Positions 1 through 64,000 are shown, numbered from the stretch's first letter. The stretch: 64,000 nucleotides of DNA from Candidatus Hadarchaeales archaeon (GCA_038736355.1 JAVYML010000003.1:62001-126000); one strand, 5' to 3'. The notes: generated by a model from the sequence alone, not told the origin. Translations and numbers: made by a program.

Positions 1-1277
1 TCATCTTTAGGCATCCCCTCTTCAGGATTCCCTTCACCTCGAAGTACTTTCACATAGACTACGGATGGGCGCCCCTTCTAGGAGTTCTCTTTCTCCTTTT
101 CACTGGGTATGCGGATGTGGATACGATCGTGGGAGGAGTCGTGGGAAGGAATGGTTTTCATCCCTATTCCATCCTCCTCTTGATCCTTTCCCTCTCCTAT
201 CTCTGCGTTTCCCTGGACTATCGTGGATTTTTCGAGTATCTCTCCCTCCACATCACCCGCTTCTCGAAGGGATCCGGTAGGAGACTTTTTTTTCTCTTCT
301 TTCTCCTCACTTCCTTCCTCACCCTTTTTACGGACAACGATATCGTGATCCTCACCATGACCCTCATCATTTTTTACATGACGAAAAAGAGTGGAGCGGA
401 TCCCCTTCCCTTCCTCTTCTGTCAGTTCTTCACCGTGAACACGCTTGGAATGGCCCTCTACATAGGCAATCCCACCAACATCATCGCCGCCGATTCCATG
501 GGACTTTCTTTTTTGGAATTCGCTAAGTGGATGTTTCTTCCCTCCTTGGTGGGAGCCTTCGTCGGGTTTGGATTCCTCTACGTCCTTTTCCGCCGCAGGA
601 TACCGGAGAAAGTGGAACTCCTCGATATAGAACCGAGTTCGGTGTTGAGGAAGGGAAAGGGTGTTTGGGTGGGGGTGGCAGGCTTGGCGGGTGCCATCCT
701 TTTCATGTCCCTTCCTGCAGACCTCAGGAAGGTTCCCATGTGGGTGGGTGTGGCCTCGATGGCCCTCCTCCTCCTGATCTTCGATTTCTTTACCTACGGA
801 AAAAAAGTCCCACCCCTCCTTAGGCTCCCTTGGAAACTGGTCCCCTTCTTGGTGGGCCTTTTCATCCAGATGGAAGCCCTTTCCGCCTGTGGTTGGACGG
901 ATCTCCTGGCACCAGTCTTTTCTTCGTTGGGCGGTCTCCTTCCCACCCTCTTCCTCCTCACTCTCTTTTCCTCGCTATTGGCAGGAGTGATGAACAATCA
1001 TCCCATGACCCTTTTCATCGTTAGAACCTTTCAAAGCCCAGAATTTTCCCCGCAGGGTGATCTCAAGCTGGCATCCACGCTCGGACTGATTGCCGGGAGC
1101 AACTTGGGAGCTAACCTCTTCCTCACAGGGGCCTTGGCGGGACTCATGTGGGCCAAGCTCCTTTCCGACAAGGGCTATTCCGTGACCTTCTCCCAGTTCA
1201 GCAAGTATGGGTTTGCCCTGACCCTTCCCGTGATGGGTGTGATTTCCCTACTGCTCTGGATAGAACTCCTCTTGTGA
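1..1277 (+). CDS. ArsB/NhaD-family anion or ion permease (5' end outside window)
   Basis: The reading frame is open from the window edge to the stop at 1277, so the N-terminus is missing; an internal ATG at 117 is not the true start. The visible part is a polytopic membrane protein with about ten hydrophobic segments. It carries GNPTNII around base 465-490 and NNHPM around 990-1010, both typical of the ArsB/NhaD ion transporter superfamily (arsenite efflux, Na+/H+ exchange, dicarboxylate transport). Substrate cannot be decided from sequence. No ars regulator or arsenate reductase is visible beside it, so arsenite export is only one option. It converges on the HDAC-family gene with a 1-base gap. 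Confidence 0.8.
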   Translation, partial: IFRHPLFRIPFTSKYFHIDYGWAPLLGVLFLLFTGYADVDTIVGGVVGRNGFHPYSILLLILSLSYLCVSLDYRGFFEYLSLHITRFSKGSGRRLFFLFFLLTSFLTLFTDNDIVILTMTLIIFYMTKKSGADPLPFLFCQFFTVNTLGMALYIGNPTNIIAADSMGLSFLEFAKWMFLPSLVGAFVGFGFLYVLFRRRIPEKVELLDIEPSSVLRKGKGVWVGVAGLAGAILFMSLPADLRKVPMWVGVASMALLLLIFDFFTYGKKVPPLLRLPWKLVPFLVGLFIQMEALSACGWTDLLAPVFSSLGGLLPTLFLLTLFSSLLAGVMNNHPMTLFIVRTFQSPEFSPQGDLKLASTLGLIAGSNLGANLFLTGALAGLMWAKLLSDKGYSVTFSQFSKYGFALTLPVMGVISLLLWIELLL

Positions 1278-1278
1278 T

Positions 1279-2301
1279 TCAGAGCTTCCAATAGTTGCGC
1301 AGTAAACTCTTGAGCTCCTCCACAGCCTTTACTTCCTTGGGTGGAGGGGGAGGAGGACCCCTTTCCTCCAGCAGGACCTTCACCACTTCCACCACGGCCT
1401 TCCCCATGCTCGAGGGGGCATAGCCACCTTCCAGCACCATCACCACCTTCGCCCCACACCTCTTTGCACCTTCCACGATCATCCCCGTCAGCCAAGCATA
1501 GGAGGAGGGGAGAAGCTCCAGTTGGGTGAGGGGATCCTCTTTCAAGGGATCCAACCCAAGGGAAACCGCTACCATTTCTGGTTTGAATTCTTCCAATAGC
1601 GGGAGGAAAATTCCCTCCATCGCGTAGGCATATTCCCCTTCTCCACTTCCAGGAGGGAGAGGGACGTTTACATTGAATCCCTCTCCTTCACCTTCTCCCA
1701 GTTCGTCTACGAAACCACACCAGGGATAGAGGGTACGGGGATCCTGGTGTAGGGAAAGGAAGAGGACTTCAGGATCGCTGTAGAAAATTTCCTGAGTCCC
1801 GTTTCCATGGTGGGCATCCAAATCTAAGATGAGGGTTTTCCTCAACCCCAAATCTTCCCTCATCCTTTCCACCATTATGGCGATGTTGTTGAAATAGCAG
1901 AAACCTCCTCCAGTACCCCTACCCGCGTGATGTCCTGGAGGTCTCAGAAGGGCAAAGGCATTCTTCCACTTACCAGACTTCACACCCTTTCCTGCCTCAA
2001 GAGCTGCCCCTACCGCTAACTTGGCAATTTCCAGTGTCCCCTTCTTCAGGGGGGTGTCCGAATCCAGTTCCATTTCCCTTTCCTCCATCCTCTCGAGGAG
2101 CTGTAGGTAGGAAGGTTCGTGGACCAGCAGTAAGTCCTCCTCCGTGCAGGGGGAGGGATGGATTACCTTTATTTTGGATGAATACCACCATCCCTCCTTT
2201 TTCAGCGTATCCACGATGGCCCTAAGCCTGCGCGGGGATTCGGGATGGTTTCTGCCAGGATGATGTTTCAGGAATTCCTGCGAGTAAAGGAGGGTGGTCA
2301 A
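1279..2301 (-). CDS. Histone deacetylase family protein (acetylpolyamine/acetoin-utilisation type)
   Basis: This 340-residue protein has the arginase/deacetylase-fold hallmarks: the PGHHAG motif near residues 122-127, DLDAHHGNGT at about 160-169 with the metal-binding Asp and His, a third Asp in the LDPLKEDPL stretch near 250, and the catalytic-Tyr motif LEGGY near the C-terminus. The family removes acetyl groups from lysines or acetylated polyamines using zinc. In an archaeon the substrate may be acetylated chromatin proteins, polyamines or a small molecule; sequence does not say. Its start overlaps the stop of the upstream dph6-like gene by four bases, so the two are probably co-transcribed. 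Confidence 0.88.
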   Translation of the reverse strand: MTTLLYSQEFLKHHPGRNHPESPRRLRAIVDTLKKEGWWYSSKIKVIHPSPCTEEDLLLVHEPSYLQLLERMEEREMELDSDTPLKKGTLEIAKLAVGAALEAGKGVKSGKWKNAFALLRPPGHHAGRGTGGGFCYFNNIAIMVERMREDLGLRKTLILDLDAHHGNGTQEIFYSDPEVLFLSLHQDPRTLYPWCGFVDELGEGEGEGFNVNVPLPPGSGEGEYAYAMEGIFLPLLEEFKPEMVAVSLGLDPLKEDPLTQLELLPSSYAWLTGMIVEGAKRCGAKVVMVLEGGYAPSSMGKAVVEVVKVLLEERGPPPPPPKEVKAVEELKSLLRNYWKL

Positions 2302-2966
2302 ATTATCCTAGCCTCCTCTATGAGGAGATAGCCACTGCTCCCCTTCCATATCTTCCTGGCCCTAACGATTTCGATCCTGCGTTTGGAAAAAGGGGAGGAA
2401 AGAACGAAGGTTTCGTATTCTCCCCCCTCCCCCACAGGATCAAAACCGTATCTCGAGCTCTTCTCCAGCAGCTCCTCCACACTCCTTTCATCCAACTTCC
2501 TCCCAAGCCACTCCTCCCCCAATCCCTCGGCCGAAACGGAGGTTATCATCACCTCGAAACCCTCTTCGAGGAGTTCTCTCAGGAGGGAAGGGCGACTCTC
2601 CCCCCAAAGGGGATGGAGGGCCTTGATTCCCAGTCTCCTACAGATTTCGTCCACCCTCTTGCGCTGGTAGTTGGAGGCCACCGCCCCACTCACTATTCCC
2701 TCCACTTCGAGACCCCTTAATACCTCTTCCAGTTCCTCCATCTCCTTTTCCTTTTCCCCGGAGCTTTCCACCCCTAGGAAGGGAAAACCGGCACATTCGG
2801 CGAAGAGTCCGGCCAACCTAGCGTTGGGATAGTGGAAGAGCCAAGAATCCTCCCTGCGGGGAAAGAGGGTGACCACCTTCTCTATCCTGTGACCTTCCTT
2901 TACCACCCTCCACATCGCAAGGGCCGAATCCTTTCCTCCGGAGCAGAGGGCAGCAAGCCTCATCAT
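2298..2966 (-). CDS. dph6: Diphthine--ammonia ligase (Dph6-type PP-loop ATPase)
   Basis: The 222-residue protein opens with the PP-loop motif SGGKDS at residues 9-14, which binds ATP for adenylation. It ends with the family signature GEGGEYET at about 179-186. This combination defines the Dph6/MJ0570 family, which performs the last, ATP-dependent amidation of diphthine to diphthamide on elongation factor 2. Length is normal. It is the first gene of a two-gene minus-strand operon with the HDAC-family gene. Assignment to diphthamide synthesis follows from the family; other diphthamide genes are not in this window. Confidence 0.85.
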   Translation of the reverse strand: MMRLAALCSGGKDSALAMWRVVKEGHRIEKVVTLFPRREDSWLFHYPNARLAGLFAECAGFPFLGVESSGEKEKEMEELEEVLRGLEVEGIVSGAVASNYQRKRVDEICRRLGIKALHPLWGESRPSLLRELLEEGFEVMITSVSAEGLGEEWLGRKLDERSVEELLEKSSRYGFDPVGEGGEYETFVLSSPFSKRRIEIVRARKIWKGSSGYLLIEEARII

Positions 2967-2996
2967 TCCTTTTTTATCGGATGGAGTAAATTCTCT

Positions 2997-3320
2997 GTGT
3001 CCCTCAGGCTCCCTCTAGCCCTTTGTCTGGTCTTCGTGGGTTCCTTCCTACTCTTGGAAGCCTCCACCCCCCTTCCCTCCTCCTTTTTGGATTTCTCCCT
3101 TCTTTGCCTGGCCCTGGCTTCCATCCTCTCAGGCTTTCTCCTGGTGGAGCCTTCCTCTCAACTTTTTCCCTGCCTCCTAGTAGGTTTGGGATTTTCCCTC
3201 CTCCTCCAAAGGGAAAAGGAAAACTTTTCGGAGGCAAACGAATGGATCTTTTTGATCCTCTCCTTTCTCCTCTTTTTCTTGGCTATCTTCTCTTACAAAC
3301 TCCTAAGGCCGAGGAAATAG
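2997..3320 (+). CDS. Small four-helix membrane protein, unknown function
   Basis: A GTG at 2997 starts a 107-residue protein with about four hydrophobic segments (roughly residues 5-22, 30-48, 53-70 and 83-102) and a basic C-terminal tail. A GGATGGAG element lies about ten bases upstream. The same frame is open further upstream to 2832, but that part runs antisense to dph6 and looks non-coding, so I place the start after it. It overlaps the end of the convergent TctA-like gene by 28 bases. I do not recognise a family. Confidence 0.55.
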   Translation: MSLRLPLALCLVFVGSFLLLEASTPLPSSFLDFSLLCLALASILSGFLLVEPSSQLFPCLLVGLGFSLLLQREKENFSEANEWIFLILSFLLFFLAIFSYKLLRPRK

Positions 3321-4483
3321 AGCGTACAGGGAAGGAGGATTACCCCCATTCCGTGGGATCTCCTTACTCCCACCCTTCCAGGGAGAAGGCCTATGGCAGT
3401 GGCCGTGAAGAGGAGGGGTAAACCGATTGGACCACAGAGGAAAAGGGTGAGGAAAAGGATGAAGAAGAAAATGGAAAGGCAGAGGATCCTGTAGGGAACT
3501 TTTGAGATTTTGGAGAAAACCAGCCTTCCCAGGGGAAGGACCAAGAGGGTGGAGAGAGCACCAGCCAGCAATGCCACGCCTAGAAGGGAGAGGAGTTCTC
3601 CCCTTCCCATCTCTAGGAGCTCCCCCACTGCTATCGCTGCTCCACTCCTAGGTTTGCCTATGGCGTAGAGGGCCACGAAGGAAAAGAGTACCTTCACCAT
3701 GTTGACCACGCTCACCGAGAAGAGGAAGTCCTCCACCCTCTTCGAGCGGGTGAGTAGCTGGGAGAGCACCGTTCCCTCGGCGGGCCCTATTCCTGGAAGG
3801 AAGCCCGTGAAGATTCCGGCCCCCACTCCCGAGAGGAGGGGTGGAAGGGAAGGTCTGAATTCCCCTTCTACTTTCTGTTCTGGTAGCTTCTTTCTCGAGG
3901 CAAGACTCTCCAGCATCACGCTAGTTCCGAAGAGTCCGGTTAGGAGGGGCATGAGTACCTTGCCACCCAGGTCGAGCGTGAGCAAACCGAGGGCTCCGGA
4001 GAGAAGAAAAATGAGGAGGGACCAGAGCATGCGGTATAGGCTCCCTTCCGAGAGGATCATCAGGAGGATCACGGCAAGCAAGATCCATCCAATGAGCGGA
4101 TTCAAGAGCGCATAGATTCTTCCAAAGATTTCCGCTAGGAGCAGGGCGAAGAGCACGCCCATGAAGAGACCCCAGAGACAACCGGTAGTTGTGATTTTCA
4201 GGGAGAGATAACCCTTTCCTTCCAGCACCATTCTGTGGGAGGGGAGCACGGAAAGGGCAGTACCCTCTTCAGGAACTCCAAGGAAGGTTGAGGGAAGGTA
4301 ACTGATGAAGGTTTGTACTACCGCCATGGTAACGACAACCATGGCCCCAGCGAGGGGTGGAAAGTGAAGGGAAAGGATAAGGAGGGGTATTAAGGGGGTA
4401 AGGTTGTTCACGTGTATACCCGGAAGGAGCCCGGCGAAAATCCCGAGCCCCATCCCCAGCAAGAAGCACAAAAGAAATTCCAT
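3293..4483 (-). CDS. TctA-like membrane permease
   Basis: This 396-residue protein is highly hydrophobic, with about ten to twelve membrane segments arranged as two related halves. Each half begins with a G-LPGI-type motif (GLLPGI near residue 20 and GFLPGI near residue 225), a feature of the TctA family of tripartite tricarboxylate transporter permeases. Archaeal members are often solitary. No periplasmic TctC or small TctB partner is seen nearby, so the substrate and even the transport mode are unknown. It is probably co-transcribed with the upstream OB-fold gene (2-base gap). Confidence 0.75.
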   Translation of the reverse strand: MEFLLCFLLGMGLGIFAGLLPGIHVNNLTPLIPLLILSLHFPPLAGAMVVVTMAVVQTFISYLPSTFLGVPEEGTALSVLPSHRMVLEGKGYLSLKITTTGCLWGLFMGVLFALLLAEIFGRIYALLNPLIGWILLAVILLMILSEGSLYRMLWSLLIFLLSGALGLLTLDLGGKVLMPLLTGLFGTSVMLESLASRKKLPEQKVEGEFRPSLPPLLSGVGAGIFTGFLPGIGPAEGTVLSQLLTRSKRVEDFLFSVSVVNMVKVLFSFVALYAIGKPRSGAAIAVGELLEMGRGELLSLLGVALLAGALSTLLVLPLGRLVFSKISKVPYRILCLSIFFFILFLTLFLCGPIGLPLLFTATAIGLLPGRVGVRRSHGMGVILLPCTLYFLGLRSL

Positions 4484-4485
4484 TG

Positions 4486-5115
4486 TTAGTAGAAGTACAG
4501 ATGGGTGTTCCTTTTCACCACTACTTCCAGTTTTCCTCGGTAAAGCTGTACCCTTCCAGCCGCCACGATCCTCTCTCCCACCTTCACCCCGATGCTGAAG
4601 GGAAGGAAGATACTGAGTTCTTCCCCATCCTCTTCTAGGGTTAGGAGGAGGAAGTTCTCTCCCACCTTCGTTACTTCCTTCACCCTACCCTCTACCTTTA
4701 CTAGCTTCCCCACTTCTTCCTTCCCTATTTCACCAACCCTGCGTGGAGCTTCCCTTTTGATCCTGATATCTCCAGGCTTGCTTGGGACCACTTCGAGCTC
4801 CCCCTTCCATTCCTTAACCTTTCCCCTCACTTCCACCCAATCCAGCAACTCTATTCTCTTCTCCATTCCTTTCCTCACCCCTGCGAAAAGGGGAACGGAA
4901 ACGGTAAGGTTCTCCTCCCCCACTTTCAGGAAGAGATGTCCATCGGGATGCTCACTCAAGTCCATCACCCTTCCGGAGAGGAGGACCGTACTCCCCAACC
5001 TTTCCTTGGTGAGGGAGGAAACCTCAAGCCTTTCCGGTTCGGAGAGCCTGAACCCCAGGTAAATCAGGAGAAGTCCCATGACCGCACAGATCAAGATCAA
5101 CTTTTCCGTTTTCAT
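4486..5115 (-). CDS. Membrane-anchored double OB-fold protein
   Basis: The 209-residue protein has one N-terminal hydrophobic segment (about residues 5-22) followed by two repeats that look like OB folds (about 38-118 and 128-209). Each contains a beta-rich pattern of V-G-V or V-E-G-R-V followed by a hydrophobic strand and a GxxWxGxxLEV or YRGKLEVV ending. OB folds bind single-stranded nucleic acid or oligosaccharide; with a signal anchor this one probably acts outside the membrane or at its face. It shares the intergenic region 5116-5167 with the divergent transglutaminase gene and precedes the TctA-like gene. Confidence 0.7.
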   Translation of the reverse strand: MKTEKLILICAVMGLLLIYLGFRLSEPERLEVSSLTKERLGSTVLLSGRVMDLSEHPDGHLFLKVGEENLTVSVPLFAGVRKGMEKRIELLDWVEVRGKVKEWKGELEVVPSKPGDIRIKREAPRRVGEIGKEEVGKLVKVEGRVKEVTKVGENFLLLTLEEDGEELSIFLPFSIGVKVGERIVAAGRVQLYRGKLEVVVKRNTHLYFY

Positions 5116-5134
5116 CGGTCGGGATGGGGAGTAA

Positions 5135-5146
5135 GTTTTTTATAAG
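5135..5146 (+). promoter_or_regulatory. TATA-like box for the transglutaminase gene
   Basis: The AT-rich run ttttttataagg is centred 27 bases before the ATG at 5168. That spacing places transcription start at or next to the start codon, as in leaderless archaeal mRNAs. It is the clearest promoter for the secretion-type operon that follows. Confidence 0.6.
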
Positions 5147-5167
5147 GAGAAAAAACGAACGGAAACT

Positions 5168-6487
5168 ATGAACAGGTGGATTTGTCCCCTTCTCTCCTCC
5201 CTCCTTCTTCTTTTCCTCCTTCCTCCCTCCTTCGCCGGTTCTTCTGTCTATTCCTTCCAAGCCACCTACAGGCTCACCAACACCAGTTCCTCCGAAGTAG
5301 AGGGTTGGCTAGAGGTCTTTGCCTTTGACAACGAGAACTTCGGGTGGGATTTCCAAGTGGTACTGGAAGAGAACTTCTCTCCCATGCCGCAAGAGTTTCG
5401 CGGGGAGGATAATAGGATCTTGAAGTTCCTTTTGGGAAAGCTTCCTCCAGGAAGTTGGAAGGAGGTCCGCCTAATCCAGCTCCTGAGGGTGAAAGGAAGG
5501 AAGTGGGAAAGGCTGGAGGGGGAGGGGGAAATCCCACAAGAGCTCCTGAAGTTCACGGTCCCCGTCCCGAACCTCTGGGAGGATGCTCCGGAGTTGAAGG
5601 AGAAGGCGGAGGAGTTGAGGGGGGAAACCCCCTATTTGACCGCCAAGAACCTCTTCGAGTTCGTGAAAAACCATCTGAGTTATGTCAAATGGGCTCAGGA
5701 TCAGAGTGCCCTTCAGGCCTATCGAAGCCGTGTGGGAAAGTGTACGGAGTTCACCAACCTCTTCATTGCGCTGGCTAGGCTCTCCGGTCTTCCCGCCAAG
5801 TTCCTAGCTGGATATGGCTACAACTCCAAGCTGGGTGAAAACGCCGAGGAAATGGGGCATGCCTTTGCAATCCTGTACCTCCCGGGTGTGGGATGGGTGC
5901 CGGTGGACGAGACTTGGATGGGAGGACAGTTTGGGGAACTGGGGGAGGATCATCTCATCCTCTTCTCCAGCGATGGTTCCAATTTGGTAAAGAACGGAAG
6001 GGTGAGCATTCCGGGTGAGAAATGGAGTGGGGGAACGAAGCTGGAAAAATTCCTCTACCTTTACAGGGAGGCAGCGGTGGAAGCGGACCTGAAGAGAGGG
6101 GGACTGGAGAATGGAAAAATAGCAGTGATGGTAACTCTGAGAAATACTGGCAGGAGCATTCTCGAAGATCTAACCGTGCGCTTGGAAGTGGAGGAGGACT
6201 CTTTCCGTCCCGTGGCCCCACAGATGGTGAAGAGGCTGTCTCCCAGGGAGGAGGTGGAGGTGGATTTCTACTTGGAGCCCTTGAGGGGAGCGGAGAATTC
6301 TCCCTTGAGGGCAGAGGTATGGGCCCGCAGCCCCTATGGGGAGGTTTCCTCGGAGAGCACCATGTTCCTTACGGTGGTTATCGAACCCGCACCTTCCCCA
6401 CTCCCTCTGCCCTCCGAGCTCCTTCTATCCGCGGTAGCAGGGTTAGTGGTGGTAGTAGTCCTGATCCTTCTCCTCAAACGCCGCTGA
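5168..6487 (+). CDS. Secreted, membrane-anchored transglutaminase-like protein
   Basis: This 439-residue protein starts with a signal peptide (about residues 6-23, ending near SFAGS) and ends with a hydrophobic segment (about 415-435) and a short RR tail, so its body should face outside. The middle carries the transglutaminase/protease core: Cys192 in GKCTEF, His231 in GHAFAI and Asp247 in PVDETW form the expected triad. The region after about 300 resembles a beta-sandwich domain (LRNTGRSILEDLTV). The family hydrolyses or cross-links peptides; the natural substrate is unknown. It leads the operon with the secretion ATPase, so it may process or cross-link a surface filament. Confidence 0.82.
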   Translation: MNRWICPLLSSLLLLFLLPPSFAGSSVYSFQATYRLTNTSSSEVEGWLEVFAFDNENFGWDFQVVLEENFSPMPQEFRGEDNRILKFLLGKLPPGSWKEVRLIQLLRVKGRKWERLEGEGEIPQELLKFTVPVPNLWEDAPELKEKAEELRGETPYLTAKNLFEFVKNHLSYVKWAQDQSALQAYRSRVGKCTEFTNLFIALARLSGLPAKFLAGYGYNSKLGENAEEMGHAFAILYLPGVGWVPVDETWMGGQFGELGEDHLILFSSDGSNLVKNGRVSIPGEKWSGGTKLEKFLYLYREAAVEADLKRGGLENGKIAVMVTLRNTGRSILEDLTVRLEVEEDSFRPVAPQMVKRLSPREEVEVDFYLEPLRGAENSPLRAEVWARSPYGEVSSESTMFLTVVIEPAPSPLPLPSELLLSAVAGLVVVVVLILLLKRR

Positions 6488-6495
6488 TTTCTCCG

Positions 6496-6504
6496 TTTTA
6501 AAAT
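6496..6504 (+). promoter_or_regulatory. TATA-like box before the 51-residue gene
   Basis: The run ttttaaaat is centred 27 bases before the ATG at 6527. No Shine-Dalgarno sequence precedes that ATG, so a leaderless transcript beginning at the start codon is the simplest reading. It supports the small gene as real and suggests the secretion genes have a promoter separate from the transglutaminase gene. Confidence 0.5.
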
Positions 6505-6526
6505 TCCTCCATCTCAAACAACTCCG

Positions 6527-6682
6527 ATGGGTTCGCTCCCCTTTCTTCTCCTCCTAGCGGTCCTTTGGTATCTTTTCGTCTGGCAGAAGGGAAAGCTGGT
6601 AGAAAGAAGGAACGACCTCTTACAGGCCCTACGAAGGGTGGAGGAGGATCTGCGCAGGGCCTTGGAGGGAGAGCATGCATGA
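6527..6682 (+). CDS. Small single-pass membrane protein with coiled-coil tail
   Basis: An ATG at 6527 opens a 51-residue protein: a hydrophobic helix (about residues 3-18), then a charged amphipathic helix rich in Arg, Glu and Leu. It overlaps the next gene by eight bases (stop at 6682, next ATG at 6675), which is typical of translationally coupled genes here. A TATA-like box sits 27 bases upstream. The shape recalls small inner-membrane partners of type IV filament machines, but I recognise no family. Confidence 0.6.
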   Translation: MGSLPFLLLLAVLWYLFVWQKGKLVERRNDLLQALRRVEEDLRRALEGEHA

Positions 6683-7217
6683 GGAACTTTTGAGAAGGGT
6701 GGAAAAGTTGGCGGGGGAGGAAAGGCTTTCTCCATCTTTCTTTGATGGGATTCTGGAACTGCTTTTGGAAATAAGGTCCAGACCTTCCCTTAGCTCCGAT
6801 CCGGAGATAGCATCGGTTCTCCAGTGGATGGAGGAACTGAGCTTCAGGCTGAAGGATTCCGATAGGGGTTGCAGGTCTGGCTTTCTCAGGGAGGAGTGGA
6901 GGAGGATTAGGATTTACGAGTTCAGGAGGTTGAAGGAGGGTCTCTCAGTGTTGGAAAAAAGGTTGAGGGAACGTCTACGAGGAGACCCTCCCTTGGAGCT
7001 GAGAAGGTTGGTGGAAGAAATGAGGGAGGAGGGCGCGATAAGGGAAACCACTTGGGCCCTCCTGCTTTCCTCCCCTTGGGGTAAGAGGGAAATGGAAAGG
7101 AGGGAAGTGAAGGAAGCCCTCCTCAGGGTCCTGCGCCTCTTCTCGGAGTTTAGGGAGTTGAGGAGGGAAAACCGTGGGATGGAGAAAAAAGACTTCGGTG
7201 CTGGTGGAGCACGGTAG
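6675..7217 (+). CDS. Helical charged protein of unknown function in secretion operon
   Basis: The 180-residue product is almost entirely predicted helix, very rich in Arg, Glu and Leu, with no signal peptide, membrane segment or recognisable motif. It overlaps the preceding 51-residue gene and is overlapped by the following 44-residue coiled-coil gene. The tight coupling to the secretion ATPase gene suggests a cytoplasmic accessory factor or adaptor. Strand purine bias and amino acid use match its neighbours, so I take it as a real gene. Confidence 0.65.
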   Translation: MHEELLRRVEKLAGEERLSPSFFDGILELLLEIRSRPSLSSDPEIASVLQWMEELSFRLKDSDRGCRSGFLREEWRRIRIYEFRRLKEGLSVLEKRLRERLRGDPPLELRRLVEEMREEGAIRETTWALLLSSPWGKREMERREVKEALLRVLRLFSEFRELRRENRGMEKKDFGAGGAR

Positions 7218-7332
7218 ATGGATTTCTCAACTCCTCAACGACTTCAGGGTGTTGGAGCAGCGCTTGGAGCACTTGGAAAAAAGGGTTGGAATGCTGGAGG
7301 AGTGTCTCCGCCGTCTTTTGGAGGGAAAATGA
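7198..7332 (+). CDS. Tiny coiled-coil protein upstream of secretion ATPase
   Basis: A GTG at 7198 opens a 44-residue protein ending at the TGA 7330-7332, immediately before the ATPase start at 7333. Residues from about 16 onward form a heptad-like pattern (VLEQRLEHLEKRVGMLEEC), which predicts a coiled coil. It overlaps the end of the 180-residue gene by 20 bases. No frame here has a better claim: an alternative reading from 7218 overlaps the ATPase gene for over 130 bases and looks random. Short length keeps confidence moderate; a start at GTG 7204 is also possible. Confidence 0.45.
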   Translation: MLVEHGRWISQLLNDFRVLEQRLEHLEKRVGMLEECLRRLLEGK

Positions 7333-9465
7333 TTGGTTTGTGGTTTCAGGATCCTGAGATTTGGCAGGAAGAGGGTTCTGCGCTTCGAATGCGAAACCTG
7401 TGGGGAGAGTGCAGATCCGGGGCTCTCCAGCAAGTGCATGGAGGGCTTGCTTCGGGGACTGGCTGATTGCCCCGAGGTAGAAGAGGTACAGTTTCCCGGA
7501 GCCTACGAGAAGGAATATGCGGGGGAAGAACTGAAGGGTCTGAAAAAGCTAGCTTTTCTCCTTTTCGACTGGGAACTCAGAGCAATGATGAAAACTTGTG
7601 TGGGATGTGGAAGATGCGAGGGGGAGAGGAAGAACCTCCTCTCTTCTCTTTCCTCCCGTCTTTCCCTTTCTCCCCTTCAGGCCAAGGAGAAATTGAGGGG
7701 TTTTCTCGGGGAGATGGAGGCCCTATCCAAAGGGGGAAGTGGGAAATGCAGGGAATGCCGTTCCTTCTTCCTAAAGGAGTTCTTGCGCCCCATGTGGGAA
7801 GAACTGAGAAAAACTTGTGAGGAGGTCTTCAGGGAGGGAAGGCTTGCCGGGCCCAAACTCCGCCCTTCTTTCATGTTCTCCAAGCTGAGGATGGATCCTC
7901 CACTTGGCTCGGAGCCTGTAGAGGAATACAGCTTGCCAGGAGGAAAGGTGAAAATTTACAGATATCCTCCCACTTCTCAGTTCCTCTACTTCCTCTTTCC
8001 CAACGAGTGTTTTCTTCCTCCGGACTTCGTGAGGCTTCTCCACGAGCTCAGGGAAAACCTCTTCCGGGATCCTCCTTCTTTAGAGGGTGACAGGGAAGTT
8101 CTGGAGGAAAAGATCAGGAGACTGTCGGCGAAGAGGATAGCGGAGGAGATGGGGAGGAGGGGTTGGAGGACTGGAAAGGAAGAGATATACCGTCTTTCGG
8201 AGTCCCTGACCAGGTTTACCGTGGGTTTTGGAGTGCTGGAACTCCTTTTCTCGGACGAGAAGGTCCAAGATATCTATCTGGATGCCCCACCCGGAGAGAC
8301 CCCCATTCACCTTTACCATCAGGATTTCGAGGAGTGTCTCACGAACGTTTATCCTTCGGAGGAGGAAGCGGAGCTTTTGGTTTCAAGGTTGAGGGCCCTA
8401 AGCGGCAGACCCTTTTCCGAGGCTGATCCCGTACTGGAGGCAGAGCTTGGGGAAGTGAGGATTACGGCTATAGGACCTCCCCTCAGCCCGGAAGGAAAGG
8501 CCTTTTCCTTCAGGAAACACCGCTCCTCTCCCTGGACCCTCCCCCAGTTTGTGAAAATGGGTTTTCTCGATTCTTCCACGGCTTCTCTCCTTAGCCTCTT
8601 AGTGGATGCACAGGCTTCCCTTCTCCTGACGGGTACGAGGGGCTCGGGCAAGACTTCCCTCCTCACGAGTCTCCTCTTCGAACTTCCTCCCAAGTTGAGG
8701 ATTCTCCTGCTCGAGGACACGGCCGAGCTTCCCTCTGCCTTTCTTCGCGCGTTGGGATTCAAGGTACAGACTCTTCGCATACGTTCACCGATAGGTAGAA
8801 CAGAAGTTGAACCCTCTGCGGAGGAGGCCCTGCGGACCGCCCTTAGGCTCGGAGAATCCGTGTTGGTGGTGGGAGAAGTAAGGGGCCCCGAGGCCAGAAC
8901 CCTCTTCGAAGCGATGAGGGTGGGGGCGGCGGGGAACTGCGTGATGGGAACCATCCACGGGGCCAATGCGCGGGAAGTCTTCGAGAGGGTGGTTCATGAC
9001 TTGGGAGTGCAGCCCTCTTCTTTCATGGCCGTGGATGCCGTGGTGTCAACTGCTCCCATCAGGCCCCTCGGAGGGATGAAGAAGAGGAGGAAGGTAGTGC
9101 AGGTGGCGGAGGTGGTGAAGGGGAAGGAGGGAGAGTTCAGGGAACTGGTGAGGTATGAGGTGGGGAGGGATAGATTCGTAATGAAGGGATGGAAGGCCTC
9201 AGAGCTCCTTCGTTCCGTGGCGAGGAAGTGGGGAATGGATCTCCGTACTCTCCTGTCCTATTGGAGGTTGAAGGAGAAGCTTCTCAGAACGCTCGTGGAG
9301 GCGAGTTCGAGGAAGGGGAGACCGGAGCTTCTGGAGGCTAGGTTCCTCTTCCGCTCCAATCAGAGGTTTAGGCTGCTTTGGGAGGAAGAAGTGGAGGGGG
9401 GAAGGCCCCTTCCCGAGAGAGTGGAAAAGAGGTGGAAGGAATGGTTGAGAAAAGCAGTCGAGTGA
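7333..9465 (+). CDS. Type II/IV secretion (archaeal pilus/archaellum-type) ATPase with Cys-rich N-terminus
   Basis: This 710-residue protein belongs to the GspE/TadA/FlaI ATPase superfamily, which powers assembly of type IV filaments. Walker A is GTRGSGKTS at about 434-442, the Asp box is LLLEDTAEL near 462, Walker B lies around VVGEVRGPEA, and the His box is GTIHGANAREV near 540. The N-terminal 150 residues hold cysteine pairs (C20/C23, C35, C46; C89/C92/C95; C139/C142) that look metal-binding. The TTG start at 7333 is chosen because GGAGG ends eight bases upstream and the previous stop adjoins it. The platform protein gene overlaps its 3' end. Confidence 0.88.
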   Translation: MVCGFRILRFGRKRVLRFECETCGESADPGLSSKCMEGLLRGLADCPEVEEVQFPGAYEKEYAGEELKGLKKLAFLLFDWELRAMMKTCVGCGRCEGERKNLLSSLSSRLSLSPLQAKEKLRGFLGEMEALSKGGSGKCRECRSFFLKEFLRPMWEELRKTCEEVFREGRLAGPKLRPSFMFSKLRMDPPLGSEPVEEYSLPGGKVKIYRYPPTSQFLYFLFPNECFLPPDFVRLLHELRENLFRDPPSLEGDREVLEEKIRRLSAKRIAEEMGRRGWRTGKEEIYRLSESLTRFTVGFGVLELLFSDEKVQDIYLDAPPGETPIHLYHQDFEECLTNVYPSEEEAELLVSRLRALSGRPFSEADPVLEAELGEVRITAIGPPLSPEGKAFSFRKHRSSPWTLPQFVKMGFLDSSTASLLSLLVDAQASLLLTGTRGSGKTSLLTSLLFELPPKLRILLLEDTAELPSAFLRALGFKVQTLRIRSPIGRTEVEPSAEEALRTALRLGESVLVVGEVRGPEARTLFEAMRVGAAGNCVMGTIHGANAREVFERVVHDLGVQPSSFMAVDAVVSTAPIRPLGGMKKRRKVVQVAEVVKGKEGEFRELVRYEVGRDRFVMKGWKASELLRSVARKWGMDLRTLLSYWRLKEKLLRTLVEASSRKGRPELLEARFLFRSNQRFRLLWEEEVEGGRPLPERVEKRWKEWLRKAVE

Positions 9466-11060
9466 ATTTTTTCATCCGCTCTTGCAGATGGGCAGGCAAG
9501 TGGTTGGGTAAGCGGTGGAAGGAAGATACTGAATTGGAAGAGAGTTTGAGGTTCCTAAGGTGGGAAATAGGGATGGGGGAAGTGAAGGCTTTTGCCCTCC
9601 TTTCCTCCCTCCTTTCCCTGCTTCCCCTTTTCCTTCTCTTACTCCTTTCCCCGAAGTTCCTCCCCCTCCTCCTTCTTCCTCCCTTGGTTTATTGGTGGGT
9701 TAGGACCCACCCCATTAGGCAGATGGAGAAGGAAAGGGAGAGGGGAAGGGGGGAAGTACCCAGGCTCCTGTGTGCCCTTTCTTCTTCCCTCCTCTTGAAT
9801 CCCAACTTGGAAGTAGCCGTGTCCTTTGCAGCGGAAAATGCGGAGGGGAAGATGGGACCAGAACTGAAGAGGGAACTCTCCAATTTTTTTCTGGGGATTC
9901 ATAAGGGGGCGGAGGAAGTCCTTAGAAGGTTCTCGGAGAGGTGGGGAAATCCCCCAGAGCTCTCCAAGCCTCTTCCCCTCCTCCTAGCTTCGGTGAAGAT
10001 GGGGGAGGAAGACAGGAGAAAGGCCTTGGAGCAGGCGCTGGAAACTTCTCTCGAAGAAGTGAGGGAGAGGTTGAGGAGTTTTCTGGGGTGGGTGAAGCTT
10101 CCCCTTTTCCTCCTCTATTCCTTCGGGGTAGTGCTCCCCCTTTGTCTCCTCACCTTGGTTCCGGTTTTGGGTTCCACGGGTCTCCTTTCCAGTCCCCTCC
10201 CTCTAGTCATGCTCTACGGCTTTCTTCTTCCTTCAACACTCTATCTCCTGAGCTCTTGGATTCTTTCCAAGCGTCCCCTCTTCTCATCTCCACACGATTC
10301 GCCGTCGGCTGGAATATTCTTCTTCCTTTTACCCCTCCCCCTTCTCTTTCCCCTCTTCCGTTCGCTTCCCCCCTCCGAGCCAGGGGTGTTGGGTTTTCTT
10401 TGGTTGGTAGTCCTCCTCCTTTCCCTCTACTTCCTCTCCAAGCGGGATGGGGGAGAACACCTCCGCTCGCTGGAAATGGAGGAGGATTTTCCAGGATTCC
10501 TACAAGAGCTGGGAAGTAGGTTGAGGGAAGGCAGACCGATGGAGGAAGCATTGAGAAGGGCAAGCGAGAACAGGGGGAAGCTTTGGGAGAGATGGGAGGA
10601 TTCACCTTCTAGGCTAGTAAAGGGTACTCTTTTCCTCCTTCTCGGGTTGGCAGAACGCAGCGAGAGGGCGACTGGAGAGGCAGCCCTGCAGCTTTCTTCC
10701 CATTTGAGAAAGTTGAGGGAGGTAGAGCGTTGGGGGAGGCAGGAACTGGCGGAGATTTCTTCTTCCATGCGTTCTATGGCCCTCTTCTTTTCACCCCTGA
10801 TCATCTCCTTGACCTGTCAGATGTACTCCGTTCTCTGGAAGAGGGGAATGGGTTTCTTACCCAGCTTCCTTCCCCCTCCCCTTCTCCTCTTCTTACTTGG
10901 TAGCTACCAGCTGATCCTTACCCTTTTCCTCCTCCACCTCCTTTCAGAAATGGAAGGAACGGAAAGGGGAACCCTTTTCGCTTCCGGTCTTCCCCTCTCC
11001 CTTTCGATGTTTACCCTGGGTACAATAGGTGGTGGGGCCTTCTTGAGTTTTCTCACCTAA
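9441..11060 (+). CDS. TadC/FlaJ-like type II secretion platform membrane protein
   Basis: The 539-residue product contains two copies of a T2SSF-like unit, each a cytoplasmic helical part followed by hydrophobic segments (membrane regions near residues 48-80, 205-275, 290-350 and 445-535). The second unit has the conserved look of the family around FLQELGSRLREGRPMEEAL. Such proteins form the membrane platform on which the partner ATPase works during pilus, archaellum or secretion-filament assembly. ATG 9441 lies 24 bases inside the ATPase gene and has GGTGG upstream; the frame is open earlier but that part is antisense-like and lacks family features. Confidence 0.82.
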   Translation: MVEKSSRVNFFIRSCRWAGKWLGKRWKEDTELEESLRFLRWEIGMGEVKAFALLSSLLSLLPLFLLLLLSPKFLPLLLLPPLVYWWVRTHPIRQMEKERERGRGEVPRLLCALSSSLLLNPNLEVAVSFAAENAEGKMGPELKRELSNFFLGIHKGAEEVLRRFSERWGNPPELSKPLPLLLASVKMGEEDRRKALEQALETSLEEVRERLRSFLGWVKLPLFLLYSFGVVLPLCLLTLVPVLGSTGLLSSPLPLVMLYGFLLPSTLYLLSSWILSKRPLFSSPHDSPSAGIFFFLLPLPLLFPLFRSLPPSEPGVLGFLWLVVLLLSLYFLSKRDGGEHLRSLEMEEDFPGFLQELGSRLREGRPMEEALRRASENRGKLWERWEDSPSRLVKGTLFLLLGLAERSERATGEAALQLSSHLRKLREVERWGRQELAEISSSMRSMALFFSPLIISLTCQMYSVLWKRGMGFLPSFLPPPLLLFLLGSYQLILTLFLLHLLSEMEGTERGTLFASGLPLSLSMFTLGTIGGGAFLSFLT

Positions 11061-11766
11061 CTGCCAGAAAGGTATCAAGTCCGCTCTTCCGTGGGAGATC
11101 CGTCACGTAAATTTCTTTCCTAGCGGGAAGGGAAACGTTGACCACAAGCGTCCTGCCCAAAGAAACTTCTAGCACCGAGGACTTGTGTGCATGTGCATGG
11201 ATCCAGAGGTCGGGCTGTCTTTTCTCTATTACCTCCTCCAGTTTTTTGTTCCCCATCTCAGGCCAGGAGTCTTGGTTCTCTCCTTTCAGAGTGACAAAAG
11301 TGGGGGCATAGTGGGTGAGGACCACCTTGATGTCCGTATCGAGCTCCCCCAACAACCTGTCGAGCAACTTCACTCTCTCGGCGTAAATCTTGGAGATTCC
11401 GGAAAGATGAGTGCGTTGCCAGTAAGTGGGACGGGAGAGGGATCCCTGCGAGCCTACTACACCTATTCTGGTCCCCCCCATTTCCAGCACCACGGCTTCA
11501 CTCTCTATCCAGCGAAGATCCAGCGCCAAGTATTTTTGTCTGTCTTGAAGGTATTCCTCGTTCCCAAAACAGGCCAAGACTTCCCCCCGATGGAACTTCC
11601 TTAGGATTTCTAAGAGGGGAGGGAGCTGAGTGTGGTCGTTTTTGTATACGAGGTCTCCTGCCAGCAAAAAGAGATCTACCTTTCCCATCCTCTTTAGAGC
11701 CTCACTGAAGAGGTCGAGGTATTTGGGGGAATGAATGTCTCCGGCAGCAGCAATTCTAATCCCCAA
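11053..11766 (-). CDS. Calcineurin-like metallophosphoesterase
   Basis: This 237-residue protein shows the full metallophosphoesterase motif set: GDIH at residues 9-12, GDLVYKNDH near 37-45, GNEE near 68-71, LTHYAP near 150 and HAHAH near 190. These residues bind two metal ions and cleave phosphoester bonds. The substrate is not predictable. The gene converges with the platform gene, overlapping by eight bases, and is followed on the same strand side by no obvious partner. Confidence 0.85.
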   Translation of the reverse strand: MGIRIAAAGDIHSPKYLDLFSEALKRMGKVDLFLLAGDLVYKNDHTQLPPLLEILRKFHRGEVLACFGNEEYLQDRQKYLALDLRWIESEAVVLEMGGTRIGVVGSQGSLSRPTYWQRTHLSGISKIYAERVKLLDRLLGELDTDIKVVLTHYAPTFVTLKGENQDSWPEMGNKKLEEVIEKRQPDLWIHAHAHKSSVLEVSLGRTLVVNVSLPARKEIYVTDLPRKSGLDTFLAVR

Positions 11767-11802
11767 GCTCTCCCACCCTTGCTCTCGCGCTTTTTGATCG
11801 AC

Positions 11803-12060
11803 TCACTTTAGCCTGGCTCTAAAAGCCGTGAGGGTCACGGTCCTACGAATATAGGGAATCCTTCTTATTTCGATGACGGTTCTGTCCACATCCCTCACGG
11901 GACCCTCCAGCACGCAGACCACATCGTAATCACCATGTACGAAGTCCACCATGGTTACGTTGGGCATTTTGCGTAGTTGCGGTATCACATATTCCTCCTT
12001 TCCGGGTTCCACTTCCACCAGCACGTAGGATCTTCCTGCTGGAGAGGAATCGGCGCTCAT
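11803..12060 (-). CDS. Stand-alone Lrp/AsnC ligand-binding (RAM) domain protein
   Basis: At 85 residues this protein is a lone RAM/AsnC-C domain: a beta-alpha-beta-beta-alpha-beta ferredoxin-like fold with VHGDYDVVCVLEG typical of the ligand-binding half of Lrp regulators. It has no DNA-binding helix-turn-helix. Stand-alone RAM proteins are common in archaea; they may sense amino acids and pair with full Lrp proteins, of which two are encoded in this window (17640 and 59997). It is divergent from the valyl-tRNA synthetase gene. Confidence 0.8.
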   Translation of the reverse strand: MSADSSPAGRSYVLVEVEPGKEEYVIPQLRKMPNVTMVDFVHGDYDVVCVLEGPVRDVDRTVIEIRRIPYIRRTVTLTAFRARLK

Positions 12061-12126
12061 CTACCTTTCTTTTTTGTAATTTGAGGCTTTTATAGGGACT
12101 CCCTTTCCCAACCTTTTTTTATTTCG

Positions 12127-14802
12127 ATGTTTATGCAGGTAAAGATGCAGCAATCAAAAGAGTACGATCCTAGAAGGGTGGAGGAAAAGTGGCAGAAATG
12201 GTGGGAGGAGAAGGGGATCTACAGGTTCGATCCCCAGAGCAAAGCACCCACCTACGTGATAGATACCCCTCCCCCCTATCCAAGTGGAGAATTCCATTTG
12301 GGTACGGCTTTAAACTGGACCTACATGGATATCGTGGCCAGGTACAAACGCATGAGGGGCTTCAACGTGCTCTTTCCCCAAGGCTGGGATTGCCATGGTC
12401 TTCCCACGGAAGTTCAGGTGGAAAAGAAATATGGGATAAGAAAGGGTGATCTTCCACCAGAGAAGTTCAGGGAACTCTGTGTGAAGCTCACCGAGGAAAA
12501 CATAGAGAAGATGAGAAAGGAGATGCGTTCTTTGGGCTTTTCCATAGACTGGACGAGGGAGTACAGGACGATGGATCCCTCCTATTTTTGGAGGACTCAG
12601 CTCTCCTTCGTGAAACTCTACAAACAGGGGAGGATCTATCGGGGTGAACATCCCGTCAACTGGTGCCCTAGATGCGAGACAGCCATAGCCGATGCAGAGG
12701 TGGAATATGAGGAAAAGGAGGGGAAGTTGAATTACCTGAAGTTTTCGCTGGAGGAGGGTGGAGAGCTGATCATAGCCACCACCCGCCCAGAATACTTGCC
12801 CGCTTGTGTGGCCGTTGCAGTCCATCCGGATGATGGGAGGTATAGACAATACGTGGGGAAGAGGGTGGAAGTTCCTGCTTGTGGGAGGAAGGTGGAGGTT
12901 ATTCAGGACCCAGAGGTGGATCCAAACTTCGGTACCGGTATTGTGATGATCTGTACCTATGGGGATAAGACCGACGTGAAATGGGTGGCAAGACACGGCC
13001 TTCCAGTGATAAGGTTGTTGGATGAGAGGGGAAGGATGACGGAGGAGGCGGGAAAATATGCAGGGTTGAGCGTGGAGGAGGCGAGGAAGGCCATCTTGGA
13101 GGACCTCAGGAAGGAGGGAAAGCTGCTCAGGGAGGAAAACCTCCGGCAGAGCGTAGGGGTTTGTTGGAGGTGTAAGACACCCGTGGAGATCCTGACGAAA
13201 AGACAGTGGTTCATGAGGGTTCTGGATTTGAAGGAGAAGGTAGTGGAGGAGGCGAAGAAGGTTAGGTGGGTACCAGAGTACATGGGACAGCGTTTGGTGG
13301 ATTGGGCCAATTCGATGGATTGGGATTGGGTGATTTCTAGGCAGAGGATCTTCGCCACCCCCATCCCCGTCTGGTACTGCAAGGGATGTGGTGAACCCTT
13401 GGTGGCGGAGGAGGATCAATTACCCGTGAACCCGCTCAAGGACAAACCTAGGGGGAGATGTCCGAAGTGTGGAGGTGAGGAATTCGAAGGGGAAAGGGAT
13501 GTCTTGGATACTTGGATGGACAGCTCCATCACCATCGCCGTTCATGCGGGATGGCCAGAACTCGACCGCAGGCTCTTTCCCGCGGATCTTCAACCGAACG
13601 GAACGGACATCATAAGGACTTGGGATTATTACCTTTTGGTCAGACATCTCGCTCTACTCGGTGAAACCCCTTACCGAACGGTTCTCATCAACGGGATGGT
13701 CTTTGGGGAGGATGGCAGAAAGATGTCCAAGTCTTTGGGCAATTTCATCGAGACCTCCTCAGTCTACGGAAAATACGGAGCCGATGCCCTCAGACAGTGG
13801 AGCGTGCTGGCGGCCTCCACCGGGTCCGATGTTCCCTTTTCTTGGAAGGAAGTGATACACGGTTACAGGTTCTTACAAAAGCTTTGGAACGCCGTCAGGT
13901 TTGCGGGTCCTCACCTAAGGGATGTCAGGGGGCCGGAGGGGCTCAACCTGAGGACGGTGGACAGGTGGATCCTGAGTAGGCTTCAGAAACTGGTGGAGAG
14001 GGTTACCTCCTTGCTGGAGGACTTCCAGTTCAATCAGGCCCTCATCTCCCTCCAGTCCTTCGTCTGGCACGAATTCTGCGATCTCTACATAGAGGAAATC
14101 AAGCACCGACTTTACAGCGATCGTTCCGAAGAGGTGAGATATGTGTTGAGAGAAGTGATCTCCAAAGTATGCAGACTCCTCGCCCCCTTCATTCCCCATC
14201 TCACGGAAGAAATCTACCAGACCTACCTGAGGGACGAGGGTTACGAAAGCGTCCATCTCGCCCCATGGCCTTCCCCAGAAAAGGAGAGGGTGGACGAGGA
14301 GGCGGAGAAGACGGCAGAGCTCCTTCATTCCGTGCTGGGCCTTCTACGCCGGTTCAAATCCTCCCGCGGTATCCCCCTCAACAGGGAACTGGAAGAGGTG
14401 AGGATTTACGCCTCTCCCCCGGTGCTCGAGAGGCTCAAGGAGGTGGAAGAGGATTTGGTGGCCACGGCCCACTTGAAGAGACTCTACCTCTCCTCCGAGA
14501 AACCAGAGCTGGAGGAAAGAGTGGTGTCCGTGGAACCGGACCCCTCTAGGCTGGGACCCAAGCTCCGCTCCAAGATAGGAAGGCTCGTGGAATACCTCAG
14601 GGAACATGGTAGGGAGGTGGCTAAAAGGCTGGAAAGTGGCCCAGTCACGGTGGAACTCGATGGGGAAAGGATAGAACTCGGTCCCGGGGATGTGAGGATC
14701 AGGAAAGAGGTTTTTTACCGTGGAGAAGGTGTGGAGGTAATCGGGTTACAGGAGCCTGAGCTGTTGATGGTCATCAAGGGCAGGCGTGATTCGTCCCCCT
14801 AG
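12127..14802 (+). CDS. valS: Valyl-tRNA synthetase
   Basis: The protein (891 residues from this start) is a class I aminoacyl-tRNA synthetase that charges tRNA-Val. The HIGH-type motif appears as FHLGTAL near residue 58 and the KMSKS loop as GRKMSKSLGN near 535. The N-terminal WEEKGIYRF stretch, the editing domain and the zinc-binding cysteine pairs (CPRCETA, CRKCKT-like CWRCKT, CKGCGE, CPKCGGEE) match archaeal ValRS. The start is uncertain: a T-rich TATA-like stretch at 12114-12122 lies 27 bases before ATG 12145, so translation may begin there (MQQSKEYD), leaderless. It is single-gene, divergent from the RAM-domain gene. Confidence 0.95.
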   Translation: MFMQVKMQQSKEYDPRRVEEKWQKWWEEKGIYRFDPQSKAPTYVIDTPPPYPSGEFHLGTALNWTYMDIVARYKRMRGFNVLFPQGWDCHGLPTEVQVEKKYGIRKGDLPPEKFRELCVKLTEENIEKMRKEMRSLGFSIDWTREYRTMDPSYFWRTQLSFVKLYKQGRIYRGEHPVNWCPRCETAIADAEVEYEEKEGKLNYLKFSLEEGGELIIATTRPEYLPACVAVAVHPDDGRYRQYVGKRVEVPACGRKVEVIQDPEVDPNFGTGIVMICTYGDKTDVKWVARHGLPVIRLLDERGRMTEEAGKYAGLSVEEARKAILEDLRKEGKLLREENLRQSVGVCWRCKTPVEILTKRQWFMRVLDLKEKVVEEAKKVRWVPEYMGQRLVDWANSMDWDWVISRQRIFATPIPVWYCKGCGEPLVAEEDQLPVNPLKDKPRGRCPKCGGEEFEGERDVLDTWMDSSITIAVHAGWPELDRRLFPADLQPNGTDIIRTWDYYLLVRHLALLGETPYRTVLINGMVFGEDGRKMSKSLGNFIETSSVYGKYGADALRQWSVLAASTGSDVPFSWKEVIHGYRFLQKLWNAVRFAGPHLRDVRGPEGLNLRTVDRWILSRLQKLVERVTSLLEDFQFNQALISLQSFVWHEFCDLYIEEIKHRLYSDRSEEVRYVLREVISKVCRLLAPFIPHLTEEIYQTYLRDEGYESVHLAPWPSPEKERVDEEAEKTAELLHSVLGLLRRFKSSRGIPLNRELEEVRIYASPPVLERLKEVEEDLVATAHLKRLYLSSEKPELEERVVSVEPDPSRLGPKLRSKIGRLVEYLREHGREVAKRLESGPVTVELDGERIELGPGDVRIRKEVFYRGEGVEVIGLQEPELLMVIKGRRDSSP

Positions 14803-14813
14803 TCCCTTTTAAG

Positions 14814-15005
14814 TCATCCGGGGAGGAGGGAAAGAGCCACAAGGAGGAAGAGGAGGAGGAAGAGTAGCAAGAGGGAGAAAGTTCTAGCCTTCCTCATTCT
14901 CTCCTGCTGTTTCTTGAAGAGCTCTTCACAGGAAGATGAACAGAAAAGTTTATCCCTTTCCACCGCCTTTCCACAGGAAAGGCAGTGTCTGTGGTCTTCC
15001 ACCAT
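14814..15005 (-). CDS. DUF2116-type zinc-ribbon small membrane protein
   Basis: The 63-residue protein has two zinc-binding cysteine pairs in its first half (HCLSCGKAV and FCSSSCEELF) and one hydrophobic helix at about residues 42-61. This is the architecture of the archaeal DUF2116 family, short zinc-ribbon proteins with a C-terminal membrane anchor. Function is unknown. It lies 4 bases downstream of the UMP kinase gene on the same strand and is probably co-transcribed with it. Confidence 0.7.
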   Translation of the reverse strand: MVEDHRHCLSCGKAVERDKLFCSSSCEELFKKQQERMRKARTFSLLLLFLLLFLLVALSLLPG

Positions 15006-15009
15006 CTTT

Positions 15010-15708
15010 TCACCCCGTTAAGATTTCCGTTCCAGAGTGTTCTCCTCCCTCCACTATGAGGGGTATCCTAGGGATTTCTTTCTTTCCTATTACCAAAGTC
15101 CTTATCCTTAGCTGCTGGAGGAGCTTCACGGCCACGGGATCCAAAATAGTTCTCATGCCAGGTGATACTTTTGTCCCCACCAGTTCGAGGAGTTCTTTTG
15201 TACCAATCCTATCGAGCTTTTTGGCAGTGGGGTCCAGCTTGGGATCGGAGGTATAAACTCCATCCACATCCGTCACGAAGAGGAGCAAGGAAGAATTGGT
15301 GGCTTTCGCGGCCATGGCGGCAACGGCATCGGTGGTATGTCCTGGTACTGTCCCCCCCATTACGGGAACCTTTCCCCTCAGCATCAGTTGGGAGGCTTCC
15401 CTGAAGGTGGTGGGAGGAGAAGGTTCGGAGAGGTCCCCCAGGGCCATGGCAAGCAGGCGTGCATTGAGGCGCGTGATTTCTATTCCGAGTTCATGGAGGA
15501 GCACTTCCGTTCCACCCAGTTCCTTCCCAGCCTGTATGTATTTTCTGGCGGGTTCCCCTCCTCCAACCACCACCAGTACTTCATGTTTTCTTTCCACCAG
15601 TTCCCTCACCACCTTCGCTGCAAGCTTCAAATTCTCCACATCTGGCCAGTGGGGAGAGAGCACGGAACCGCCGAAGTTCAGGGTGATTCTCACATGCCTT
15701 TGCAGCAT
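15010..15708 (-). CDS. pyrH: Uridylate kinase (archaeal UMP kinase)
   Basis: This 232-residue protein is an amino-acid-kinase-family enzyme that phosphorylates UMP to UDP. The N-terminal glycine-rich strand-loop TLNFGGSV, the VVGGGEPARKY motif near residue 49, the TTDAVAAMAA stretch near 130 and the VTDVDGVYTSDP motif near 150 are all characteristic of archaeal PyrH. The start at 15708 (MLQRHVRI) puts the first strand at the usual position; the frame continues upstream to 15801, but that part overlaps the transposase remnant and has no family similarity. Confidence 0.92.
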   Translation of the reverse strand: MLQRHVRITLNFGGSVLSPHWPDVENLKLAAKVVRELVERKHEVLVVVGGGEPARKYIQAGKELGGTEVLLHELGIEITRLNARLLAMALGDLSEPSPPTTFREASQLMLRGKVPVMGGTVPGHTTDAVAAMAAKATNSSLLLFVTDVDGVYTSDPKLDPTAKKLDRIGTKELLELVGTKVSPGMRTILDPVAVKLLQQLRIRTLVIGKKEIPRIPLIVEGGEHSGTEILTG

Positions 15709-15744
15709 TTTTAAAATAAATAGACATAAGCTGCAACATCTCTG

Positions 15745-16340
15745 ATAGAGATAGTTGAAGTGCCAAACAGCCCATATCGGGTTACGTATAACATCGAGCA
15801 TGGCTACAGAGTTTTAGAGTTTCTGGAAGCGTATGGGCTGATGCTCCGGAGGGCGATAGACGAGATATGGGATAGGATTGGGTGGGTTGAGAAATTCGGT
15901 GGATCTGGGGAACGCAGATCCTTCCGATCATACCCAAAGATGGAGCGTTCAAGAACCATTATCTGAGGGATCCGTTGATGAAGGATTGGACCTACCCAAA
16001 GCACTACGTCGACTCGGCTATTAAGCAGGCATACAGGGCAGAGACTTCATCCATAAGCCAACGACTTTTCTCTCCGGGGAATACGAGCAGAAGGTGCTCC
16101 AGATGTGGGATGATCAATGCTCCGAAGGGAGCGAAATACGAATGCAGGGGATGCGGGTTAAGGATCGATAGGCAGCTCAACGCTGCCATAAACCTGTACC
16201 TTCAGATGGAGGGAGCTTTCTCCGGGCAGGAAGCTCTTCAACGGGCTGATGAAGGCCTGGAGCGTTCACCCTGAGGGGAGGCCGATGAGGGTTCCTATGA
16301 ACTCGTGAGGGGTCCCAGGCTGGTGAACCCCAAGAGCTGC
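15745..16340 (+). pseudogene. Degenerate TnpB (IS200/IS605-type OrfB) remnant with large internal deletion
   Basis: The 5' part (15745-15940) encodes the TnpB N-terminus (PNSPYRVTYNIEHGYRVLEF). After a frameshift near 15900-15940 the other frame continues as PKDGAFKNHYLRDPLMKDW and KHYVDSAIKQAYR. The sequence then jumps directly to the C-terminal zinc finger and last RuvC motif: CSRCG at about 16098, YECRGCGLRIDRQLNAAINLY up to 16205. A third frame carries the tail ELVRGPRLVNPKSC to 16340. A normal TnpB is about 400 residues; here the central wedge and most of the RuvC domain are gone. It cannot encode an active nuclease. No TnpA gene is present. Confidence 0.8.
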
Positions 16341-16405
16341 GCAAGTCTATCCAGGACTACGTAGCTCAGAACCCTTCTTAAGCGTGCAAAAAAGAGTTAA
16401 GGGAG
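16341..16405 (+). other. Possible remnant of IS605 right end / omega-RNA region
   Basis: Beyond the TnpB C-terminal codons lies a short non-coding stretch before aRF1. In intact IS605 elements the end of tnpB and the following bases encode the omega (re)RNA and the right-end hairpin. I see only weak self-complementarity here and cannot mark the element boundary. The aRF1 Shine-Dalgarno-like AAGGGAG lies at its end. Confidence 0.25.
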
Positions 16406-17656
16406 ATGTCCGAGAAATCCCTCTACCAGTTCAAGCGTTTGCTGGAGGAGTTGGAGGGGAAGTCCGGGAGAGGGACGGAACTCATTTCCGTTTACATCCC
16501 TCCGGGCTATGACTTGAGCAAGGTAATGGCCCAGCTGAGGGAGGAACAGGGAACGGCAGAGAACATCAAGTCCAAAACCACGAGAAAAAACGTGCTCGGG
16601 GCATTGGAAAGGGTAATACAGTTTCTCCGCACCTACATGGAAACCAACAGGGCTACCCCACCGAACGGTATGGTGATTTTCGCCGGAAACGTGGCGGGAA
16701 GGGAGGACAATCCCGACATCCAGCTCTACTGGATAGAGCCTCCGGAACCCGTCCCGATCCGCCTTTACCGCTGTGATCAGCGTTTTGTGCTCGAGCCCCT
16801 CAAACAGATGCTGGAGCCGAAGGAGCTGGTGGGACTCATCACGCTTGACGGAAAAGAGGCTACCATAGCCCTGCTCAAGGGAAAACATTTGGAAGTGTTG
16901 GACCACCTCTACTCTGGGGTTTGGGGGAAGCACTCGAGGGGTGGACAGTCGGCTAGGAGGTTTGAAAGGATAAGGGAGTATGCCATGCACGAGTACATGA
17001 AAAGGGTGGCCGAAGCTGCCACTCAGGCCTTTGGGAAATTCCCTGAGTTAAAGTGCATCATCATAGGGGGACCTGGACCCACCAAGGAAGAATTCCTGAA
17101 GGCCGAGCTTCTTCCCCCGGATTTGGCCAAAAAGGTGGTGGCTGTTTTGGACACCGGTTACACGGATGAATATGGTGCGAAGGAGCTGTTGGATAGGGCG
17201 GAGGAGGTGCTGAAGGAGCTTGAGATCGCTAAAGAAAAATCCTTGATGAAGAAGTTCATGATGGGATTGGTCTCTCCAGATGTGCCCATCACTTATGGGG
17301 AGGAAGAGGTGAGGAAGCAGCTGGAAGCGGGAGCGGTGGAGGTCCTGCTCCTCTCGGAGAAACTCAGGAAGGTGAGGGTTAAAGTGAGATGTGGGGCCTG
17401 CGGAAAAACTTTTCAAGAAACCACGAACAATCTGGATTTCTATCAGAAGCAGCTGCAGGGAAGGAACTGTCCTTTCTGTGGGGAGCTCAGGCTTTCCGTT
17501 CAAGAAGCCCAAGACGTGGTGCGGGAACTCATGGAAATCGCGGAGAAATTCGGTTCGCGGGTGGAGTTCATCTCCACCGAAACGGATGAGGGAAAGCAGC
17601 TCCACGAGAGCTTCGGTGGGATAGGAGCCCTCCTGAGATTCAGAGTACAGGGTTAG
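16406..17656 (+). CDS. prf1: Peptide chain release factor aRF1
   Basis: The 416-residue protein is the archaeal class I release factor that recognises all three stop codons and triggers peptide release. The stop-codon-reading NIKS motif is at about residues 53-56, and the catalytic GGQ at about 179-181. Two CxxC pairs (CGACG near 330 and CPFCG near 358) form the zinc-binding mini-domain seen in many archaeal members. AAGGGAG immediately precedes the ATG. It converges with an Lrp-type regulator, overlapping by 17 bases. Confidence 0.96.
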   Translation: MSEKSLYQFKRLLEELEGKSGRGTELISVYIPPGYDLSKVMAQLREEQGTAENIKSKTTRKNVLGALERVIQFLRTYMETNRATPPNGMVIFAGNVAGREDNPDIQLYWIEPPEPVPIRLYRCDQRFVLEPLKQMLEPKELVGLITLDGKEATIALLKGKHLEVLDHLYSGVWGKHSRGGQSARRFERIREYAMHEYMKRVAEAATQAFGKFPELKCIIIGGPGPTKEEFLKAELLPPDLAKKVVAVLDTGYTDEYGAKELLDRAEEVLKELEIAKEKSLMKKFMMGLVSPDVPITYGEEEVRKQLEAGAVEVLLLSEKLRKVRVKVRCGACGKTFQETTNNLDFYQKQLQGRNCPFCGELRLSVQEAQDVVRELMEIAEKFGSRVEFISTETDEGKQLHESFGGIGALLRFRVQG

Positions 17657-18092
17657 GAGTCTCTTTGAAGCTTTCGATGGCTACCAAGGTCTCCATTTCC
17701 TTCACCATTTCCGAAGAATTCATTAGATTTTCCAAGAATTTGTTCAGGGAAGGAATGTCCTTGGCCCTTATCTTCACCAAGAGGTTGTGGTTTCCAGTGA
17801 TCCTGTGTACCTCACACACTTCCTTGTAATGGGAAAGACGCTGGGTGAGGCTCCTCAGGTCCTTGGGATTCACCTCCAATCTCAGAAAGGCGGTCAGGCC
17901 GAGACCCAGTTTCTTACAATCCACCAACACGGTGTATTTCTTTATCACCTGCAACCTCTCGAGTTTTTCCAGTCTCTTCTTCACGGCAGAAATGCTCAGG
18001 CCCATCTCTCTGCTCAATTCTTTCAGGGTCTTTTTCGCGTTCTCGTTGAGGAGTTTGATGAGCTTGAGGTCCGTGGCATCTATTCTGTTCAT
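17640..18092 (-). CDS. Lrp/AsnC-family transcription regulator
   Basis: The 150-residue protein has an N-terminal winged helix-turn-helix (about residues 5-50, with LKELSREMGLSISAVKKRLEKL) and a C-terminal RAM ligand-binding domain (about 65-145). Lrp proteins form dimers to octamers and sense amino acids or related metabolites. A TATA-like box on the minus strand at 18113-18123 lies 26 bases before the ATG, suggesting leaderless transcription and, by location, possible autoregulation. It shares no operon with the neighbouring tgtA gene. Confidence 0.9.
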   Translation of the reverse strand: MNRIDATDLKLIKLLNENAKKTLKELSREMGLSISAVKKRLEKLERLQVIKKYTVLVDCKKLGLGLTAFLRLEVNPKDLRSLTQRLSHYKEVCEVHRITGNHNLLVKIRAKDIPSLNKFLENLMNSSEMVKEMETLVAIESFKETPNPVL

Positions 18093-18112
18093 GCGAATTT
18101 TCTTTTCTGGAG

Positions 18113-18123
18113 ATTTTATTTAT
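18113..18123 (-). promoter_or_regulatory. TATA-like box for the Lrp-family gene
   Basis: On the minus strand the run ataaataaaat is centred 26 bases upstream of the ATG at 18092. No Shine-Dalgarno element is apparent close to the start, so a leaderless transcript is likely. Confidence 0.55.
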
Positions 18124-18178
18124 CCGTTGTTTTTCTCTCCACGTTTATCCCAAACCATGGAATATTTCAAAAGATGGA

Positions 18179-19672
18179 TTAGGTCTCCACTATTTCCACT
18201 TTCAGTCCGGAGTTGAGACATATTTCCTTCAAGCGATCCCCCCACCTTTTCCTGTCGTTGAGGAGGACGATCCTCCGATATTTTCTCCCGTGTTTTTCGA
18301 GATAGCGCGAGAGGGAAAGACACATCCTTTCTATCTCTTCTTTTTCCAGTTTCCTCGGTGCCACCACCTGTCCCAGCGGATAGAGTTCTTCCAGTTCCTC
18401 GGGTACCACTCCGAAGGGTGGAAGGATCCTCACCAGGTGCACTCCTTCCCCCCTCTTCACTTCCTTCCTCTCGAAGCAAGGAAGAAGGAGGAGTTCTGGG
18501 AGGGAAGGCGGCTCGTATTCTTCCATCCTTCTTTCATGCCTTAGAACCTCCGGTCTTTTGAAGCTCTCCATACCCAAATAGAAAAAGGCGGAGGGTTTGG
18601 TGAGGGGATCGAATCTTTCCACAAATTCCACGTAGTCGAGGAATCTCCTGAATCCCTCGAGCAGTCTTGGATGCGACCTGCACCTGAGCTCCGTGTATTC
18701 CCACAACCTTCCATCGACCAGGGCTTGCCTGATCCTTCGAACTTCCCCAAAGAGGACGTAGAGGTTGTGTCTTGCCAGTTCTTTCACCCTTTCTTCTTCA
18801 GGTTTTTCCCTGAGATCTTCCGGGGTTTGGGAAGAACAGATAGGACACTCGCAGGGCAAAAAGGAGAGTTCCTCCAAGTTGAGGGTCCTTTCCCTCGTCA
18901 GGTATCTTCCATCCTTGGCATAGAGAATATAGGAGGCGGAATCAAAGGTATCGCACCCCATGAGAACCAGTAAGGGGAGTACGGAGGGATGCCCAGCCCC
19001 GAAAAGGTGCAAGGGCCTGTCGAGGGGAAGGTTCTGTTTTGCGGTCATTACCAGATCCACTAACTCCGCGTATTCGTAGCCTTCCAAGAATTCCACGGGG
19101 CTCCCCACGGCGTGCATTTGGTAGTCCAAGGAACCCACTGCTTTGGCACACTCCGCCACGAGTTCTAGGTGTTTCCCCCCTTGTACGGGAGCGCACCAGA
19201 GGATCTCAGGATCCGATCTCATCTTTAGGGTCCTCCTGGCTCTTTCCACCGTTATCTTCACGGTTTCCCTCGCCTGTTCCTTGGAAGCCCTGGCACCGGT
19301 GGGAACATCTAAGATGACGGCTATGTCCGAGCCTATCTCCTCCTGATATTTCACGATTTCGTCCGGATCGGCATCTATCTCCCCATACCTCAGGATTTGG
19401 TAGCCCCCCGAATCCGTGGCTATGGGTCCCTCATATCCCAGCATCTCTTGGATCTTTTTACCCCTCCCAAACTTCTTCTTGAGGAAGTAGGCATTGGTCA
19501 TCATCAGGGGTTCCCCGAATTCCTTCCTTATCTCGTTGGGTGTGAGTACCAAGTCGAAGGGATCCAGCACGGGAAGGAGGGTAGGGGTTAAAACCGTCCC
19601 GTGTCTCGTCCAGAGCCTACCCAGTCTTCCGAGTCCCTCCTTGTGGATGATGGAGAAGGTTTCTTCGGGCAT
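18179..19672 (-). CDS. tgtA: Archaeosine tRNA-guanine transglycosylase
   Basis: This 497-residue enzyme exchanges guanine 15 in the D-loop of archaeal tRNAs for preQ0, the first step of archaeosine formation. Asp87 in ATDSGGYQI is the active-site region, LDVPTGA follows near 121, and the zinc site begins with CECPIC near 278. The C-terminal part (about 415-497, PPFGVVPEELEELYPLGQ) resembles the DUF5591/ArcS-like domain. The usual C-terminal PUA domain seems missing, so the protein is shorter than the common 580-640-residue form. It is followed upstream by the SAM synthetase gene on the same strand. Confidence 0.92.
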   Translation of the reverse strand: MPEETFSIIHKEGLGRLGRLWTRHGTVLTPTLLPVLDPFDLVLTPNEIRKEFGEPLMMTNAYFLKKKFGRGKKIQEMLGYEGPIATDSGGYQILRYGEIDADPDEIVKYQEEIGSDIAVILDVPTGARASKEQARETVKITVERARRTLKMRSDPEILWCAPVQGGKHLELVAECAKAVGSLDYQMHAVGSPVEFLEGYEYAELVDLVMTAKQNLPLDRPLHLFGAGHPSVLPLLVLMGCDTFDSASYILYAKDGRYLTRERTLNLEELSFLPCECPICSSQTPEDLREKPEEERVKELARHNLYVLFGEVRRIRQALVDGRLWEYTELRCRSHPRLLEGFRRFLDYVEFVERFDPLTKPSAFFYLGMESFKRPEVLRHERRMEEYEPPSLPELLLLPCFERKEVKRGEGVHLVRILPPFGVVPEELEELYPLGQVVAPRKLEKEEIERMCLSLSRYLEKHGRKYRRIVLLNDRKRWGDRLKEICLNSGLKVEIVET

Positions 19673-19678
19673 CGGGGA

Positions 19679-20896
19679 TTAGCAGATCCCCATTTTACCT
19701 TCGGCCAGGGTTTGGCAGAAATCGGAGATATGGTCCAGTGCCCATTCCATTCTCTCCAGAACTTCCTTCCTCACCTCTTCCATCTTCGTCCCTTTTTCCA
19801 AGAGTACCCTGGCCAGCGCTACCGAGGGTTGGTCTATGGGTCTCCCTATTTGACTCACCAACCAAACGTATACTTCGGCTATTCCAGGCACCTCTTCATG
19901 GATTTTTTTGGCTATGACGTGGGTGAGCAGGTTGTAAATCTTTCCCACGTGACTGACCGGATTTTTCCCGGCAGCGGCCTCGGAACCCATCGGTCTGGTG
20001 AGGGGTATTACCCCATTGGACCTGTTTCCCCTACCCACCTGTCCCGAGTCCGCTCCATCCGCGCTAGTTCCCAAAACCGTGAGGTAGACTCCACTCTCCC
20101 CTCTTCCCCTGACATCGAGGGTGTTTAGATCGACCTTCACCCCCTTGAAGTCAAACCTCTCCTTAACGAAGCGTTCTAGTTCTTCCAGGATTTCGGCCTT
20201 TTTCCTGAAGTAGTCTTCTTCGTCCCTTACGAACCTGTCTACGAAGGCCATTCCTATCGTGAGATGAACATCTTCCCCCCTCCTCACCCCCATCACCTTT
20301 ATGTCCTCTCCGGATTCGGGATAAGTTTTCTTGAAGGAAGGGGAATTTGCGTATTTCTCCAGTTCCAGCACCAACCTTTCGAGCCTAGAGAGGGGAGCAT
20401 ACCCTACAGCCGCAGAGGTATCGTTGGCGCCCATCACTTTCGTCTTTCTCTTGAAAAGATCCGTGAGGGAAGCGGAACCTGACCTGATCTCTACCTGGTA
20501 TTTTACATGCCTTTCCGGAGAAACGAAGCGGAGGTTTTGGGAGAACCATTCTTTGGCCGTTCTTACCGCTATTTCGGCGACTGGGATCTCCACCTCGTCC
20601 ACCTTGGAGGTGGCCCTGTCCCCGAAGACCAACAGCATGGGCTTTTTGATCTCCCCCCCTCCAAACCTCGTCTGAACTTCTCCTGCTACTAAGAGGGATT
20701 TGTCCACATTGAAGTGTAGGGTTTCCCCTACCCTTTTCCTATACTCCCTGTCCAGCTCTACCGCTACCCTATCGAAGATGAGGTCGCAAATGGTGTCGGG
20801 ATGCCCCAAGCCCTTCCTCTCAACGATTTCCAGCCCCTGTTTCTCCACGGGAGTTTGGTTGAGTTCCTCCACGATGAGTTCCCGCGCCAAGTACAC
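19679..20896 (-). CDS. mat: S-adenosylmethionine synthetase (archaeal type)
   Basis: The protein is an archaeal methionine adenosyltransferase, making SAM from methionine and [16 protein letters not shown] near the N-terminus, [10 protein letters not shown], and the [20 protein letters not shown] block near residue 300 are archaeal-type signatures. The frame is open to 21016, but no family similarity appears before the GTG at 20896 ([16 protein letters not shown]), which gives the normal length of about 405 residues. Six bases separate its stop from tgtA, so the two are probably one operon. It is divergent from the helix-turn-helix gene across 20897-20977. Confidence 0.93.
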
Positions 20897-20948
20897 CGCT
20901 GAAGAGGTATCTTTTACATCCTTAAAGCTTTCCCTTCCCCCGATTAGA

Positions 20949-20960
20949 ATTAATTTTAAG
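20949..20960 (+). promoter_or_regulatory. Shared AT-rich promoter between mat and the HTH regulator
   Basis: The run attaattttaag lies about 24 bases before the regulator ATG at 20978, and its reverse strand (cttaaaattaat) can serve the divergent mat gene. One AT-rich element may therefore drive both. The regulator could bind here and control itself; this last point is inference. Confidence 0.45.
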
Positions 20961-20977
20961 CTTACCTTGATGTTAAG

Positions 20978-21706
20978 ATGATAGCGGATCAGGAAAGGGA
21001 AAGAATAGCCAAACAAATAGCGGGGGACATCACCCTTTCGGATAGGCCAGACGAGGCCCTTAAGAGATGGAGGGAGGTTTTTAACCTTAGCCAGAAGGCA
21101 TTGGCGGAGGCATTGGGGGTTTCTTCCTCTCAGATAAGTGATTACGAGAGCGGTAGAAGGAAATCTCCAGGGATTTCAACGGTTAAAAAGATCGTGGAGG
21201 CCCTTTTGAGGTTGGATGAGGAAAGGGGAGGGAAGACGCTTTCAGCCCTGCGCAGGGTCCTCAGCGTCCATTTCCCCTCGGACGTCATCCTTGGCCTTAA
21301 GGAATTCAGGAAACCCGTTGATGGAAGGACCCTGAGCAGAACGGTGAGGGGAAGGACGGTGGCAAATCCGCAACTCCTCTCCAGAAGTCTTTTCGGCTTC
21401 ACTGTTATCGATAGCTACAAAGCAGCCCTGAAGCTCTCGGCAGAAGAGTTCAAACAACTGTATGGGCTGACTTCGGAAAGAGCTCTGATCTTCACGGGTG
21501 TGACGACGGGCAGGACTCCCATGGTGGCCATAAAGGTGATAGGCATCACGCCTGGCATGGTGGTCCTGCATGGAAGCCTAAGGAGAGTGGATCCTCTAGG
21601 GGTGAAGCTCGCGCAGGAGCTGAGGGTTCCCCTCGTTCTCTCCGGACTCCCTTCGGTGGAGGAACTCCTCCTCAGGTTGAACAAGTTGGGGGAAGACCTC
21701 AGATAA
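20978..21706 (+). CDS. HTH (XRE-type) regulator of the HMG-CoA synthase operon
   Basis: The 242-residue protein has a helix-turn-helix at about residues 36-60 ([24 protein letters not shown]) and a C-terminal alpha/beta domain of about 130 residues ([16 protein letters not shown]) found only in this archaeal family (COG1709-like). Members commonly sit directly upstream of archaeal HMG-CoA synthase, as here. The C-terminal domain probably senses a metabolite. A role in controlling the mevalonate genes is inferred from conserved position. Confidence 0.85.
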
Positions 21707-21743
21707 GTTTAATTGGAAACAAGGATTGGGGGAGTTGAGGTCG

Positions 21744-22790
21744 ATGGGAGTAGGGATAGTGGGATACGGGGTCTACATTCCGAGGTATAGGATCAAAGTA
21801 GAGGAGATAGCCAGGATGTGGGGAGCAGACCCCAAGCAAATGAAGAGGGGTTTGGGAGTGGAGGAGAAGGCGGTGGCTGGACCGGATGAGGATACGGTGA
21901 CCATTTCCGTGGAGGCGGCTAAGAACGCCCTGAAGAGGGGAGGGATAAGTCCTTCCTCCGTGGGGGCAATCTATGTGGGTTCGGAGTCCCACCCATATGC
22001 CGTGAAACCTACGGCCACCATCGTCGCCGAGGCGATAGGTGCCACTCCGGAAATGACGGCCGCAGACTTCGAGTTTGCTTGCAAGGCCGGAACGGCAGGA
22101 ATACAGACCTGCATGGGCATGGTGGAGGCCGGGATGATAAAATATGGGATGGCCATAGGGGCCGACACCGCCCAGAGCAGCCCAGGTGACCCATTGGAAT
22201 ATGCAGCCGCAGCCGGAGGGGCGGCCTTCCTCGTGGGAAAGCTAGATGGGGAGGCTATAGCATCCATCGAGGCCACCTATTCCTATACCACGGATACCCC
22301 CGACTTCTGGAGGAGGGAGATGAGACCTTATCCCAAGCATGGGGGGAGATTCACTGGAAGACCGGGCTATTTCAAGCATACCCTCTCTGCCGCCCAAGGT
22401 TTGCTGAGAAAGCTTGGTCTTACTCCTAGGGATTTCGATCACGCAGTTTTCCATCAGCCCAATGGTAGGTTCCCGGTAGAGGTGGCAAGGGAGCTTGGGT
22501 TTTCCATGAACCAGATAAAAACGGGTCTTCTCTCCCCCAAAATAGGAAACACCTACTCTGGATCCACCATGCTGGGACTGGCGGCCATCTTGGATGAAGC
22601 GAAGGAGGGTGAGAGAATCCTTGCGGTTTCCTATGGTTCGGGGGCGGGTAGCGATGCCTTCAGCCTAATAGTGGAGGAGGGAATAGAGGAGAAGAGGAAC
22701 CTGGCCCCTAAGGTCTCAGATTATCTCCAGGAGAAAGTCTACATAGACTATGCCACTTACTGCAAGTTCACGAGGAAATTGGTGAGATGA
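21744..22790 (+). CDS. Hydroxymethylglutaryl-CoA synthase (archaeal)
   Basis: The 348-residue enzyme condenses acetyl-CoA with acetoacetyl-CoA to HMG-CoA, the committed route to archaeal isoprenoid lipids. It has the thiolase-superfamily fold; the catalytic Cys lies in [10 protein letters not shown] near residue 111, the catalytic His in [11 protein letters not shown] near 230, and a GSGAGSDAF loop near the end. ATG 21744 is chosen over TTG 21726 because GAGGT lies just upstream and the protein then begins [11 protein letters not shown] as in relatives. The next gene starts immediately after its stop. Confidence 0.94.
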
Positions 22791-23951
22791 ATGAGAAGGG
22801 TTGCCATTGTGGGTGTGGGGCAAACGAGATTCGGAGAGCTATGGGATACTTCCTTCAGACAGATGATCATAGAGGCAGGTACCAGGGCACTGGAGGATGC
22901 GGGAATCTCAGGTGAGGAGATCGATGCCATATATGTGGGGAACATGTCGGCTGGACAGTTCATACAGCAGGAACATATCGCTTCCCTAATAGCAGATTAT
23001 TCCGGATTGGCACCCGTTCCATGTACGAGGGTGGAAGCGGCTTGCGCTTCGGGGGGCTTGGCTCTCAGGGAGGCCATGATAGCGGTGGCCTCGGGAATCC
23101 ACGATGTAGTGGTAGCCGCCGGAATAGAGAAGATGACGGATGTGATAACGGAAGCAGGACAGGAGGCCCTGGCGACGGTTTCCGATCAGGAGTGGGAAGC
23201 CTTCATGGGTGCCACTTTTCCCTCCCTTTTTGCCCTGATGGCGAGAAGACACATGTACGAATTCGGGACCACGGAAGAGCAGATGGCCTTGGTTGCGGTC
23301 AAGAACCATCACAACGCCTGTCTCAATGCCTATGCCCAACATCACGTAGAGCTTACGGTTGAAAGGGTTTTACAATCCCCCGTCGTCTCCTCTCCCCTCA
23401 AAATGTTGGAGTGTGCTTCCATTACCGACGGGGCCGCCTGCTTGGTACTCGTTCCCCTGGAAGAAGCCAGGAAATACACGGATACCCCCGTGGAGATAGC
23501 GGGAAGTGGACAGGCAAGTGATACCATTGCCTTGGCAGACAGGGAATCCCTCGTGAGCCTGAAGGCGACTAGGGAAGCTGCCAAGAGAGCTTACAGGATG
23601 GCGAGGATTGAACCCAAACAGGTGGATTTGGCCGAAGTCCATGACAGCACCACCATCTCCGAAATCATTGCGGTGGAGGATTTGGGCTTCTGTGAGAAGG
23701 GTGAGGGTGGAAAGATCACCGAGGAGGGAATAACGGCCATAGATGGTTCCTTGCCCATTAATCCCGGAGGTGGTTTGGAAGGAAGGGGTCATCCAATAGG
23801 GGCCACGGGAATTGCCCAGGCGGTGGAGATAGTCCTCCAGCTGAGGGGCGAGGCAGGAAAGAGACAAGTCAAAAAGGCAGAGGTAGGTTTAACGCATAAC
23901 GTGGGTGGGAGCGGGGGAACAGCGGTGGTACATATCTTCAGGAGGAGATGA
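22791..23951 (+). CDS. Acetyl-CoA C-acetyltransferase (archaeal thiolase)
   Basis: This 386-residue thiolase provides acetoacetyl-CoA to the adjacent HMG-CoA synthase. The nucleophilic Cys is in EAACASGG near residue 85, and GHPIGATG near 330 holds the second active-site His. The usual third cysteine motif (CGG or CSGG near the C-terminus) reads NVGGSGG, as in other archaeal thiolases of this type. In archaea this enzyme forms a channelled complex with HMG-CoA synthase and the DUF35 protein, and all three genes are adjacent here. Confidence 0.93.
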
Positions 23952-23952
23952 G

Positions 23953-24381
23953 ATGCACGTTCCAAGATTCTGGAGGGAGATACCCAACAGGTACACGTTG
24001 ATAGGGACCAAGTGCGGCCATTGTGAAAAGATCTTCTTCCCACCTAGGGCCATCTGTCCGAACTGTAGGAGGGTGGGACATCTGGAGCCTTTCAAGCTCA
24101 GCGGGAGGGGAAGGGTCTATTCCTTCACCACGGTTTATGCTGGACCTAGGGATTTCAAGGACCAAATTCCCTACGTGTTGGCCATCATCGAACTGGAGGA
24201 GGGGCCCAGGGTAATGGCGCAAATAACGGACTGTAATGGAGAAGAAGTGAAGATAGGGGATGAAGTGGAAATGGTTTTCAGGAAGATAAAAGAGGAAGGG
24301 GAGGAGGGAATCATCTACTATGGATTCAAAGCCAGGTTGGTGAGGAAAAAGGAAGCCTCAGATCCTTCTGGCAAGGGTTAG
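23953..24381 (+). CDS. DUF35 zinc-ribbon/OB-fold scaffold of the thiolase-HMGS complex
   Basis: The 142-residue protein has a rubredoxin-like zinc ribbon (Cys21, Cys24, Cys35, Cys38) followed by an OB fold that binds the CoA moiety. In archaea the DUF35 protein bridges acetoacetyl-CoA thiolase and HMG-CoA synthase and lets the intermediate pass between active sites. ATG 23953 lies one base after the thiolase stop, preceded by GGAGGAG. Its 3' end overlaps the convergent trmI gene by 24 bases. Confidence 0.9.
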   Translation: MHVPRFWREIPNRYTLIGTKCGHCEKIFFPPRAICPNCRRVGHLEPFKLSGRGRVYSFTTVYAGPRDFKDQIPYVLAIIELEEGPRVMAQITDCNGEEVKIGDEVEMVFRKIKEEGEEGIIYYGFKARLVRKKEASDPSGKG

Positions 24382-25116
24382 GTAGGAGGTGTGGGCCAGC
24401 ATCCTCGTACTGGGTCTGGTGCATCCTTCTCTCACTTCCCATTCCCTGACGAGACATTCCAGTGTCTTCAGTTCCGCGAATTTTCCCCTTCTGAGCCTAG
24501 GGTAGAGACGCTGGACCTGTTCGATGGTGGGGGTGAAGACGGCCAAATAACCTCCGGGTTTGAGGGCTTCCTCTGCGTGAGGAAGAACCTCCTCTGGATA
24601 GGGGAGGTCCAGGGTTATCAGGTCCACCTCCCTTTCCTCTATTCCCTCCCTCATGTCTTTTAGTTTCACCTCCACTATTCCCTCGAGACCGGCCAGTTTG
24701 ACATTTTCTTTAGCCACTTCGGCGAAGTCTTCCCTTATTTCATAGCTCACTACCTTTCCATGGGGTCTAACCAAGTTCCCCAAAAAGAGGGCCAAGGCCC
24801 CCGAGCCCGTTCCTCCATCCACTACCAAGTCCCCCGGACCCACTCCTGTATGGGCCACTACTTGCGCGGCATCTTTCGGGAGTACCACCTGGGGAAGGCG
24901 ACGCATCTTTTGGAGGAAGTCACTCATCCTGGGTTTCAATACCACGAACTCCCTTCCCGTGTGACTTCTTATCCTCCCCCCGAAAGGTACCTCCAACAGT
25001 TCGGCTAGGTTGAGGAGACCCAGATCCGTGTGGAGAAGTTTTCTCTCCGCTCTCACCAGGTACTTCTTTCCCCTCTCGTCGAGGAGGATTACCCTCTCTC
25101 CCTCTTTCACTCCCAC
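24358..25116 (-). CDS. trmI: tRNA (adenine-N1)-methyltransferase TrmI
   Basis: The 252-residue protein combines an N-terminal beta-barrel (GERVILLDERGKKYLVR) with a Rossmann SAM-binding domain whose glycine loop is DGGTGSGALA near residue 100. The segment RMRRLPQVV-like MRRLPQVVLPKDA precedes it. This is the TrmI/Trm61 family that forms 1-methyladenosine at positions 57/58 of archaeal tRNA as a homotetramer. It is convergent with the DUF35 gene and divergent from secF. Confidence 0.9.
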   Translation of the reverse strand: MGVKEGERVILLDERGKKYLVRAERKLLHTDLGLLNLAELLEVPFGGRIRSHTGREFVVLKPRMSDFLQKMRRLPQVVLPKDAAQVVAHTGVGPGDLVVDGGTGSGALALFLGNLVRPHGKVVSYEIREDFAEVAKENVKLAGLEGIVEVKLKDMREGIEEREVDLITLDLPYPEEVLPHAEEALKPGGYLAVFTPTIEQVQRLYPRLRRGKFAELKTLECLVREWEVREGCTRPSTRMLAHTSYLTLARRI

Positions 25117-25193
25117 TGAGTTAGATGTGAATGGAATATTTTATCCTCGATGGAGTCTTTTTAAGGAAGCCGGAAGAAGGGAGCGGAGAGACC

Positions 25194-26078
25194 TTGAGGT
25201 TGGATCCCACCTATCATCTGCATCACTGGAGTACGCGGAAGATGCTCCTTCCTCCCCTACTTTTGGCCCTTTTTTTCCTCTGCTGCCTTTTGGTGCGTGG
25301 AATACCCCTGAGCAGAGATTTCAGGGGAGGTACCCTCATTCAGGTGAGGGGAATGGAGGGCTATCCAGCATTGGCGGAAGTGAAGGGGACGGTGGAGGGA
25401 TTGCTGGGGGGAAAGGTGGAGGTGAAGCTCACTTCCTACGGTGGTCTCTACGGGCTGGACATAGAAGCGGACAACATGGACTTACCGCAAGAGGTAAGGG
25501 AGAACCTCAGGAGGGCCCTGGCCGATGAGCTGGGGATAAGCGAGAACCAAGTCGTAGTTTACAATATGGGTTCCATCCTGACCAGTCTTTCCAAGAAACA
25601 GGCCAGGAATGCCCTCCTCGTGGCTCCCCTCTTCATGATCTTGATAGTTTTCCTGAACTTCAGGAGTCTCAGGGCGGGAGGAGGAATCGTGGGAACGGTT
25701 TGGCTGAATGTCTTCGATGCCCTGGGATGCATGTCCCTTTTGGGGGTGGAACTGAGCATAGGATCGATGGCAGGTCTCCTCATGCTCTTGGGATACTCCG
25801 ATGATACCAACGTTTTGCTGGTGACGGCGGTGGAGAAGGGAGTGGGGGGAAGTCCGAGGGAGAGGGCGGCCACCGCCATGAGGACGGGACTACTGGTGAA
25901 CGGGACCACCTTTTTGGTCCTCCTTTTTGTGAATCTCTTCACCACTTCCAAACTCGTGGATGAACTGACCTTCCCCCTCCTGACGGGCATGGTTTTTGAT
26001 GCGGTGAACACCTGGTTCCTCAACGCCGCCTTAGTGTTGAGAAAAAGGGAGAGGAGGGAGGTGCCTGTCGCTTTTTAG
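25194..26078 (+). CDS. secF: Protein-export membrane protein SecF
   Basis: The protein (294 residues from this start) has the SecF layout: a membrane helix near the N-terminus, a periplasm-side domain with DFRGGTLIQV, and five further membrane helices, including LLMLLGYSDDTNVLL. With SecD it uses ion gradient energy to help proteins leave the Sec channel. I prefer the TTG at 25194 (LRLDPTYHLHHW), which has GGAGAG a few bases upstream; a TATA-like gaatattttatc at 25133-25144 would then sit outside the gene. An ATG at 25131 is the alternative. secD follows at once. Confidence 0.92.
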   Translation: MRLDPTYHLHHWSTRKMLLPPLLLALFFLCCLLVRGIPLSRDFRGGTLIQVRGMEGYPALAEVKGTVEGLLGGKVEVKLTSYGGLYGLDIEADNMDLPQEVRENLRRALADELGISENQVVVYNMGSILTSLSKKQARNALLVAPLFMILIVFLNFRSLRAGGGIVGTVWLNVFDALGCMSLLGVELSIGSMAGLLMLLGYSDDTNVLLVTAVEKGVGGSPRERAATAMRTGLLVNGTTFLVLLFVNLFTTSKLVDELTFPLLTGMVFDAVNTWFLNAALVLRKRERREVPVAF

Positions 26079-26100
26079 GGAAAGATACTTCCTGCTCGTA

Positions 26101-27924
26101 TTGGTGGTGGCCCTTCTCTCCGTGGCTTCCGTGTGGAGACCATGGGCGGAGGTGAACGAGAGGGCCAGGGAAACGCTCGGGTGGGTGAGCGAGTTTTCTA
26201 GGGGACTGAAGTTTGGTGTGGACATCGTGGGGGGCTCCAGGATCCTCCTCTCCCTACAGGGTTCCCAGCTGATGCTCCAGTTCGATCCCTCAGAGCTTCC
26301 GGGTGCCTACGAGGAGGTGGTGGGGAGGCTGGAGAACGGGCTCCAAACGAGGGTCCTTCCCTTGGATGAGAAATGGGAGGCCCTGAGAGAAGGTTTACCC
26401 TACGATTTACGTACGGGAATAGCTAGGATAGAGATAGGCCTGAGGGCCACGGAACCCCTCCTCAACCTGGTGGAGAACCTGATAGGGGGAAAGGCCGTCC
26501 TCCTCAGGGAAAACGTTAGGAATGAGGTATGCAGTCAAACGAGGAACGAGGTAATAGAAATTCTGAAGAACAGGGTGGATCCCCTCGGAACGAGGGGGGC
26601 GGTGCTGAAACCCCTGGGAGGGAACCTCCTCCTCTACGAGGTCCCAGGCCTCCAGCCCCAAGAAGCGGAGGTTTTGCTGGGGAAGCAGGGGAGGCTGGAA
26701 ATATGGTTGGAGAATGAGGTCCTCCTCTACGGGGAACACATCCTCAGGGTGGATCCGCCGAGGGCGAGTTTGGAAGAGAAAAATGCTGCCGAACTACCCT
26801 TCAGGCTCACGGATGAGGGGGCTAAGAGGTTCAGGGAAGGTGCAGCTGGAAAGGCCAACTATCCCACGGTGGTTTACATGGATCGTCCCGTGGACGCCGT
26901 GCTCTTGGTTCAGGAGGAGCTCCTGGCAGGTCTTCCCATGCTGGAGTACGATGGTTACTCCCACATGTTCAGGGCTAAGGGTTTTCCGGAGGAGGGAGGG
27001 GGCTACTACCTACAGGTACCGGCGGTCGTGACCCCTAAGGATACCCTTTCGTTGGAGGCCCTTTCCTTTCTCGAGGAAATGAGTTCCTTGAAGTTCAGGC
27101 TTTTGCTCGTGGGTGAGTTCTCAGAGGAGGTGCTGAGGGAACTTCCCCCCTCCTATTCCTTAGAGAATGTACCAAGGCCTGCAGAGGGGGGGGAGGCATG
27201 GATAAGGGAGGCCTGCGGATGCAAGAGCGTGATCACCATCAGCCCCACGCTGGCCCAAGAACTCCTGTTGGGGAGAACGGTGAAGGATCTGGTTATCACC
27301 GTGAGCAGGAGCACGGGGAAGGAGGCGATGAGGGAGGCGAGGACCCTCAGGACCATCCTCAGCCAGCGTCTTCCGGTGGGGGTTTCGGTTGAAGGTGAGA
27401 CAATAGTGGAGGCGAGGTTAGGTAGGACCTTCCTGAGGCAACTTCTCTGGGCCGGTCTCTTCTCTTTCCTTGGGGTGGGTGTTCTGATCTTCCTGAGGTA
27501 CCGGAGGTTAAAGCTTACCTTTACCGTGATGGGGACGATGGTCCTCGAGCTGGTGATCACGCTTGGAGTGGTTTCCCTCCTCCCCTACAGCTTGAACTTG
27601 GCAGAACTGGCCGGAATAGTGTTGGTGATAGGTACGGGAGTGGATGCTCAGATCATCATCACGGACGAAGTCCTGAGGGGGGAGGTAAAGGAGGTGAGGG
27701 CCCCAGGGGGGTTGAGGGATAGGATCAAGAGGGCTTTTAGGGTGATATGGGGGTCCTCCCTCACCACCCTCGTGGCCATGCTTTCCCTGGCTACCTTGGG
27801 CTTTGGGGAGATGAAGGGCTTTGCCCTTATCACCATTTTGGGTATTCTCCTCTCCGTACTCCTCACTCGACCCCTTTATGCTAGGATGGTGAATGCTATA
27901 CTGACAGGAGGAAAGGAAGGATGA
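26101..27924 (+). CDS. secD: Protein-export membrane protein SecD
   Basis: The 607-residue product has the SecD order: N-terminal membrane helix, long extracytoplasmic domain starting with FGVDIVGGSRI, then five membrane helices with the family motif GIVLVIGTGVDAQIIITDE near residue 505. It forms the SecDF accessory complex. The start is unclear: the first usable codon in frame is TTG 26101, but similarity to a helix (FRERYFLLV) continues upstream to about 26065 without ATG, GTG or TTG. A strong GGAGGTG lies at 26054-26063. A non-standard start or translational coupling to secF is possible. Confidence 0.9.
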   Translation: MVVALLSVASVWRPWAEVNERARETLGWVSEFSRGLKFGVDIVGGSRILLSLQGSQLMLQFDPSELPGAYEEVVGRLENGLQTRVLPLDEKWEALREGLPYDLRTGIARIEIGLRATEPLLNLVENLIGGKAVLLRENVRNEVCSQTRNEVIEILKNRVDPLGTRGAVLKPLGGNLLLYEVPGLQPQEAEVLLGKQGRLEIWLENEVLLYGEHILRVDPPRASLEEKNAAELPFRLTDEGAKRFREGAAGKANYPTVVYMDRPVDAVLLVQEELLAGLPMLEYDGYSHMFRAKGFPEEGGGYYLQVPAVVTPKDTLSLEALSFLEEMSSLKFRLLLVGEFSEEVLRELPPSYSLENVPRPAEGGEAWIREACGCKSVITISPTLAQELLLGRTVKDLVITVSRSTGKEAMREARTLRTILSQRLPVGVSVEGETIVEARLGRTFLRQLLWAGLFSFLGVGVLIFLRYRRLKLTFTVMGTMVLELVITLGVVSLLPYSLNLAELAGIVLVIGTGVDAQIIITDEVLRGEVKEVRAPGGLRDRIKRAFRVIWGSSLTTLVAMLSLATLGFGEMKGFALITILGILLSVLLTRPLYARMVNAILTGGKEG

Positions 27925-28733
27925 TCGGGGTCTGCCTCTGTGGAGCATGTGGAAGGATGGGAAAGGTGCTGGTGAGGAAAATCGCGGAGCAGGAGGACCT
28001 GAAGCTCGTAGCGGCGGTGGAGGCCCCGAACACCCCCTTGGCCGGAAAGGATGTGGGGGAGATCGCGGGAGTAGGTAGGCTGGGAGTGGAGGTGGTTGGG
28101 GCGGAAAGGCTGGAGGAGGTACTGAAGAGGAGCGGGGCGAAAGTGATGGTGGATTTTACGGTGGCGGAGGCCGCAGTAGCGAACGTGGAAGTGGCGGCCA
28201 AGCTGGGGGTGCCGGTGGTGGTTGGGACTACGGGCTTTTCACCAGAACAAATGGAACGTCTGAGCTCGGCGGTGAGGAGGGGAAACATACCCGCCGTGGT
28301 CTCCCCGAACATGGCGGTGGGAGTGAACATCTTCTTCAGGATCGTTTCAGAACTGGCGAAGAGGTTGGGGAGGGAATACGATGTGGAAGTGGTGGAGGTC
28401 CACCACAGGGGAAAGCTCGATGCCCCCAGTGGAACTGCCCTCAAGGCAGCAAGGATAGTGGCGGAGAGTAGGGGAGTGGAGACGAAGGTTGGGAGGGAGG
28501 AGGGGAAAGGGAAGAGGGGAGGGGAAGTGGTGATCCATTCCCTCCGAATGGGTGATGTGGTGGGGGAACACACGGTGATCTTCGCAGGTCCCGGGGAGAG
28601 GATTGAGCTCACCCACAGGGCCCATGGCAGGGAAGCTTTCGCGGAGGGAGTATTGAAGGCCGTGAGGTTCGTGGTGGAGAAGGGCAGGCCTGGAGAAATA
28701 GTGGGGATGGAGGAAGTCCTTGGCCTCAGGTAA
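27921..28733 (+). CDS. dapB: 4-hydroxy-tetrahydrodipicolinate reductase
   Basis: The 270-residue enzyme reduces hydroxy-tetrahydrodipicolinate in lysine biosynthesis. The dinucleotide loop is CGACGRMG near residue 8, the substrate-binding site is VVEVHHRGKLDAPSGTA near 155, and VVGTTGF lies near 97. It overlaps the secD stop by four bases (ATGA), so it is translated from the same transcript although functionally unrelated. The lysine precursor enzyme Asd is encoded 1.3 kb downstream. Confidence 0.94.
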   Translation: MIGVCLCGACGRMGKVLVRKIAEQEDLKLVAAVEAPNTPLAGKDVGEIAGVGRLGVEVVGAERLEEVLKRSGAKVMVDFTVAEAAVANVEVAAKLGVPVVVGTTGFSPEQMERLSSAVRRGNIPAVVSPNMAVGVNIFFRIVSELAKRLGREYDVEVVEVHHRGKLDAPSGTALKAARIVAESRGVETKVGREEGKGKRGGEVVIHSLRMGDVVGEHTVIFAGPGERIELTHRAHGREAFAEGVLKAVRFVVEKGRPGEIVGMEEVLGLR

Positions 28734-29007
28734 ACGTAGTTGCTGGCTGTGTAGATGGTTGGTGAGGGGGAAGTATGAGTGCCAGCTGAAGGGGAGGTTT
28801 TCCGAACCCCTCCTGGAGAGACTTTCCCCTTGTTGTGGCTGGGGGAGGGTTTCTTCCCTAGACTATCTCCCCTTCTTGAAAATGGAAGAAAGGGCTAAGG
28901 AGTGCGAAAGTTTTGAGCCCTTCATGTTTGTCCATGGTAGGGACACTTCACCCCCATCCTGCAAAACCTGCACTTCTCAGGAGGAGGGGGAGAAGGAAGG
29001 GGTTTGA
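28720..29007 (+). CDS. Small cysteine-rich protein, unknown function
   Basis: A TTG at 28720 opens a 95-residue protein overlapping dapB by 14 bases. Eight cysteines (8, 11, 21, 38, 39, 62, 81, 84) suggest a zinc or iron-sulphur binding protein; CWLC and CKTC pairs bracket the chain. No family is recognised. The frame, Cys spacing and coupling to dapB argue for a real gene, but an unusual start codon and lack of homologs that I can name keep confidence moderate. Confidence 0.5.
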   Translation: MASGKRSCWLCRWLVRGKYECQLKGRFSEPLLERLSPCCGWGRVSSLDYLPFLKMEERAKECESFEPFMFVHGRDTSPPSCKTCTSQEEGEKEGV

Positions 29008-29078
29008 TCATCCTCCCGTATTTCCTGCGGGGCATCTTGAGAATGGGAAGAGGGGGAATAAAAGTTCACAAACAAGGC

Positions 29079-29087
29079 TATAAAAGG
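29079..29087 (+). promoter_or_regulatory. TATA-like box for GMP synthase B
   Basis: The run ctataaaag is centred about 23 bases before ATG 29105 (17 before ATG 29099). The second ATG would fit leaderless translation better. Confidence 0.45.
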
Positions 29088-29098
29088 AGTGATAAAGG

Positions 29099-30043
29099 AT
29101 GGTGATGTTCGATCCAGCCGCCTTCGTGAACCGGACGCTCCCATGGCTCAGACGGGAAATAGGAGAAGAGAAGGTTTTGGCGGCAGTTTCTGGGGGTGTC
29201 GATAGCATGGTCACGGCCGTTTTGGGCCATAGGGCGGTGGGGGAGAGGCTGAAGGTGGTCTTCCTCAACACGGGCTTCATGAGGGAAGGGGAGGGGGAGA
29301 GAGTGGAGAGGGTCCTCGCCGGAATGGGCATAAGGATGGAGAGGAGGGAAGTGGAGGAGGAATTCTTTCTGGCCCTCAAGGGTAAGACGGATCCCGAGGA
29401 AAAGAGGAAAGCCTTTAGAGAAGCCTTCTATTCCTGCTTTTCCAAAATCGCTAAGGAGCTGGGGATAAGGGTGATCCTTCAGGGAACCATTGCCGCGGAT
29501 GTGGTGGAGACCAAAGGAGGAGTGAAGACCCAACACAACGTTTTGGAACAAATTGGGATCAACCCCCTCGAGAGGTACGGATATCGGGTGCTTGAACCCC
29601 TCAAGGATCTCTACAAACCCCAGGTCAGGGAAGTAGCCCGCTTTTTGGGTCTCCCCCCCGAGGTGAGCGAGCGTCGTCCCTTCCCCGGTCCAGGTCTTTC
29701 CGTGAGGGTTCTGGGGGAGGTCACCCGTGAAAGAATAGAGCTCGTCAGGAAAGCCACGAGGATCGTGGAGGAAGAAACGGAAGGTTATCCCTGCTTCCAA
29801 GCCTTCGCCGTCCTTCTCTCGGATAGGGCTACGGGAGTTTCCGAAAGCGGAGAGAGGAAGTATGGAAACATCGTAGTGGTGAGGGTGGTGATCTCGGAAG
29901 ATGCCATGAGGGCCGAACCCCTCGAGCTTCCTTGGGGAGTCCTGCACAGGCTCTCCAGCAGGATCACGAGGGAAGTTCCTGGAGTTTGTAGGGTCCTTTA
30001 CGATTTAACCCCCAAACCTCCGGCTACCATCGAGTTCGAGTAA
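29099..30043 (+). CDS. guaAB: GMP synthase, ATP-pyrophosphatase subunit B
   Basis: This 314-residue protein is the separate synthetase subunit of archaeal GMP synthase, which aminates XMP using ammonia from a glutaminase subunit encoded elsewhere. The PP-loop SGGVDS is near residue 31, and the C-terminal dimerisation domain contains RPFPGPGLSVRV and ends with the family TPKPPATIEFE. No glutaminase domain is attached, as expected for archaea. Starts at 29099 and 29105 are both ATG. Confidence 0.94.
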   Translation: MVMFDPAAFVNRTLPWLRREIGEEKVLAAVSGGVDSMVTAVLGHRAVGERLKVVFLNTGFMREGEGERVERVLAGMGIRMERREVEEEFFLALKGKTDPEEKRKAFREAFYSCFSKIAKELGIRVILQGTIAADVVETKGGVKTQHNVLEQIGINPLERYGYRVLEPLKDLYKPQVREVARFLGLPPEVSERRPFPGPGLSVRVLGEVTRERIELVRKATRIVEEETEGYPCFQAFAVLLSDRATGVSESGERKYGNIVVVRVVISEDAMRAEPLELPWGVLHRLSSRITREVPGVCRVLYDLTPKPPATIEFE

Positions 30044-30081
30044 TCGGAACGGTTTAATCTTTTCTCAAAGAAAGGAGAGGG

Positions 30082-31209
30082 ATGAGGTCCGTAGCCATTC
30101 TGGGTGCGACAGGTGAGGTGGGACAGAAGTTCATCTTAAGCCTGAAGGACCATCCCTGGTTCAGGATAGAGGAGCTCTACGCTTCAGCAAGATCTGCGGG
30201 CAAGAGCTACGCCGAGGCCCTGAACTACGGAAAGGAGACCTCAAGATGGTTCTACAAGGAGCAGCCTGGGAGGGAGATTTTGGAAATGGAGGTAAGGAGT
30301 CTGGAGGAGATAGGAAATAGGGTCTCCTTTTTCTTTTCCGCCCTTCCCTCAGAAGTCGCGCTTGAGGTGGAGGGAAGGGTGGCAAGGGAAAAGCCCGTGA
30401 TCAGCACGGCTTCGGCCTATCGTTATTTCGAGGACAGCTTCACCTACCTCCCCTCCGTGAACGAGTCCCATGCCCCCATGATAGAGGAACAAAGGCGCAG
30501 GAGGGGATGGAAGGGTTTTGTGGTGCCGCAGCCCAACTGCACCACCATAGGGCTGGCCCTCTCCCTCAAGCCCCTATACGATGCCTTTGGGCTGGAAGGT
30601 GTGATCATGGCTTCCATGCAGGCGGTTTCCGGTGCAGGTTATGAGGCAGTTTCCCGCTGGGCGGAACAGAGAAAGAAACAGGGGGGAAGTCTACCGGAGC
30701 CCCTGGATGAATATTCCCCCCTCACCTTTGAGGGAAACGTGATTCCGTACATCAAGGGGGAAGAGGAAAAGGTCAGGAAAGAAACGGTTAGACTTTTGGG
30801 AAGACTGGAAGGGGGAAGGATTCAGCCCGCCAGCTTCAAGATAGCCTGTAAGTGCAACAGGGTGCCCGTGCTGGAGGGACACACGGAATCGGTTTTCGTT
30901 ACCCTTTCCAAGGAGGCCAAGGTAGAAGAGCTGAAGGAGTGCTGGAGGAACTTCGAAGGGGAACCGCAGAGGTTGAGGCTTCCCAGTGCCCCTCCCCGCC
31001 CTATCGTGGTAGTGGAGGAAGTGGATCGTCCCCAGCCAAGGTTCGATTGTCTGAGGGAAAGGGGAATGGTGGCCGTGGTGGGAGGGGTGGAGGCCACCGC
31101 CTTCGAGAGGTGCTTCCAGTATACCGTTCTTTCCCACAATACGGAGCTGGGTGCGGCCAGGGGGGCGGTGTTGGCAGCGGAGTACCTCTACAAAGTAGGG
31201 TACCTGTGA
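30082..31209 (+). CDS. asd: Aspartate-semialdehyde dehydrogenase
   Basis: The 375-residue enzyme makes aspartate semialdehyde, the branch point to lysine, threonine and methionine. The nucleotide-binding loop GATGEVGQ is at residues 9-16, the catalytic Cys is in PQPNCTTIG near 153, and ACKCNRVPVLEGHTE near 265 includes the substrate-binding Arg and active-site His. It belongs to the archaeal/fungal-type branch. AAAGGAGAGGG precedes the ATG. It is followed by the initiator tRNA on the other strand. Confidence 0.94.
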   Translation: MRSVAILGATGEVGQKFILSLKDHPWFRIEELYASARSAGKSYAEALNYGKETSRWFYKEQPGREILEMEVRSLEEIGNRVSFFFSALPSEVALEVEGRVAREKPVISTASAYRYFEDSFTYLPSVNESHAPMIEEQRRRRGWKGFVVPQPNCTTIGLALSLKPLYDAFGLEGVIMASMQAVSGAGYEAVSRWAEQRKKQGGSLPEPLDEYSPLTFEGNVIPYIKGEEEKVRKETVRLLGRLEGGRIQPASFKIACKCNRVPVLEGHTESVFVTLSKEAKVEELKECWRNFEGEPQRLRLPSAPPRPIVVVEEVDRPQPRFDCLRERGMVAVVGGVEATAFERCFQYTVLSHNTELGAARGAVLAAEYLYKVGYL

Positions 31210-31213
31210 GCAG

Positions 31214-31304
31214 TAGCGGGGGGAGGACTTGAACCTCCGACCTCCGGGTTTCCCCGCAGAAAACTTATGAGCCCGGCGGGCACTCCACGCTGCCCTACCC
31301 CGCT
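31214..31304 (-). tRNA. Initiator tRNA-Met (CAT) with 16-base intron
   Basis: The minus strand folds as a cloverleaf: acceptor AGCGGGG/CCCCGCT, D arm GGGC...GCCC, anticodon stem CCGGG/CCCGG, T arm GGAGG/CCTCC with TTCAAGT. The loop reads CTCATA-A with anticodon CAT at 31267-31269. Acceptor start AG and the three G:C pairs of the anticodon stem identify the archaeal initiator. Sixteen bases (31250-31265) interrupt positions 37/38, the canonical archaeal intron site. CCA is not encoded. A TATA-like ctttatcc lies about 27 bases upstream on the minus strand. Confidence 0.9.
31250..31265 (-). other. Intron in initiator tRNA-Met
   Basis: Removing these 16 bases (minus strand agttttctgcggggaa) restores the seven-base anticodon loop CTCATAA next to the CCCGG stem. 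A GTTTTC/GGAAAC pairing around the loop TGCGG is compatible with a splice-endonuclease substrate. The exact cut could be shifted by one base because of repeated A residues. Confidence 0.75.
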
Positions 31305-31377
31305 ACCTTTCTTTTTTGGTCGTTGAGGGATAAAGGTTTTTGCTCCTTTTTGTTTCCTCCCCCCTTCATTCCTTCCG

Positions 31378-31680
31378 ATGGGAGGAGTGGCAGTATCCGA
31401 CCTCATAAGATCGATGATGAGGATGGGGTTTTCGAGGGAGGAAATTTATGAAGTACTGGCTGGTGCGGGTGTCTTTGGGGAGGAGATCCACCTCCTCATA
31501 GAGCACGTGGGTGCAGAATTCGGAGAGGCTGGATTGGAGACCCGTCCATCCCATTTGGCCCTTGAGCTCATCCGCTGGCTGAAACCTGAGCTCGAAGCTT
31601 TAAGCAGGGAGATGAATTTTCGTTTCGATCTTCTCCTTCGCGAACTGAGAAAAGGTTCAAGAAAAAACAGAAAAGGGTAG
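31378..31680 (+). CDS. Small helical protein, unknown function
   Basis: This 100-residue protein is predicted helical, with no membrane segment; the middle (GFSREEIYEVLAGAGVFGEEIHLL) looks like a small helical or UBA-like bundle and the end is strongly basic. Start could be ATG 31378 or the GTG at 31390 after GGGAGGAG. It converges with the pilin-like operon and overlaps its last gene by 24 bases. I do not recognise a family. Confidence 0.5.
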   Translation: MGGVAVSDLIRSMMRMGFSREEIYEVLAGAGVFGEEIHLLIEHVGAEFGEAGLETRPSHLALELIRWLKPELEALSREMNFRFDLLLRELRKGSRKNRKG

Positions 31681-33183
31681 GGGACTGAAGACGATTACTC
31701 TTGCTTCGAACTTCCGCTTGGGTATCTCGAAGCGATAGGAAAGGGGTACCCTGGCATGGACTCCCGGAAGGAGGAGAGTGGGATAGGGATGATCCACGAT
31801 TTCCTCCACGGGTTCCCTTTCCAGGATTACCTCCGTTCTCCACTGGGCCCACCATATCCTCACTCCCAAGAAGGGTAAGGGGATGGGGGTAGCAGAGGAA
31901 AGTCCACAAAGACCCAGAGGATCCTCACGCTGGAATCTCACCCCTTTTATTTCCAACTCTCTGAAGACGGAGAGCTTTGGATCTTCCTTCGAAGGGAAGT
32001 TCAGGAGATCGCCCACAGGGAGGGGAGCGGCTATCCTTTCGAACTCCTCCACGGCCCCTCTTAGCAGCAAGAGAAGCGACCGATCTTCTCGGTTTTCTTC
32101 AAAACTTTCCCCAGCGAGGAGGGAAAGACATTCTTCGAGGGAAAGCGTGGAACAGTTCTCCCCCTCCTTTTCTTCCAGACGGAGGAGGGATTTCAATTCC
32201 GTGAGTTTCCAGTGAAGTTCCGGCAAGAAGGAATCTGAAAGCATCCTCACGAGGGGATCCTCCGATCCTTCTACCATTGATTGGAGTTCTTTCCACTTCC
32301 CTTCCAAATCCTCCAGTTTTTCCATCACTTTTTTCCCTTCCACAGGTATCGAATTCCCAAGATTTTTCTTCAGTTCTAGGTAGAGGTGTTCCACACCGTC
32401 CCTCATCGTACGGAGGTGGAGTAGAACTTCCCTCCTCGAGGCCAGAGAGGGAAAAGAATGAAGGGGGAAATAACAAGAGCCAAAGGACTTCAGCTCATGG
32501 GCGGACCAGGCAGCCAAGAAGCTTTTTTCGACGAAGGAGGGGGAAAGCTCTATCCTTCCCGAAAGGACCTGCGGCCAGGCATACAGATATTGAGTAACCC
32601 CCCACAGCCCTTCCATTTCTCCCAGATGCTCCAAGAAAAAACAGGCCCTTTCCTGCAAGAGGAAGAACCTTGAGTCCACGAAAACTTCCAATTCCTCGAG
32701 GGGGAGGAGGAGGGAGGAAGAACGGTCGGGGGAAGTGACGGAAAGGATGCTCGCTGGCATCCTCACCTTCAGAAGACAGAATCCGTTTTCTAGGGGTGAG
32801 AGGGTAAAGTCAACCTCCTTTCCTCCCAAAAAGAGAAGGCGTTCGTCGGTATGCGAGTAAAGGGGAGGAAGGGAGGGAAGGAAGGAAAGGAAGAGGGTTT
32901 CGGCGAGATTTTCCACGGCTTCCTTTCTCCTCTCTCCCGTCCCATAGGAAGTTTCCCTTCCCACCTCCCACAGGGCCTGATAGGTGGCATACCTGCACAG
33001 GTCCTCTAGGTCCTTTCTCACATTGGTACCCGCCACCAAGAGTTCGAGGAGGGAAACCTCCTGTAGGGAGAAGGAGGACCTGAGGTGTTCCAGTCTCAAA
33101 ACTTGGAGGGAAAGGGTGAGGGAGAGAAAGAGGAGCAGGAGGGCGGAAGCGGTGAGGGGAAAGAAGCCCTTCAGGGGGACCAC
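31657..33183 (-). CDS. Large pilin-like/membrane-anchored surface protein
   Basis: The 508-residue protein has one hydrophobic helix (about residues 9-30) following a short positive N-terminus, then a long extracytoplasmic body. The body contains a helical, charged central part (about 270-330, MRDGVEHLYLELKKNL) and a beta-rich C-terminus. Cysteines at 63, 150, 194, 252 and others could form disulfides. It is the last gene of a six-gene operon whose members all begin with a similar hydrophobic helix. The arrangement resembles archaeal minor-pilin clusters (for example the haloarchaeal DUF7286-type large pilin), but I cannot assign a family by eye. Confidence 0.65.
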   Translation of the reverse strand: MVPLKGFFPLTASALLLLFLSLTLSLQVLRLEHLRSSFSLQEVSLLELLVAGTNVRKDLEDLCRYATYQALWEVGRETSYGTGERRKEAVENLAETLFLSFLPSLPPLYSHTDERLLFLGGKEVDFTLSPLENGFCLLKVRMPASILSVTSPDRSSSLLLPLEELEVFVDSRFFLLQERACFFLEHLGEMEGLWGVTQYLYAWPQVLSGRIELSPSFVEKSFLAAWSAHELKSFGSCYFPLHSFPSLASRREVLLHLRTMRDGVEHLYLELKKNLGNSIPVEGKKVMEKLEDLEGKWKELQSMVEGSEDPLVRMLSDSFLPELHWKLTELKSLLRLEEKEGENCSTLSLEECLSLLAGESFEENREDRSLLLLLRGAVEEFERIAAPLPVGDLLNFPSKEDPKLSVFRELEIKGVRFQREDPLGLCGLSSATPIPLPFLGVRIWWAQWRTEVILEREPVEEIVDHPYPTLLLPGVHARVPLSYRFEIPKRKFEARVIVFSPLPFSVFS

Positions 33184-33632
33184 AGCTCCAGTCTCATTTC
33201 CACCCTACCCACTTCTGGAGGGGGAAGGGTGCGGTGGAGGAGGGTTGAATAGACCCTTTTTCCCCTTCTCTTCGAGGTGGAAAGTTCCAACAAAACAGTC
33301 CGTTGGTGGGGTCTCAGGACTTCTACCCTCAAAACACAGGCCCATTTCCCTTCACACAGTTTCCTCAGGGAATTCTCGAGTCTTTTCCCCACTTCTTCCT
33401 CTCCCACCACGGCTTCTTCCGTCAACATCCCCAACAGGGGTTTGTATCTCCATCCTCCCTTCACTTCCAGTGAGTCGAGGGTGATGGACTGAAGGGCGAG
33501 TGCTAGGTGGGAGCCAAAGGAGGAAGCCACCCTCTCCTCCCGGATGGGTGGAGAGGAGTGGAGGTAAAGACAGGCAGCGGAGACGAGGAGGGAGAAGAGC
33601 ATAAGGTCCAAGATGGAGGTCATTCCCTTCAT
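33171..33632 (-). CDS. Pilin-like protein (153 residues)
   Basis: ATG 33632 overlaps the stop of the preceding gene (TGATG). The frame is open far upstream to 34511, but that part is antisense-like and rich in Pro/Arg, so I start here. The protein begins MKGMTSILDLMLF with a hydrophobic helix at about residues 7-24, then a globular domain of mixed strands and helices with two cysteines (93, 99). It overlaps the 508-residue gene by 13 bases. Minor pilin-like by shape and context only. Confidence 0.6.
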   Translation of the reverse strand: MKGMTSILDLMLFSLLVSAACLYLHSSPPIREERVASSFGSHLALALQSITLDSLEVKGGWRYKPLLGMLTEEAVVGEEEVGKRLENSLRKLCEGKWACVLRVEVLRPHQRTVLLELSTSKRRGKRVYSTLLHRTLPPPEVGRVEMRLELWSP

Positions 33633-33943
33633 CACCAAGCCCCCACTTCCACCAGGAAGGAAGAGAAACCCCTTTTCAGGGCCGTAGGGAGCATCACGGT
33701 TTTGAACCTTGGCGGTTTTTCTTTCCCTCCTACTCTCCCTTCGTTCCCCCAGATTTCTATTCCTTCCAAGTTTTCTGGTAGTTCCAAGAGACCGGGTTCT
33801 TTCCAGAGGAGGTGGAGGACCCTCTCGGTTTTCCTCACCTCTTCCTCCAAATCGTCCCCCTTGTTTTGCAGGAAGGAAAAAAGGGAATGGAGAAAGGAGG
33901 AGAGCAAAAGGAGCACCACCAACCAAGCACAGAGCTCTTCCAT
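33632..33943 (-). CDS. Pilin-like protein (103 residues)
   Basis: The short protein has an acidic residue pair right before its hydrophobic helix (MEELCAWLVVLLLLSSFLH), as in type IV pilins where Glu5 follows the processing site, and then a small charged domain. It sits 3 bases after the upstream gene and overlaps the next one. No clear prepilin peptidase cleavage motif is visible. Function inferred from operon position. Confidence 0.55.
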   Translation of the reverse strand: MEELCAWLVVLLLLSSFLHSLFSFLQNKGDDLEEEVRKTERVLHLLWKEPGLLELPENLEGIEIWGNEGRVGGKEKPPRFKTVMLPTALKRGFSSFLVEVGAW

Positions 33944-33946
33944 TTC

Positions 33947-34348
33947 CTACCTCCTTTCGAGGATGAGGGAGTTCTCCCGTTTGATCACCGCGAAGAGACA
34001 GGGATTCGAGAAGGCTTCTTCGAAGGATCCGTTCTCTATCGGTAGGGGGAGGAGGGAAGAAAGGAGAAGCTTTCCTCCAGACCAAATTTCCAACAACTGT
34101 TTTCCATTGCTCATCCTGCCCTTGAGCTTCAGCTCCTCTTTTATGGGAAGGAGTATTTCCACCCTTCCCTCTCCCGGTAGAAGGGATACCATCTCCAGGA
34201 CCCCCATCATACCCTGGGCTATCCCAACCGCTTCCTCGGTTTTTTCCCTCTCTAGGACGGAGGAGAGGTTTAAGCAGAAGGTGAAGAGGAGCATGGAAGC
34301 CAGAGCGGCTGCAGTTCTGGAGGAGAGGAAGAGGAATAATCCTCCCAT
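33947..34348 (-). CDS. Pilin-like protein (133 residues)
   Basis: An ATG at 34348 starts a protein with a hydrophobic helix at about residues 10-30 (TAAALASMLLFTFCLNLSSV) and a following charged helix and beta-rich tail. AGGAGAAAGG lies about 15 bases upstream. It belongs to the minus-strand six-gene pilin-like operon. No known family recognised. Confidence 0.55.
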   Translation of the reverse strand: MGGLFLFLSSRTAAALASMLLFTFCLNLSSVLEREKTEEAVGIAQGMMGVLEMVSLLPGEGRVEILLPIKEELKLKGRMSNGKQLLEIWSGGKLLLSSLLPLPIENGSFEEAFSNPCLFAVIKRENSLILERR

Positions 34349-34372
34349 CCCTTTGCTTGGTTCCTTTCTCCT

Positions 34373-34750
34373 TTAAGAGCGGGAAAGGGGGAACACGAAG
34401 ATCTTGGGCCCTTCCCGCAATTTCAGCAAGTATCTTCCTTCCCTCAAAGAGCAGTGGGGGAAAAGGGGAAGGGCGGGTATTCCTTCCCCGATCTTCTCTC
34501 CCCTCAGCCACAGCTCTATCTTTTCTCCCAAGAGGAGCTCACCCCTTCCAAGCTCGAGCTCTACTTCCCTCTCGCTACCGATGGAAGAGAGGGCTAGAGC
34601 CTTCACCTCTTGGAGAAAAAGTTCTAGGGCTAACCTTGCCCTTTCCCTTTCTTCCCTTTCTCCCATCCTTTCCATCCAGGCCAGTCCCAGGGAGAGGGTG
34701 GAGAGGGCGAGAAAGAGACTGAGGAGGATTACGACGGGAAAGGATTCCAT
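34373..34750 (-). CDS. Pilin-like protein (125 residues)
   Basis: ATG 34750 gives a protein starting MESFPVVILLSLFLAL, a short acidic N-terminus with a hydrophobic helix (about residues 5-24), an Arg/Glu-rich helix (about 28-55) and a beta-rich C-terminus. The frame extends to 34795, but this adds only a basic stretch inside the previous gene. The stop of the previous gene at 34755 lies four bases before this start, fitting co-translation. Confidence 0.55.
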   Translation of the reverse strand: MESFPVVILLSLFLALSTLSLGLAWMERMGEREERERARLALELFLQEVKALALSSIGSEREVELELGRGELLLGEKIELWLRGEKIGEGIPALPLFPHCSLREGRYLLKLREGPKIFVFPLSRS

Positions 34751-34754
34751 TTTC

Positions 34755-35129
34755 CTACTCCACCGCCACCTGTCCTTCCCAAGGAAGGTAACCATGATGA
34801 GTTACCTTTACCCTAGCCAAGTAAGGAGTTCCGCTGGTGGGTAGGCGGAAGGTGTAGGTGTTAGAGGAAGAACCGAGGGTATGGATCTTAGTACCTCCCG
34901 GATACTTCACTTCCACAGTGGCACCGTTTAGCGGTTGTCCTGTTTCTGCATCGAAAATGCTCACTTGTAAGGATCCCCCACCCTTGTAGGAAAGTAATAC
35001 CCTCATGTCTCTCCACATCATCCTTTCGGAGACGTTCACGAACTGGGTCAGGACCCCCATGGAGATAGCCCCTACTGCCAAGGCTATCACGAGCTTGATG
35101 GGTATGTCCATTGCCCCTCTCTCGTCCAT
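34755..35129 (-). CDS. Type IV pilin-like protein with Ig/carboxypeptidase-regulatory-like domain
   Basis: The 124-residue first gene of the operon begins DERGAMDIPIKLVIALAVG, a pattern seen in archaeal pilin-like proteins: a charged leader, a Gly-Ala junction and then a long hydrophobic helix (about residues 9-32). The C-terminal part is a beta-sandwich of the carboxypeptidase regulatory or peg type (SIFDAETGQPLNGATVEVKY and VKVTHHGYLPWEG). It may be the main exported subunit. The promoter should lie in 35130-35300. Confidence 0.65.
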   Translation of the reverse strand: MDERGAMDIPIKLVIALAVGAISMGVLTQFVNVSERMMWRDMRVLLSYKGGGSLQVSIFDAETGQPLNGATVEVKYPGGTKIHTLGSSSNTYTFRLPTSGTPYLARVKVTHHGYLPWEGQVAVE

Positions 35130-35300
35130 CGGAGGGGTTGGGAAGGAGCCCCTTTTTAGGGAAGAATTCTACGGTCCTTTCACGGGTTGCGGCGGCTTCA
35201 CCTCTCACACCATGGTCTACTCGTGGAAAGACTGTGGGATGGACCTCAACCCAGCATCAGGATTTACGATGAACGTGGATACTGGGTAGCCCACCATCCT
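35130..35300. other. Intergenic region, no clear gene
   Basis: This 171-base gap separates the pilin-like operon from the zinc-ribbon gene. It holds the minus-strand promoter of the operon. A 25-codon frame at 35212-35289 slightly recalls the start of DUF1059 proteins but stops early; I see no full gene. Confidence 0.4.
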
Positions 35301-35483
35301 CTATTCCCATTCCTCATAGTCCTCCTCCGCTTCGTAGGTTTCCTCGCAATCAGGGCAAACACCGAGTTCTCTTATCGTAGGGTCCCTGTTGGCGCATCCG
35401 GGACAGTAGGTCTTGCCACACTCCCAGCACCTTATGGCTTCCTCCTCCTCCACCTCCTTCCCACAGACCGAGCACCTTGGCAT
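35301..35483 (-). CDS. Small zinc-ribbon protein
   Basis: This 60-residue protein is built around three CxxC pairs (CSVCGKEV, CWECGKTY with CPGC, and CPDCEET), enough for one or two zinc sites, followed by a very acidic tail (EAEEDYEEWE). No membrane segment. Such double-ribbon proteins are common in archaea and of unknown function; they often act as small adaptors. It is divergent from trpE. Confidence 0.7.
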   Translation of the reverse strand: MPRCSVCGKEVEEEEAIRCWECGKTYCPGCANRDPTIRELGVCPDCEETYEAEEDYEEWE

Positions 35484-35537
35484 ACCCCACCACCTTTAGG
35501 GGGGATGATGGGAGAAGAGGCTTATTGAACAAAATTG

Positions 35538-35557
35538 TACTATAAAGTATTAAAAAG
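35538..35557 (+). promoter_or_regulatory. Tandem TATA-like boxes of the trp operon
   Basis: Two AT-rich runs, tactataaag and tattaaaaag, lie 40 and 30 bases before ATG 35583. The sequence around them has no obvious leader peptide or attenuator. Confidence 0.5.
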
Positions 35558-35582
35558 CACAATAACCAAAAGGGTGAAGGCG

Positions 35583-36971
35583 ATGGAAACCTTCATCCTC
35601 CGGAGGAAGGGGTGCCTAGACCCTGCTAGGTTCTATCTGGGGATAAGGGGGAAGTCGGAGGCCTCCTTCCTGCTGGAGTCGGCGGAGGGGCCGGGTGAGC
35701 TTGCCAGGTACTCGGTGGTGGGATATGTCCCCCTCCTGCACTTGAGGGTGAAGGGGGAGGAATTTCGGCTGTGGAAGAGGGGAGAGTTGATAGAGGAAGG
35801 AAAGGTGGAAAGGGATCCCTTGGAGCTGGTGAGGGAGAAGATGTTCATAGGCGCCTCCGCGGACATCAGGTACCTGTGTCCGGTGGTGGGCTACGTGGGC
35901 TACGATTACGTGCGCTCGCAGGTGGAGCTGGACGCCCGCACCGTGGACGACTTGGGCCATCCCGAGCTGGAATTCGTTCTTCCGGAGAGGGTGGTGGTGT
36001 TTGACGGCGTGAAGGATGAGAGGATCTACGCCGTGAACCTTCTGCCCGACGAAGGAAAGGAGGTGGCTGAAAGGGCTCTGAAGGAGTTGACGATGGTAAG
36101 AGAAAGGGAGCCCGAGGGAGAGATGGGTGCGATAAGGGTAAGGAGCAACGTGAGCAGGAGGGAATTCGAGAGGATGGTAGAAGTGGCTCGCGATTACATC
36201 CACGGGGGAGACGTCATACAGGTGGTCCTTTCAAGGAGGATGGAGCTGGTGCCCTCTCCCCCTCCCGAAGTTTTCTACTTTCGCCTAAGGGAGCTGAATC
36301 CTTCCCCCTACCTGTTCATGCTCGATTTTCCCGGTCGTACGGTCATAGGCTCGAGTCCGGAGCTCCAGGTGAAGGTGGAGGGAAGGGAAGTGAGCGTGAG
36401 ACCGATTGCAGGCACTAGGAGGAGGGGAAAGGGGAAGGAGGATGAAAGGCTGGAGGAAGAGCTCAGGTCGGATGAAAAGGAGAGGGCCGAACATGTGATG
36501 CTCGTGGACCTGGCTAGGAACGATGTGGGAAAGGTTTCGGAGTTTGGATCGGTGAAGGTAAGGGAATTCATGAAGGTGGAAAAGTACAGCCATGTACAGC
36601 ATTTGGTCTCGCATGTGACCGGTTGTCTTCGTGAAGGAGTGGATGCCTTGGAAGCCTTTCGCGCCACCTTCCCGGCGGGTACGGTAACGGGGGCCCCCAA
36701 GGTGAGGGCCATGGAAATCATCGAAGAACTGGAACCCACCAGGAGAGGCATCTACGCTGGAGCGGTGGGGGTCTTCGGTCCACCCTCCCAGCCGGGTGAT
36801 CCTGGAACGGCCGATTTCGCCATAGCCATACGTACGATGGTAGTGGAGAGGGGGAGGGGATACCTGCAAGTGGGTGCGGGGGTGGTGGCGGATTCGAAGG
36901 GTTGGAAGGAATACTTGGAGACGAAGAACAAGGGGAGGGCGCTCTTGCTTGCGGCAGGGGTGGAAGCGTGA
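35583..36971 (+). CDS. trpE: Anthranilate synthase component I
   Basis: The 462-residue enzyme converts chorismate and ammonia to anthranilate. The chorismate-binding C-terminal half is complete: AGTRRRGK near residue 278, LVDLARNDVGKVS near 307, and FPAGTVTGAPKVRAME near 360. ATG 35583 (METFILRRKG) is preferred over 35535, which lies inside the promoter. The N-terminal LLESAEGPGELARYS motif is the tryptophan feedback site of the family. It is first in a seven-gene operon with overlapping genes. Confidence 0.95.
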   Translation: METFILRRKGCLDPARFYLGIRGKSEASFLLESAEGPGELARYSVVGYVPLLHLRVKGEEFRLWKRGELIEEGKVERDPLELVREKMFIGASADIRYLCPVVGYVGYDYVRSQVELDARTVDDLGHPELEFVLPERVVVFDGVKDERIYAVNLLPDEGKEVAERALKELTMVREREPEGEMGAIRVRSNVSRREFERMVEVARDYIHGGDVIQVVLSRRMELVPSPPPEVFYFRLRELNPSPYLFMLDFPGRTVIGSSPELQVKVEGREVSVRPIAGTRRRGKGKEDERLEEELRSDEKERAEHVMLVDLARNDVGKVSEFGSVKVREFMKVEKYSHVQHLVSHVTGCLREGVDALEAFRATFPAGTVTGAPKVRAMEIIEELEPTRRGIYAGAVGVFGPPSQPGDPGTADFAIAIRTMVVERGRGYLQVGAGVVADSKGWKEYLETKNKGRALLLAAGVEA

Positions 36972-37543
36972 GGGTCCTCGTGATAGACAACATAGATTCC
37001 TTCGTTTACAACTTGGTGCAATATCTGGGGGAGCTTGGGGCAGAGCCGGTGGTGCTCACCAATCGTTCCTCCCTGAAGGAAGTGGAGGAAACGAAACCCG
37101 ATGCCATAGTGATCTCTCCTGGACCAAAAACTCCCTCGGAGGCCGGAATTTCCGTAGAGGTTGTGAGGAGATTCAGCGGGAAGATTCCCATCCTGGGTGT
37201 TTGTCTAGGCCACCAAGTGATCGCTTACGCTTTCGGGGGGAGGATAGGAAAGGCCAAGAGAATAGTACATGGGAAGACTTCAAGGATAAGACACGATGGA
37301 AGCAGGTTGTTCAAGGGGGTGCCCAATCCCTTCGAAGCCACCCGCTATCATTCGTTGGTGGTTGAGAGGGAGGATTTGCCTGAGGAATTGCTGGTGTGTT
37401 GCGAAACCGAAGATGCGTACAGGGAAATCATGGGCATCAGACACAGGGAGCTTCCCATCTTCGGGTTACAGTTCCATCCCGAATCCATCCTCACTCCAGA
37501 AGGGAAAAAAATCCTCCAGAATTTTTTGGAGGAAGCGGGATGA
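36968..37543 (+). CDS. trpG: Anthranilate synthase glutaminase component
   Basis: The GTG at 36968 overlaps the trpE stop (GTGA). The 191-residue protein is a class I glutamine amidotransferase that supplies ammonia to TrpE: Cys nucleophile in LGVCLGHQ near residue 80, and the His-Glu pair in LQFHPESIL near 173. VLVIDNIDSFVYNLVQYLG begins the protein as expected. Longer frames upstream are excluded by lack of similarity. Confidence 0.95.
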   Translation: MRVLVIDNIDSFVYNLVQYLGELGAEPVVLTNRSSLKEVEETKPDAIVISPGPKTPSEAGISVEVVRRFSGKIPILGVCLGHQVIAYAFGGRIGKAKRIVHGKTSRIRHDGSRLFKGVPNPFEATRYHSLVVEREDLPEELLVCCETEDAYREIMGIRHRELPIFGLQFHPESILTPEGKKILQNFLEEAG

Positions 37544-38586
37544 ACATCCTGCAGAGGTGTCTGGAGAAGATCCTCCGTTTTTCCCCACTTACGGGTGAAG
37601 AGGCATCGGAGGTCATGCGATACATGATGTCCGGCGAGGCACCTCCCCTTCAAGTGGCAGCCTTTCTAACGGCCTTGCGCATGAAGGGGGAAACGGTGGA
37701 GGAACTTACCGCCTTCGCTAAAACGATGAGGGAATTTTCGCTGAAGGTGGAGGTGGGGGGGAAGTTGGTGGACACATGCGGGACGGGAGGGGATTCGATA
37801 AAGACCTTCAACATAAGTACCACTGCCATGTTCGTGGCGGCAGGAGCGGGGATAACTGTGGCCAAGCATGGCAATCGCTCTGTGACCAGCAAGGCTGGAA
37901 GTGCGGACGTGCTCGAGGCCCTGGGTGCTGTCATAGACCTTCCACCCAAAGAGGTGAAGAGGTGTTTGGAGCAGGTGGGGATAGGTTTCATGTTTGCACC
38001 CGTTTTCCATCCAGCCATGAGATATGTGGCCCCCATAAGGAAAGAGTTGGGTATAAGAACGGTGTTCAACCTTTTGGGACCCCTCACCAATCCCGCCGGT
38101 GCAAAGGCCCATCTCCTGGGAGTGTTCGAACCGGACCTAACGGAGAAAATGGCCTTGGTTTTGAGGGCACTGGGTTGCGAGAGGGCCATGGTGGTACATG
38201 GCATGGATGGGTTGGATGAGTTCTCCACTTTGGGGGAAACCAAGGTTTCGGAGTTGGTGGAGGGGGAAGTGAGGACCTTCAGGATGAGACCGGAGGACTT
38301 GGGTCTGGAGAGGGCGAGGGCAAAGGACTTGGAGGGAGGTGGACCCAAGGAGAATGCTAGGATCCTCCTCAGGGTTTTGGAGGGAGAGAGGGGTCCCAAG
38401 AGGGATATCGTCCTTCTAAACGCCTCGGCCATTCTGGTCGTGGGGGGGAAGGTGGAGAACTTGAAGGAGGGGCTTCAATTGGCTTCGGAGACTTTGGATT
38501 CCGGTAGGGCGTTGAAGAAACTGGAGGAATTCGTGAAGGCAACGGGTGGGGAGTTGAAGAGGGAAGAGCTGGAGGGGAAGGGATGA
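37540..38586 (+). CDS. trpD: Anthranilate phosphoribosyltransferase
   Basis: The 348-residue enzyme transfers phosphoribosyl from PRPP to anthranilate. Diagnostic motifs are DTCGTGGDSIKTFNIST near residue 80, KHGNRSVTSKAGSADVLEALG near 108, and GPLTNPAGAKAHLLGV near 175. The start ATG overlaps the trpG stop (ATGA), and the stop overlaps trpC by four bases. Length is as in the family. Confidence 0.95.
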   Translation: MNILQRCLEKILRFSPLTGEEASEVMRYMMSGEAPPLQVAAFLTALRMKGETVEELTAFAKTMREFSLKVEVGGKLVDTCGTGGDSIKTFNISTTAMFVAAGAGITVAKHGNRSVTSKAGSADVLEALGAVIDLPPKEVKRCLEQVGIGFMFAPVFHPAMRYVAPIRKELGIRTVFNLLGPLTNPAGAKAHLLGVFEPDLTEKMALVLRALGCERAMVVHGMDGLDEFSTLGETKVSELVEGEVRTFRMRPEDLGLERARAKDLEGGGPKENARILLRVLEGERGPKRDIVLLNASAILVVGGKVENLKEGLQLASETLDSGRALKKLEEFVKATGGELKREELEGKG

Positions 38587-39350
38587 GTTTCCTGCGAAAG
38601 GTGGTGGAGGAGGTAAGGGTGGAAGTGAAGAAGAGGAAGGAGGAAGGGGGAGTGGATGGTCTCTCTCCTCCCAGGAAGAAGCTCAGCTTGAAGAAAGCCA
38701 TAAGGCGGACTAGACTGGTCCCCCTCATAGCGGAGTTGAAGAGGTCCTCCCCTTCCTCCGGGAAAATCCGTTCTTTTTCCGATCCCCTCTGGATAGGGAG
38801 GGAAATGGTGGAGGGTGGGGCCATTGCCCTCTCGGTACTGACGGAAAGCAAATACTTCGAAGGGGATCCCCTTTTCCTGAGGGAACTGAGTGTTCTGCCC
38901 GTTCCCCTCCTCTGTAAGGATTTCGTGGTCGATCCCTATCAGGTGGAGGAGGCCTCCAGACTGGGAGCGGATGCCATTCTCCTCATCGTTAGGGTATTGG
39001 GGAAGGAACTACCTTCCTTCCTCTCCCTGGCGAGGGAAGAAGGGATGGAGGCCTTGGTGGAAGTCACGAACGAGAAGGAACTGGAGGAGGCCCTCTCGGC
39101 AGGTGCTGACCTCATAGGAATCAACAACAGGGACTTGGACACGCTGGAAGTGGATCTCTCGAGAACGGAAAGGTTGGCTCCCCTGATCCCCTCCAACATC
39201 ACGGTGGTGAGTGAAAGTGGAATAGGAACTCCGGAGGAGGTGAGGAGGATGCTACGGGCAGGGGCCCATGCGGTGCTGGTGGGAACCTCCCTCATGAAGG
39301 CGGAGAACATCAGGGAGAAGGTGAGGGAACTGGTGGAGGCGATGGGTTGA
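38583..39350 (+). CDS. trpC: Indole-3-glycerol-phosphate synthase
   Basis: A 255-residue TIM-barrel enzyme that closes the indole ring of CdRP. AELKRSSPSSGKI near residue 52, LCKDFVVDPYQVEEA near 108, LIGINNRDLDT near 176 and VSESGIGTPEEV near 207 match the catalytic Lys, Glu and phosphate-binding loops. Four-base overlaps with trpD and trpB show tight coupling. It is unfused, as in most archaea. Confidence 0.95.
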   Translation: MSFLRKVVEEVRVEVKKRKEEGGVDGLSPPRKKLSLKKAIRRTRLVPLIAELKRSSPSSGKIRSFSDPLWIGREMVEGGAIALSVLTESKYFEGDPLFLRELSVLPVPLLCKDFVVDPYQVEEASRLGADAILLIVRVLGKELPSFLSLAREEGMEALVEVTNEKELEEALSAGADLIGINNRDLDTLEVDLSRTERLAPLIPSNITVVSESGIGTPEEVRRMLRAGAHAVLVGTSLMKAENIREKVRELVEAMG

Positions 39351-40516
39351 AGGGAAGGTTCGGTAGATTCGGGGGGAGGTACGTGAGCGAGGTCCTCGTG
39401 CAGGCATTGGAGGAGTTGGAGGAGGCCTTCGAAAGGATTTATCCTACCCAAGAGTTTCAGAGGGAACTCAACCTTCTCCTCAGAGACTATGCCGGTCGTC
39501 CGACCCCCCTTTATCATGCAAGGGGGTTGAGCGAGCTCACGGGATGCAAGATCTACCTGAAGAGGGAGGATCTGGTCACGGGAGGTTCGCACAAACTCAA
39601 CAACTGTTTGGGGCAGGCCCTCTTGGCCAAAAGGATGGGAAAAACCAGGCTCATCACGGAAACGGCGGCTGGGCAGCACGGTCTGGCAACGGCCATGGCG
39701 GGAAACGTGGTAGGGATGGAAGTCGAAGTCTTCATGGGAGTAAAGGACATGGAAAGACAGGCGAGTAATGTAAAGCGTATGCGTTTGTTGGGCGCTAAGG
39801 TAACTCCCGTGAGCACGGGTTCTGGAGTACTCAAGGATGCTGTTTCCGATACCCTGAGGGAGTGGGCAAGGTGTACCAGAACCACCCATTACCTCATGGG
39901 TTCCACGGTTGGACCCCATCCCTTTCCGGAAATTGTGGCAACCTTCCAAAGCGTGATAGGGAAGGAGCTGAGGGAACAGATCCTGGAAAGGGAGGGAAGA
40001 CTACCCGATGCCATCGTAGCTTGTGGGAGTGGAGGTAGCAATGCCCTGGGAGCCTTTAGGGCTTTCCTCCAAGACGAGGGGGTGAGGCTCTACTTCGTGG
40101 AGGGTGGAGGAGAGAGTCTTGAAGCCGAAAACAGTGCTGCCGCCTTCCAATTGGGCAGGCCTGGAGTGCTTCATGGGGCCCTCATGCAACTCCTCCAAGA
40201 CGAGTATGGACAGGTCAAACCTTCCAAGACGAGGGCCGCCGGCCTTAACTATCCTGGGAGGGGACCGGAGATTTCCCATCTCTGTGAAATAGGCCGAGTG
40301 AAAGCATGTTATGCCTTCGACAGGGAGGTCTTTGAGGCCGTGAGGATTACCTGTAAAGCCGAGGGGCTTCTCCCCGCCCTCGAGACCGCCCACGCCTTGG
40401 CGTACGTTTTGAACCATCCGGAAGAATTCTCGAGGGGGGAAGTGGTGGTGATAAACTTCTCTGGGAGAGGGGATAAGGACCTAGAAGTAATCATGAGGTA
40501 TTTCTATGGAGATTGA
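39347..40516 (+). CDS. trpB: Tryptophan synthase beta chain
   Basis: The 389-residue PLP enzyme joins indole and serine. The PLP lysine is in GGSHKLNNCLGQAL near residue 83, and the GSGGSNALG phosphate loop is near 227. RFGGRYVSEVL opens the protein. The sequence resembles standard TrpB1 rather than the longer TrpB2. A TTG start overlapping the trpC stop (TTGA) is used, since the following sequence immediately matches the family start. Next comes trpA. Confidence 0.95.
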   Translation: MKGRFGRFGGRYVSEVLVQALEELEEAFERIYPTQEFQRELNLLLRDYAGRPTPLYHARGLSELTGCKIYLKREDLVTGGSHKLNNCLGQALLAKRMGKTRLITETAAGQHGLATAMAGNVVGMEVEVFMGVKDMERQASNVKRMRLLGAKVTPVSTGSGVLKDAVSDTLREWARCTRTTHYLMGSTVGPHPFPEIVATFQSVIGKELREQILEREGRLPDAIVACGSGGSNALGAFRAFLQDEGVRLYFVEGGGESLEAENSAAAFQLGRPGVLHGALMQLLQDEYGQVKPSKTRAAGLNYPGRGPEISHLCEIGRVKACYAFDREVFEAVRITCKAEGLLPALETAHALAYVLNHPEEFSRGEVVVINFSGRGDKDLEVIMRYFYGD

Positions 40517-41309
40517 GGAGAAGTTCGAGGAACTCAGGAAGAGGGGAGAGGGGGCCCTCATGCCCCATGTTTACTTCGGGGATCCCTCTCCCGAATTCTC
40601 CTTCAAGCTCATTCATACTTTGGTGGAAAGCGGAGCGGACTTGCTAGAGTTGGGTATACCTTTTTCCGATCCCATTGCCGACGGTCCAACCTTCATAGCT
40701 GCTTGCGAGAGGGCTCTTTCCTCCGGAGTCACCCCTCCGAAGTGTCTCGAAGCCATTAGGGAATTGAGGGAAGAGGGTTTGCATCTTCCTATCTTACTCA
40801 CCACCTATTACAACCTCATCTTTTCGAAGGGGCTGGAAGAGTTTTGCGAAGAGGCAAAAAAGGCAGGGGTTCAGGGGCTCATCGTTCCAGACCTTCCCGT
40901 GGAGGAAGCTGGGGAGTTGCTGCGCGTGACGAGGAAAAAGGGTCTCCACCTCATCCTTCAGGTGGCGCCCACTACCAGTCAGAAGAGGTTGGAAAGGATA
41001 GTGGTGGAGGCCTCGGGTTTCCTCTACCTCATAGGGGTGGAAGGAGTAACGGGTGCTAGGGAGGAGCTGGCATCTTCCACGCTAGAGCTGGTGGGAAGGG
41101 TGAGAGGACTCACCTCCCTTCCCCTCCTAGTGGGTTTTGGGATTTCCCACCCGGATCATGTGAGGGTCCTCAGGAGGAGCGGAGCCGATGGATGTGTGGT
41201 GGGAAGTGCCATAGCCAGGCTCTATTCGGAAAGGCTGGAGGAACCGGAAAAGACCCTTCCCGCCATTTCCCGGTTCGTGAGATCCCTGAAAGAGGCCACG
41301 AAGGAATAA
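40506..41309 (+). CDS. trpA: Tryptophan synthase alpha chain
   Basis: This 267-residue TIM barrel splits indole-3-glycerol phosphate to indole, channelled to TrpB. LELGIPFSDPIADGPTF near residue 47 holds the catalytic Asp, LIVPDLPVEEA near 124, and VGFGISHPDHV near 207 forms the phosphate site. The gene overlaps trpB by 11 bases. Normal length. Confidence 0.95.
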   Translation: MEIEEKFEELRKRGEGALMPHVYFGDPSPEFSFKLIHTLVESGADLLELGIPFSDPIADGPTFIAACERALSSGVTPPKCLEAIRELREEGLHLPILLTTYYNLIFSKGLEEFCEEAKKAGVQGLIVPDLPVEEAGELLRVTRKKGLHLILQVAPTTSQKRLERIVVEASGFLYLIGVEGVTGAREELASSTLELVGRVRGLTSLPLLVGFGISHPDHVRVLRRSGADGCVVGSAIARLYSERLEEPEKTLPAISRFVRSLKEATKE

Positions 41310-41333
41310 ACCTTCAGCCGTGGAAGAAAGGAG

Positions 41334-41966
41334 ATGGCCGTGCTGATAAAGATGTGTGGGTTTACCAGGGAGGAGGATGTGGAAAAGGCATGCGAGTTGG
41401 GGGTGGAGCTGGTAGGGGTAATCCTAGTCCCTGGTTCTCCTAGGAGGGTTTCCCTGGAAAGGGCGAAGGAGCTCTTCGAGAGGGTAAGGGGGAGGGCTAA
41501 GACGGTGGCGGTGCTGAGACCCAAGAGACCCGAAGAGATTTGGGAGGTCCATCGAAAATTGGGTCCGGAAATTATGCAGGTGAACCCCCTCTTTCCCCTG
41601 CACGAGTTGGAGAGGAAGGGAGGGGGGGAACTCATGATCACCGTTTCCGTTCCCCCCCATCCTGGGGAGGAACTCTGGAAGAAGGCGAGGGAAGCGGAGG
41701 AAAGGGGGGACTATGTCCTCCTCGATACCGAGGGACCCCTTGGAGGAGGAACGGGAGAAACCCACGATTGGTCGGTGAGTAGGAGGATAAGGGAAGTTCT
41801 CAGAAAGCCCGTATTTTTGGCGGGAGGTCTCCATGCCCGTAACGTGAGAAGGGCTATAGAAGAGGTGAGACCGGACGGTGTGGACGTTTCCAGCGGAATA
41901 GAGGTCTCTCCAGGAATAAAGGACGCAAGGCTCATGAGGGAGTTCGTGGAAGCCGTGAGGGCTTAG
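41334..41966 (+). CDS. trpF: Phosphoribosylanthranilate isomerase
   Basis: The 210-residue TIM-barrel enzyme rearranges phosphoribosylanthranilate to CdRP. KMCGFTREEDVEKACELGVELVG starts with the catalytic Cys (IKMCG), and VFLAGGLHARNV plus VDVSSGIEVSPGIKD near the end form the phosphate site and catalytic Asp. It completes a trpEGDCBAF set, the last gene being separated by 24 bases. All seven tryptophan enzymes are thus encoded. Confidence 0.94.
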   Translation: MAVLIKMCGFTREEDVEKACELGVELVGVILVPGSPRRVSLERAKELFERVRGRAKTVAVLRPKRPEEIWEVHRKLGPEIMQVNPLFPLHELERKGGGELMITVSVPPHPGEELWKKAREAEERGDYVLLDTEGPLGGGTGETHDWSVSRRIREVLRKPVFLAGGLHARNVRRAIEEVRPDGVDVSSGIEVSPGIKDARLMREFVEAVRA

Positions 41967-41969
41967 TCC

Positions 41970-41978
41970 TTTTTTATA
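41970..41978 (+). promoter_or_regulatory. TATA-like box for the phosphohexomutase gene
   Basis: The run ttttttata is centred 25 bases before ATG 41999, consistent with a leaderless transcript and separate transcription from the trp operon. Confidence 0.55.
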
Positions 41979-41998
41979 GCCTTCTGAGGAGTTTATTG

Positions 41999-43348
41999 AT
42001 GCCAAAGCTCTTCGGAACCTTCGGGGTGAGGGGAATAGCCAACTTGGAGCTCACTCCGGAGCTCGCTTATAAGTTGGCTTTGGCCCTGGCCACCCACTTG
42101 GGAAATCAGGGTGAAGTGGTGGTGGGGAGGGATAACCGTACCTCCTCGGAGATGTTGGAGCAAGCGGTGATTGCAGGGCTAACGGCTGGAGGATGCAAGG
42201 TTTTGGACCTCGGTCTGGTCCCGACTCCCGTGCTTTCCTTTGGAGTGAAATACTTCGGAGGCTCTGCAGGGGTGATGATCACGGCCTCCCACAATCCACC
42301 CGAGTACAATGGGGTGAAGTTCTGGGAAGCGGATGGAAGCGGTTTCTCGAGGGAAAGGGAGGAAGAAATAGAAAAGTTGCTGGAGGGGGGAGAACTCAAG
42401 AAGGTGGGGTGGAAGGAGATAGGGAGGGTGGAAAGAGTCGATGCCCTGGAGCCCTATAGGGAGGAGGTACTGAAGAGGGTGAAGGTTCGGGAAAGACTGA
42501 AAGTGGTGGTGGACTGTGGGAATGCGGTGGGATCTTTGGTGGTTCCGCAACTCCTTTCCGACTTGGGTATGCAGGTGGTCTCGTTGAACGATTATCTGGA
42601 TGGTACCTATCCCTCCAGAAAACTCGAGCCCCTCCCCGAAAATCTCACCCTTCTTTCCCGCACGGTCTCTTCCTGCGGGGCGGATCTGGGCATAGCTTTG
42701 GATGGGGATGCCGATCGCTCGGTGGTGGCCGATGAAACGGGAAGAGTATTGATGGGTGACAGGGTCTTCGCCCTTGTGGCCAGACACTATCTCAGGGGAA
42801 GGAAGAGGCCGAGGATCATCACCCCGGTGGCTACGAGCTCCGTGATAGACGATGTGGCGAGGGAGCTGGGGGGAGAGGTGATACGTACAAGGGTGGGGGA
42901 ACCGGAAATCGTGGGAGAGTTCAAGAGAAGGGGGGGAGATCTGGGTGGCGAGGAGAATGGAGGGGTAATGTTTTTCGACTGGTCCATGTGCAGGGAAGGC
43001 ATCTTCACTTCCCTCAAGTTCTTGGAAGCCTTGGCGGAAAGTGGAAAGAAGACCTCGGAATTCGATGCCACCCTCCCCCTCTATTTCCAAGTGAAGGAGA
43101 GGGTTCCATGCCCGAACGAATTGAAAGCTAAGGTAATGGAAGAATTGGAAAGGGAATTTTCCTCCTATCCCCTTGACCGAACGGATGGGGTGAAGGTCTT
43201 AATGGAAGATGGATGGTTGCTCCTCAGGCCTTCGGGCACGGAACCCATCTTCAGGTGTTTCGCGGAGGCTAGGACGGAAAGAAGGGCCAAACAATTGGCG
43301 GAGCTGGGTCTCAGGAAGTTAAAAGAAGTGATGGGAAGGATGGGATGA
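41999..43348 (+). CDS. Phosphohexomutase (phosphoglucosamine/phosphomannomutase family)
   Basis: The 449-residue protein has all four motifs of the alpha-D-phosphohexomutase family: the phosphoserine loop ITASHNPPEYNG near residue 92, the metal-binding DGDADRSV near 235, the sugar-specificity loop GEENGGVMF near 315, and the phosphate site RPSGTEPIF near 405. It interconverts hexose 1- and 6-phosphates; archaeal relatives act as GlmM or ManB. The choice cannot be made by eye. TTG 41996 directly precedes the preferred ATG. Confidence 0.9.
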   Translation: MPKLFGTFGVRGIANLELTPELAYKLALALATHLGNQGEVVVGRDNRTSSEMLEQAVIAGLTAGGCKVLDLGLVPTPVLSFGVKYFGGSAGVMITASHNPPEYNGVKFWEADGSGFSREREEEIEKLLEGGELKKVGWKEIGRVERVDALEPYREEVLKRVKVRERLKVVVDCGNAVGSLVVPQLLSDLGMQVVSLNDYLDGTYPSRKLEPLPENLTLLSRTVSSCGADLGIALDGDADRSVVADETGRVLMGDRVFALVARHYLRGRKRPRIITPVATSSVIDDVARELGGEVIRTRVGEPEIVGEFKRRGGDLGGEENGGVMFFDWSMCREGIFTSLKFLEALAESGKKTSEFDATLPLYFQVKERVPCPNELKAKVMEELEREFSSYPLDRTDGVKVLMEDGWLLLRPSGTEPIFRCFAEARTERRAKQLAELGLRKLKEVMGRMG

Positions 43349-44404
43349 TACTTCCCTTACCGCCTTTCCCGTTCTTCTCAGACATTCCAGTGCGCTTTCG
43401 TAGGTGGGAAAGCCCCTGAGCCCGCACTCCGGTCCAGCGTAGGCTATTCTTTCCTTCCCGAACCTCTCCAATACTTTCTCGAGCCTGAGTTTCATCTCCT
43501 CCACTCCTTCCAAGTATTCTTCGGCCCTTTCCTTCCCCTCTTTGATCCTTTTCCAGATTTCTCCCACCCTTTCCCCAGTTCCCACCTTCTGGATCAGAAG
43601 CCCATCGAAGTCCGTTTTGGCGATGCTCACCTTCAGCACCTTATCCCTTTCCTCCAAGAGGCGCAAGGTCTCTGGGGAGGAATAGAGGGGATCCCCCACA
43701 TGGGATTCCACGGCGTTGAGGTTCTCCAGTTCCCAGAAGAGTCCATCGGAAGTGTTGTGGAGGTGGAGGAGGGTCTTCACGCCCTTTCTTCTAGCTGCTC
43801 CCAAAACCTCTTCCCAAGCTTTAAGCAGGACCTCCCTCCCTTCCGCTCCCTTGTCCAGTCTCGGGTCATCCACCCCAAAGATGGGTTCATCCAGCGAAAG
43901 GAGTTCCACCCTTAACCCTTTTGTCTTCGGGAGGTTGTTGGAAACGAGTTTGGATAGGGGTTTGGAGAGAAGGGTGAAGAGACTTTCGTCCCATCCTGGG
44001 AAGAGGGAGGCCAGGGTATAGGGACCCGTCACGCAAACCTTCATCTTCACCCCTCCCCTTTCCTCCATCCTATCCGAATGCTCTAGGAGCACCCTGATCT
44101 CAGGAAGAACCTCTTCACCCTGTTTCACCGAAGGTTCTTCTTCCAGAAGGTATCCCTCCCCCTTTCTCCTCACCCCTTTCATGCTTTCGAGGAAGCTCGT
44201 GATCATGTCGGAGAACTGGGGATAGTTGGGGAGGGTGAGCCCACACTCGAGTTTGTCCAAAAAGGAGGAGAGTACTATTTTTTCAAAATATTCTGCCTCG
44301 GGCCCCTTTTTCCCCTTTAGGTATTCCCTCCTTCCCCTTTCCAGTCTTTCCTCATCCCCGGGAGGAGGTAGACTCCCCACATCGCAGATTTCTATAGGAT
44401 CCAC
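43319..44404 (-). CDS. MetE/UROD-superfamily methionine synthase-like protein
   Basis: The protein has the MetE C-terminal barrel pattern: an N-terminal VGSLPPPGDE strand-loop, VCVTGPYTLA near residue 130, LSLDEPIFG near 175 and a C-terminal AGPECGLRGFPT. Archaeal core-MetE proteins move methyl groups from a corrinoid to homocysteine. The zinc motif normally HxC reads HLHN here, so the activity is uncertain. GTG 44404 is chosen because GGGGGGAG precedes it, it overlaps the upstream gene by only 13 bases, and it begins just before the first strand; ATG 44464 is the alternative. Confidence 0.7.
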   Translation of the reverse strand: MDPIEICDVGSLPPPGDEERLERGRREYLKGKKGPEAEYFEKIVLSSFLDKLECGLTLPNYPQFSDMITSFLESMKGVRRKGEGYLLEEEPSVKQGEEVLPEIRVLLEHSDRMEERGGVKMKVCVTGPYTLASLFPGWDESLFTLLSKPLSKLVSNNLPKTKGLRVELLSLDEPIFGVDDPRLDKGAEGREVLLKAWEEVLGAARRKGVKTLLHLHNTSDGLFWELENLNAVESHVGDPLYSSPETLRLLEERDKVLKVSIAKTDFDGLLIQKVGTGERVGEIWKRIKEGKERAEEYLEGVEEMKLRLEKVLERFGKERIAYAGPECGLRGFPTYESALECLRRTGKAVREVSSHPSHHFF

Positions 44405-45432
44405 CAGCTTCTCCCCCCCTCGAACTTTCCAACCATCCTTATCCTTCTCCCGCACTTCGGACATTTCCCGTTCTTTAGTTTGTAATCCAAAACGGAGAAA
44501 CCCTCCCTTTTCACCAGAAGTTCCCCGCATGAAGGACAGAGGGTATCTTCTGCCCCTTCCAAAGCCACATTCCCAAGGTATACGAACTCTATTCCCTCTT
44601 CCTTGGCTATTCTCTTGGCCCTCTCGAGGGTGGAGAGCGGGGTGGAGGGTTTTCCCTTCAACTTGTAGTGAGGAAAGAACCTGCTGAAGTGCACGGGGAT
44701 GTCGGGGGAAAGTTTTTCCCTCACCCACCTGCAGAACTCCCTTATTTCCTCCGGATCATCGTTCTCTCCCGGGATGAGAAGGTAGGTCACCTCCAAATGT
44801 TTCCCCTTCCTCACCAGCCACTCACAGCTTTCTAAGACAGGCTTTAAGCTGGGAACACCCGGAAACTTGCGGTAAAACCTGTCCGTAAAGGCTTTCACGT
44901 CTACATTGGCGGCATCCAAGTAGGGGGAGAGTTTTTCCCAAGCTGGGAGGTTCAAATAACCATTGGTCACCATCACCGTGTAAAGGCCCTCCTTCTTCGC
45001 CAATTTGGAGACATCGTAGCAGTATTCCCACCAAATCGAGGGTTCGTTATAGGTGAAAGCTATGCCGGAACACTCGGTTTCTTTGGCTCCTTCCACCGCT
45101 TCCTCGGGTGCAAGTTCTCTGGTGTAGACCTCTCCCAGTCTAGATTGGGAAAGCTCCCAGTTCTGGCAGAAGTCACATTTAAAGTTACATCCCACACTGG
45201 AAAGGGAAAAAACGAGGGATCCCGGCCAGAAGTGGTGTAAGGGTTTCTTTTCGATGGGATCTGGATTGGCTGCGGTCACGGTACCATAGATGAGGGTATA
45301 AAGTTTTCCTCCCTCGTTCTTCCTCGCCCCGCAGAAACCCGTTTTCCCTTCCGGGATGGAGCAGAGTCGGGGGCAGAGGAGGCACCTTATCCCCTCTTCC
45401 GTAGATTCCCAGAATTCAGCCTGTTTTTTCAT
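44392..45432 (-). CDS. amrS: AmmeMemoRadiSam-type radical SAM protein
   Basis: The 346-residue protein has an N-terminal cysteine region (CLLCPRLCSI, CGARKNE), the radical SAM 4Fe-4S motif CNFKCDFCQNW near residue 83, and FTYNEPSIWWEY near 128. A C-terminal zinc-ribbon-like part (CPSCGE near 300 and CPKCGRR near 329) is an addition in some archaea. The family, related to glycyl-radical activating enzymes, is called AmrS in the AmmeMemoRadiSam system; the partners AmrA and AmrB are not visible here. Coupled to the MetE-like gene, which may hint at a shared methyl-related role. Confidence 0.85.
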   Translation of the reverse strand: MKKQAEFWESTEEGIRCLLCPRLCSIPEGKTGFCGARKNEGGKLYTLIYGTVTAANPDPIEKKPLHHFWPGSLVFSLSSVGCNFKCDFCQNWELSQSRLGEVYTRELAPEEAVEGAKETECSGIAFTYNEPSIWWEYCYDVSKLAKKEGLYTVMVTNGYLNLPAWEKLSPYLDAANVDVKAFTDRFYRKFPGVPSLKPVLESCEWLVRKGKHLEVTYLLIPGENDDPEEIREFCRWVREKLSPDIPVHFSRFFPHYKLKGKPSTPLSTLERAKRIAKEEGIEFVYLGNVALEGAEDTLCPSCGELLVKREGFSVLDYKLKNGKCPKCGRRIRMVGKFEGGRSWWIL

Positions 45433-45512
45433 CTTTCTATTATGGAGGGCAAACTTTTAGACCTGACCAAGAGTCGCAAACTATTATTAGAAGAAAAGGA
45501 GGAAGAAAAAGG

Positions 45513-46019
45513 ATGGAAGAAGCCAAGAAAGAAATGGAAAAATATCTGGAAAAGAATTGGAGAAAAGCCTTTGAAATGTGGTTTTGTTGTATGCTCCAAA
45601 TGGGTAAGAAGGTGGAAGAGGTAATACCGAGGGACATAAGAACGGGTCTCCCCTATTCCCTCCTCTACGAAATAGGTGTGGGTTGTGGAAAGAAAGCGGG
45701 AAGATGGATGATGGAGGAATTCAAGCTTGAGGGAAAGGACATAAGGGAGAAGGTGAAGTATTCGAACGCTTTTTTCGAGTGCAGCGGGGTTGGGGAGATC
45801 GAGTTCTTCAAGGAAGGGGAGAAAAGAATTTTCAGGTTCAAGGGGGGCTCCTTCATTGCCAAAAGGCTGAAGACGGGAATGAAGACTTGCCACTATTTGG
45901 CAGGTTTCATAGCAGGAGTGACGGAGGTTTTTGTGGGAAGAAAGTTCAAGGTAGAGGAAATAAGGTGTGTTTCCCAGGGAGACAAGCACTGCGACTTCTG
46001 GGTCTTTCCTAAACCTTAA
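45513..46019 (+). CDS. V4R (4-vinyl reductase) domain protein
   Basis: This 168-residue protein ends with the V4R signature: the stretch KTCHYLAGFIAGVTEVFVG, then EEIRCVSQGDKHCDFWVF with paired cysteines. V4R domains bind small hydrophobic ligands or metals and occur alone in many archaea. The N-terminal 35 residues form a charged helix. No partner domain is present, so it may be a sensor or a carrier. Start ATG 45513 is preceded by AAAAAGG. Confidence 0.8.
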   Translation: MEEAKKEMEKYLEKNWRKAFEMWFCCMLQMGKKVEEVIPRDIRTGLPYSLLYEIGVGCGKKAGRWMMEEFKLEGKDIREKVKYSNAFFECSGVGEIEFFKEGEKRIFRFKGGSFIAKRLKTGMKTCHYLAGFIAGVTEVFVGRKFKVEEIRCVSQGDKHCDFWVFPKP

Positions 46020-46030
46020 GTCATTACTAG

Positions 46031-46306
46031 GTGTTAGTTTTGCACGTGGTGAAGGGAGAAGACTGGAGAAAAGAAGTGGAGAAAAGTGCCGAAGAGATTT
46101 TGGAGGCCCTCTCGAAGAGCCTTGAGGCTCTCCCCGCGGAAGAGGAGACATACTACTTGAAGGAACTTTCCAGACCACTCAGGGAGGATGGTGTTCCTTC
46201 CCCGGAGGGGGAAAGAAAGGCCTTCAGGAAGAGATTCCTTTCCCTAGCACCTTCCGTGGACGAGGAGGGAAACCTGAGGACAGAGGCCGCAGGATGGACA
46301 CGCTGA
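46031..46306 (+). CDS. gatC: Aspartyl/glutamyl-tRNA amidotransferase subunit C
   Basis: The 91-residue protein lies directly before gatA with a 13-base overlap, the usual position for GatC, the small belt that wraps GatA and GatB. Its second half has the expected pattern of Pro and charged residues (PLREDGVPSPEGERKAF). Similarity is weak at the N-terminus, where several start codons (GTG 46031, TTG 46040, GTG 46046, GTG 46049) are possible. The call leans on context. Confidence 0.7.
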   Translation: MLVLHVVKGEDWRKEVEKSAEEILEALSKSLEALPAEEETYYLKELSRPLREDGVPSPEGERKAFRKRFLSLAPSVDEEGNLRTEAAGWTR

Positions 46307-47664
46307 AGAAACTGGAAGCTCTGAAAAGGGGGGAACTCTCTGCGGTGGAAAACTTGGAGTACTTTTTGGAGCGTATAGAGAGGCTGAATCCAAAGCTTAA
46401 CGCCTTTCTCCAACTGAACCCCAAGGCCAGGGAAGAGGCGGAGGAAGTGGATAGGAGGATCAGAAAGGGGGAGGGGGGGAGGCTTTCGGGGCTGGTGGTG
46501 GCCGTCAAATCCAACATCAACGTGTTGGGCTTGAAAGCCACCTGTGCTTCGAGAACGCTGGAGGATTATGTTTCTACCTACGATGCCGAGGTCATCACGA
46601 GGATAAGGAGGGAGGGGGGCATAGTGGTGGGAATGACCAACATGGACGAGTTTGCATGCGGTTCCAGCGGGGAAAACAGTGCCTTCGGTCCTACAGAAAA
46701 TCCGGCTGCTCCGGGATATATTCCGGGAGGATCCAGTAGCGGGAGTGCAGCGGCGGTGGCAGCAGGGCTCTGCGATTTGGCCCTAGGGACGGATACGGGC
46801 GGGTCCATCAGGAATCCCGCCAGCCATTGTGGGGTGGCAGGATTGAAGCCCACCTATGGGTTGGTTCCGAGGCATGGTCTCATAGATTTGGGGATGAGCC
46901 TAGACCAGATAGGTCCCCTCGCTCCCGATGTTCACGGTCTTTCCCTCCTCATGGAATGCATAGCCGGTTTGAACCCCAAAGAAGGAGTGATGTTGGAGGT
47001 GGAGAGGGTCTCCTATGGGGATCTTGAAAGGGGTGTGGAGGGGATGCGCGTGGGCATATGCCCTCAGTTTTTCGCCCTCACCGATCCACGCATCAACGAA
47101 GTGATCGAGAGGAGGATAGAAGAACTCCGAGACTTGGGGGCGAAGGTGGAGGAGGTCTCCATACCACATCTGGAGCACGCTCTTTCCGCCTACTACCTCA
47201 TCGTCTCCGTGGAGTTTTTCTCGGCCACCCGTAGGTTCGATGGAAGGAAGTACGGCAAGCGTATCGAAGAGGTTTGCGGGGAGGAAGTGCTCAGGAGGAT
47301 AGCTATAGGAAGTTACATAAGTAGGAAAGAATATCGGGGGAAATATTATCAAAGGGCCCTGCAGCTCAGGACCCTCATAAGGAAGGAGTTCTCCTCGGCC
47401 TTTGAAAAAGTAGAAGTGCTGGTGGGACCTACCGTGCCCAAACTTCCCCACAGGTTGGGACAGAAGCTTTCTCCTCTAGAGATGTATGCCTATGACTACC
47501 TCACCGTTCCAGCCAACTTGGCAGGCATTTGCGCAGGAGTGGTGAGGGGAGGAGAAGTGGATGGGATTCCGGTGGGAATCCAAGTTCAGGGTCCACCCTT
47601 AGGCGAGGAGAAGGTCCTGAGGGTGATGAGGGCCCTGGAAGTGATGGGATGCAGACAAAGATAG
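46294..47664 (+). CDS. gatA: Aspartyl/glutamyl-tRNA amidotransferase subunit A
   Basis: The 456-residue amidase-signature enzyme releases ammonia from glutamine for transamidation of Asp-tRNA(Asn) (and possibly Glu-tRNA). The Ser-Ser-Lys triad shows in VAVKSNI near residue 69 and GGSSSGSAAAVAAG near 147, with LGTDTGGSIRNPAS near 165. In archaea Glu-tRNA(Gln) is usually handled by GatDE, so GatCAB here mainly suggests tRNA-dependent asparagine formation. It overlaps gatB by 16 bases. Confidence 0.95.
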   Translation: MDTLKKLEALKRGELSAVENLEYFLERIERLNPKLNAFLQLNPKAREEAEEVDRRIRKGEGGRLSGLVVAVKSNINVLGLKATCASRTLEDYVSTYDAEVITRIRREGGIVVGMTNMDEFACGSSGENSAFGPTENPAAPGYIPGGSSSGSAAAVAAGLCDLALGTDTGGSIRNPASHCGVAGLKPTYGLVPRHGLIDLGMSLDQIGPLAPDVHGLSLLMECIAGLNPKEGVMLEVERVSYGDLERGVEGMRVGICPQFFALTDPRINEVIERRIEELRDLGAKVEEVSIPHLEHALSAYYLIVSVEFFSATRRFDGRKYGKRIEEVCGEEVLRRIAIGSYISRKEYRGKYYQRALQLRTLIRKEFSSAFEKVEVLVGPTVPKLPHRLGQKLSPLEMYAYDYLTVPANLAGICAGVVRGGEVDGIPVGIQVQGPPLGEEKVLRVMRALEVMGCRQR

Positions 47665-49031
47665 GTTTTGAGGTCCACCTACAACTGAAAACGGAGAGGA
47701 AGCTCTATTGCGATTGTCCCACCAACTATGCCGAAGTACCTCCGAACACGAATGTGTGCCCTATCTGTACGGGCATGCCAGGAGCCAAGCCCATGATGCC
47801 CAACCGTGCCGCCGTGGAGGCGGCCGTGGAAATCTCCCTCATGCTTGGTTGTTGCATTCAGACGGGTAAACCCCTCTATATCCAAAGGAAGCACTACGAT
47901 TATCCCGATCTGCCGAGTGGCTATCAGCGTACCAGCGTACCGCTGGCCGTGGAGGGTAGCTTGGAAGGAGTTAGGATAAGGGAGGTTCATTTGGAGGAAG
48001 ATCCAGGGCAGTACGATCCCGTTTCGGGTTCCGTGGATTTCAACAGGTCCGGCATACCCTTGGTGGAAATCGTGACTGAACCCGACCTTCGTTCTCCTGA
48101 GGAAGCCAGACGTTTCCTCCGTCTCCTCACAAGGGTACTCGAATACACGGGCAAGGTGAGGCCAGAAGCGGGTGGTGCGATGAGGGTGGATGTAAACGTT
48201 TCGCTAGAAGGAGGGGGAAGGGTGGAAGTTAAAAACATCAATTCGGTAAAAGGGGTTTATAAAGCCTTGAAGTTCGAACTTCAGCGTCAAGCTGAGAGGC
48301 TCAGGAGAGGGGAAAAGGTAAAGAGGGAAACAAGAGCCTACCTGGAGAGCCAGATGATCACCGTGCCCATGCGCATGAAGGAGTTCGAGGAAGACTATCG
48401 ATACATTCCGGATCCCGATCTCCCACCCCTTTTCTTGGAAGAGGAATGGGTGGAGGAGATCAGGAAGAGGATGGTTGAACCTCCCCATCTGAGAGAGAAG
48501 AGGCTGGTGGAGGAATATGGGATTTCTCCTTCCGCTGCCAAGGTAATCACCAGCGAGAGGGAATTGGCAGACCTCTTTGAAAGGGTGGCGAAGGAGGTGA
48601 ATCCTTCCTTCGCGGCTGATTGGTTTAGGACCAAGTTGAAGAAGGTCCTAAATTACCTTGGACTCAGGGCGGGAGAAGTCAAGTTTTCGGTGGAGCAGTT
48701 TCTTTCCCTCTTGAAGATGGTTGAAGGGGGGAAGATTTCGAGGGAACAGGGAGAACTCGTACTAAGGGAACTGGTTAGGAAACCCAGGGAACCCGAGGAA
48801 ATCCTGATCGAGCTTGGATTACTACCGTTGGAGGAGGAGGAGCTGGAGGAACTGATGGAAAGAGTTCTGGAAGAGAATAAAGGAGCAGTGGAAGATTATC
48901 TTCGTGGGAGAGAGGAGGCCCTCAACTTCCTCACGGGTAAGGTTCTCAAAGCCAGTAAGGGCAGGGCAGATCCTAGGGAAGTGGTCAGGAGATTAAAGGA
49001 AAAGCTGGAGGAGAGGCGTGGGAAGGACTAG
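47649..49031 (+). CDS. gatB: Aspartyl/glutamyl-tRNA amidotransferase subunit B
   Basis: The 460-residue protein is the tRNA-binding and kinase subunit of GatCAB. KIGFEVHLQLKT starts it; the zinc site uses CDCP near residue 19 and CPICTGMPG near 37; KHYDYPDLPSGYQ near 81 and DFNRSGIPLVEIVTEPD near 135 are family hallmarks. The C-terminal YqeY-like helical domain is present. ATG 47649 falls inside gatA, giving tight translational coupling. Confidence 0.95.
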   Translation: MQTKIGFEVHLQLKTERKLYCDCPTNYAEVPPNTNVCPICTGMPGAKPMMPNRAAVEAAVEISLMLGCCIQTGKPLYIQRKHYDYPDLPSGYQRTSVPLAVEGSLEGVRIREVHLEEDPGQYDPVSGSVDFNRSGIPLVEIVTEPDLRSPEEARRFLRLLTRVLEYTGKVRPEAGGAMRVDVNVSLEGGGRVEVKNINSVKGVYKALKFELQRQAERLRRGEKVKRETRAYLESQMITVPMRMKEFEEDYRYIPDPDLPPLFLEEEWVEEIRKRMVEPPHLREKRLVEEYGISPSAAKVITSERELADLFERVAKEVNPSFAADWFRTKLKKVLNYLGLRAGEVKFSVEQFLSLLKMVEGGKISREQGELVLRELVRKPREPEEILIELGLLPLEEEELEELMERVLEENKGAVEDYLRGREEALNFLTGKVLKASKGRADPREVVRRLKEKLEERRGKD

Positions 49032-49950
49032 GAATGGGTTGATCCTGACGGTGTGGGCTTCATGTTTCATGGGAATGGCCCTTTCGAGGGCAGTGGGGAG
49101 AATAAGCCTTTCCCTTACCCCCCTGGGTGATGGACTGGGATATTCCCTCCCCCTCTTCCTGGTCTTTCGTTTCACCAAGAGGGGAGGGTTCTGGAAGTCG
49201 GTTGGGATCAGGAAGGAGGGTCTTTCTTCAAGTTTTCTTTGGCTCTTCACCCTTTTCCTCCTCTTCTCTTTTCTCATAGCCTTCTACGGGAAAGCGGTTG
49301 CTTTGGTTTTGGGGGAGGATCCGGCCGAGGAGATGTTCAGGAGGATGAAAGAAGAATTGCCCACTTGGTACTTCGTCTATTTCGCCTTCGCTTCCTTCCT
49401 ACCCGTTGCCCTGGTGGAGGAAGTTACCTTCAGGGGTTTCATCCTGAGGGAGCTTTTGCCCATGGGTCCGATGAGGGCCATCTTCCTCAGTTCGCTCATG
49501 CACTCCCTTTCCCACCTTTGGTATGCGGAGTTGGGTGTACCGGGTCTCACCATGTTTGGCTCGGCCTTTCTTTTTTTCCTCTGGATGGGAATGGTTTATG
49601 CCAAGACGGGGAACCTCATAGCACCTATCTTCATGCATGGTTTGAACAACTTCTCCCTCTCCCTAAGATTTTTCTTGGGTGAGGGAGCGGTGGAGGTCCT
49701 TTCCCTCTTCCTCCTCTTCCTCAGTTGGCTTTCCCTGCTCTATCTGCTCCTTTTCCGAGGGAAAGGTCTGAGGGAGGAGAGAAGAAAGGAGGAAAGACTC
49801 AGGGCGAGGGAGGAAGGATTGAAGAGGATGATGGAAAGACTGGATTCCTTCAGGAAGGAAGGAAAGATCTCGGAGGAAGAATGGAAGAGATTGAAGGGGG
49901 TCTACAAGGCTAGGCTGGAGGAATTGGAAAGGGAAAAGTCGGAGAAATAA
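49018..49950 (+). CDS. CPBP-family intramembrane protease with SHOCT-like tail
   Basis: The 310-residue membrane protein has about seven hydrophobic segments and the CPBP/Abi motifs: EEVTFRGFIL near residue 138, HSLSHL near 162, and FMHGLNNF near 205. These predict a glutamate-type intramembrane peptidase related to Rce1. After the last helix there is a charged coiled coil and a SHOCT-like end (FRKEGKISEEEWKRL). GTG 49018 overlaps gatB by 14 bases. Substrates are unknown. Confidence 0.82.
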   Translation: MGRTRNGLILTVWASCFMGMALSRAVGRISLSLTPLGDGLGYSLPLFLVFRFTKRGGFWKSVGIRKEGLSSSFLWLFTLFLLFSFLIAFYGKAVALVLGEDPAEEMFRRMKEELPTWYFVYFAFASFLPVALVEEVTFRGFILRELLPMGPMRAIFLSSLMHSLSHLWYAELGVPGLTMFGSAFLFFLWMGMVYAKTGNLIAPIFMHGLNNFSLSLRFFLGEGAVEVLSLFLLFLSWLSLLYLLLFRGKGLREERRKEERLRAREEGLKRMMERLDSFRKEGKISEEEWKRLKGVYKARLEELEREKSEK

Positions 49951-49978
49951 ATATAGGGAAAGGAGGAGAGGGAGTAGG

Positions 49979-50416
49979 ATGCCAGAACTGACGGAAAAGG
50001 AAAGGGAGGAATTGGAGAAGTCCCTTTTGGAGCTGAACAGGGGAAGGGTCTTGATGGAGGCCATGAGGGAGCAAATAGCCCTCCTGAGCACCACCCTTTC
50101 CGAGCTTTCCTCGACCATAGAGACCATCAAAAAGCTCAAAGAGTTGCCGGAAGGGACGGAGATCCTGACCCCCATAGGTTCGGGTTCCTTCGTGAGGGCC
50201 AAGCTCATGCCCCTTGAGAAGATTTTGACTGGGGTGGGTGCGGAAGTCGTGATAGAAAGAACGCCCGAGGAGGCTTTGAAGTTCCTGGAGGAAAAATCCG
50301 CTGAGGTGGGGAGGGCAGTTCAGAGGCTCCAGTCGGAGATGGCAAACCTACAACAGAAAATGGAAGACCTCCGACCCCAAATAGAGAAGCTCCTTTCGAA
50401 GGTTAAAGAGAAGTGA
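49979..50416 (+). CDS. pfdA: Prefoldin subunit alpha
   Basis: At 145 residues this is a typical archaeal prefoldin alpha: N- and C-terminal long coiled-coil helices joined by a beta-hairpin region ([17 protein letters not shown] near residue 62). With prefoldin beta it forms the jellyfish-shaped hexamer that holds unfolded proteins for the thermosome. Purine-rich GGAGGAGAGGG lies before the ATG. ftsY starts two bases after its stop. Confidence 0.93.
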
Positions 50417-50417
50417 G

Positions 50418-51431
50418 ATGCTCGAGAAACTCAAGGAAAAACTGCGCAAGGTAAAGGCGAAGCTCACGAAGAAACTGGAAGAGAAAGCCACCCAGAAAGA
50501 AGAGGAACCAAAAAAACCCTCCAAGACCGCTCCAAAGCTTAAGGTGAAGAGGGCACTGAAGAGGGCCATAGGAATTGAGCTCTCTCCTCAGGATCTGGAG
50601 GACATTCTTTGGGACTTGCAGGTTTCCCTCTTGGAGAGTGATGTGGCGGTACCTGTAGCGGATGAGGTCCTACGGAGGGTGAAGGAAAGGCTCACGGGAA
50701 GAAAGTTGGGACTAAGGGAAAATCCAAGGAAGGTGGCAGAAGAGGTGCTGGAAGAGGCCCTCAGGGAAATCCTAGAACCGAAGGAGAAGGTGGATCTGAT
50801 GGAAGTGATAAAGGCCAAGAACGAGAAGAACGAGCCTGCGGTGTTGGTTTTCTTCGGCATCAACGGAACGGGAAAGACCACCACCATAGCCAAGTTAGCC
50901 AAGTACCTCAGGGACAAGGGGTTCAGGGTGGTCCTGGCGGCTTCGGATACTTTCAGGGCCGGAGGGATAGAACAACTGGAAATACACGCCAAGAGATTGG
51001 GAGTGGAACTGGTGAAACAGAAACAGGGGGCGGACGCAGCCGCAGTGGCCTATGATGCCATTTCCCATGCCAAGGCCAGAGGTTTTCAGGTGGTTTTGGT
51101 GGATACCGCGGGCAGAATGCAAACCGATAGGGACTTGATGGATGAGATGAAAAAGATCGTGAGAGTCATCAAACCGGATCTCAAGATTTTCGTGGGGGAT
51201 GCCCTAACGGGAAACGATGCGGTGGAACAGGCTAAGACCTTCAACCAGGAGGTGGGAATAGACGGTTCCATCCTTTGTAAGATGGATGCCGATGCGAGGG
51301 GGGGAGCAGCCCTTTCCATTACTTACGTGACGGGTAAACCAATCCTCTTCTTGGGTGTGGGGCAGGGATATGAAGATCTGGTGGAGTTCAAGCCGGAGCT
51401 AATCCTGAAGCCCCTCTTGGAGGAGGGCTGA
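50418..51431 (+). CDS. ftsY: Signal recognition particle receptor FtsY
   Basis: The 337-residue protein has a Lys/Glu-rich N-terminal helix (about residues 1-50), an N domain, and an SRP-type GTPase domain: G1 [15 protein letters not shown] near 150, DTFRAGG near 178, DTAGRMQTD near 230, and GVGQGYEDL near 315. It docks SRP-ribosome complexes at the membrane. It converges with aif6 with a gap of only six bases. Confidence 0.95.
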
Positions 51432-51437
51432 AAGGCA

Positions 51438-52106
51438 CTATCCTTCGGTTGGGTAAAGGGCTTTTTCAATCAACCCCAGTTCTGCTCCCGTCGTGGGTTT
51501 TCCTGTCAGGAAGCCTTTGGAGTTTGCGGCCACGCACATGCCCACATATTTTTCTCCATCGCATGCCGTCCCGGTGAAGACGGGTACTCCCAGTGTTTCC
51601 CTTATCCTCTCGATTTCCTCCTCCGTGGCGTCTGGATGGAGGAGGGCTCCCCTGTTGGTGACCACACCTGCGCTCCCCACCGTCTTGAGACCCGAAATGG
51701 TCCCCCTCTCTATGGGAACTCCTAGGGCTGAGCTGAGCTCCTCCACCATTTTCTCCGGGAGGGCTGAGCTGGCCAGCCCCCCCTTATCGTTCACCAGTAG
51801 GAGGTTCCCCAACGCCGTGAACTTTCCCTCGATCCTCTCCACTTCCACACCTCCTTCCTTCAGGTTTTTTTCCTCCTCCTCCGCGAGCAGGTGGGGGGCC
51901 ACCACACAACGCGAATTCCCGGCCAAGAACACACCCAGCAGGGAGGAACCCATTACTTCTCCCCTGATTATCGGTACCCCCAGTTTTTCCTCCACTTCTC
52001 GCTCATCCAACTTCAAATGGCGGGGAAAGATGGCCACCTTGTCCGTGACGAGACAGAAAAGCCCTAGGTAGGGAGTCCTTCCAAAGTTGAGACGTAGGAA
52101 AGGCAT
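51438..52106 (-). CDS. eif6: Translation initiation factor aIF6
   Basis: The 222-residue protein is the five-fold pseudosymmetric anti-association factor that binds the large ribosomal subunit. Repeats such as NSRCVVAPHLL, ALGNLLLVNDKG, TVGSAGVVTNRGALLHP and AANSKGFLTGKPT recur about every 45 residues. It follows rpl31e by six bases in a ribosomal operon. Confidence 0.95.
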   Translation of the reverse strand: MPFLRLNFGRTPYLGLFCLVTDKVAIFPRHLKLDEREVEEKLGVPIIRGEVMGSSLLGVFLAGNSRCVVAPHLLAEEEEKNLKEGGVEVERIEGKFTALGNLLLVNDKGGLASSALPEKMVEELSSALGVPIERGTISGLKTVGSAGVVTNRGALLHPDATEEEIERIRETLGVPVFTGTACDGEKYVGMCVAANSKGFLTGKPTTGAELGLIEKALYPTEG

Positions 52107-52112
52107 ACACCT

Positions 52113-52364
52113 TTACTCCGCGAGGAAAACCTCCACTGAGCCATCCTCCTTCTTCACCGCTTTAACCCTTATCTTGGAGGGAGGTTTTTTGGCCCCCCTG
52201 CTCCAAATCCTACGGTTGAGTTCCTGGTCTATCTTCACTTTCTCCGTCTTCAAATGTTTCATCAAGAACTTCCTGATGAGGTCTATAGCCTTGTTCGCCC
52301 TCTTGTATCGAGGCTTTTCCTTGGTTTCCCTCAGGGGGATGACATAAATTCTCTCTTCAGGCAT
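52113..52364 (-). CDS. rpl31e: 50S ribosomal protein L31e
   Basis: The 83-residue protein matches L31e over its full length: ERIYVIPLRETKEKPRYKRA at the start and KIRVKAVKKEDGSVEVFL at the end. It sits at the peptide exit of the large subunit. Located between rpl39e and eif6 as in many archaea. Confidence 0.95.
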   Translation of the reverse strand: MPEERIYVIPLRETKEKPRYKRANKAIDLIRKFLMKHLKTEKVKIDQELNRRIWSRGAKKPPSKIRVKAVKKEDGSVEVFLAE

Positions 52365-52373
52365 GGGGCTCCC

Positions 52374-52529
52374 TCACGGTTTTAGTTTGGATCTGTACCA
52401 GCGCCTGCGCTTTATACTGTCCCTCACCCTTCCCCTCGTTTTTACCACAGCCCAGATGGGGGCTCTCCTCGTTCTCCTCCCAGCCTTGATGAGCCTCTTC
52501 TTCACCGAAAGCAGCTTGTTCCTGCTCAT
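52374..52529 (-). CDS. rpl39e: 50S ribosomal protein L39e
   Basis: A 51-residue, very basic protein starting MSRNKLLSVKKRLIKAG and ending RRRWYRSKLKP, which is L39e over its whole length. It lines the peptide exit tunnel. ATG 52529 is preceded by the AAGGAGGG of the upstream gene end. The gene is short enough to be missed by length filters. Confidence 0.95.
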   Translation of the reverse strand: MSRNKLLSVKKRLIKAGRRTRRAPIWAVVKTRGRVRDSIKRRRWYRSKLKP

Positions 52530-52862
52530 TTAAACCCTCCTTATCCTTATTTCCCTCCTCCTTTCCTGTAGCCTCCTCAGGAGCTCTTTTAGCTGGGCAT
52601 CGGTGATGGGGGCCCTCAGCCTTCCCGCCTGGGCTAGGGCGATTAACTCCAGCTCTAGGCTTTCGGCGAATTCTGGTTTTACCATTTTCAGGTTGGTGAG
52701 CCTGCTCCTAGCCTCCGGGGTGAGGATCTGCTGAAGGATGAGTTTCTTCTGGAGTTCCAGTTCCCTCCTCATTTCCTCCCTCCTCTGTTGTTCTTGGAGT
52801 TGGGCCTGTAGTTCCAAAAGTTTCCTCCTCCTTATCTCCTCGAGTTCAGCTTCCTCCTCCAG
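52530..52862 (-). CDS. DNA-binding PDCD5-family protein
   Basis: The protein matches archaeal PDCD5: a charged N-terminal helix ([14 protein letters not shown]), [24 protein letters not shown] near the middle and [23 protein letters not shown] near the end. Function is unclear; relatives bind DNA or chaperonins. No ATG, GTG or TTG opens the full N-terminal helix. A CTG at 52862 would give 110 residues, close to the family length; a TTG at 52817 after AGGAGGAGG would give 95. I give the longer one. Confidence 0.85.
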
Positions 52863-53283
52863 AGCCCATCCCTCCCTTGATTTCCCTTGCCAATCTTTCC
52901 AAAAGTTCGGCCCCCTTTTTCGTAAGTTTTCTCCCTTCCCTTTCCTTCTTTTCCGCCAGTCCAGCCCTCTCCAATTGCTGGAGAAGGGTCCTGATGATTT
53001 TTCCCCCTCCCTTCCTGAAATGCTCGGGGGCGCTTCCCCTGTTCTTCCTTCCTCCGTAGTAAACGCGAAGCCTGGAAACCCCCACTGGACCATCCAAGTA
53101 AAGTCTCCGGAGGAGGGAGGCTCCCCTGATGTACCACCAATCCAGTTGCTCGGGGGGCCTTTCCTTATGTACCCCCGTCTTTACATACTTGCTCCACTCC
53201 GGAGGCTTCACCTCCTTTAGTTTTTTTAGTTCCTCGGCTGTCTTGGCAATGAGGAGTTGGGGTGGAACTTCTCTGACGGACAT
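52846..53283 (-). CDS. rps19e: 30S ribosomal protein S19e
   Basis: The 145-residue protein is S19e: [18 protein letters not shown] near residue 25, [25 protein letters not shown] near 48, and [15 protein letters not shown] near 74. ATG 53283 ([11 protein letters not shown]) is chosen; the frame continues to 53355 but this overlaps the next gene and lacks similarity. The end overlaps the PDCD5 gene region. Confidence 0.95.
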
Positions 53284-53314
53284 CTTCTTCGTCTTCCCCC
53301 CCTGCTTAATAATC

Positions 53315-53620
53315 CTATCGTCCTTTTCTTCCTCCCAGAGGTATGCGTACGGCATGTCCGCAGGTTAGGCAAACCTTCACCACCCTTCCCGATCTCACCC
53401 TTACCCTGCATGAAACACCCGGTTTCAAGAGGGTTCTGCATTTCCTACAAAACTTTTCACGCAGGTGGGGAGGAAGTTTGACCCTATATTTGAGTTTTAG
53501 TTTCCATGCCAGTTCTACATATCTCTTGGAAAGGGTCCTATCGGCGGACCAAACCTCCTCAGCCAATTGGAGGAGTCTCTCTATCCTCTCTAAGGCTATG
53601 GTCCTGTTGTCTTCCCTCAC
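53315..53620 (-). CDS. rnp4: RNase P protein component 4 (Rpp21)
   Basis: The 101-residue protein has the archaeal Rpp21 form: helical N-terminus ([14 protein letters not shown]), [20 protein letters not shown], and a zinc ribbon with CRKCRTLL near residue 58 and [12 protein letters not shown] near 84. With Rpp29 and the catalytic RNA it matures tRNA 5' ends. It overlaps the Nep1 gene by four bases. Confidence 0.92.
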
Positions 53621-54309
53621 TTCCTCCCCAGCCTCCTTTCCTGTATCCCCCTCTTTTCTTCATAGGAAAAAATCAACCTAGCCACGATGGTGCTGGAGGG
53701 AAGGGGCTCGGGATCTACACAGACCCTTTCTAGAGAAAGTTCGCTCAGGTCGGAGAGGTATCCCCCTTCGGGAAAGCCACCCACTACCGCACAGACCTCT
53801 TCCTCCCCTCCGTAGAGTTCCTTCCAGAGTTTGGGTTCTCCCTTGGGGTCCAAAAGAAGGGTTCTAGCACCTATTCTTTGTATGAGCTCCCTCAGGCTTC
53901 CCCTCTCTAACTTCATCAAACCTCCTTCCGTCTCGCCCCGTAGAAAGAGCTCTTCCATCAGCCCCACGAAGCGGTGGAAGGATCTGGGAAGCCTAGTGGT
54001 TGGGTCTACGTGGATTATCTCGTTGTTTCTAGTGTGGACATAGATTTTCAATAGACCCTCCCTGTTCAGGGGAGAGTCCAAGCTGAGGAGTAGGCATCGA
54101 TGCACGATATCTGGCCTTCCCCTCCGGAATCCATCCTTCAGTTTCTTCATGGCCGGATAGAAGAGGCTGGAATCCAACAGGAGCTCCGTAGGCTTTCTCC
54201 CCCTCCTCCTGGCCCACCACCTCACCACTTTATGATCCGCTATTTCCAAAGGTACCCTCTCGAGCTCGCAGTCCGCCAACACCAGATGAAGCATCAGTAG
54301 GCTTTTCAT
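53617..54309 (-). CDS. nep1: rRNA pseudouridine methyltransferase Nep1
   Basis: The 230-residue protein is a SPOUT-class methylase that acts on the small-subunit rRNA (N1-methylpseudouridine) during ribosome assembly. ADCELERVP near residue 12, LLDSSLFYPAMKKL near 43, GRPDIVHRCLL near 64 and the knot region VVGGFPEGGYLSDL near 175 identify it. It heads the minus-strand operon nep1-rnp4-rps19e. Confidence 0.92.
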   Translation of the reverse strand: MKSLLMLHLVLADCELERVPLEIADHKVVRWWARRRGRKPTELLLDSSLFYPAMKKLKDGFRRGRPDIVHRCLLLSLDSPLNREGLLKIYVHTRNNEIIHVDPTTRLPRSFHRFVGLMEELFLRGETEGGLMKLERGSLRELIQRIGARTLLLDPKGEPKLWKELYGGEEEVCAVVGGFPEGGYLSDLSELSLERVCVDPEPLPSSTIVARLIFSYEEKRGIQERRLGRK

Positions 54310-54323
54310 CCCGAGAGAAAAAA

Positions 54324-54333
54324 CTTTTAAAGG
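54324..54333 (+). promoter_or_regulatory. Near-palindromic TATA-like box between nep1 and a small membrane gene
   Basis: The element cttttaaagg reads similarly on both strands. Its centre lies about 29 bases before ATG 54358 and about 20 before the nep1 start at 54309, so it may serve the plus-strand gene and possibly both. Confidence 0.4.
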
Positions 54334-54357
54334 TCTCCGTTAAAGGAAGGGGATAAG

Positions 54358-54543
54358 ATGGATTTGAAAGGGATATTGCTGCTGGTGAGTGGATTGTACC
54401 TGTTGGTGATCTTTGCGGTGCTGGGGAGATTGGGACTAAAGGGGGACCTTCCAAAGTTCGTAGCGGTGATGAGGGCTGCCGTGCCCATTGGGATGCTCTT
54501 GGGTCTCATCGATCTACTTTTCCTTGCCTTGAGCCAACTTTAG
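54358..54543 (+). CDS. Small two-helix membrane protein
   Basis: A 61-residue protein with two hydrophobic helices (about residues 5-23 and 36-57) joined by a short basic loop. GGAAGGGG precedes the ATG. No family is recognised. It lies 41 bases ahead of the dehydratase gene, which has its own promoter. Confidence 0.6.
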   Translation: MDLKGILLLVSGLYLLVIFAVLGRLGLKGDLPKFVAVMRAAVPIGMLLGLIDLLFLALSQL

Positions 54544-54553
54544 ACATTCGACA

Positions 54554-54562
54554 GTTTTATTA
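54554..54562 (+). promoter_or_regulatory. TATA-like box for the 4-hydroxybutyryl-CoA dehydratase gene
   Basis: The run gttttatta is centred 27 bases before GTG 54585. AAAGGAG also precedes that codon, so both leaderless and led translation are possible. Confidence 0.5.
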
Positions 54563-54584
54563 AGAGTAAAGGAAAAGGAGAGTC

Positions 54585-56015
54585 GTGAGGACTTCCGAAG
54601 AATATAGAGAAGCGCTCCGACGAATGAAGAAAAATGTTTACATAGATGGCAAACTCGTGGAAAGGGATGATCCCCTTCTCCAACCATCTCTCAACGTTCT
54701 TTCCAAGAGTTTTGATCTGGTGGAGGATCCCAACTTCAAAGACCTCATCGTTGTCAGATCCCACTTGGATGGGAGACCCATTAACCGTTTCACCCACATC
54801 AATCAAAGCGCAGAGGACCTCTTGAAGAAGCAAGAGCTGATAAGAAAGGCCTGTCATTTGACGGGCGGGTGCATTCAGAGGTGTATGGGATGTGACGCCA
54901 TCAATGCCCTTTCCGTAATCACTTATGAAGTGGACAAGGCCCACGGTACAGAATACCATAGAAGGTTCACGGAGTACCTCAAGTATTTCCAAAAGGAGGA
55001 CCTCACAGCGGCAATGGCTCAAACGGATGTGAAGGGTGATAGGAGTCTGAGGCCCCATCAACAGAAAGATCCCGATCTTTACGTGAGGGTGGTGGAAAGG
55101 AGGTCAGATGGGATAGTGGTGAGGGGAGCTAAAAATCACATCACCATGGCCGCTAATGCAGATGAGATCATCTGTGTGCCAACAAGGGCCATGGTTGAGG
55201 AGGACAAGGATTGGGCGGTAGCCTTTGCCATACCCGCCGATACGGAAGGGGTGAAGCTCATTACTCATGTGGCCAATGCGAGGCCCAGACAATACCTTAA
55301 AGCACCCATGGGCGAACTGGGAGCTGCCGATTCTTTCGTCATTTTCGACGATGTTTTCGTGCCCGAGGATAGGGTTTTCATGTGTGGGGAGTGGGAGTTC
55401 GCAGGTTTGCTGGCCCATGCGGCCGGCGGTCTTTTCCACAGGCATAGCTATTGCGGATGCAAACCAGCCCTGACCGATTTAGTGATGGGATCCGTGGCCC
55501 TTACCGCCGACTATTTGGGCATCGCCAACAAACCACATGTGCGTTCAAAGCTGGCCGAGCTGGCTTGTGTGGCGGAGTTGGTTTATGCGGCAGGGATAGC
55601 GGCCGCCGTCACGGGAGAAAAGCATGCTTCCGGTACCTTCCTCCCGAACATGGTTTACGTTAACGTGGGAAGGAGGCATGCGGGGGTTAACGTATACAAG
55701 GAGCTGGAAATCCTCACGGAGATTGCCGGGGGGCTCCCCGCTACCCTTCCCTTTGAAGGGGATTTCCTCAATCCCGAGACAGGGAAATATTTGGAGAAGT
55801 ACATTAAAAGGAGGGAGGGTGTTTCCTCTGAGAACGTCCACCGCTGCTTCCGTATGCTTTCTGACATGCTGGCATCCTCTTTGGGTGGAGTAATGGCTAT
55901 AGCCGGAGTCCATGGGGGCGGATCTCCCATTATGGAAGAAATCCTAATCCTCCTTACCTACGACTTTGATTCCAAAAAGGAATTAGTTAAATACTTGGCA
56001 GGCATAAAAGAGTGA
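54585..56015 (+). CDS. abfD: 4-hydroxybutyryl-CoA dehydratase
   Basis: The 476-residue flavo-iron-sulphur enzyme dehydrates 4-hydroxybutyryl-CoA to crotonyl-CoA through a ketyl radical. The 4Fe-4S ligand pattern of the family is intact: Cys96 and Cys100 in CIQRC and His285 with Cys292 in the H-x6-C of HRHSYCGC. These match Cys99/Cys103 and His292/Cys299 of the clostridial enzyme. In archaea it serves the hydroxybutyrate carbon-fixation cycles or gamma-aminobutyrate/4-hydroxybutyrate use. The other cycle genes are not nearby. A DUF4389 gene overlaps its 3' end by four bases. Confidence 0.93.
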   Translation: MRTSEEYREALRRMKKNVYIDGKLVERDDPLLQPSLNVLSKSFDLVEDPNFKDLIVVRSHLDGRPINRFTHINQSAEDLLKKQELIRKACHLTGGCIQRCMGCDAINALSVITYEVDKAHGTEYHRRFTEYLKYFQKEDLTAAMAQTDVKGDRSLRPHQQKDPDLYVRVVERRSDGIVVRGAKNHITMAANADEIICVPTRAMVEEDKDWAVAFAIPADTEGVKLITHVANARPRQYLKAPMGELGAADSFVIFDDVFVPEDRVFMCGEWEFAGLLAHAAGGLFHRHSYCGCKPALTDLVMGSVALTADYLGIANKPHVRSKLAELACVAELVYAAGIAAAVTGEKHASGTFLPNMVYVNVGRRHAGVNVYKELEILTEIAGGLPATLPFEGDFLNPETGKYLEKYIKRREGVSSENVHRCFRMLSDMLASSLGGVMAIAGVHGGGSPIMEEILILLTYDFDSKKELVKYLAGIKE

Positions 56016-56299
56016 GCGAAATGGGAGATAGGTTAGAAGCACTCTTGAGGATCCCTTTGGCTTTCGTCTACGGAATCATCATAGGTATCTGGGGACTGAT
56101 CACGATTCTGGCCGTGATAATACACTGGCTCTACGCCATTATCTTGGGAAAACGACACAGGGGAATAGCCGAATTTACGAATCGCTTTGTATTCTATGTC
56201 TACGAGGTCTATCGTTACCTCTATCTGGTGACGAACGAGAGACCCTGGCCTATCGGAAAGACCAAAAGGACTCCTTCCCTACCGGCGGAAGTGGACTAG
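56012..56299 (+). CDS. DUF4389 small membrane protein
   Basis: The 95-residue protein has two hydrophobic helices (about residues 15-45) followed by IAEFTNRFVFYVYEVYRYLYLVTNERPW, the DUF4389 signature. Function unknown. GTG 56012 overlaps the dehydratase stop, with ATG 56021 as alternative. Coupling to the dehydratase suggests co-expression rather than proven joint function. Confidence 0.75.
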   Translation: MSEMGDRLEALLRIPLAFVYGIIIGIWGLITILAVIIHWLYAIILGKRHRGIAEFTNRFVFYVYEVYRYLYLVTNERPWPIGKTKRTPSLPAEVD

Positions 56300-57052
56300 C
56301 TACCTTTCCCTCCATCTGGAGCCATACCTAGCAATGGCCCAGAGGAGGAAAGTTTGTAAAACTAGGGAAATCCAAGCCAGTCTCACGAAGCTCCTCGGGA
56401 AATGAAGGAGTCCGGTCTCTTGTTGGAGGATGATAGCACCACTTCCCGTGGGGATGAGTAGGGAGAGGGGTCTAATCTCTGGAGGAATGAGGGCAGCGGG
56501 ATAATAGAGAGGTGGTAGGACGCTGAAGAGGATGGAAAGAATTCCCACCAGAGGCCAGGCATGTCTCGGTTCCCTAATGAAGGTGGAGAGGGTGAAGCCT
56601 AGGGAGGTGAAGGAAATCCAAACCAGCAGTAGGACGAGAAGGAGCTTCGGGAAATGTTGGGGGAGGAGGGGACCGTAAAAGTAGGAAATGAGGATGAGTA
56701 GAAGGAATCCAGGTAAAGAGTAGAAGAGGCTGGAAAGGGCCAGCCCAAAGAGGTAGGCAGAGGGAGAAACGGGGGAGGCTACAAACATATCCTGAATCTT
56801 ACAAACGGTTTTGAAGTAAACCACGTCTCCTAATACCTCGATCCCAGTGTAAGCAAAAATGCTCAGGAAACCGCCTAGGACAGCGAAAGCCACCAGTTCT
56901 TCGGAGTAAAGTCTGAGGAGAAAAAGGAGGGAAAGGGGGAACATCAAGTAGGAAATGACCCAAAAGGGAGTACGCTTGATGGGGATGATACCATTTAGCC
57001 AGCCCAAAACGAGTGAGGCCTTAAGCTGTTTGAACAAGTTCATTTTCCCCAC
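56300..57052 (-). CDS. ABC-2 type transporter permease
   Basis: A 250-residue protein with six membrane helices in the ABC-2 exporter layout, ending with a short basic tail. Its start overlaps the end of the adjacent ATPase gene by 32 bases. Together they form a two-gene exporter; substrate unknown. The nearest ABC-2 relatives are drug or polysaccharide-type exporters. Confidence 0.85.
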   Translation of the reverse strand: MGKMNLFKQLKASLVLGWLNGIIPIKRTPFWVISYLMFPLSLLFLLRLYSEELVAFAVLGGFLSIFAYTGIEVLGDVVYFKTVCKIQDMFVASPVSPSAYLFGLALSSLFYSLPGFLLLILISYFYGPLLPQHFPKLLLVLLLVWISFTSLGFTLSTFIREPRHAWPLVGILSILFSVLPPLYYPAALIPPEIRPLSLLIPTGSGAIILQQETGLLHFPRSFVRLAWISLVLQTFLLWAIARYGSRWRER

Positions 57053-57938
57053 CCACCAGCAAGAAGAAGTCTTCTAAGTTGACTGGTCTGGATCTGGCCC
57101 TAATTCCTCTCCTTACAGCCCTCTTTACTATCTTTTCGGCCCCTTCTTTGCTGGTGTAAAGGAGAAGGGAGCCTGCATGGGGAAAGCACTTTCCGTACCT
57201 CTCCAGTTCTTCCCGTTTCCATCCACCTTCCACTTCCACCCTCACTTCCCATCCTATTCTGCGGACCAGGTCCTCCGCCTTCCCTCTTGCCAAGATCCTA
57301 CCCCTTTCGATGAGGAAGACCTCATCGCTCAAGACTTCAGCCTCTTCCATGTTCTGGGTAGTAAGGAAAATGGTTCTACCTTCTTTTCTGAGTTCCCTGA
57401 GGAGCCTCCACACCTCCCCTCTACTCGGAAGATCCAAGCCGGCGGTGGGTTCATCCAAGAAAAGGACCTCCGCGTTCGTGGCTAGGGCCATGCCCAACAG
57501 GAGTTTTCTCTGCATACCTCCCGAAAGTTCAGAGGCCAGAGCTTTCCTCTTTCCCTCTAGACCTATCACTTTCAATACTTCCTCCGTTTTCATGCGGGCT
57601 TCCGAGGATCCTATACCCCTCATGAGGAGATAACCGTAAAGGTGTTCCCATACGGTGAGAAAACCTATCGGTTCCGCTTCTTGGGGGATACAAGCGATTT
57701 TTTTCCTAATCTTGTCTGGTTCCTTAACCACATCGTATCCCAATACTTTCGCCTTGCCAGAGGTAGGCATAAGCTGGGTGGCCAAAATGCGTATGAGGGT
57801 GGTCTTTCCCGCCCCATTCCTACCGAGGAGGCTGACTATTTTGCCCTTCTTAACCCTTAGAGTGATGTCCTGAAGGGCAAGGACACCACTTTTGTATCTC
57901 TTGGAGAGGTTCTGGCTTTCCACGGCGTTCATCACCAA
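57021..57938 (-). CDS. ABC transporter ATP-binding protein
   Basis: The 305-residue ATPase has Walker A GRNGAGKTTL near residue 39, signature LSGGMQRKLL near 137, Walker B VLFLDEPTAGLD near 157 and a C-terminal extra domain of about 80 residues common in DrrA/CcmA-type exporters. It energises the permease encoded next. Start ATG 57938 or 57932. Confidence 0.92.
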   Translation of the reverse strand: MVMNAVESQNLSKRYKSGVLALQDITLRVKKGKIVSLLGRNGAGKTTLIRILATQLMPTSGKAKVLGYDVVKEPDKIRKKIACIPQEAEPIGFLTVWEHLYGYLLMRGIGSSEARMKTEEVLKVIGLEGKRKALASELSGGMQRKLLLGMALATNAEVLFLDEPTAGLDLPSRGEVWRLLRELRKEGRTIFLTTQNMEEAEVLSDEVFLIERGRILARGKAEDLVRRIGWEVRVEVEGGWKREELERYGKCFPHAGSLLLYTSKEGAEKIVKRAVRRGIRARSRPVNLEDFFLLVGGENELVQTA

Positions 57939-58029
57939 CTACCAAAGGAGGGTGGTTAAAGCCTTTGTACAGAGCGGGGTTCTGCGGGACCTTGTAATCA
58001 AGAGGGCCTGAAAAAGATTTCCAAAAGAG

Positions 58030-58103
58030 TGCGGCAGGCGGGATTTGAACCCGCGCTACAGGCTCGGCAAGCCTGTGTCCTGACCAGGCTAGACTACTGC
58101 CGC
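58030..58103 (-). tRNA. tRNA-Gly (GCC)
   Basis: The minus strand forms a full cloverleaf: acceptor GCGGCAG/CTGCCGC, D arm with TAGCCTGGTCA, anticodon stem CAGGC/GCCTG around TTGCCGA (anticodon GCC), T arm GCGGG/CCCGC with TTCAAAT. No intron; CCA is not encoded. A TATA-like cttaaatat at 58129-58137 lies about 30 bases upstream on the minus strand. Confidence 0.93.
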
Positions 58104-58128
58104 ACCATAGGAATTCTCAGGAAGAGAG

Positions 58129-58137
58129 ATATTTAAG
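58129..58137 (-). promoter_or_regulatory. TATA-like box for tRNA-Gly
   Basis: The minus-strand sequence cttaaatat lies about 30 bases upstream of the tRNA 5' end. Confidence 0.45.
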
Positions 58138-58173
58138 TCGAAGGGGAGATTTAAGCGAAGGAGGGAGAGGGAC

Positions 58174-58749
58174 TTGACCCTGCTGGAAGGTTTACTAGCC
58201 CTGGCCTTGGTCCTTTTGATAGGTTGGGTTTTCCTACCTGGCTGGAGGGTGCTGGAGGGAAGAAGGCTGGCAGTCAAGGTTAACAGGTTGGAAGGAGAAG
58301 TGAGAAGACTTACCCAAGAGAACATGAAACTCAAGGAGGAACTGATGAAAAGACCGGAACAAGAGAAGATAGAAGCCGATAAGATTTCTGCTTTGGTGAG
58401 GGATCTCGAGGCCCTTAGGAGTGCCATAGCGGGAGCTAAAGTAAGCACGGAGAGGCTCCAGAAGAAATATGGAGTGGGTCCTGGACCGGAGCTCCTCAGG
58501 AAGATCCTCCAATCTCAGCCTGACTTGACTTGGAGCCTGAAGGAGAAGCTGGCCCAAGACATCCTAGTGGGAGAAGTGGGAAGGGCAGTGCTTCGGTCCT
58601 TGGCTTCTTCCCCCTCGCTGGACCAAGCTTCTGCCAATACTGGTATTCCCCTGGCAGTAGTGAAGAGCGAGGTGAAGAGACTTCAAATTCTCGGATACCT
58701 GGACGAAAGGTTGGGTCTCACCCAGTTGGGAAAGATGAGTCTCAGCTGA
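58174..58749 (+). CDS. Membrane-anchored coiled-coil protein with winged-helix-like C-terminus
   Basis: The 191-residue protein begins with a hydrophobic helix (about residues 4-24), followed by a long coiled coil (about 34-98) and a C-terminal domain of about 65 residues (LRSLASSPSLDQASANTGIPLAVVKSEVKRLQILGYL) that looks like a winged helix. A cytoplasmic DNA-binding domain tethered to the membrane would be unusual. TTG 58174 is preceded by AAGGAGGGAGAGGGA. It converges with the HD-domain gene. Confidence 0.7.
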   Translation: MTLLEGLLALALVLLIGWVFLPGWRVLEGRRLAVKVNRLEGEVRRLTQENMKLKEELMKRPEQEKIEADKISALVRDLEALRSAIAGAKVSTERLQKKYGVGPGPELLRKILQSQPDLTWSLKEKLAQDILVGEVGRAVLRSLASSPSLDQASANTGIPLAVVKSEVKRLQILGYLDERLGLTQLGKMSLS

Positions 58750-58750
58750 T

Positions 58751-60004
58751 TCAGAGGATCTTCAGGGCGGCTTTCCTTACTTTCTCCACTAGCTCGGGAA
58801 GGGTGAGCACTCTCAGGATGTATCTTGAGGCCAAGGTTCTCCTCAACGCTTCAGCGATCGGCGAAATTTCTGAGAGTTTGGTCTTTCCCCTCTCTAGGAG
58901 GACGGGTATTTCTACCTCTTCCATTCTTGGTTCGGACAAGAAGAGATCCACTAGGGGTATGTCCAGTAGCACGTAGCCTCTAGGCACCTTCGCCTTATCT
59001 GCTATTTCCTCCTGTAGATTCAGAAGAGAACTCCATCCCCTGAACCTCTTCAAAAAGCTTTCCCTCTCCCTTCCCTCCAGCCTCCTCCTCCTTTCCTCGT
59101 AGGCGGATTTGAAGAGCCTACGGTATTTCAGTCTCAGTACCATTTCCTTTCCATATCCCTCCATCCTCTTCAGCTCCTCCAACAATTCTCCGTCGGTTTT
59201 GGCATAGAGCTCCATGGGCGATTTACCTTCTTTGATGGACCATTCAACGGCATTGGCGAGCATGAGCTCCGCAGCCCTAACGGTGGGATGGAAGTAAACG
59301 GAAGAGTACATGAGGGCCCTCGCCGTGAGCATGCCTTCCACAGCTTCTATCCCTTTGCTCAGTATCATGAGGTGATTGTCTTGGACGACCAGTGTGCTCA
59401 GCAATCTCTCCACATCTATCATCCCCAAAGCTACACCCGTGAAATGGGCATCCCTGAGAAGGAAGTCCATTTGATCGAGATCCACCTCGCTCGAAAGTAA
59501 TTCGACTAGGTATCTCTTCTTGTGCTTTTTTTCCAAAAGGGAAGCCACTTCCCTTGGTTTTATTCCCCATTTTTCGAGTTTTTCAGGAAGATTTTCGGTT
59601 TGTATTTCTTCCCCTTCCTCTCTTAGGAAAGAGGTTTTTCCTTCCACTAACTCACAGCTCATCTCCACGTGGTCTTTACCCAATTTTTCCAGCATCAGGG
59701 CTTCCAGAGTATGAGAAAAGGGAGGATGTCCTATGTCATGGAGGAGGGCCGCAGCACCTAAGAGGAGGAGCTCCTCTTCCTCCAGTCCTTGCAGTTCTCC
59801 GAATTTCTTCACCAAGTGAAGAACTCCAAGGGAATGCTCGAATCTGGAATGGTTGCCTCCAGGAAAAACCAAGTAAGCCATTCCCAGCTGTCGGATGCCC
59901 CTCAGTCTTTGCATCTCGGGGGTATCTAGGAGGTCCAGATAGGGACCTCCCACGCGTAGGCTTCCATGAATGGGATCATGAATGGTTTTTTCTTCCTTAC
60001 CCAC
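58751..60004 (-). CDS. HD-superfamily phosphohydrolase
   Basis: The 417-residue protein has a complete HD site: NHSRFEHSLGV near residue 50, LLHDIGHPPFSHTLE near 85, and the later Asp in SEVDLDQMDFLLRDAHFTG near 175. The family includes dNTP triphosphohydrolases (SAMHD1-like) and relatives. GTG 60004 follows GGAGG and fits the conserved start (KTIHDPIHGS); earlier frame up to 60106 overlaps the Lrp gene. Overlap of 8 bases couples it to the upstream regulator. Confidence 0.88.
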   Translation of the reverse strand: MGKEEKTIHDPIHGSLRVGGPYLDLLDTPEMQRLRGIRQLGMAYLVFPGGNHSRFEHSLGVLHLVKKFGELQGLEEEELLLLGAAALLHDIGHPPFSHTLEALMLEKLGKDHVEMSCELVEGKTSFLREEGEEIQTENLPEKLEKWGIKPREVASLLEKKHKKRYLVELLSSEVDLDQMDFLLRDAHFTGVALGMIDVERLLSTLVVQDNHLMILSKGIEAVEGMLTARALMYSSVYFHPTVRAAELMLANAVEWSIKEGKSPMELYAKTDGELLEELKRMEGYGKEMVLRLKYRRLFKSAYEERRRRLEGRERESFLKRFRGWSSLLNLQEEIADKAKVPRGYVLLDIPLVDLFLSEPRMEEVEIPVLLERGKTKLSEISPIAEALRRTLASRYILRVLTLPELVEKVRKAALKIL

Positions 60005-60467
60005 CTGTTTCCTCCTCCAAGAAATGAAGGAGGGGTGCGTAGGGGTCATCTTTGATGGTGCTGTGTACGATGAAGGTTTCCGTTTCCCTAACCCCCTCCA
60101 GGTCATGGATTTTCTTTACCACCTCTTTCAGCTCCTCGGGGCTCTTCACCATTACCACCATAACGGCGCTGTATCTTCCGAAGATGCGGTGAAATTCGCT
60201 CACATGTGGAATCCCCAAAATGACGCGTTCATTTTTTCTCCTTACCTCTTCGTGCGGATCTTCACTGATAAACACATAGGCTCTGGTTTCCAAGCCCAAT
60301 TCGGAAGGATTCACTTTAACGGTGAAGGATAGCCCCCTTTTTTTCATTTCTTTGATCTTCTTGGATGCAGTTTGGCGGGAAATTCCCACTCTTCTCGCCA
60401 ATTCGCTTACGGGTAAGGAACTGTCTTTGAGGAGCTCCAGAAGTAAACGTTTTTCGATTTCTTTCAT
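59997..60467 (-). CDS. Lrp/AsnC-family transcription regulator
   Basis: The 156-residue protein has an N-terminal helix-turn-helix (SELARRVGISRQTASKKIKEMKK) and a divergent RAM-like C-terminal domain. ATG 60467 has a TATA-like gttaaaag box 27 bases upstream, suggesting leaderless transcription; TTG 60473 is an alternative. It lies divergently from the rnf operon and could regulate it or the co-transcribed phosphohydrolase; this is inference. Confidence 0.85.
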   Translation of the reverse strand: MKEIEKRLLLELLKDSSLPVSELARRVGISRQTASKKIKEMKKRGLSFTVKVNPSELGLETRAYVFISEDPHEEVRRKNERVILGIPHVSEFHRIFGRYSAVMVVMVKSPEELKEVVKKIHDLEGVRETETFIVHSTIKDDPYAPLLHFLEEETGG

Positions 60468-60489
60468 CACCAAAAGTTTGTGTCTCTCT

Positions 60490-60497
60490 CTTTTAAC
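60490..60497 (-). promoter_or_regulatory. TATA-like box for the Lrp regulator
   Basis: The minus-strand gttaaaag is centred about 27 bases upstream of ATG 60467. The divergent rnf promoter lies 80 bases away, so the region 60474-60607 holds two face-away promoters. Confidence 0.5.
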
Positions 60498-60574
60498 ATT
60501 TTGTTAATTTCATACCATTGGGGTTATCCAAAGGTAGGATTTAAGGAATCCTTAATGGAGTACATACAAAAAAT

Positions 60575-60584
60575 TTTTTATAAG
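60575..60584 (+). promoter_or_regulatory. TATA-like box of the rnf operon
   Basis: The run ttttttataa is centred about 28 bases before ATG 60608, the first codon of rnfC. No Shine-Dalgarno element precedes that ATG, so the rnf mRNA is probably leaderless. Confidence 0.6.
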
Positions 60585-60607
60585 GATTTCCAAATTTTGC
60601 AGTTCAT

Positions 60608-61885
60608 ATGTCGGGATTCAAAGGGGGAGTCCATCCTAAGATTCAAAAGCTTACGGGTTACAAAAAAACCGAGGTTCTTCCGCTACCCCCTAGGGTAGTG
60701 ATACCTTTGAGACAACACCTGGGTGCCCCCTGCGATCCTTTGGTAGAAAAGGGGGCCCAAGTAAAAACTGGGCAGAAGATAGGAGATTCCACAGCACCCG
60801 TTTCCGCACCCGTTCACGCTTCGATTTCGGGTACCGTGGTGGAGCTTTCCCCTAAGAGACTCCCGACGGGTGAGAAAGTGCTCTCCGTGATAATAGACTC
60901 GGATGGGAAGGATGAGTGGATCAAGATGCCCGCCTTGGACCCTGAGAAGTCTTCAAGGGAGGAGCTTCTTCAAAGGGTGAGGGAGGCAGGAATAGTGGGA
61001 ATGGGTGGGGCAGGTTTTCCCACCCATATCAAGCTCAATCCTCCCAAGAAAGTGGATACACTCTTGATTAATGGGGTGGAATGTGAACCTTACATTACCG
61101 CCGATCATCGTCTGATGCTTGAGGAAGGTGAAAAGGTAGTGGAAGGGGCCAAGATCATGGCCAAGATCTTGGGTGTGGAGAGGATCCTCATAGCTATTGA
61201 GGACAACAAACCCGATGCCATAGAACACATGCAGAAGTTGAGCGAAGGGGTAGGTCGGGTGGTCAAGCTCAAGACCAAATATCCACAGGGGGATGAGAGA
61301 CATCTTTTGAAAGCCGTTTTGGGCAGAGAGGTACCGGCAGGAGGCTTACCTTTCGATGTGGGTGCAGTGGTTCAGAACGTTGGCACAGCTAAGGCCGTCT
61401 ACGATGCCGTGAAACTGGGGATCCCATTGGTGGAAAGGATAGTTACGGTGACGGGAGAAGTGGCGGAGCCCAAGAACTTGAGGGTTAGAGTGGGGACTCC
61501 CTTCACCTATCTTTTGCAGCAATGCGGTGGGACGGTGGGAAAGGTGAGAAAAGTGGTGGCGGGCGGACCCATGATGGGATTTGCCGTTCATGAAGATGTT
61601 CCGGTGATCAAGACTACGGGCTGTGTGCTGGTGATGGGAGAAGTAAAAGAGGAAGAAGAAGGACCATGCATCCGGTGCGGGAGATGTATTGAAGCTTGTC
61701 CCATGAGCCTGATGCCCACCCATCTTGTAAAACTGGTAAGGGCGAAGGACTTCGAAGCCTGTTTACAATATAACCTCTTGAGTTGTGATGAGTGTGGATG
61801 TTGTGCTTATGTTTGTCCCTCCAAGATTCCCATCGTTCATGTGATAAGGGAGGGGAAGAAAGGAGTGAGGAGGTTGAGGAAGTGA
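60608..61885 (+). CDS. rnfC: Rnf ion-translocating electron transport complex, subunit C
   Basis: The 425-residue protein contains a glycine-rich NADH/FMN-binding region (GMGGAGFPTHIKL near residue 128, INGVECEPYIT near 154) and two C-terminal 4Fe-4S clusters (CIRCGRCIEACP near 356 and CDECGCCAYVCP near 395). In Rnf complexes RnfC accepts electrons that pass from ferredoxin and delivers them to NAD+, coupled to Na+ or H+ pumping. It is the first gene of the operon, followed directly by rnfD. Confidence 0.95.
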   Translation: MSGFKGGVHPKIQKLTGYKKTEVLPLPPRVVIPLRQHLGAPCDPLVEKGAQVKTGQKIGDSTAPVSAPVHASISGTVVELSPKRLPTGEKVLSVIIDSDGKDEWIKMPALDPEKSSREELLQRVREAGIVGMGGAGFPTHIKLNPPKKVDTLLINGVECEPYITADHRLMLEEGEKVVEGAKIMAKILGVERILIAIEDNKPDAIEHMQKLSEGVGRVVKLKTKYPQGDERHLLKAVLGREVPAGGLPFDVGAVVQNVGTAKAVYDAVKLGIPLVERIVTVTGEVAEPKNLRVRVGTPFTYLLQQCGGTVGKVRKVVAGGPMMGFAVHEDVPVIKTTGCVLVMGEVKEEEEGPCIRCGRCIEACPMSLMPTHLVKLVRAKDFEACLQYNLLSCDECGCCAYVCPSKIPIVHVIREGKKGVRRLRK

Positions 61886-62823
61886 TACCTGAAACCAAAC
61901 TGCAGGTCTCCCCGAGTCCCCACATTAAGGACAGGGTTTCTGTTAGAAGGATCATGTTCACGGTCGTGTTGGCCCTCATGCCTGCCACGCTTTGCGGAAT
62001 CTATCTCTTTGGTTTGCATGCCCTGTTCGTGATCGTGGTTTCCGTGAGCTCGGCCGTGGTTTCCGAATTCTTGGGATACAGGGTGATGGGCAAGAAGTTC
62101 ACGATGGACGGTAGTGCGGTGATCACGGGTCTGCTCCTCGCCCTCTGTCTTCCCCCCTCCGTTCCCCTCTGGATACCCGCCGTGGGTTCTTCCTTTGCCA
62201 TCTTGGTGGGGAAGTGTGCCTTTGGTGGTTTGGGTCAGAACATCTTCAATCCAGCCCTCGTGGGAAGGGCCTTCCTCTCCCTCAGCTGGCCCGCCCTCAT
62301 GACCACTTGGGTTTCCCCCTTCGAGGGCGTGAGCACGGCCACTCCGCTGGGAACTTGGAAGACGGGAGGAGGGTATGCCTCCTATTCCGATCTCTTCTTA
62401 GGGAGAGTGGCTGGATGCATAGGGGAGACTTCTGCCCTGGCCATCCTGATCGGAGGACTCCTTTTGATAGCCCTCAAGTACATAGATTGGAAAACTCCCG
62501 TATCCTACATAGGCACCGTTGGTTTGCTCATGTTCTTGCTCGGTCAGGATCCCCTCTTCCACATCTTGGCCGGGGGGCTTTTCTTGGGAGCCTTTTTCAT
62601 GGCCACCGACTACGTTACCACCCCCCTGACGGGAAAGGGCAGAGTAATCTTTGGCTTTGGGGCTGGGCTCCTCGTGGTGGTGATAAGGATGTACGGAGGC
62701 ATGCCCGAGGGTGTCACCTATTCCATCCTCATCATGAACGCCTTCACTCCCCTGATAGATAGGTATACTAAACCCAGGGTTTACGGGACGGTGAGGAAAA
62801 GATGGTGGGAAAGGAAGAAGTGA
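61882..62823 (+). CDS. rnfD: Rnf complex subunit D
   Basis: A 313-residue membrane protein with about nine helices, starting at GTG 61882 which overlaps the rnfC stop. GVSTATPLG near residue 150 contains the threonine to which FMN is covalently attached in this family. NPALVGRAFL near 125 and MATDYVTTPLT near 240 also match. It forms part of the ion channel with RnfA and RnfE. Confidence 0.94.
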   Translation: MIPETKLQVSPSPHIKDRVSVRRIMFTVVLALMPATLCGIYLFGLHALFVIVVSVSSAVVSEFLGYRVMGKKFTMDGSAVITGLLLALCLPPSVPLWIPAVGSSFAILVGKCAFGGLGQNIFNPALVGRAFLSLSWPALMTTWVSPFEGVSTATPLGTWKTGGGYASYSDLFLGRVAGCIGETSALAILIGGLLLIALKYIDWKTPVSYIGTVGLLMFLLGQDPLFHILAGGLFLGAFFMATDYVTTPLTGKGRVIFGFGAGLLVVVIRMYGGMPEGVTYSILIMNAFTPLIDRYTKPRVYGTVRKRWWERKK

Positions 62824-63320
62824 AGCCGGTAGCGGTGTTGGTAATAACTTGCGTGGTATGGGGAGCCCTCTTGGGTCTCATTCACAGTGCCACAGAAAAG
62901 AAGATAGAGGAAGCGGAGAGGTCAGAACTTTATCGTACCCTTTCAGAAATCTTTCCCAACGCTCAGTTCGAAGAAGAGGAGGGCCACTATCTCTGTTTGG
63001 AAAACGGAAAAGTGGTAGGATATGCCATCGTGGTGGAGGAAAGGGGATTCGGTGGAAAGATGGAGGTGCTCGTGGGGATTTCCGAGGAGGGAACGGTGGC
63101 TGGGGTGAGAATACTTACCCACGGTGAAACTCCAGGTTTGGGATCCAGGGTGGCTGAGGAAGAATTTCTAGTTCAGTTCATAGGTAAGGATTTGGAAAAA
63201 ATAGCCCTTAAGAGGGATGGGGGAGAAATAGAGGGAGTGACGGGAGCCACCATAAGCTCCAGGGCGGTGGTTAGGGCCGTGAGGAGCGGGTTGGAGAACC
63301 TCTTGGGAGTGGTGAGATGA
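62802..63320 (+). CDS. rnfG: Rnf complex subunit G
   Basis: The 172-residue protein has one N-terminal membrane helix and an extracytoplasmic FMN-binding domain. The flavinylation motif is GVTGATISSRAV near residue 145, with the Thr of TGAT-I carrying FMN. HGETPGLGSRV near 105 matches NqrC/RnfG. The start overlaps rnfD by 22 bases. Confidence 0.94.
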   Translation: MVGKEEVKPVAVLVITCVVWGALLGLIHSATEKKIEEAERSELYRTLSEIFPNAQFEEEEGHYLCLENGKVVGYAIVVEERGFGGKMEVLVGISEEGTVAGVRILTHGETPGLGSRVAEEEFLVQFIGKDLEKIALKRDGGEIEGVTGATISSRAVVRAVRSGLENLLGVVR

Positions 63321-63910
63321 AGGTCCAAGAATTCACGAAAGGGATCCTGAAGCGAAATCCCGTGCTGGGATTGGTCCTGGGTCTTTGTCCCGTTCTTGCC
63401 ATTACTACGAAGGTGGAGAATGCCCTTGGCATGTCCTTGGCCTTCACCTTCGTGATAGTTCTTTCCAACCTTCTCATCTCTTCCCTCAAGAAGTTCATTC
63501 CCAGGGATGTGAGGATCCCTACCTTCATCGTGATCATAGCGAGTTTTGTAACCATCGTGGAAATGCTCATACACGGTTATTCCCCTCCTCTTTACGAACA
63601 ACTGGGAATCTTTCTACCTCTCATCACCGTGAATTGTATTGTGCTCGGGAGGGCTGAGGCCTTTGCTTCCAAGCGCCCCGTTTCCGAAACCTTGCTGGAC
63701 ACCCTCGGTATGAGCGTGGGGTTCGCCCTTTCCATCATCGTCATTTCCTTTCTAAGGGAGTTCTTCGGAACGGGAAAGATAGTGGTTTTCGGTCATCAAA
63801 TAATCCCTGGCCTCCTCTCCTCTCCTGCCGTGGGCATGATTTTGCCCCCAGGAGCTTTCTTGGTAATGGGTATCCTGTTGGCCGTCATGAAGAAGGCGAA
63901 GGTGATGTGA
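63317..63910 (+). CDS. rnfE: Rnf complex subunit E
   Basis: A 197-residue protein with six membrane helices; LGLCPVLAITTKVENALGM near residue 18 and the middle INLPLITVNCIVLGRAEAFA-like LPLITVNCIVLGRAEAF near 99 are the shared RnfA/RnfE motifs. It pairs with RnfA in the membrane. ATG overlaps the rnfG stop (ATGA). Confidence 0.94.
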   Translation: MKVQEFTKGILKRNPVLGLVLGLCPVLAITTKVENALGMSLAFTFVIVLSNLLISSLKKFIPRDVRIPTFIVIIASFVTIVEMLIHGYSPPLYEQLGIFLPLITVNCIVLGRAEAFASKRPVSETLLDTLGMSVGFALSIIVISFLREFFGTGKIVVFGHQIIPGLLSSPAVGMILPPGAFLVMGILLAVMKKAKVM

Positions 63911-63911
63911 A

Positions 63912-64000
63912 ATGGAAAACCTCTTGGGAATAGTCATAGCGGCCATCTTCATCAACAACATCGTTCTGACGAAGTTCCTCGGTCTCTGCTCTTTCTTCGG
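63912..64000 (+). CDS. rnfA: Rnf complex subunit A (3' end outside window)
   Basis: ATG 63912, one base after the rnfE stop, opens MENLLGIVIAAIFINNIVL and continues TKFLGLCSFF to the window edge. This is the RnfA N-terminus with its conserved NN and GLC motifs. rnfB is expected to follow outside the window. Confidence 0.9.
   Translation, partial: MENLLGIVIAAIFINNIVLTKFLGLCSFF

Follow-up and report, generated by a model that had tools for sequence, protein, structure and literature searches.

In archaella, small membrane and coiled-coil partners are encoded beside the motor, as is the case at the locus described here, and for most archaeal pili no set of cytosolic motor partners is defined. 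Among archaeal type IV pili (T4P), subclade 4F comprises ATPases with variable cysteine-rich N-termini, has an intracellular coiled-coil component and includes nanoarchaeal members (Makarova, Koonin, Albers 2016, PMC4858521). The window, i.e. the whole stretch of 64,000 nucleotides analysed here (G000:C3:62001-126000), carries six genes on its plus strand, all of which were confirmed at the coordinates below. It derives from the 1.27 Mb genome of a deep-subsurface archaeon, the closest named relatives of which are Hadesarchaea MAGs and Ca. Hadarchaeum, placing it in the Hadarchaeota.

5168 to 6487, plus strand: TGase, transglutaminase-like protein of 439 residues, secreted and membrane-anchored (PF01841); considered a neighbour, not a component
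6527 to 6682, plus strand: p51, 51 residues, single transmembrane segment and cytosolic helical tail (alignment of 16 orthologues)
6675 to 7217, plus strand: p180, all-helical, cytosolic (alignment of 17)
7174 to 7332, plus strand: p52, short coiled coil of 52 residues, GTG start (alignment of 15)
7333 to 9465, plus strand: pilus assembly ATPase of 710 residues, N-terminal Cys domain (~1-186) and FlaI/GspE-like motor (PF00437)
~9441 to 11060, plus strand: platform, FlaJ/TadC-like, ~539 residues (PF00482, sub-threshold)

The reading frames of p51 and p180, of p180 and p52 and of ATPase and platform overlap, the ATPase starts directly at the p52 stop codon, and 40 bp separate the end of the TGase from the start of p51 in the source genome. 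Compared with the relative G002, p51, p180, p52, the ATPase and the TGase are under purifying selection with dN values of 0.19-0.34 and dS being at least 1.2 or saturated, and because the proteins are conserved and dN lies well below dS we regard p51, p180 and p52 as genuine genes. The order p51-p180-p52-ATPase-platform, without the TGase, recurs across Hadarchaeota genomes, which bears out the preliminary description in that the small helical genes are real and travel with the motor; of the six genes whose recurrence was to be checked, these five keep their order, whereas the six-gene order including the TGase is limited to the home genus (three genomes). The coiled-coil gene, described there with 44 residues, is real but more likely encodes 52 residues from a GTG at 7174, the shorter form corresponding to an internal GTG at 7198; its G002 counterpart has 56 residues and aligns with the 52-residue form. 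For the platform, a start at 9441 (539 residues) is more probable than one at the first TTG at 9378. Scanning for sigma-70 promoters and terminators returned sites no commoner than in shuffled sequence, the sigma-70 model not covering archaeal promoters.

The ATPase belongs to the VirB11/GspE family (PF00437, E 1.4e-23, above the cut-off) and contains a canonical, intact Walker A motif (GTRGSGKTS). In its AlphaFold (AF2) model (pLDDT 87, built from 31 sequences) residues ~187-709 match FlaI with Z 35 and A. fulgidus GspE (AfGspE) with Z 34, residues 1-186 constituting an extra domain of ~185 residues outside this match. This N-terminal domain has cysteines at positions 3, 20, 23, 35, 92, 95, 139 and 142; almost all of them are conserved in Hadarchaeota, in other archaea they are retained in part, and the CxxC spacing suggests metal binding. 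Scores lie below the cut-offs for both the archaellum ATPase equivalog NF058587 (126.8 bits, cut-off 550) and the TadA family TIGR03819 (149 bits, cut-off 373). A tree of motor cores, with Haloterrigena on a long branch and named 4F reference sequences not among the tips, unites the Hadarchaeota ATPases including that of the window with those of Hydrothermarchaeum, Thermoplasmata, DPANN and a Haloterrigena plasmid in one clade (100/99), separate from FlaI, AfGspE, CpaF and two further motors of the source genome. The platform matches PF00482 below threshold (E 8.5e-4); in almost all loci with orthologues it lies 3' of the ATPase, homology and position are conserved in relatives, and the platforms of complete relatives have 8-10 transmembrane segments. 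ATPase and platform are a T4P motor pair, in agreement with their earlier assignment as type IV filament parts, and the genome encodes one prepilin peptidase (PF01478 at G000:C1:34174-34515). Haloarchaeal plasmids, namely pHTUR04 of Haloterrigena (L252) and one of Haloterrigena sp. KLK7 (L253), encode a related pair of ATPase and platform, with a pilin-like gene on the other strand.

We consider it likely that the locus is the motor operon of a Hadarchaeota T4P, in which p51, p180 and p52 would form a collar, the pilins would be those encoded at 31.7-35.1 kb of the window, a UBA-like protein would act as a partner and the TGase would be a bystander. Our literature search returned neither an experiment on any Hadarchaeota pilus nor papers on Hadarchaeota pili.

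Several further pilus motors are encoded in the genome. A second long pilus-type ATPase with its own platform (G000:C2:355926-358394; L098:7924-10398, minus strand) is a divergent paralogue, its cysteines being arranged similarly; its Walker A motif is degenerate in all 17 orthologues read among L282-L301, being GE[VM]G[ST]AKTS instead of GxxGxGKTS. Both motors are present in 19 genomes, either one alone in two each and neither in four (p = 0.011), a test limited by the incompleteness of the metagenome-assembled genomes and by shared ancestry. These sequences may point to a distinct pilus subtype with two matched motors, i.e. an active pair with the p51/p180/p52 collar and a degenerate, non-hydrolysing one serving as regulator, brake or retraction aid, an extension of the model that we hold possible but doubtful. 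The conserved degenerate second motor bears on the control or retraction of archaeal pili, which to our knowledge lack PilT. Another pilus ATPase, at G000:C1:26800-32900 (L095:4843-10914, minus strand), is encoded in a frame of 2023 residues in which the T2SSE matches are split into three separate pieces, a pattern that suggests inteins; two short platform-like genes come next and the prepilin peptidase lies close by. At C2:52 kb (L097) lies a PIN-KH-like ATPase that we did not count among the pilus genes.

Within the window, 20 kb from the motor, a six-gene pilin operon occupies the minus strand (31657-35129) and is accompanied by a convergent gene for a UBA-like protein (31378-31680).

34755 to 35129, minus strand: pilin-like protein of 124 residues, class III-type N-terminus (RG/AMDIPIKLVIAL...; PIKLVIAL-type), CarboxypepD_reg-like domain; 19 of 27 genomes
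34373 to 34750, minus strand: small pilin-like gene 2; order conserved in relatives
33947 to 34348, minus strand: small pilin-like gene 3; read from the sequence, size and position match relatives
33632 to 33943, minus strand: small pilin-like gene 4; order conserved in relatives
33171 to 33632, minus strand: small pilin-like gene 5; order conserved in relatives
31657 to 33183, minus strand: large pilin-like protein of 508 residues, up to ~740 in relatives; 20 of 27 genomes, operon order conserved
31378 to 31680, plus strand: UBA-like helical protein with coiled tail; sub-threshold UBA matches, 20 of 27 genomes

By eye, pilin N-termini such as MEEKGQLMGVPIKLVMALVIG and MDERGAMDIPIKLVIAL fit class III signal peptides. 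The operon order is kept across Hadarchaeota and, for its pilin part, in Hydrothermarchaeum profundi (L315:8728-15052); the 124-residue protein has homologues in Hydrothermarchaeum and, as judged by eye, one beside the ATPase in Haloterrigena pHTUR04. Since pilins and motor are 20 kb apart, usually lie on separate contigs in relatives and share the genome with several other motors, we paired them by co-occurrence: 18 genomes have both, three the motor alone, one the pilins alone and five neither (p = 0.004, not corrected for shared ancestry). The genome G003, 94% complete, is devoid of motor, p180, pilins and UBA-like gene and retains the TGase; in G006 pilins are present without the motor, possibly due to an assembly gap. 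The UBA-like gene always accompanies the large pilin (20/27 genomes), and the top twelve matches of its HMM are the UBA+coiled-coil genes beside DPANN ATPases (hhalign 91%). Being located beside the pilins in Hadarchaeota and beside ATPase and coiled coil in DPANN, the UBA-like protein bridges both loci. The six-gene operon thus probably encodes the cognate pilins of the window motor, a link that the preliminary description had not drawn. That the motor instead serves other pilins, e.g. a stand-alone PilA, or secretes non-pilins, the 31.7-35.1 kb operon belonging to another motor, gains some plausibility from the number of motors in the genome, but the co-occurrence of pilins and motor, the bridging UBA-like protein and the pilin that accompanies the related Haloterrigena ATPase make this unlikely. 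A tRNA gene of ~91 nt, possibly intron-containing, lies next to these genes at 31214-31304 on the minus strand (Rfam 51 bits, missed by ARAGORN), and a fragment at 15975-16274 of the window resembles, by eye, the zinc ribbon at the C-terminus of TnpB/OrfB-type transposon proteins.

The preliminary description had made the transglutaminase part of a six-gene filament or secretion system, in which it would trim or cross-link the exported filament. The protein has a Transglut_core domain (PF01841, E 2.7e-18) with an intact Cys-His-Asp triad (C192, H231, D247), a signal peptide and, by eye, one C-terminal transmembrane segment, features that put it on the cell surface. In each of the three g1 genomes (the home genus) it adjoins p51, and other transglutaminase-family surface proteins were linked to clade 1 pili, including those of methanogens, or to pili of Methanomicrobiales, where they were suggested to take part in the processing of pilins (PMC4858521). 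The distribution of the TGase speaks against such a function here: homologues occur in 25 of the 27 genomes, namely in 19 of the 21 with the motor and in all six without it, among them G003, G015 and G026, which have neither motor nor pilins, so that there is no co-occurrence (Fisher p = 1), and adjacency to p51 is found in g1 only. In other genera the gene is unlinked from the motor; its neighbours there are either OB209, TctA, Dph6 and an HDAC-like gene or a proteasome beta gene. The same OB209/TctA/Dph6/HDAC-like block precedes the TGase in the window (1279-5115), arguing that the TGase is an older resident of this block, next to which the motor operon probably came to lie by chance. On co-occurrence and synteny we reject it as a component of the pilus system and consider the filament-processing reading very unlikely; judged from these patterns, the TGase is a separate cell-surface protein that neighbours the motor in one genus, a bystander illustrating that gene adjacency alone can mislead.

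The pilus motor operon is accordingly discussed from here on as the five genes without the TGase. p180 is present in 21 of the 27 genomes of the order, exactly those having the ATPase, and lies upstream of the ATPase in all 21, in one case split by a contig end. Two short weak matches, one in G015 and a second one in G022, were set aside, and full-length p180 is absent from motor-free genomes. Searched with a p180 profile, none of 318 genomes from beyond the order gave a match, sequence comparison with Pfam, NCBIfam and PDB returned nothing credible, and comparison with the UBA and coiled-coil genes of DPANN revealed no similarity; in this sampling p180 is specific to Hadarchaeota as far as sequence comparison reaches. 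Its AF2 model (pLDDT 82) is all-helical with an N-terminal four-helix bundle, the best fold matches being talin, vinculin and FAK-like four-helix bundles at Z ~12, the level of any helical bundle. Genes resembling p51, encoding a transmembrane segment and a helical tail in 51-116 residues, precede p180 in relatives; p51 evolves fast, as seen in the alignment of 16 orthologues, has no convincing family match in Pfam or NCBIfam and is apparently order-specific like p180. The motor operon of Ca. Hydrothermarchaeum profundi (L108:7026-11229, plus strand) encodes a MinD-like protein, proteins of 88 and 229 residues, a coiled coil of 84 residues, ATPase and platform, and thus has the layout of the window operon with helical genes at the p51 and p180 positions, homology not being demonstrable. 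The 229-residue protein was rejected as a p180 homologue, being alike by eye (DWxxF...) with an hmmsearch E of 0.98 and 0.1% in hhalign, and the similarity of the 88-residue protein to p51 was not supported either. That p51 and p180 are unrelated cytosolic genes co-transcribed for convenience and not motor parts, as the lack of homologues or an informative fold and the fast evolution of p51 might suggest, is highly improbable given the overlapping frames, the strict co-retention with the ATPase in 21 genomes of three families and the restriction of full-length p180 to genomes with a motor.

For p52 the search of a profile against 80 ATPase loci gave as best non-Hadarchaeal matches mainly ATPase-adjacent coiled coils of DPANN and Hydrothermarchaeum, and hhalign gave 80% against these coiled coils versus 15% against control coiled coils. 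Nine of 15 p52 family members show a weak, sub-threshold match to Pfam DUF7310, a family for which we found no papers; since DUF7310 matches in 394 archaeal genomes are spread over unrelated coiled coils, this match by itself is weak evidence and serves as a lead. p52 may be related to the coiled coils beside the same ATPase type in other archaea. The small genes are unfamiliar in part: for p180 and p51 none of the archaellum and pilus families tested gave a match, whereas p52, with its weak resemblance to ATPase-adjacent coiled coils and its weak DUF7310 link, is probably not unfamiliar.

In the pilus motor model favoured here, the ATPase would form a hexamer hydrolysing ATP beneath the membrane platform, and pilins processed by the prepilin peptidase would be lifted out of the membrane into the filament. 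p51 as membrane anchor with a cytosolic helix, p180 as helical bundle and p52 as coiled coil may together surround ATPase and platform as a cytosolic collar or adaptor, a role that we infer from gene position only and that would, by analogy, be comparable to that of ArlX/ArlC-E in archaella; the UBA-like protein might be a further motor partner or adaptor. Against this model stand the structure of p180, which is a generic helical bundle only, and the dependence of the p52 links on coiled-coil profiles, which are prone to false matches. With p180 and apparently p51 being locked to the motor, and with coiled coil and UBA-like protein recurring beside the same motor type in distant archaea, these proteins are candidates for the collar or adaptor that is so far missing in pili other than archaella.

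Compared to the archaellum motor (ArlI/ArlJ with ArlX, ArlC/D/E and ArlH), the window operon shares the ATPase fold with Z 35 to FlaI but differs in the ATPase being under the equivalog score (126.8/550 bits) and having the extra N-terminal domain; the ArlH and ArlC/D/E/F/G families gave no match among the operon genes and the tested neighbours. Among the EppA-dependent clade 1 pili, which occur in methanogens and Thermococci, some lineages have linked transglutaminase-family surface proteins, whereas in the present case such a link is limited to a single genus and neither EppA nor a second platform is present at the window locus. DPANN loci of the same ATPase type share the homologous ATPase N-terminus, the platform, the adjacent coiled coil and the UBA-like protein; they differ in having a coiled coil of ~120-150 residues, UBA-like and coiled-coil parts being fused (200-320 residues), and extra genes with five transmembrane segments, and in lacking p180. 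The window operon is placed near subclade 4F T4P by its features and a partial tree: the VirB11-family ATPase with an extra cysteine-rich N-terminus and the TadC/FlaJ platform are the same, p52, by weak profile links, may correspond to the coiled-coil partner of 4F (arCOG07564), the euryarchaeal-type pilins are alike, and the range of 4F includes haloarchaea and nanoarchaea. Distinct from 4F are the addition of p51 and p180, which our searches recovered in Hadarchaeota only, and the unlinked pilin operon. The combination of an ATPase with cysteine-rich N-terminus and a coiled-coil partner having already been described for subclade 4F (PMC4858521), the operon does not represent the undescribed system proposed earlier but is a variant of a described archaeal T4P class with order-specific parts.
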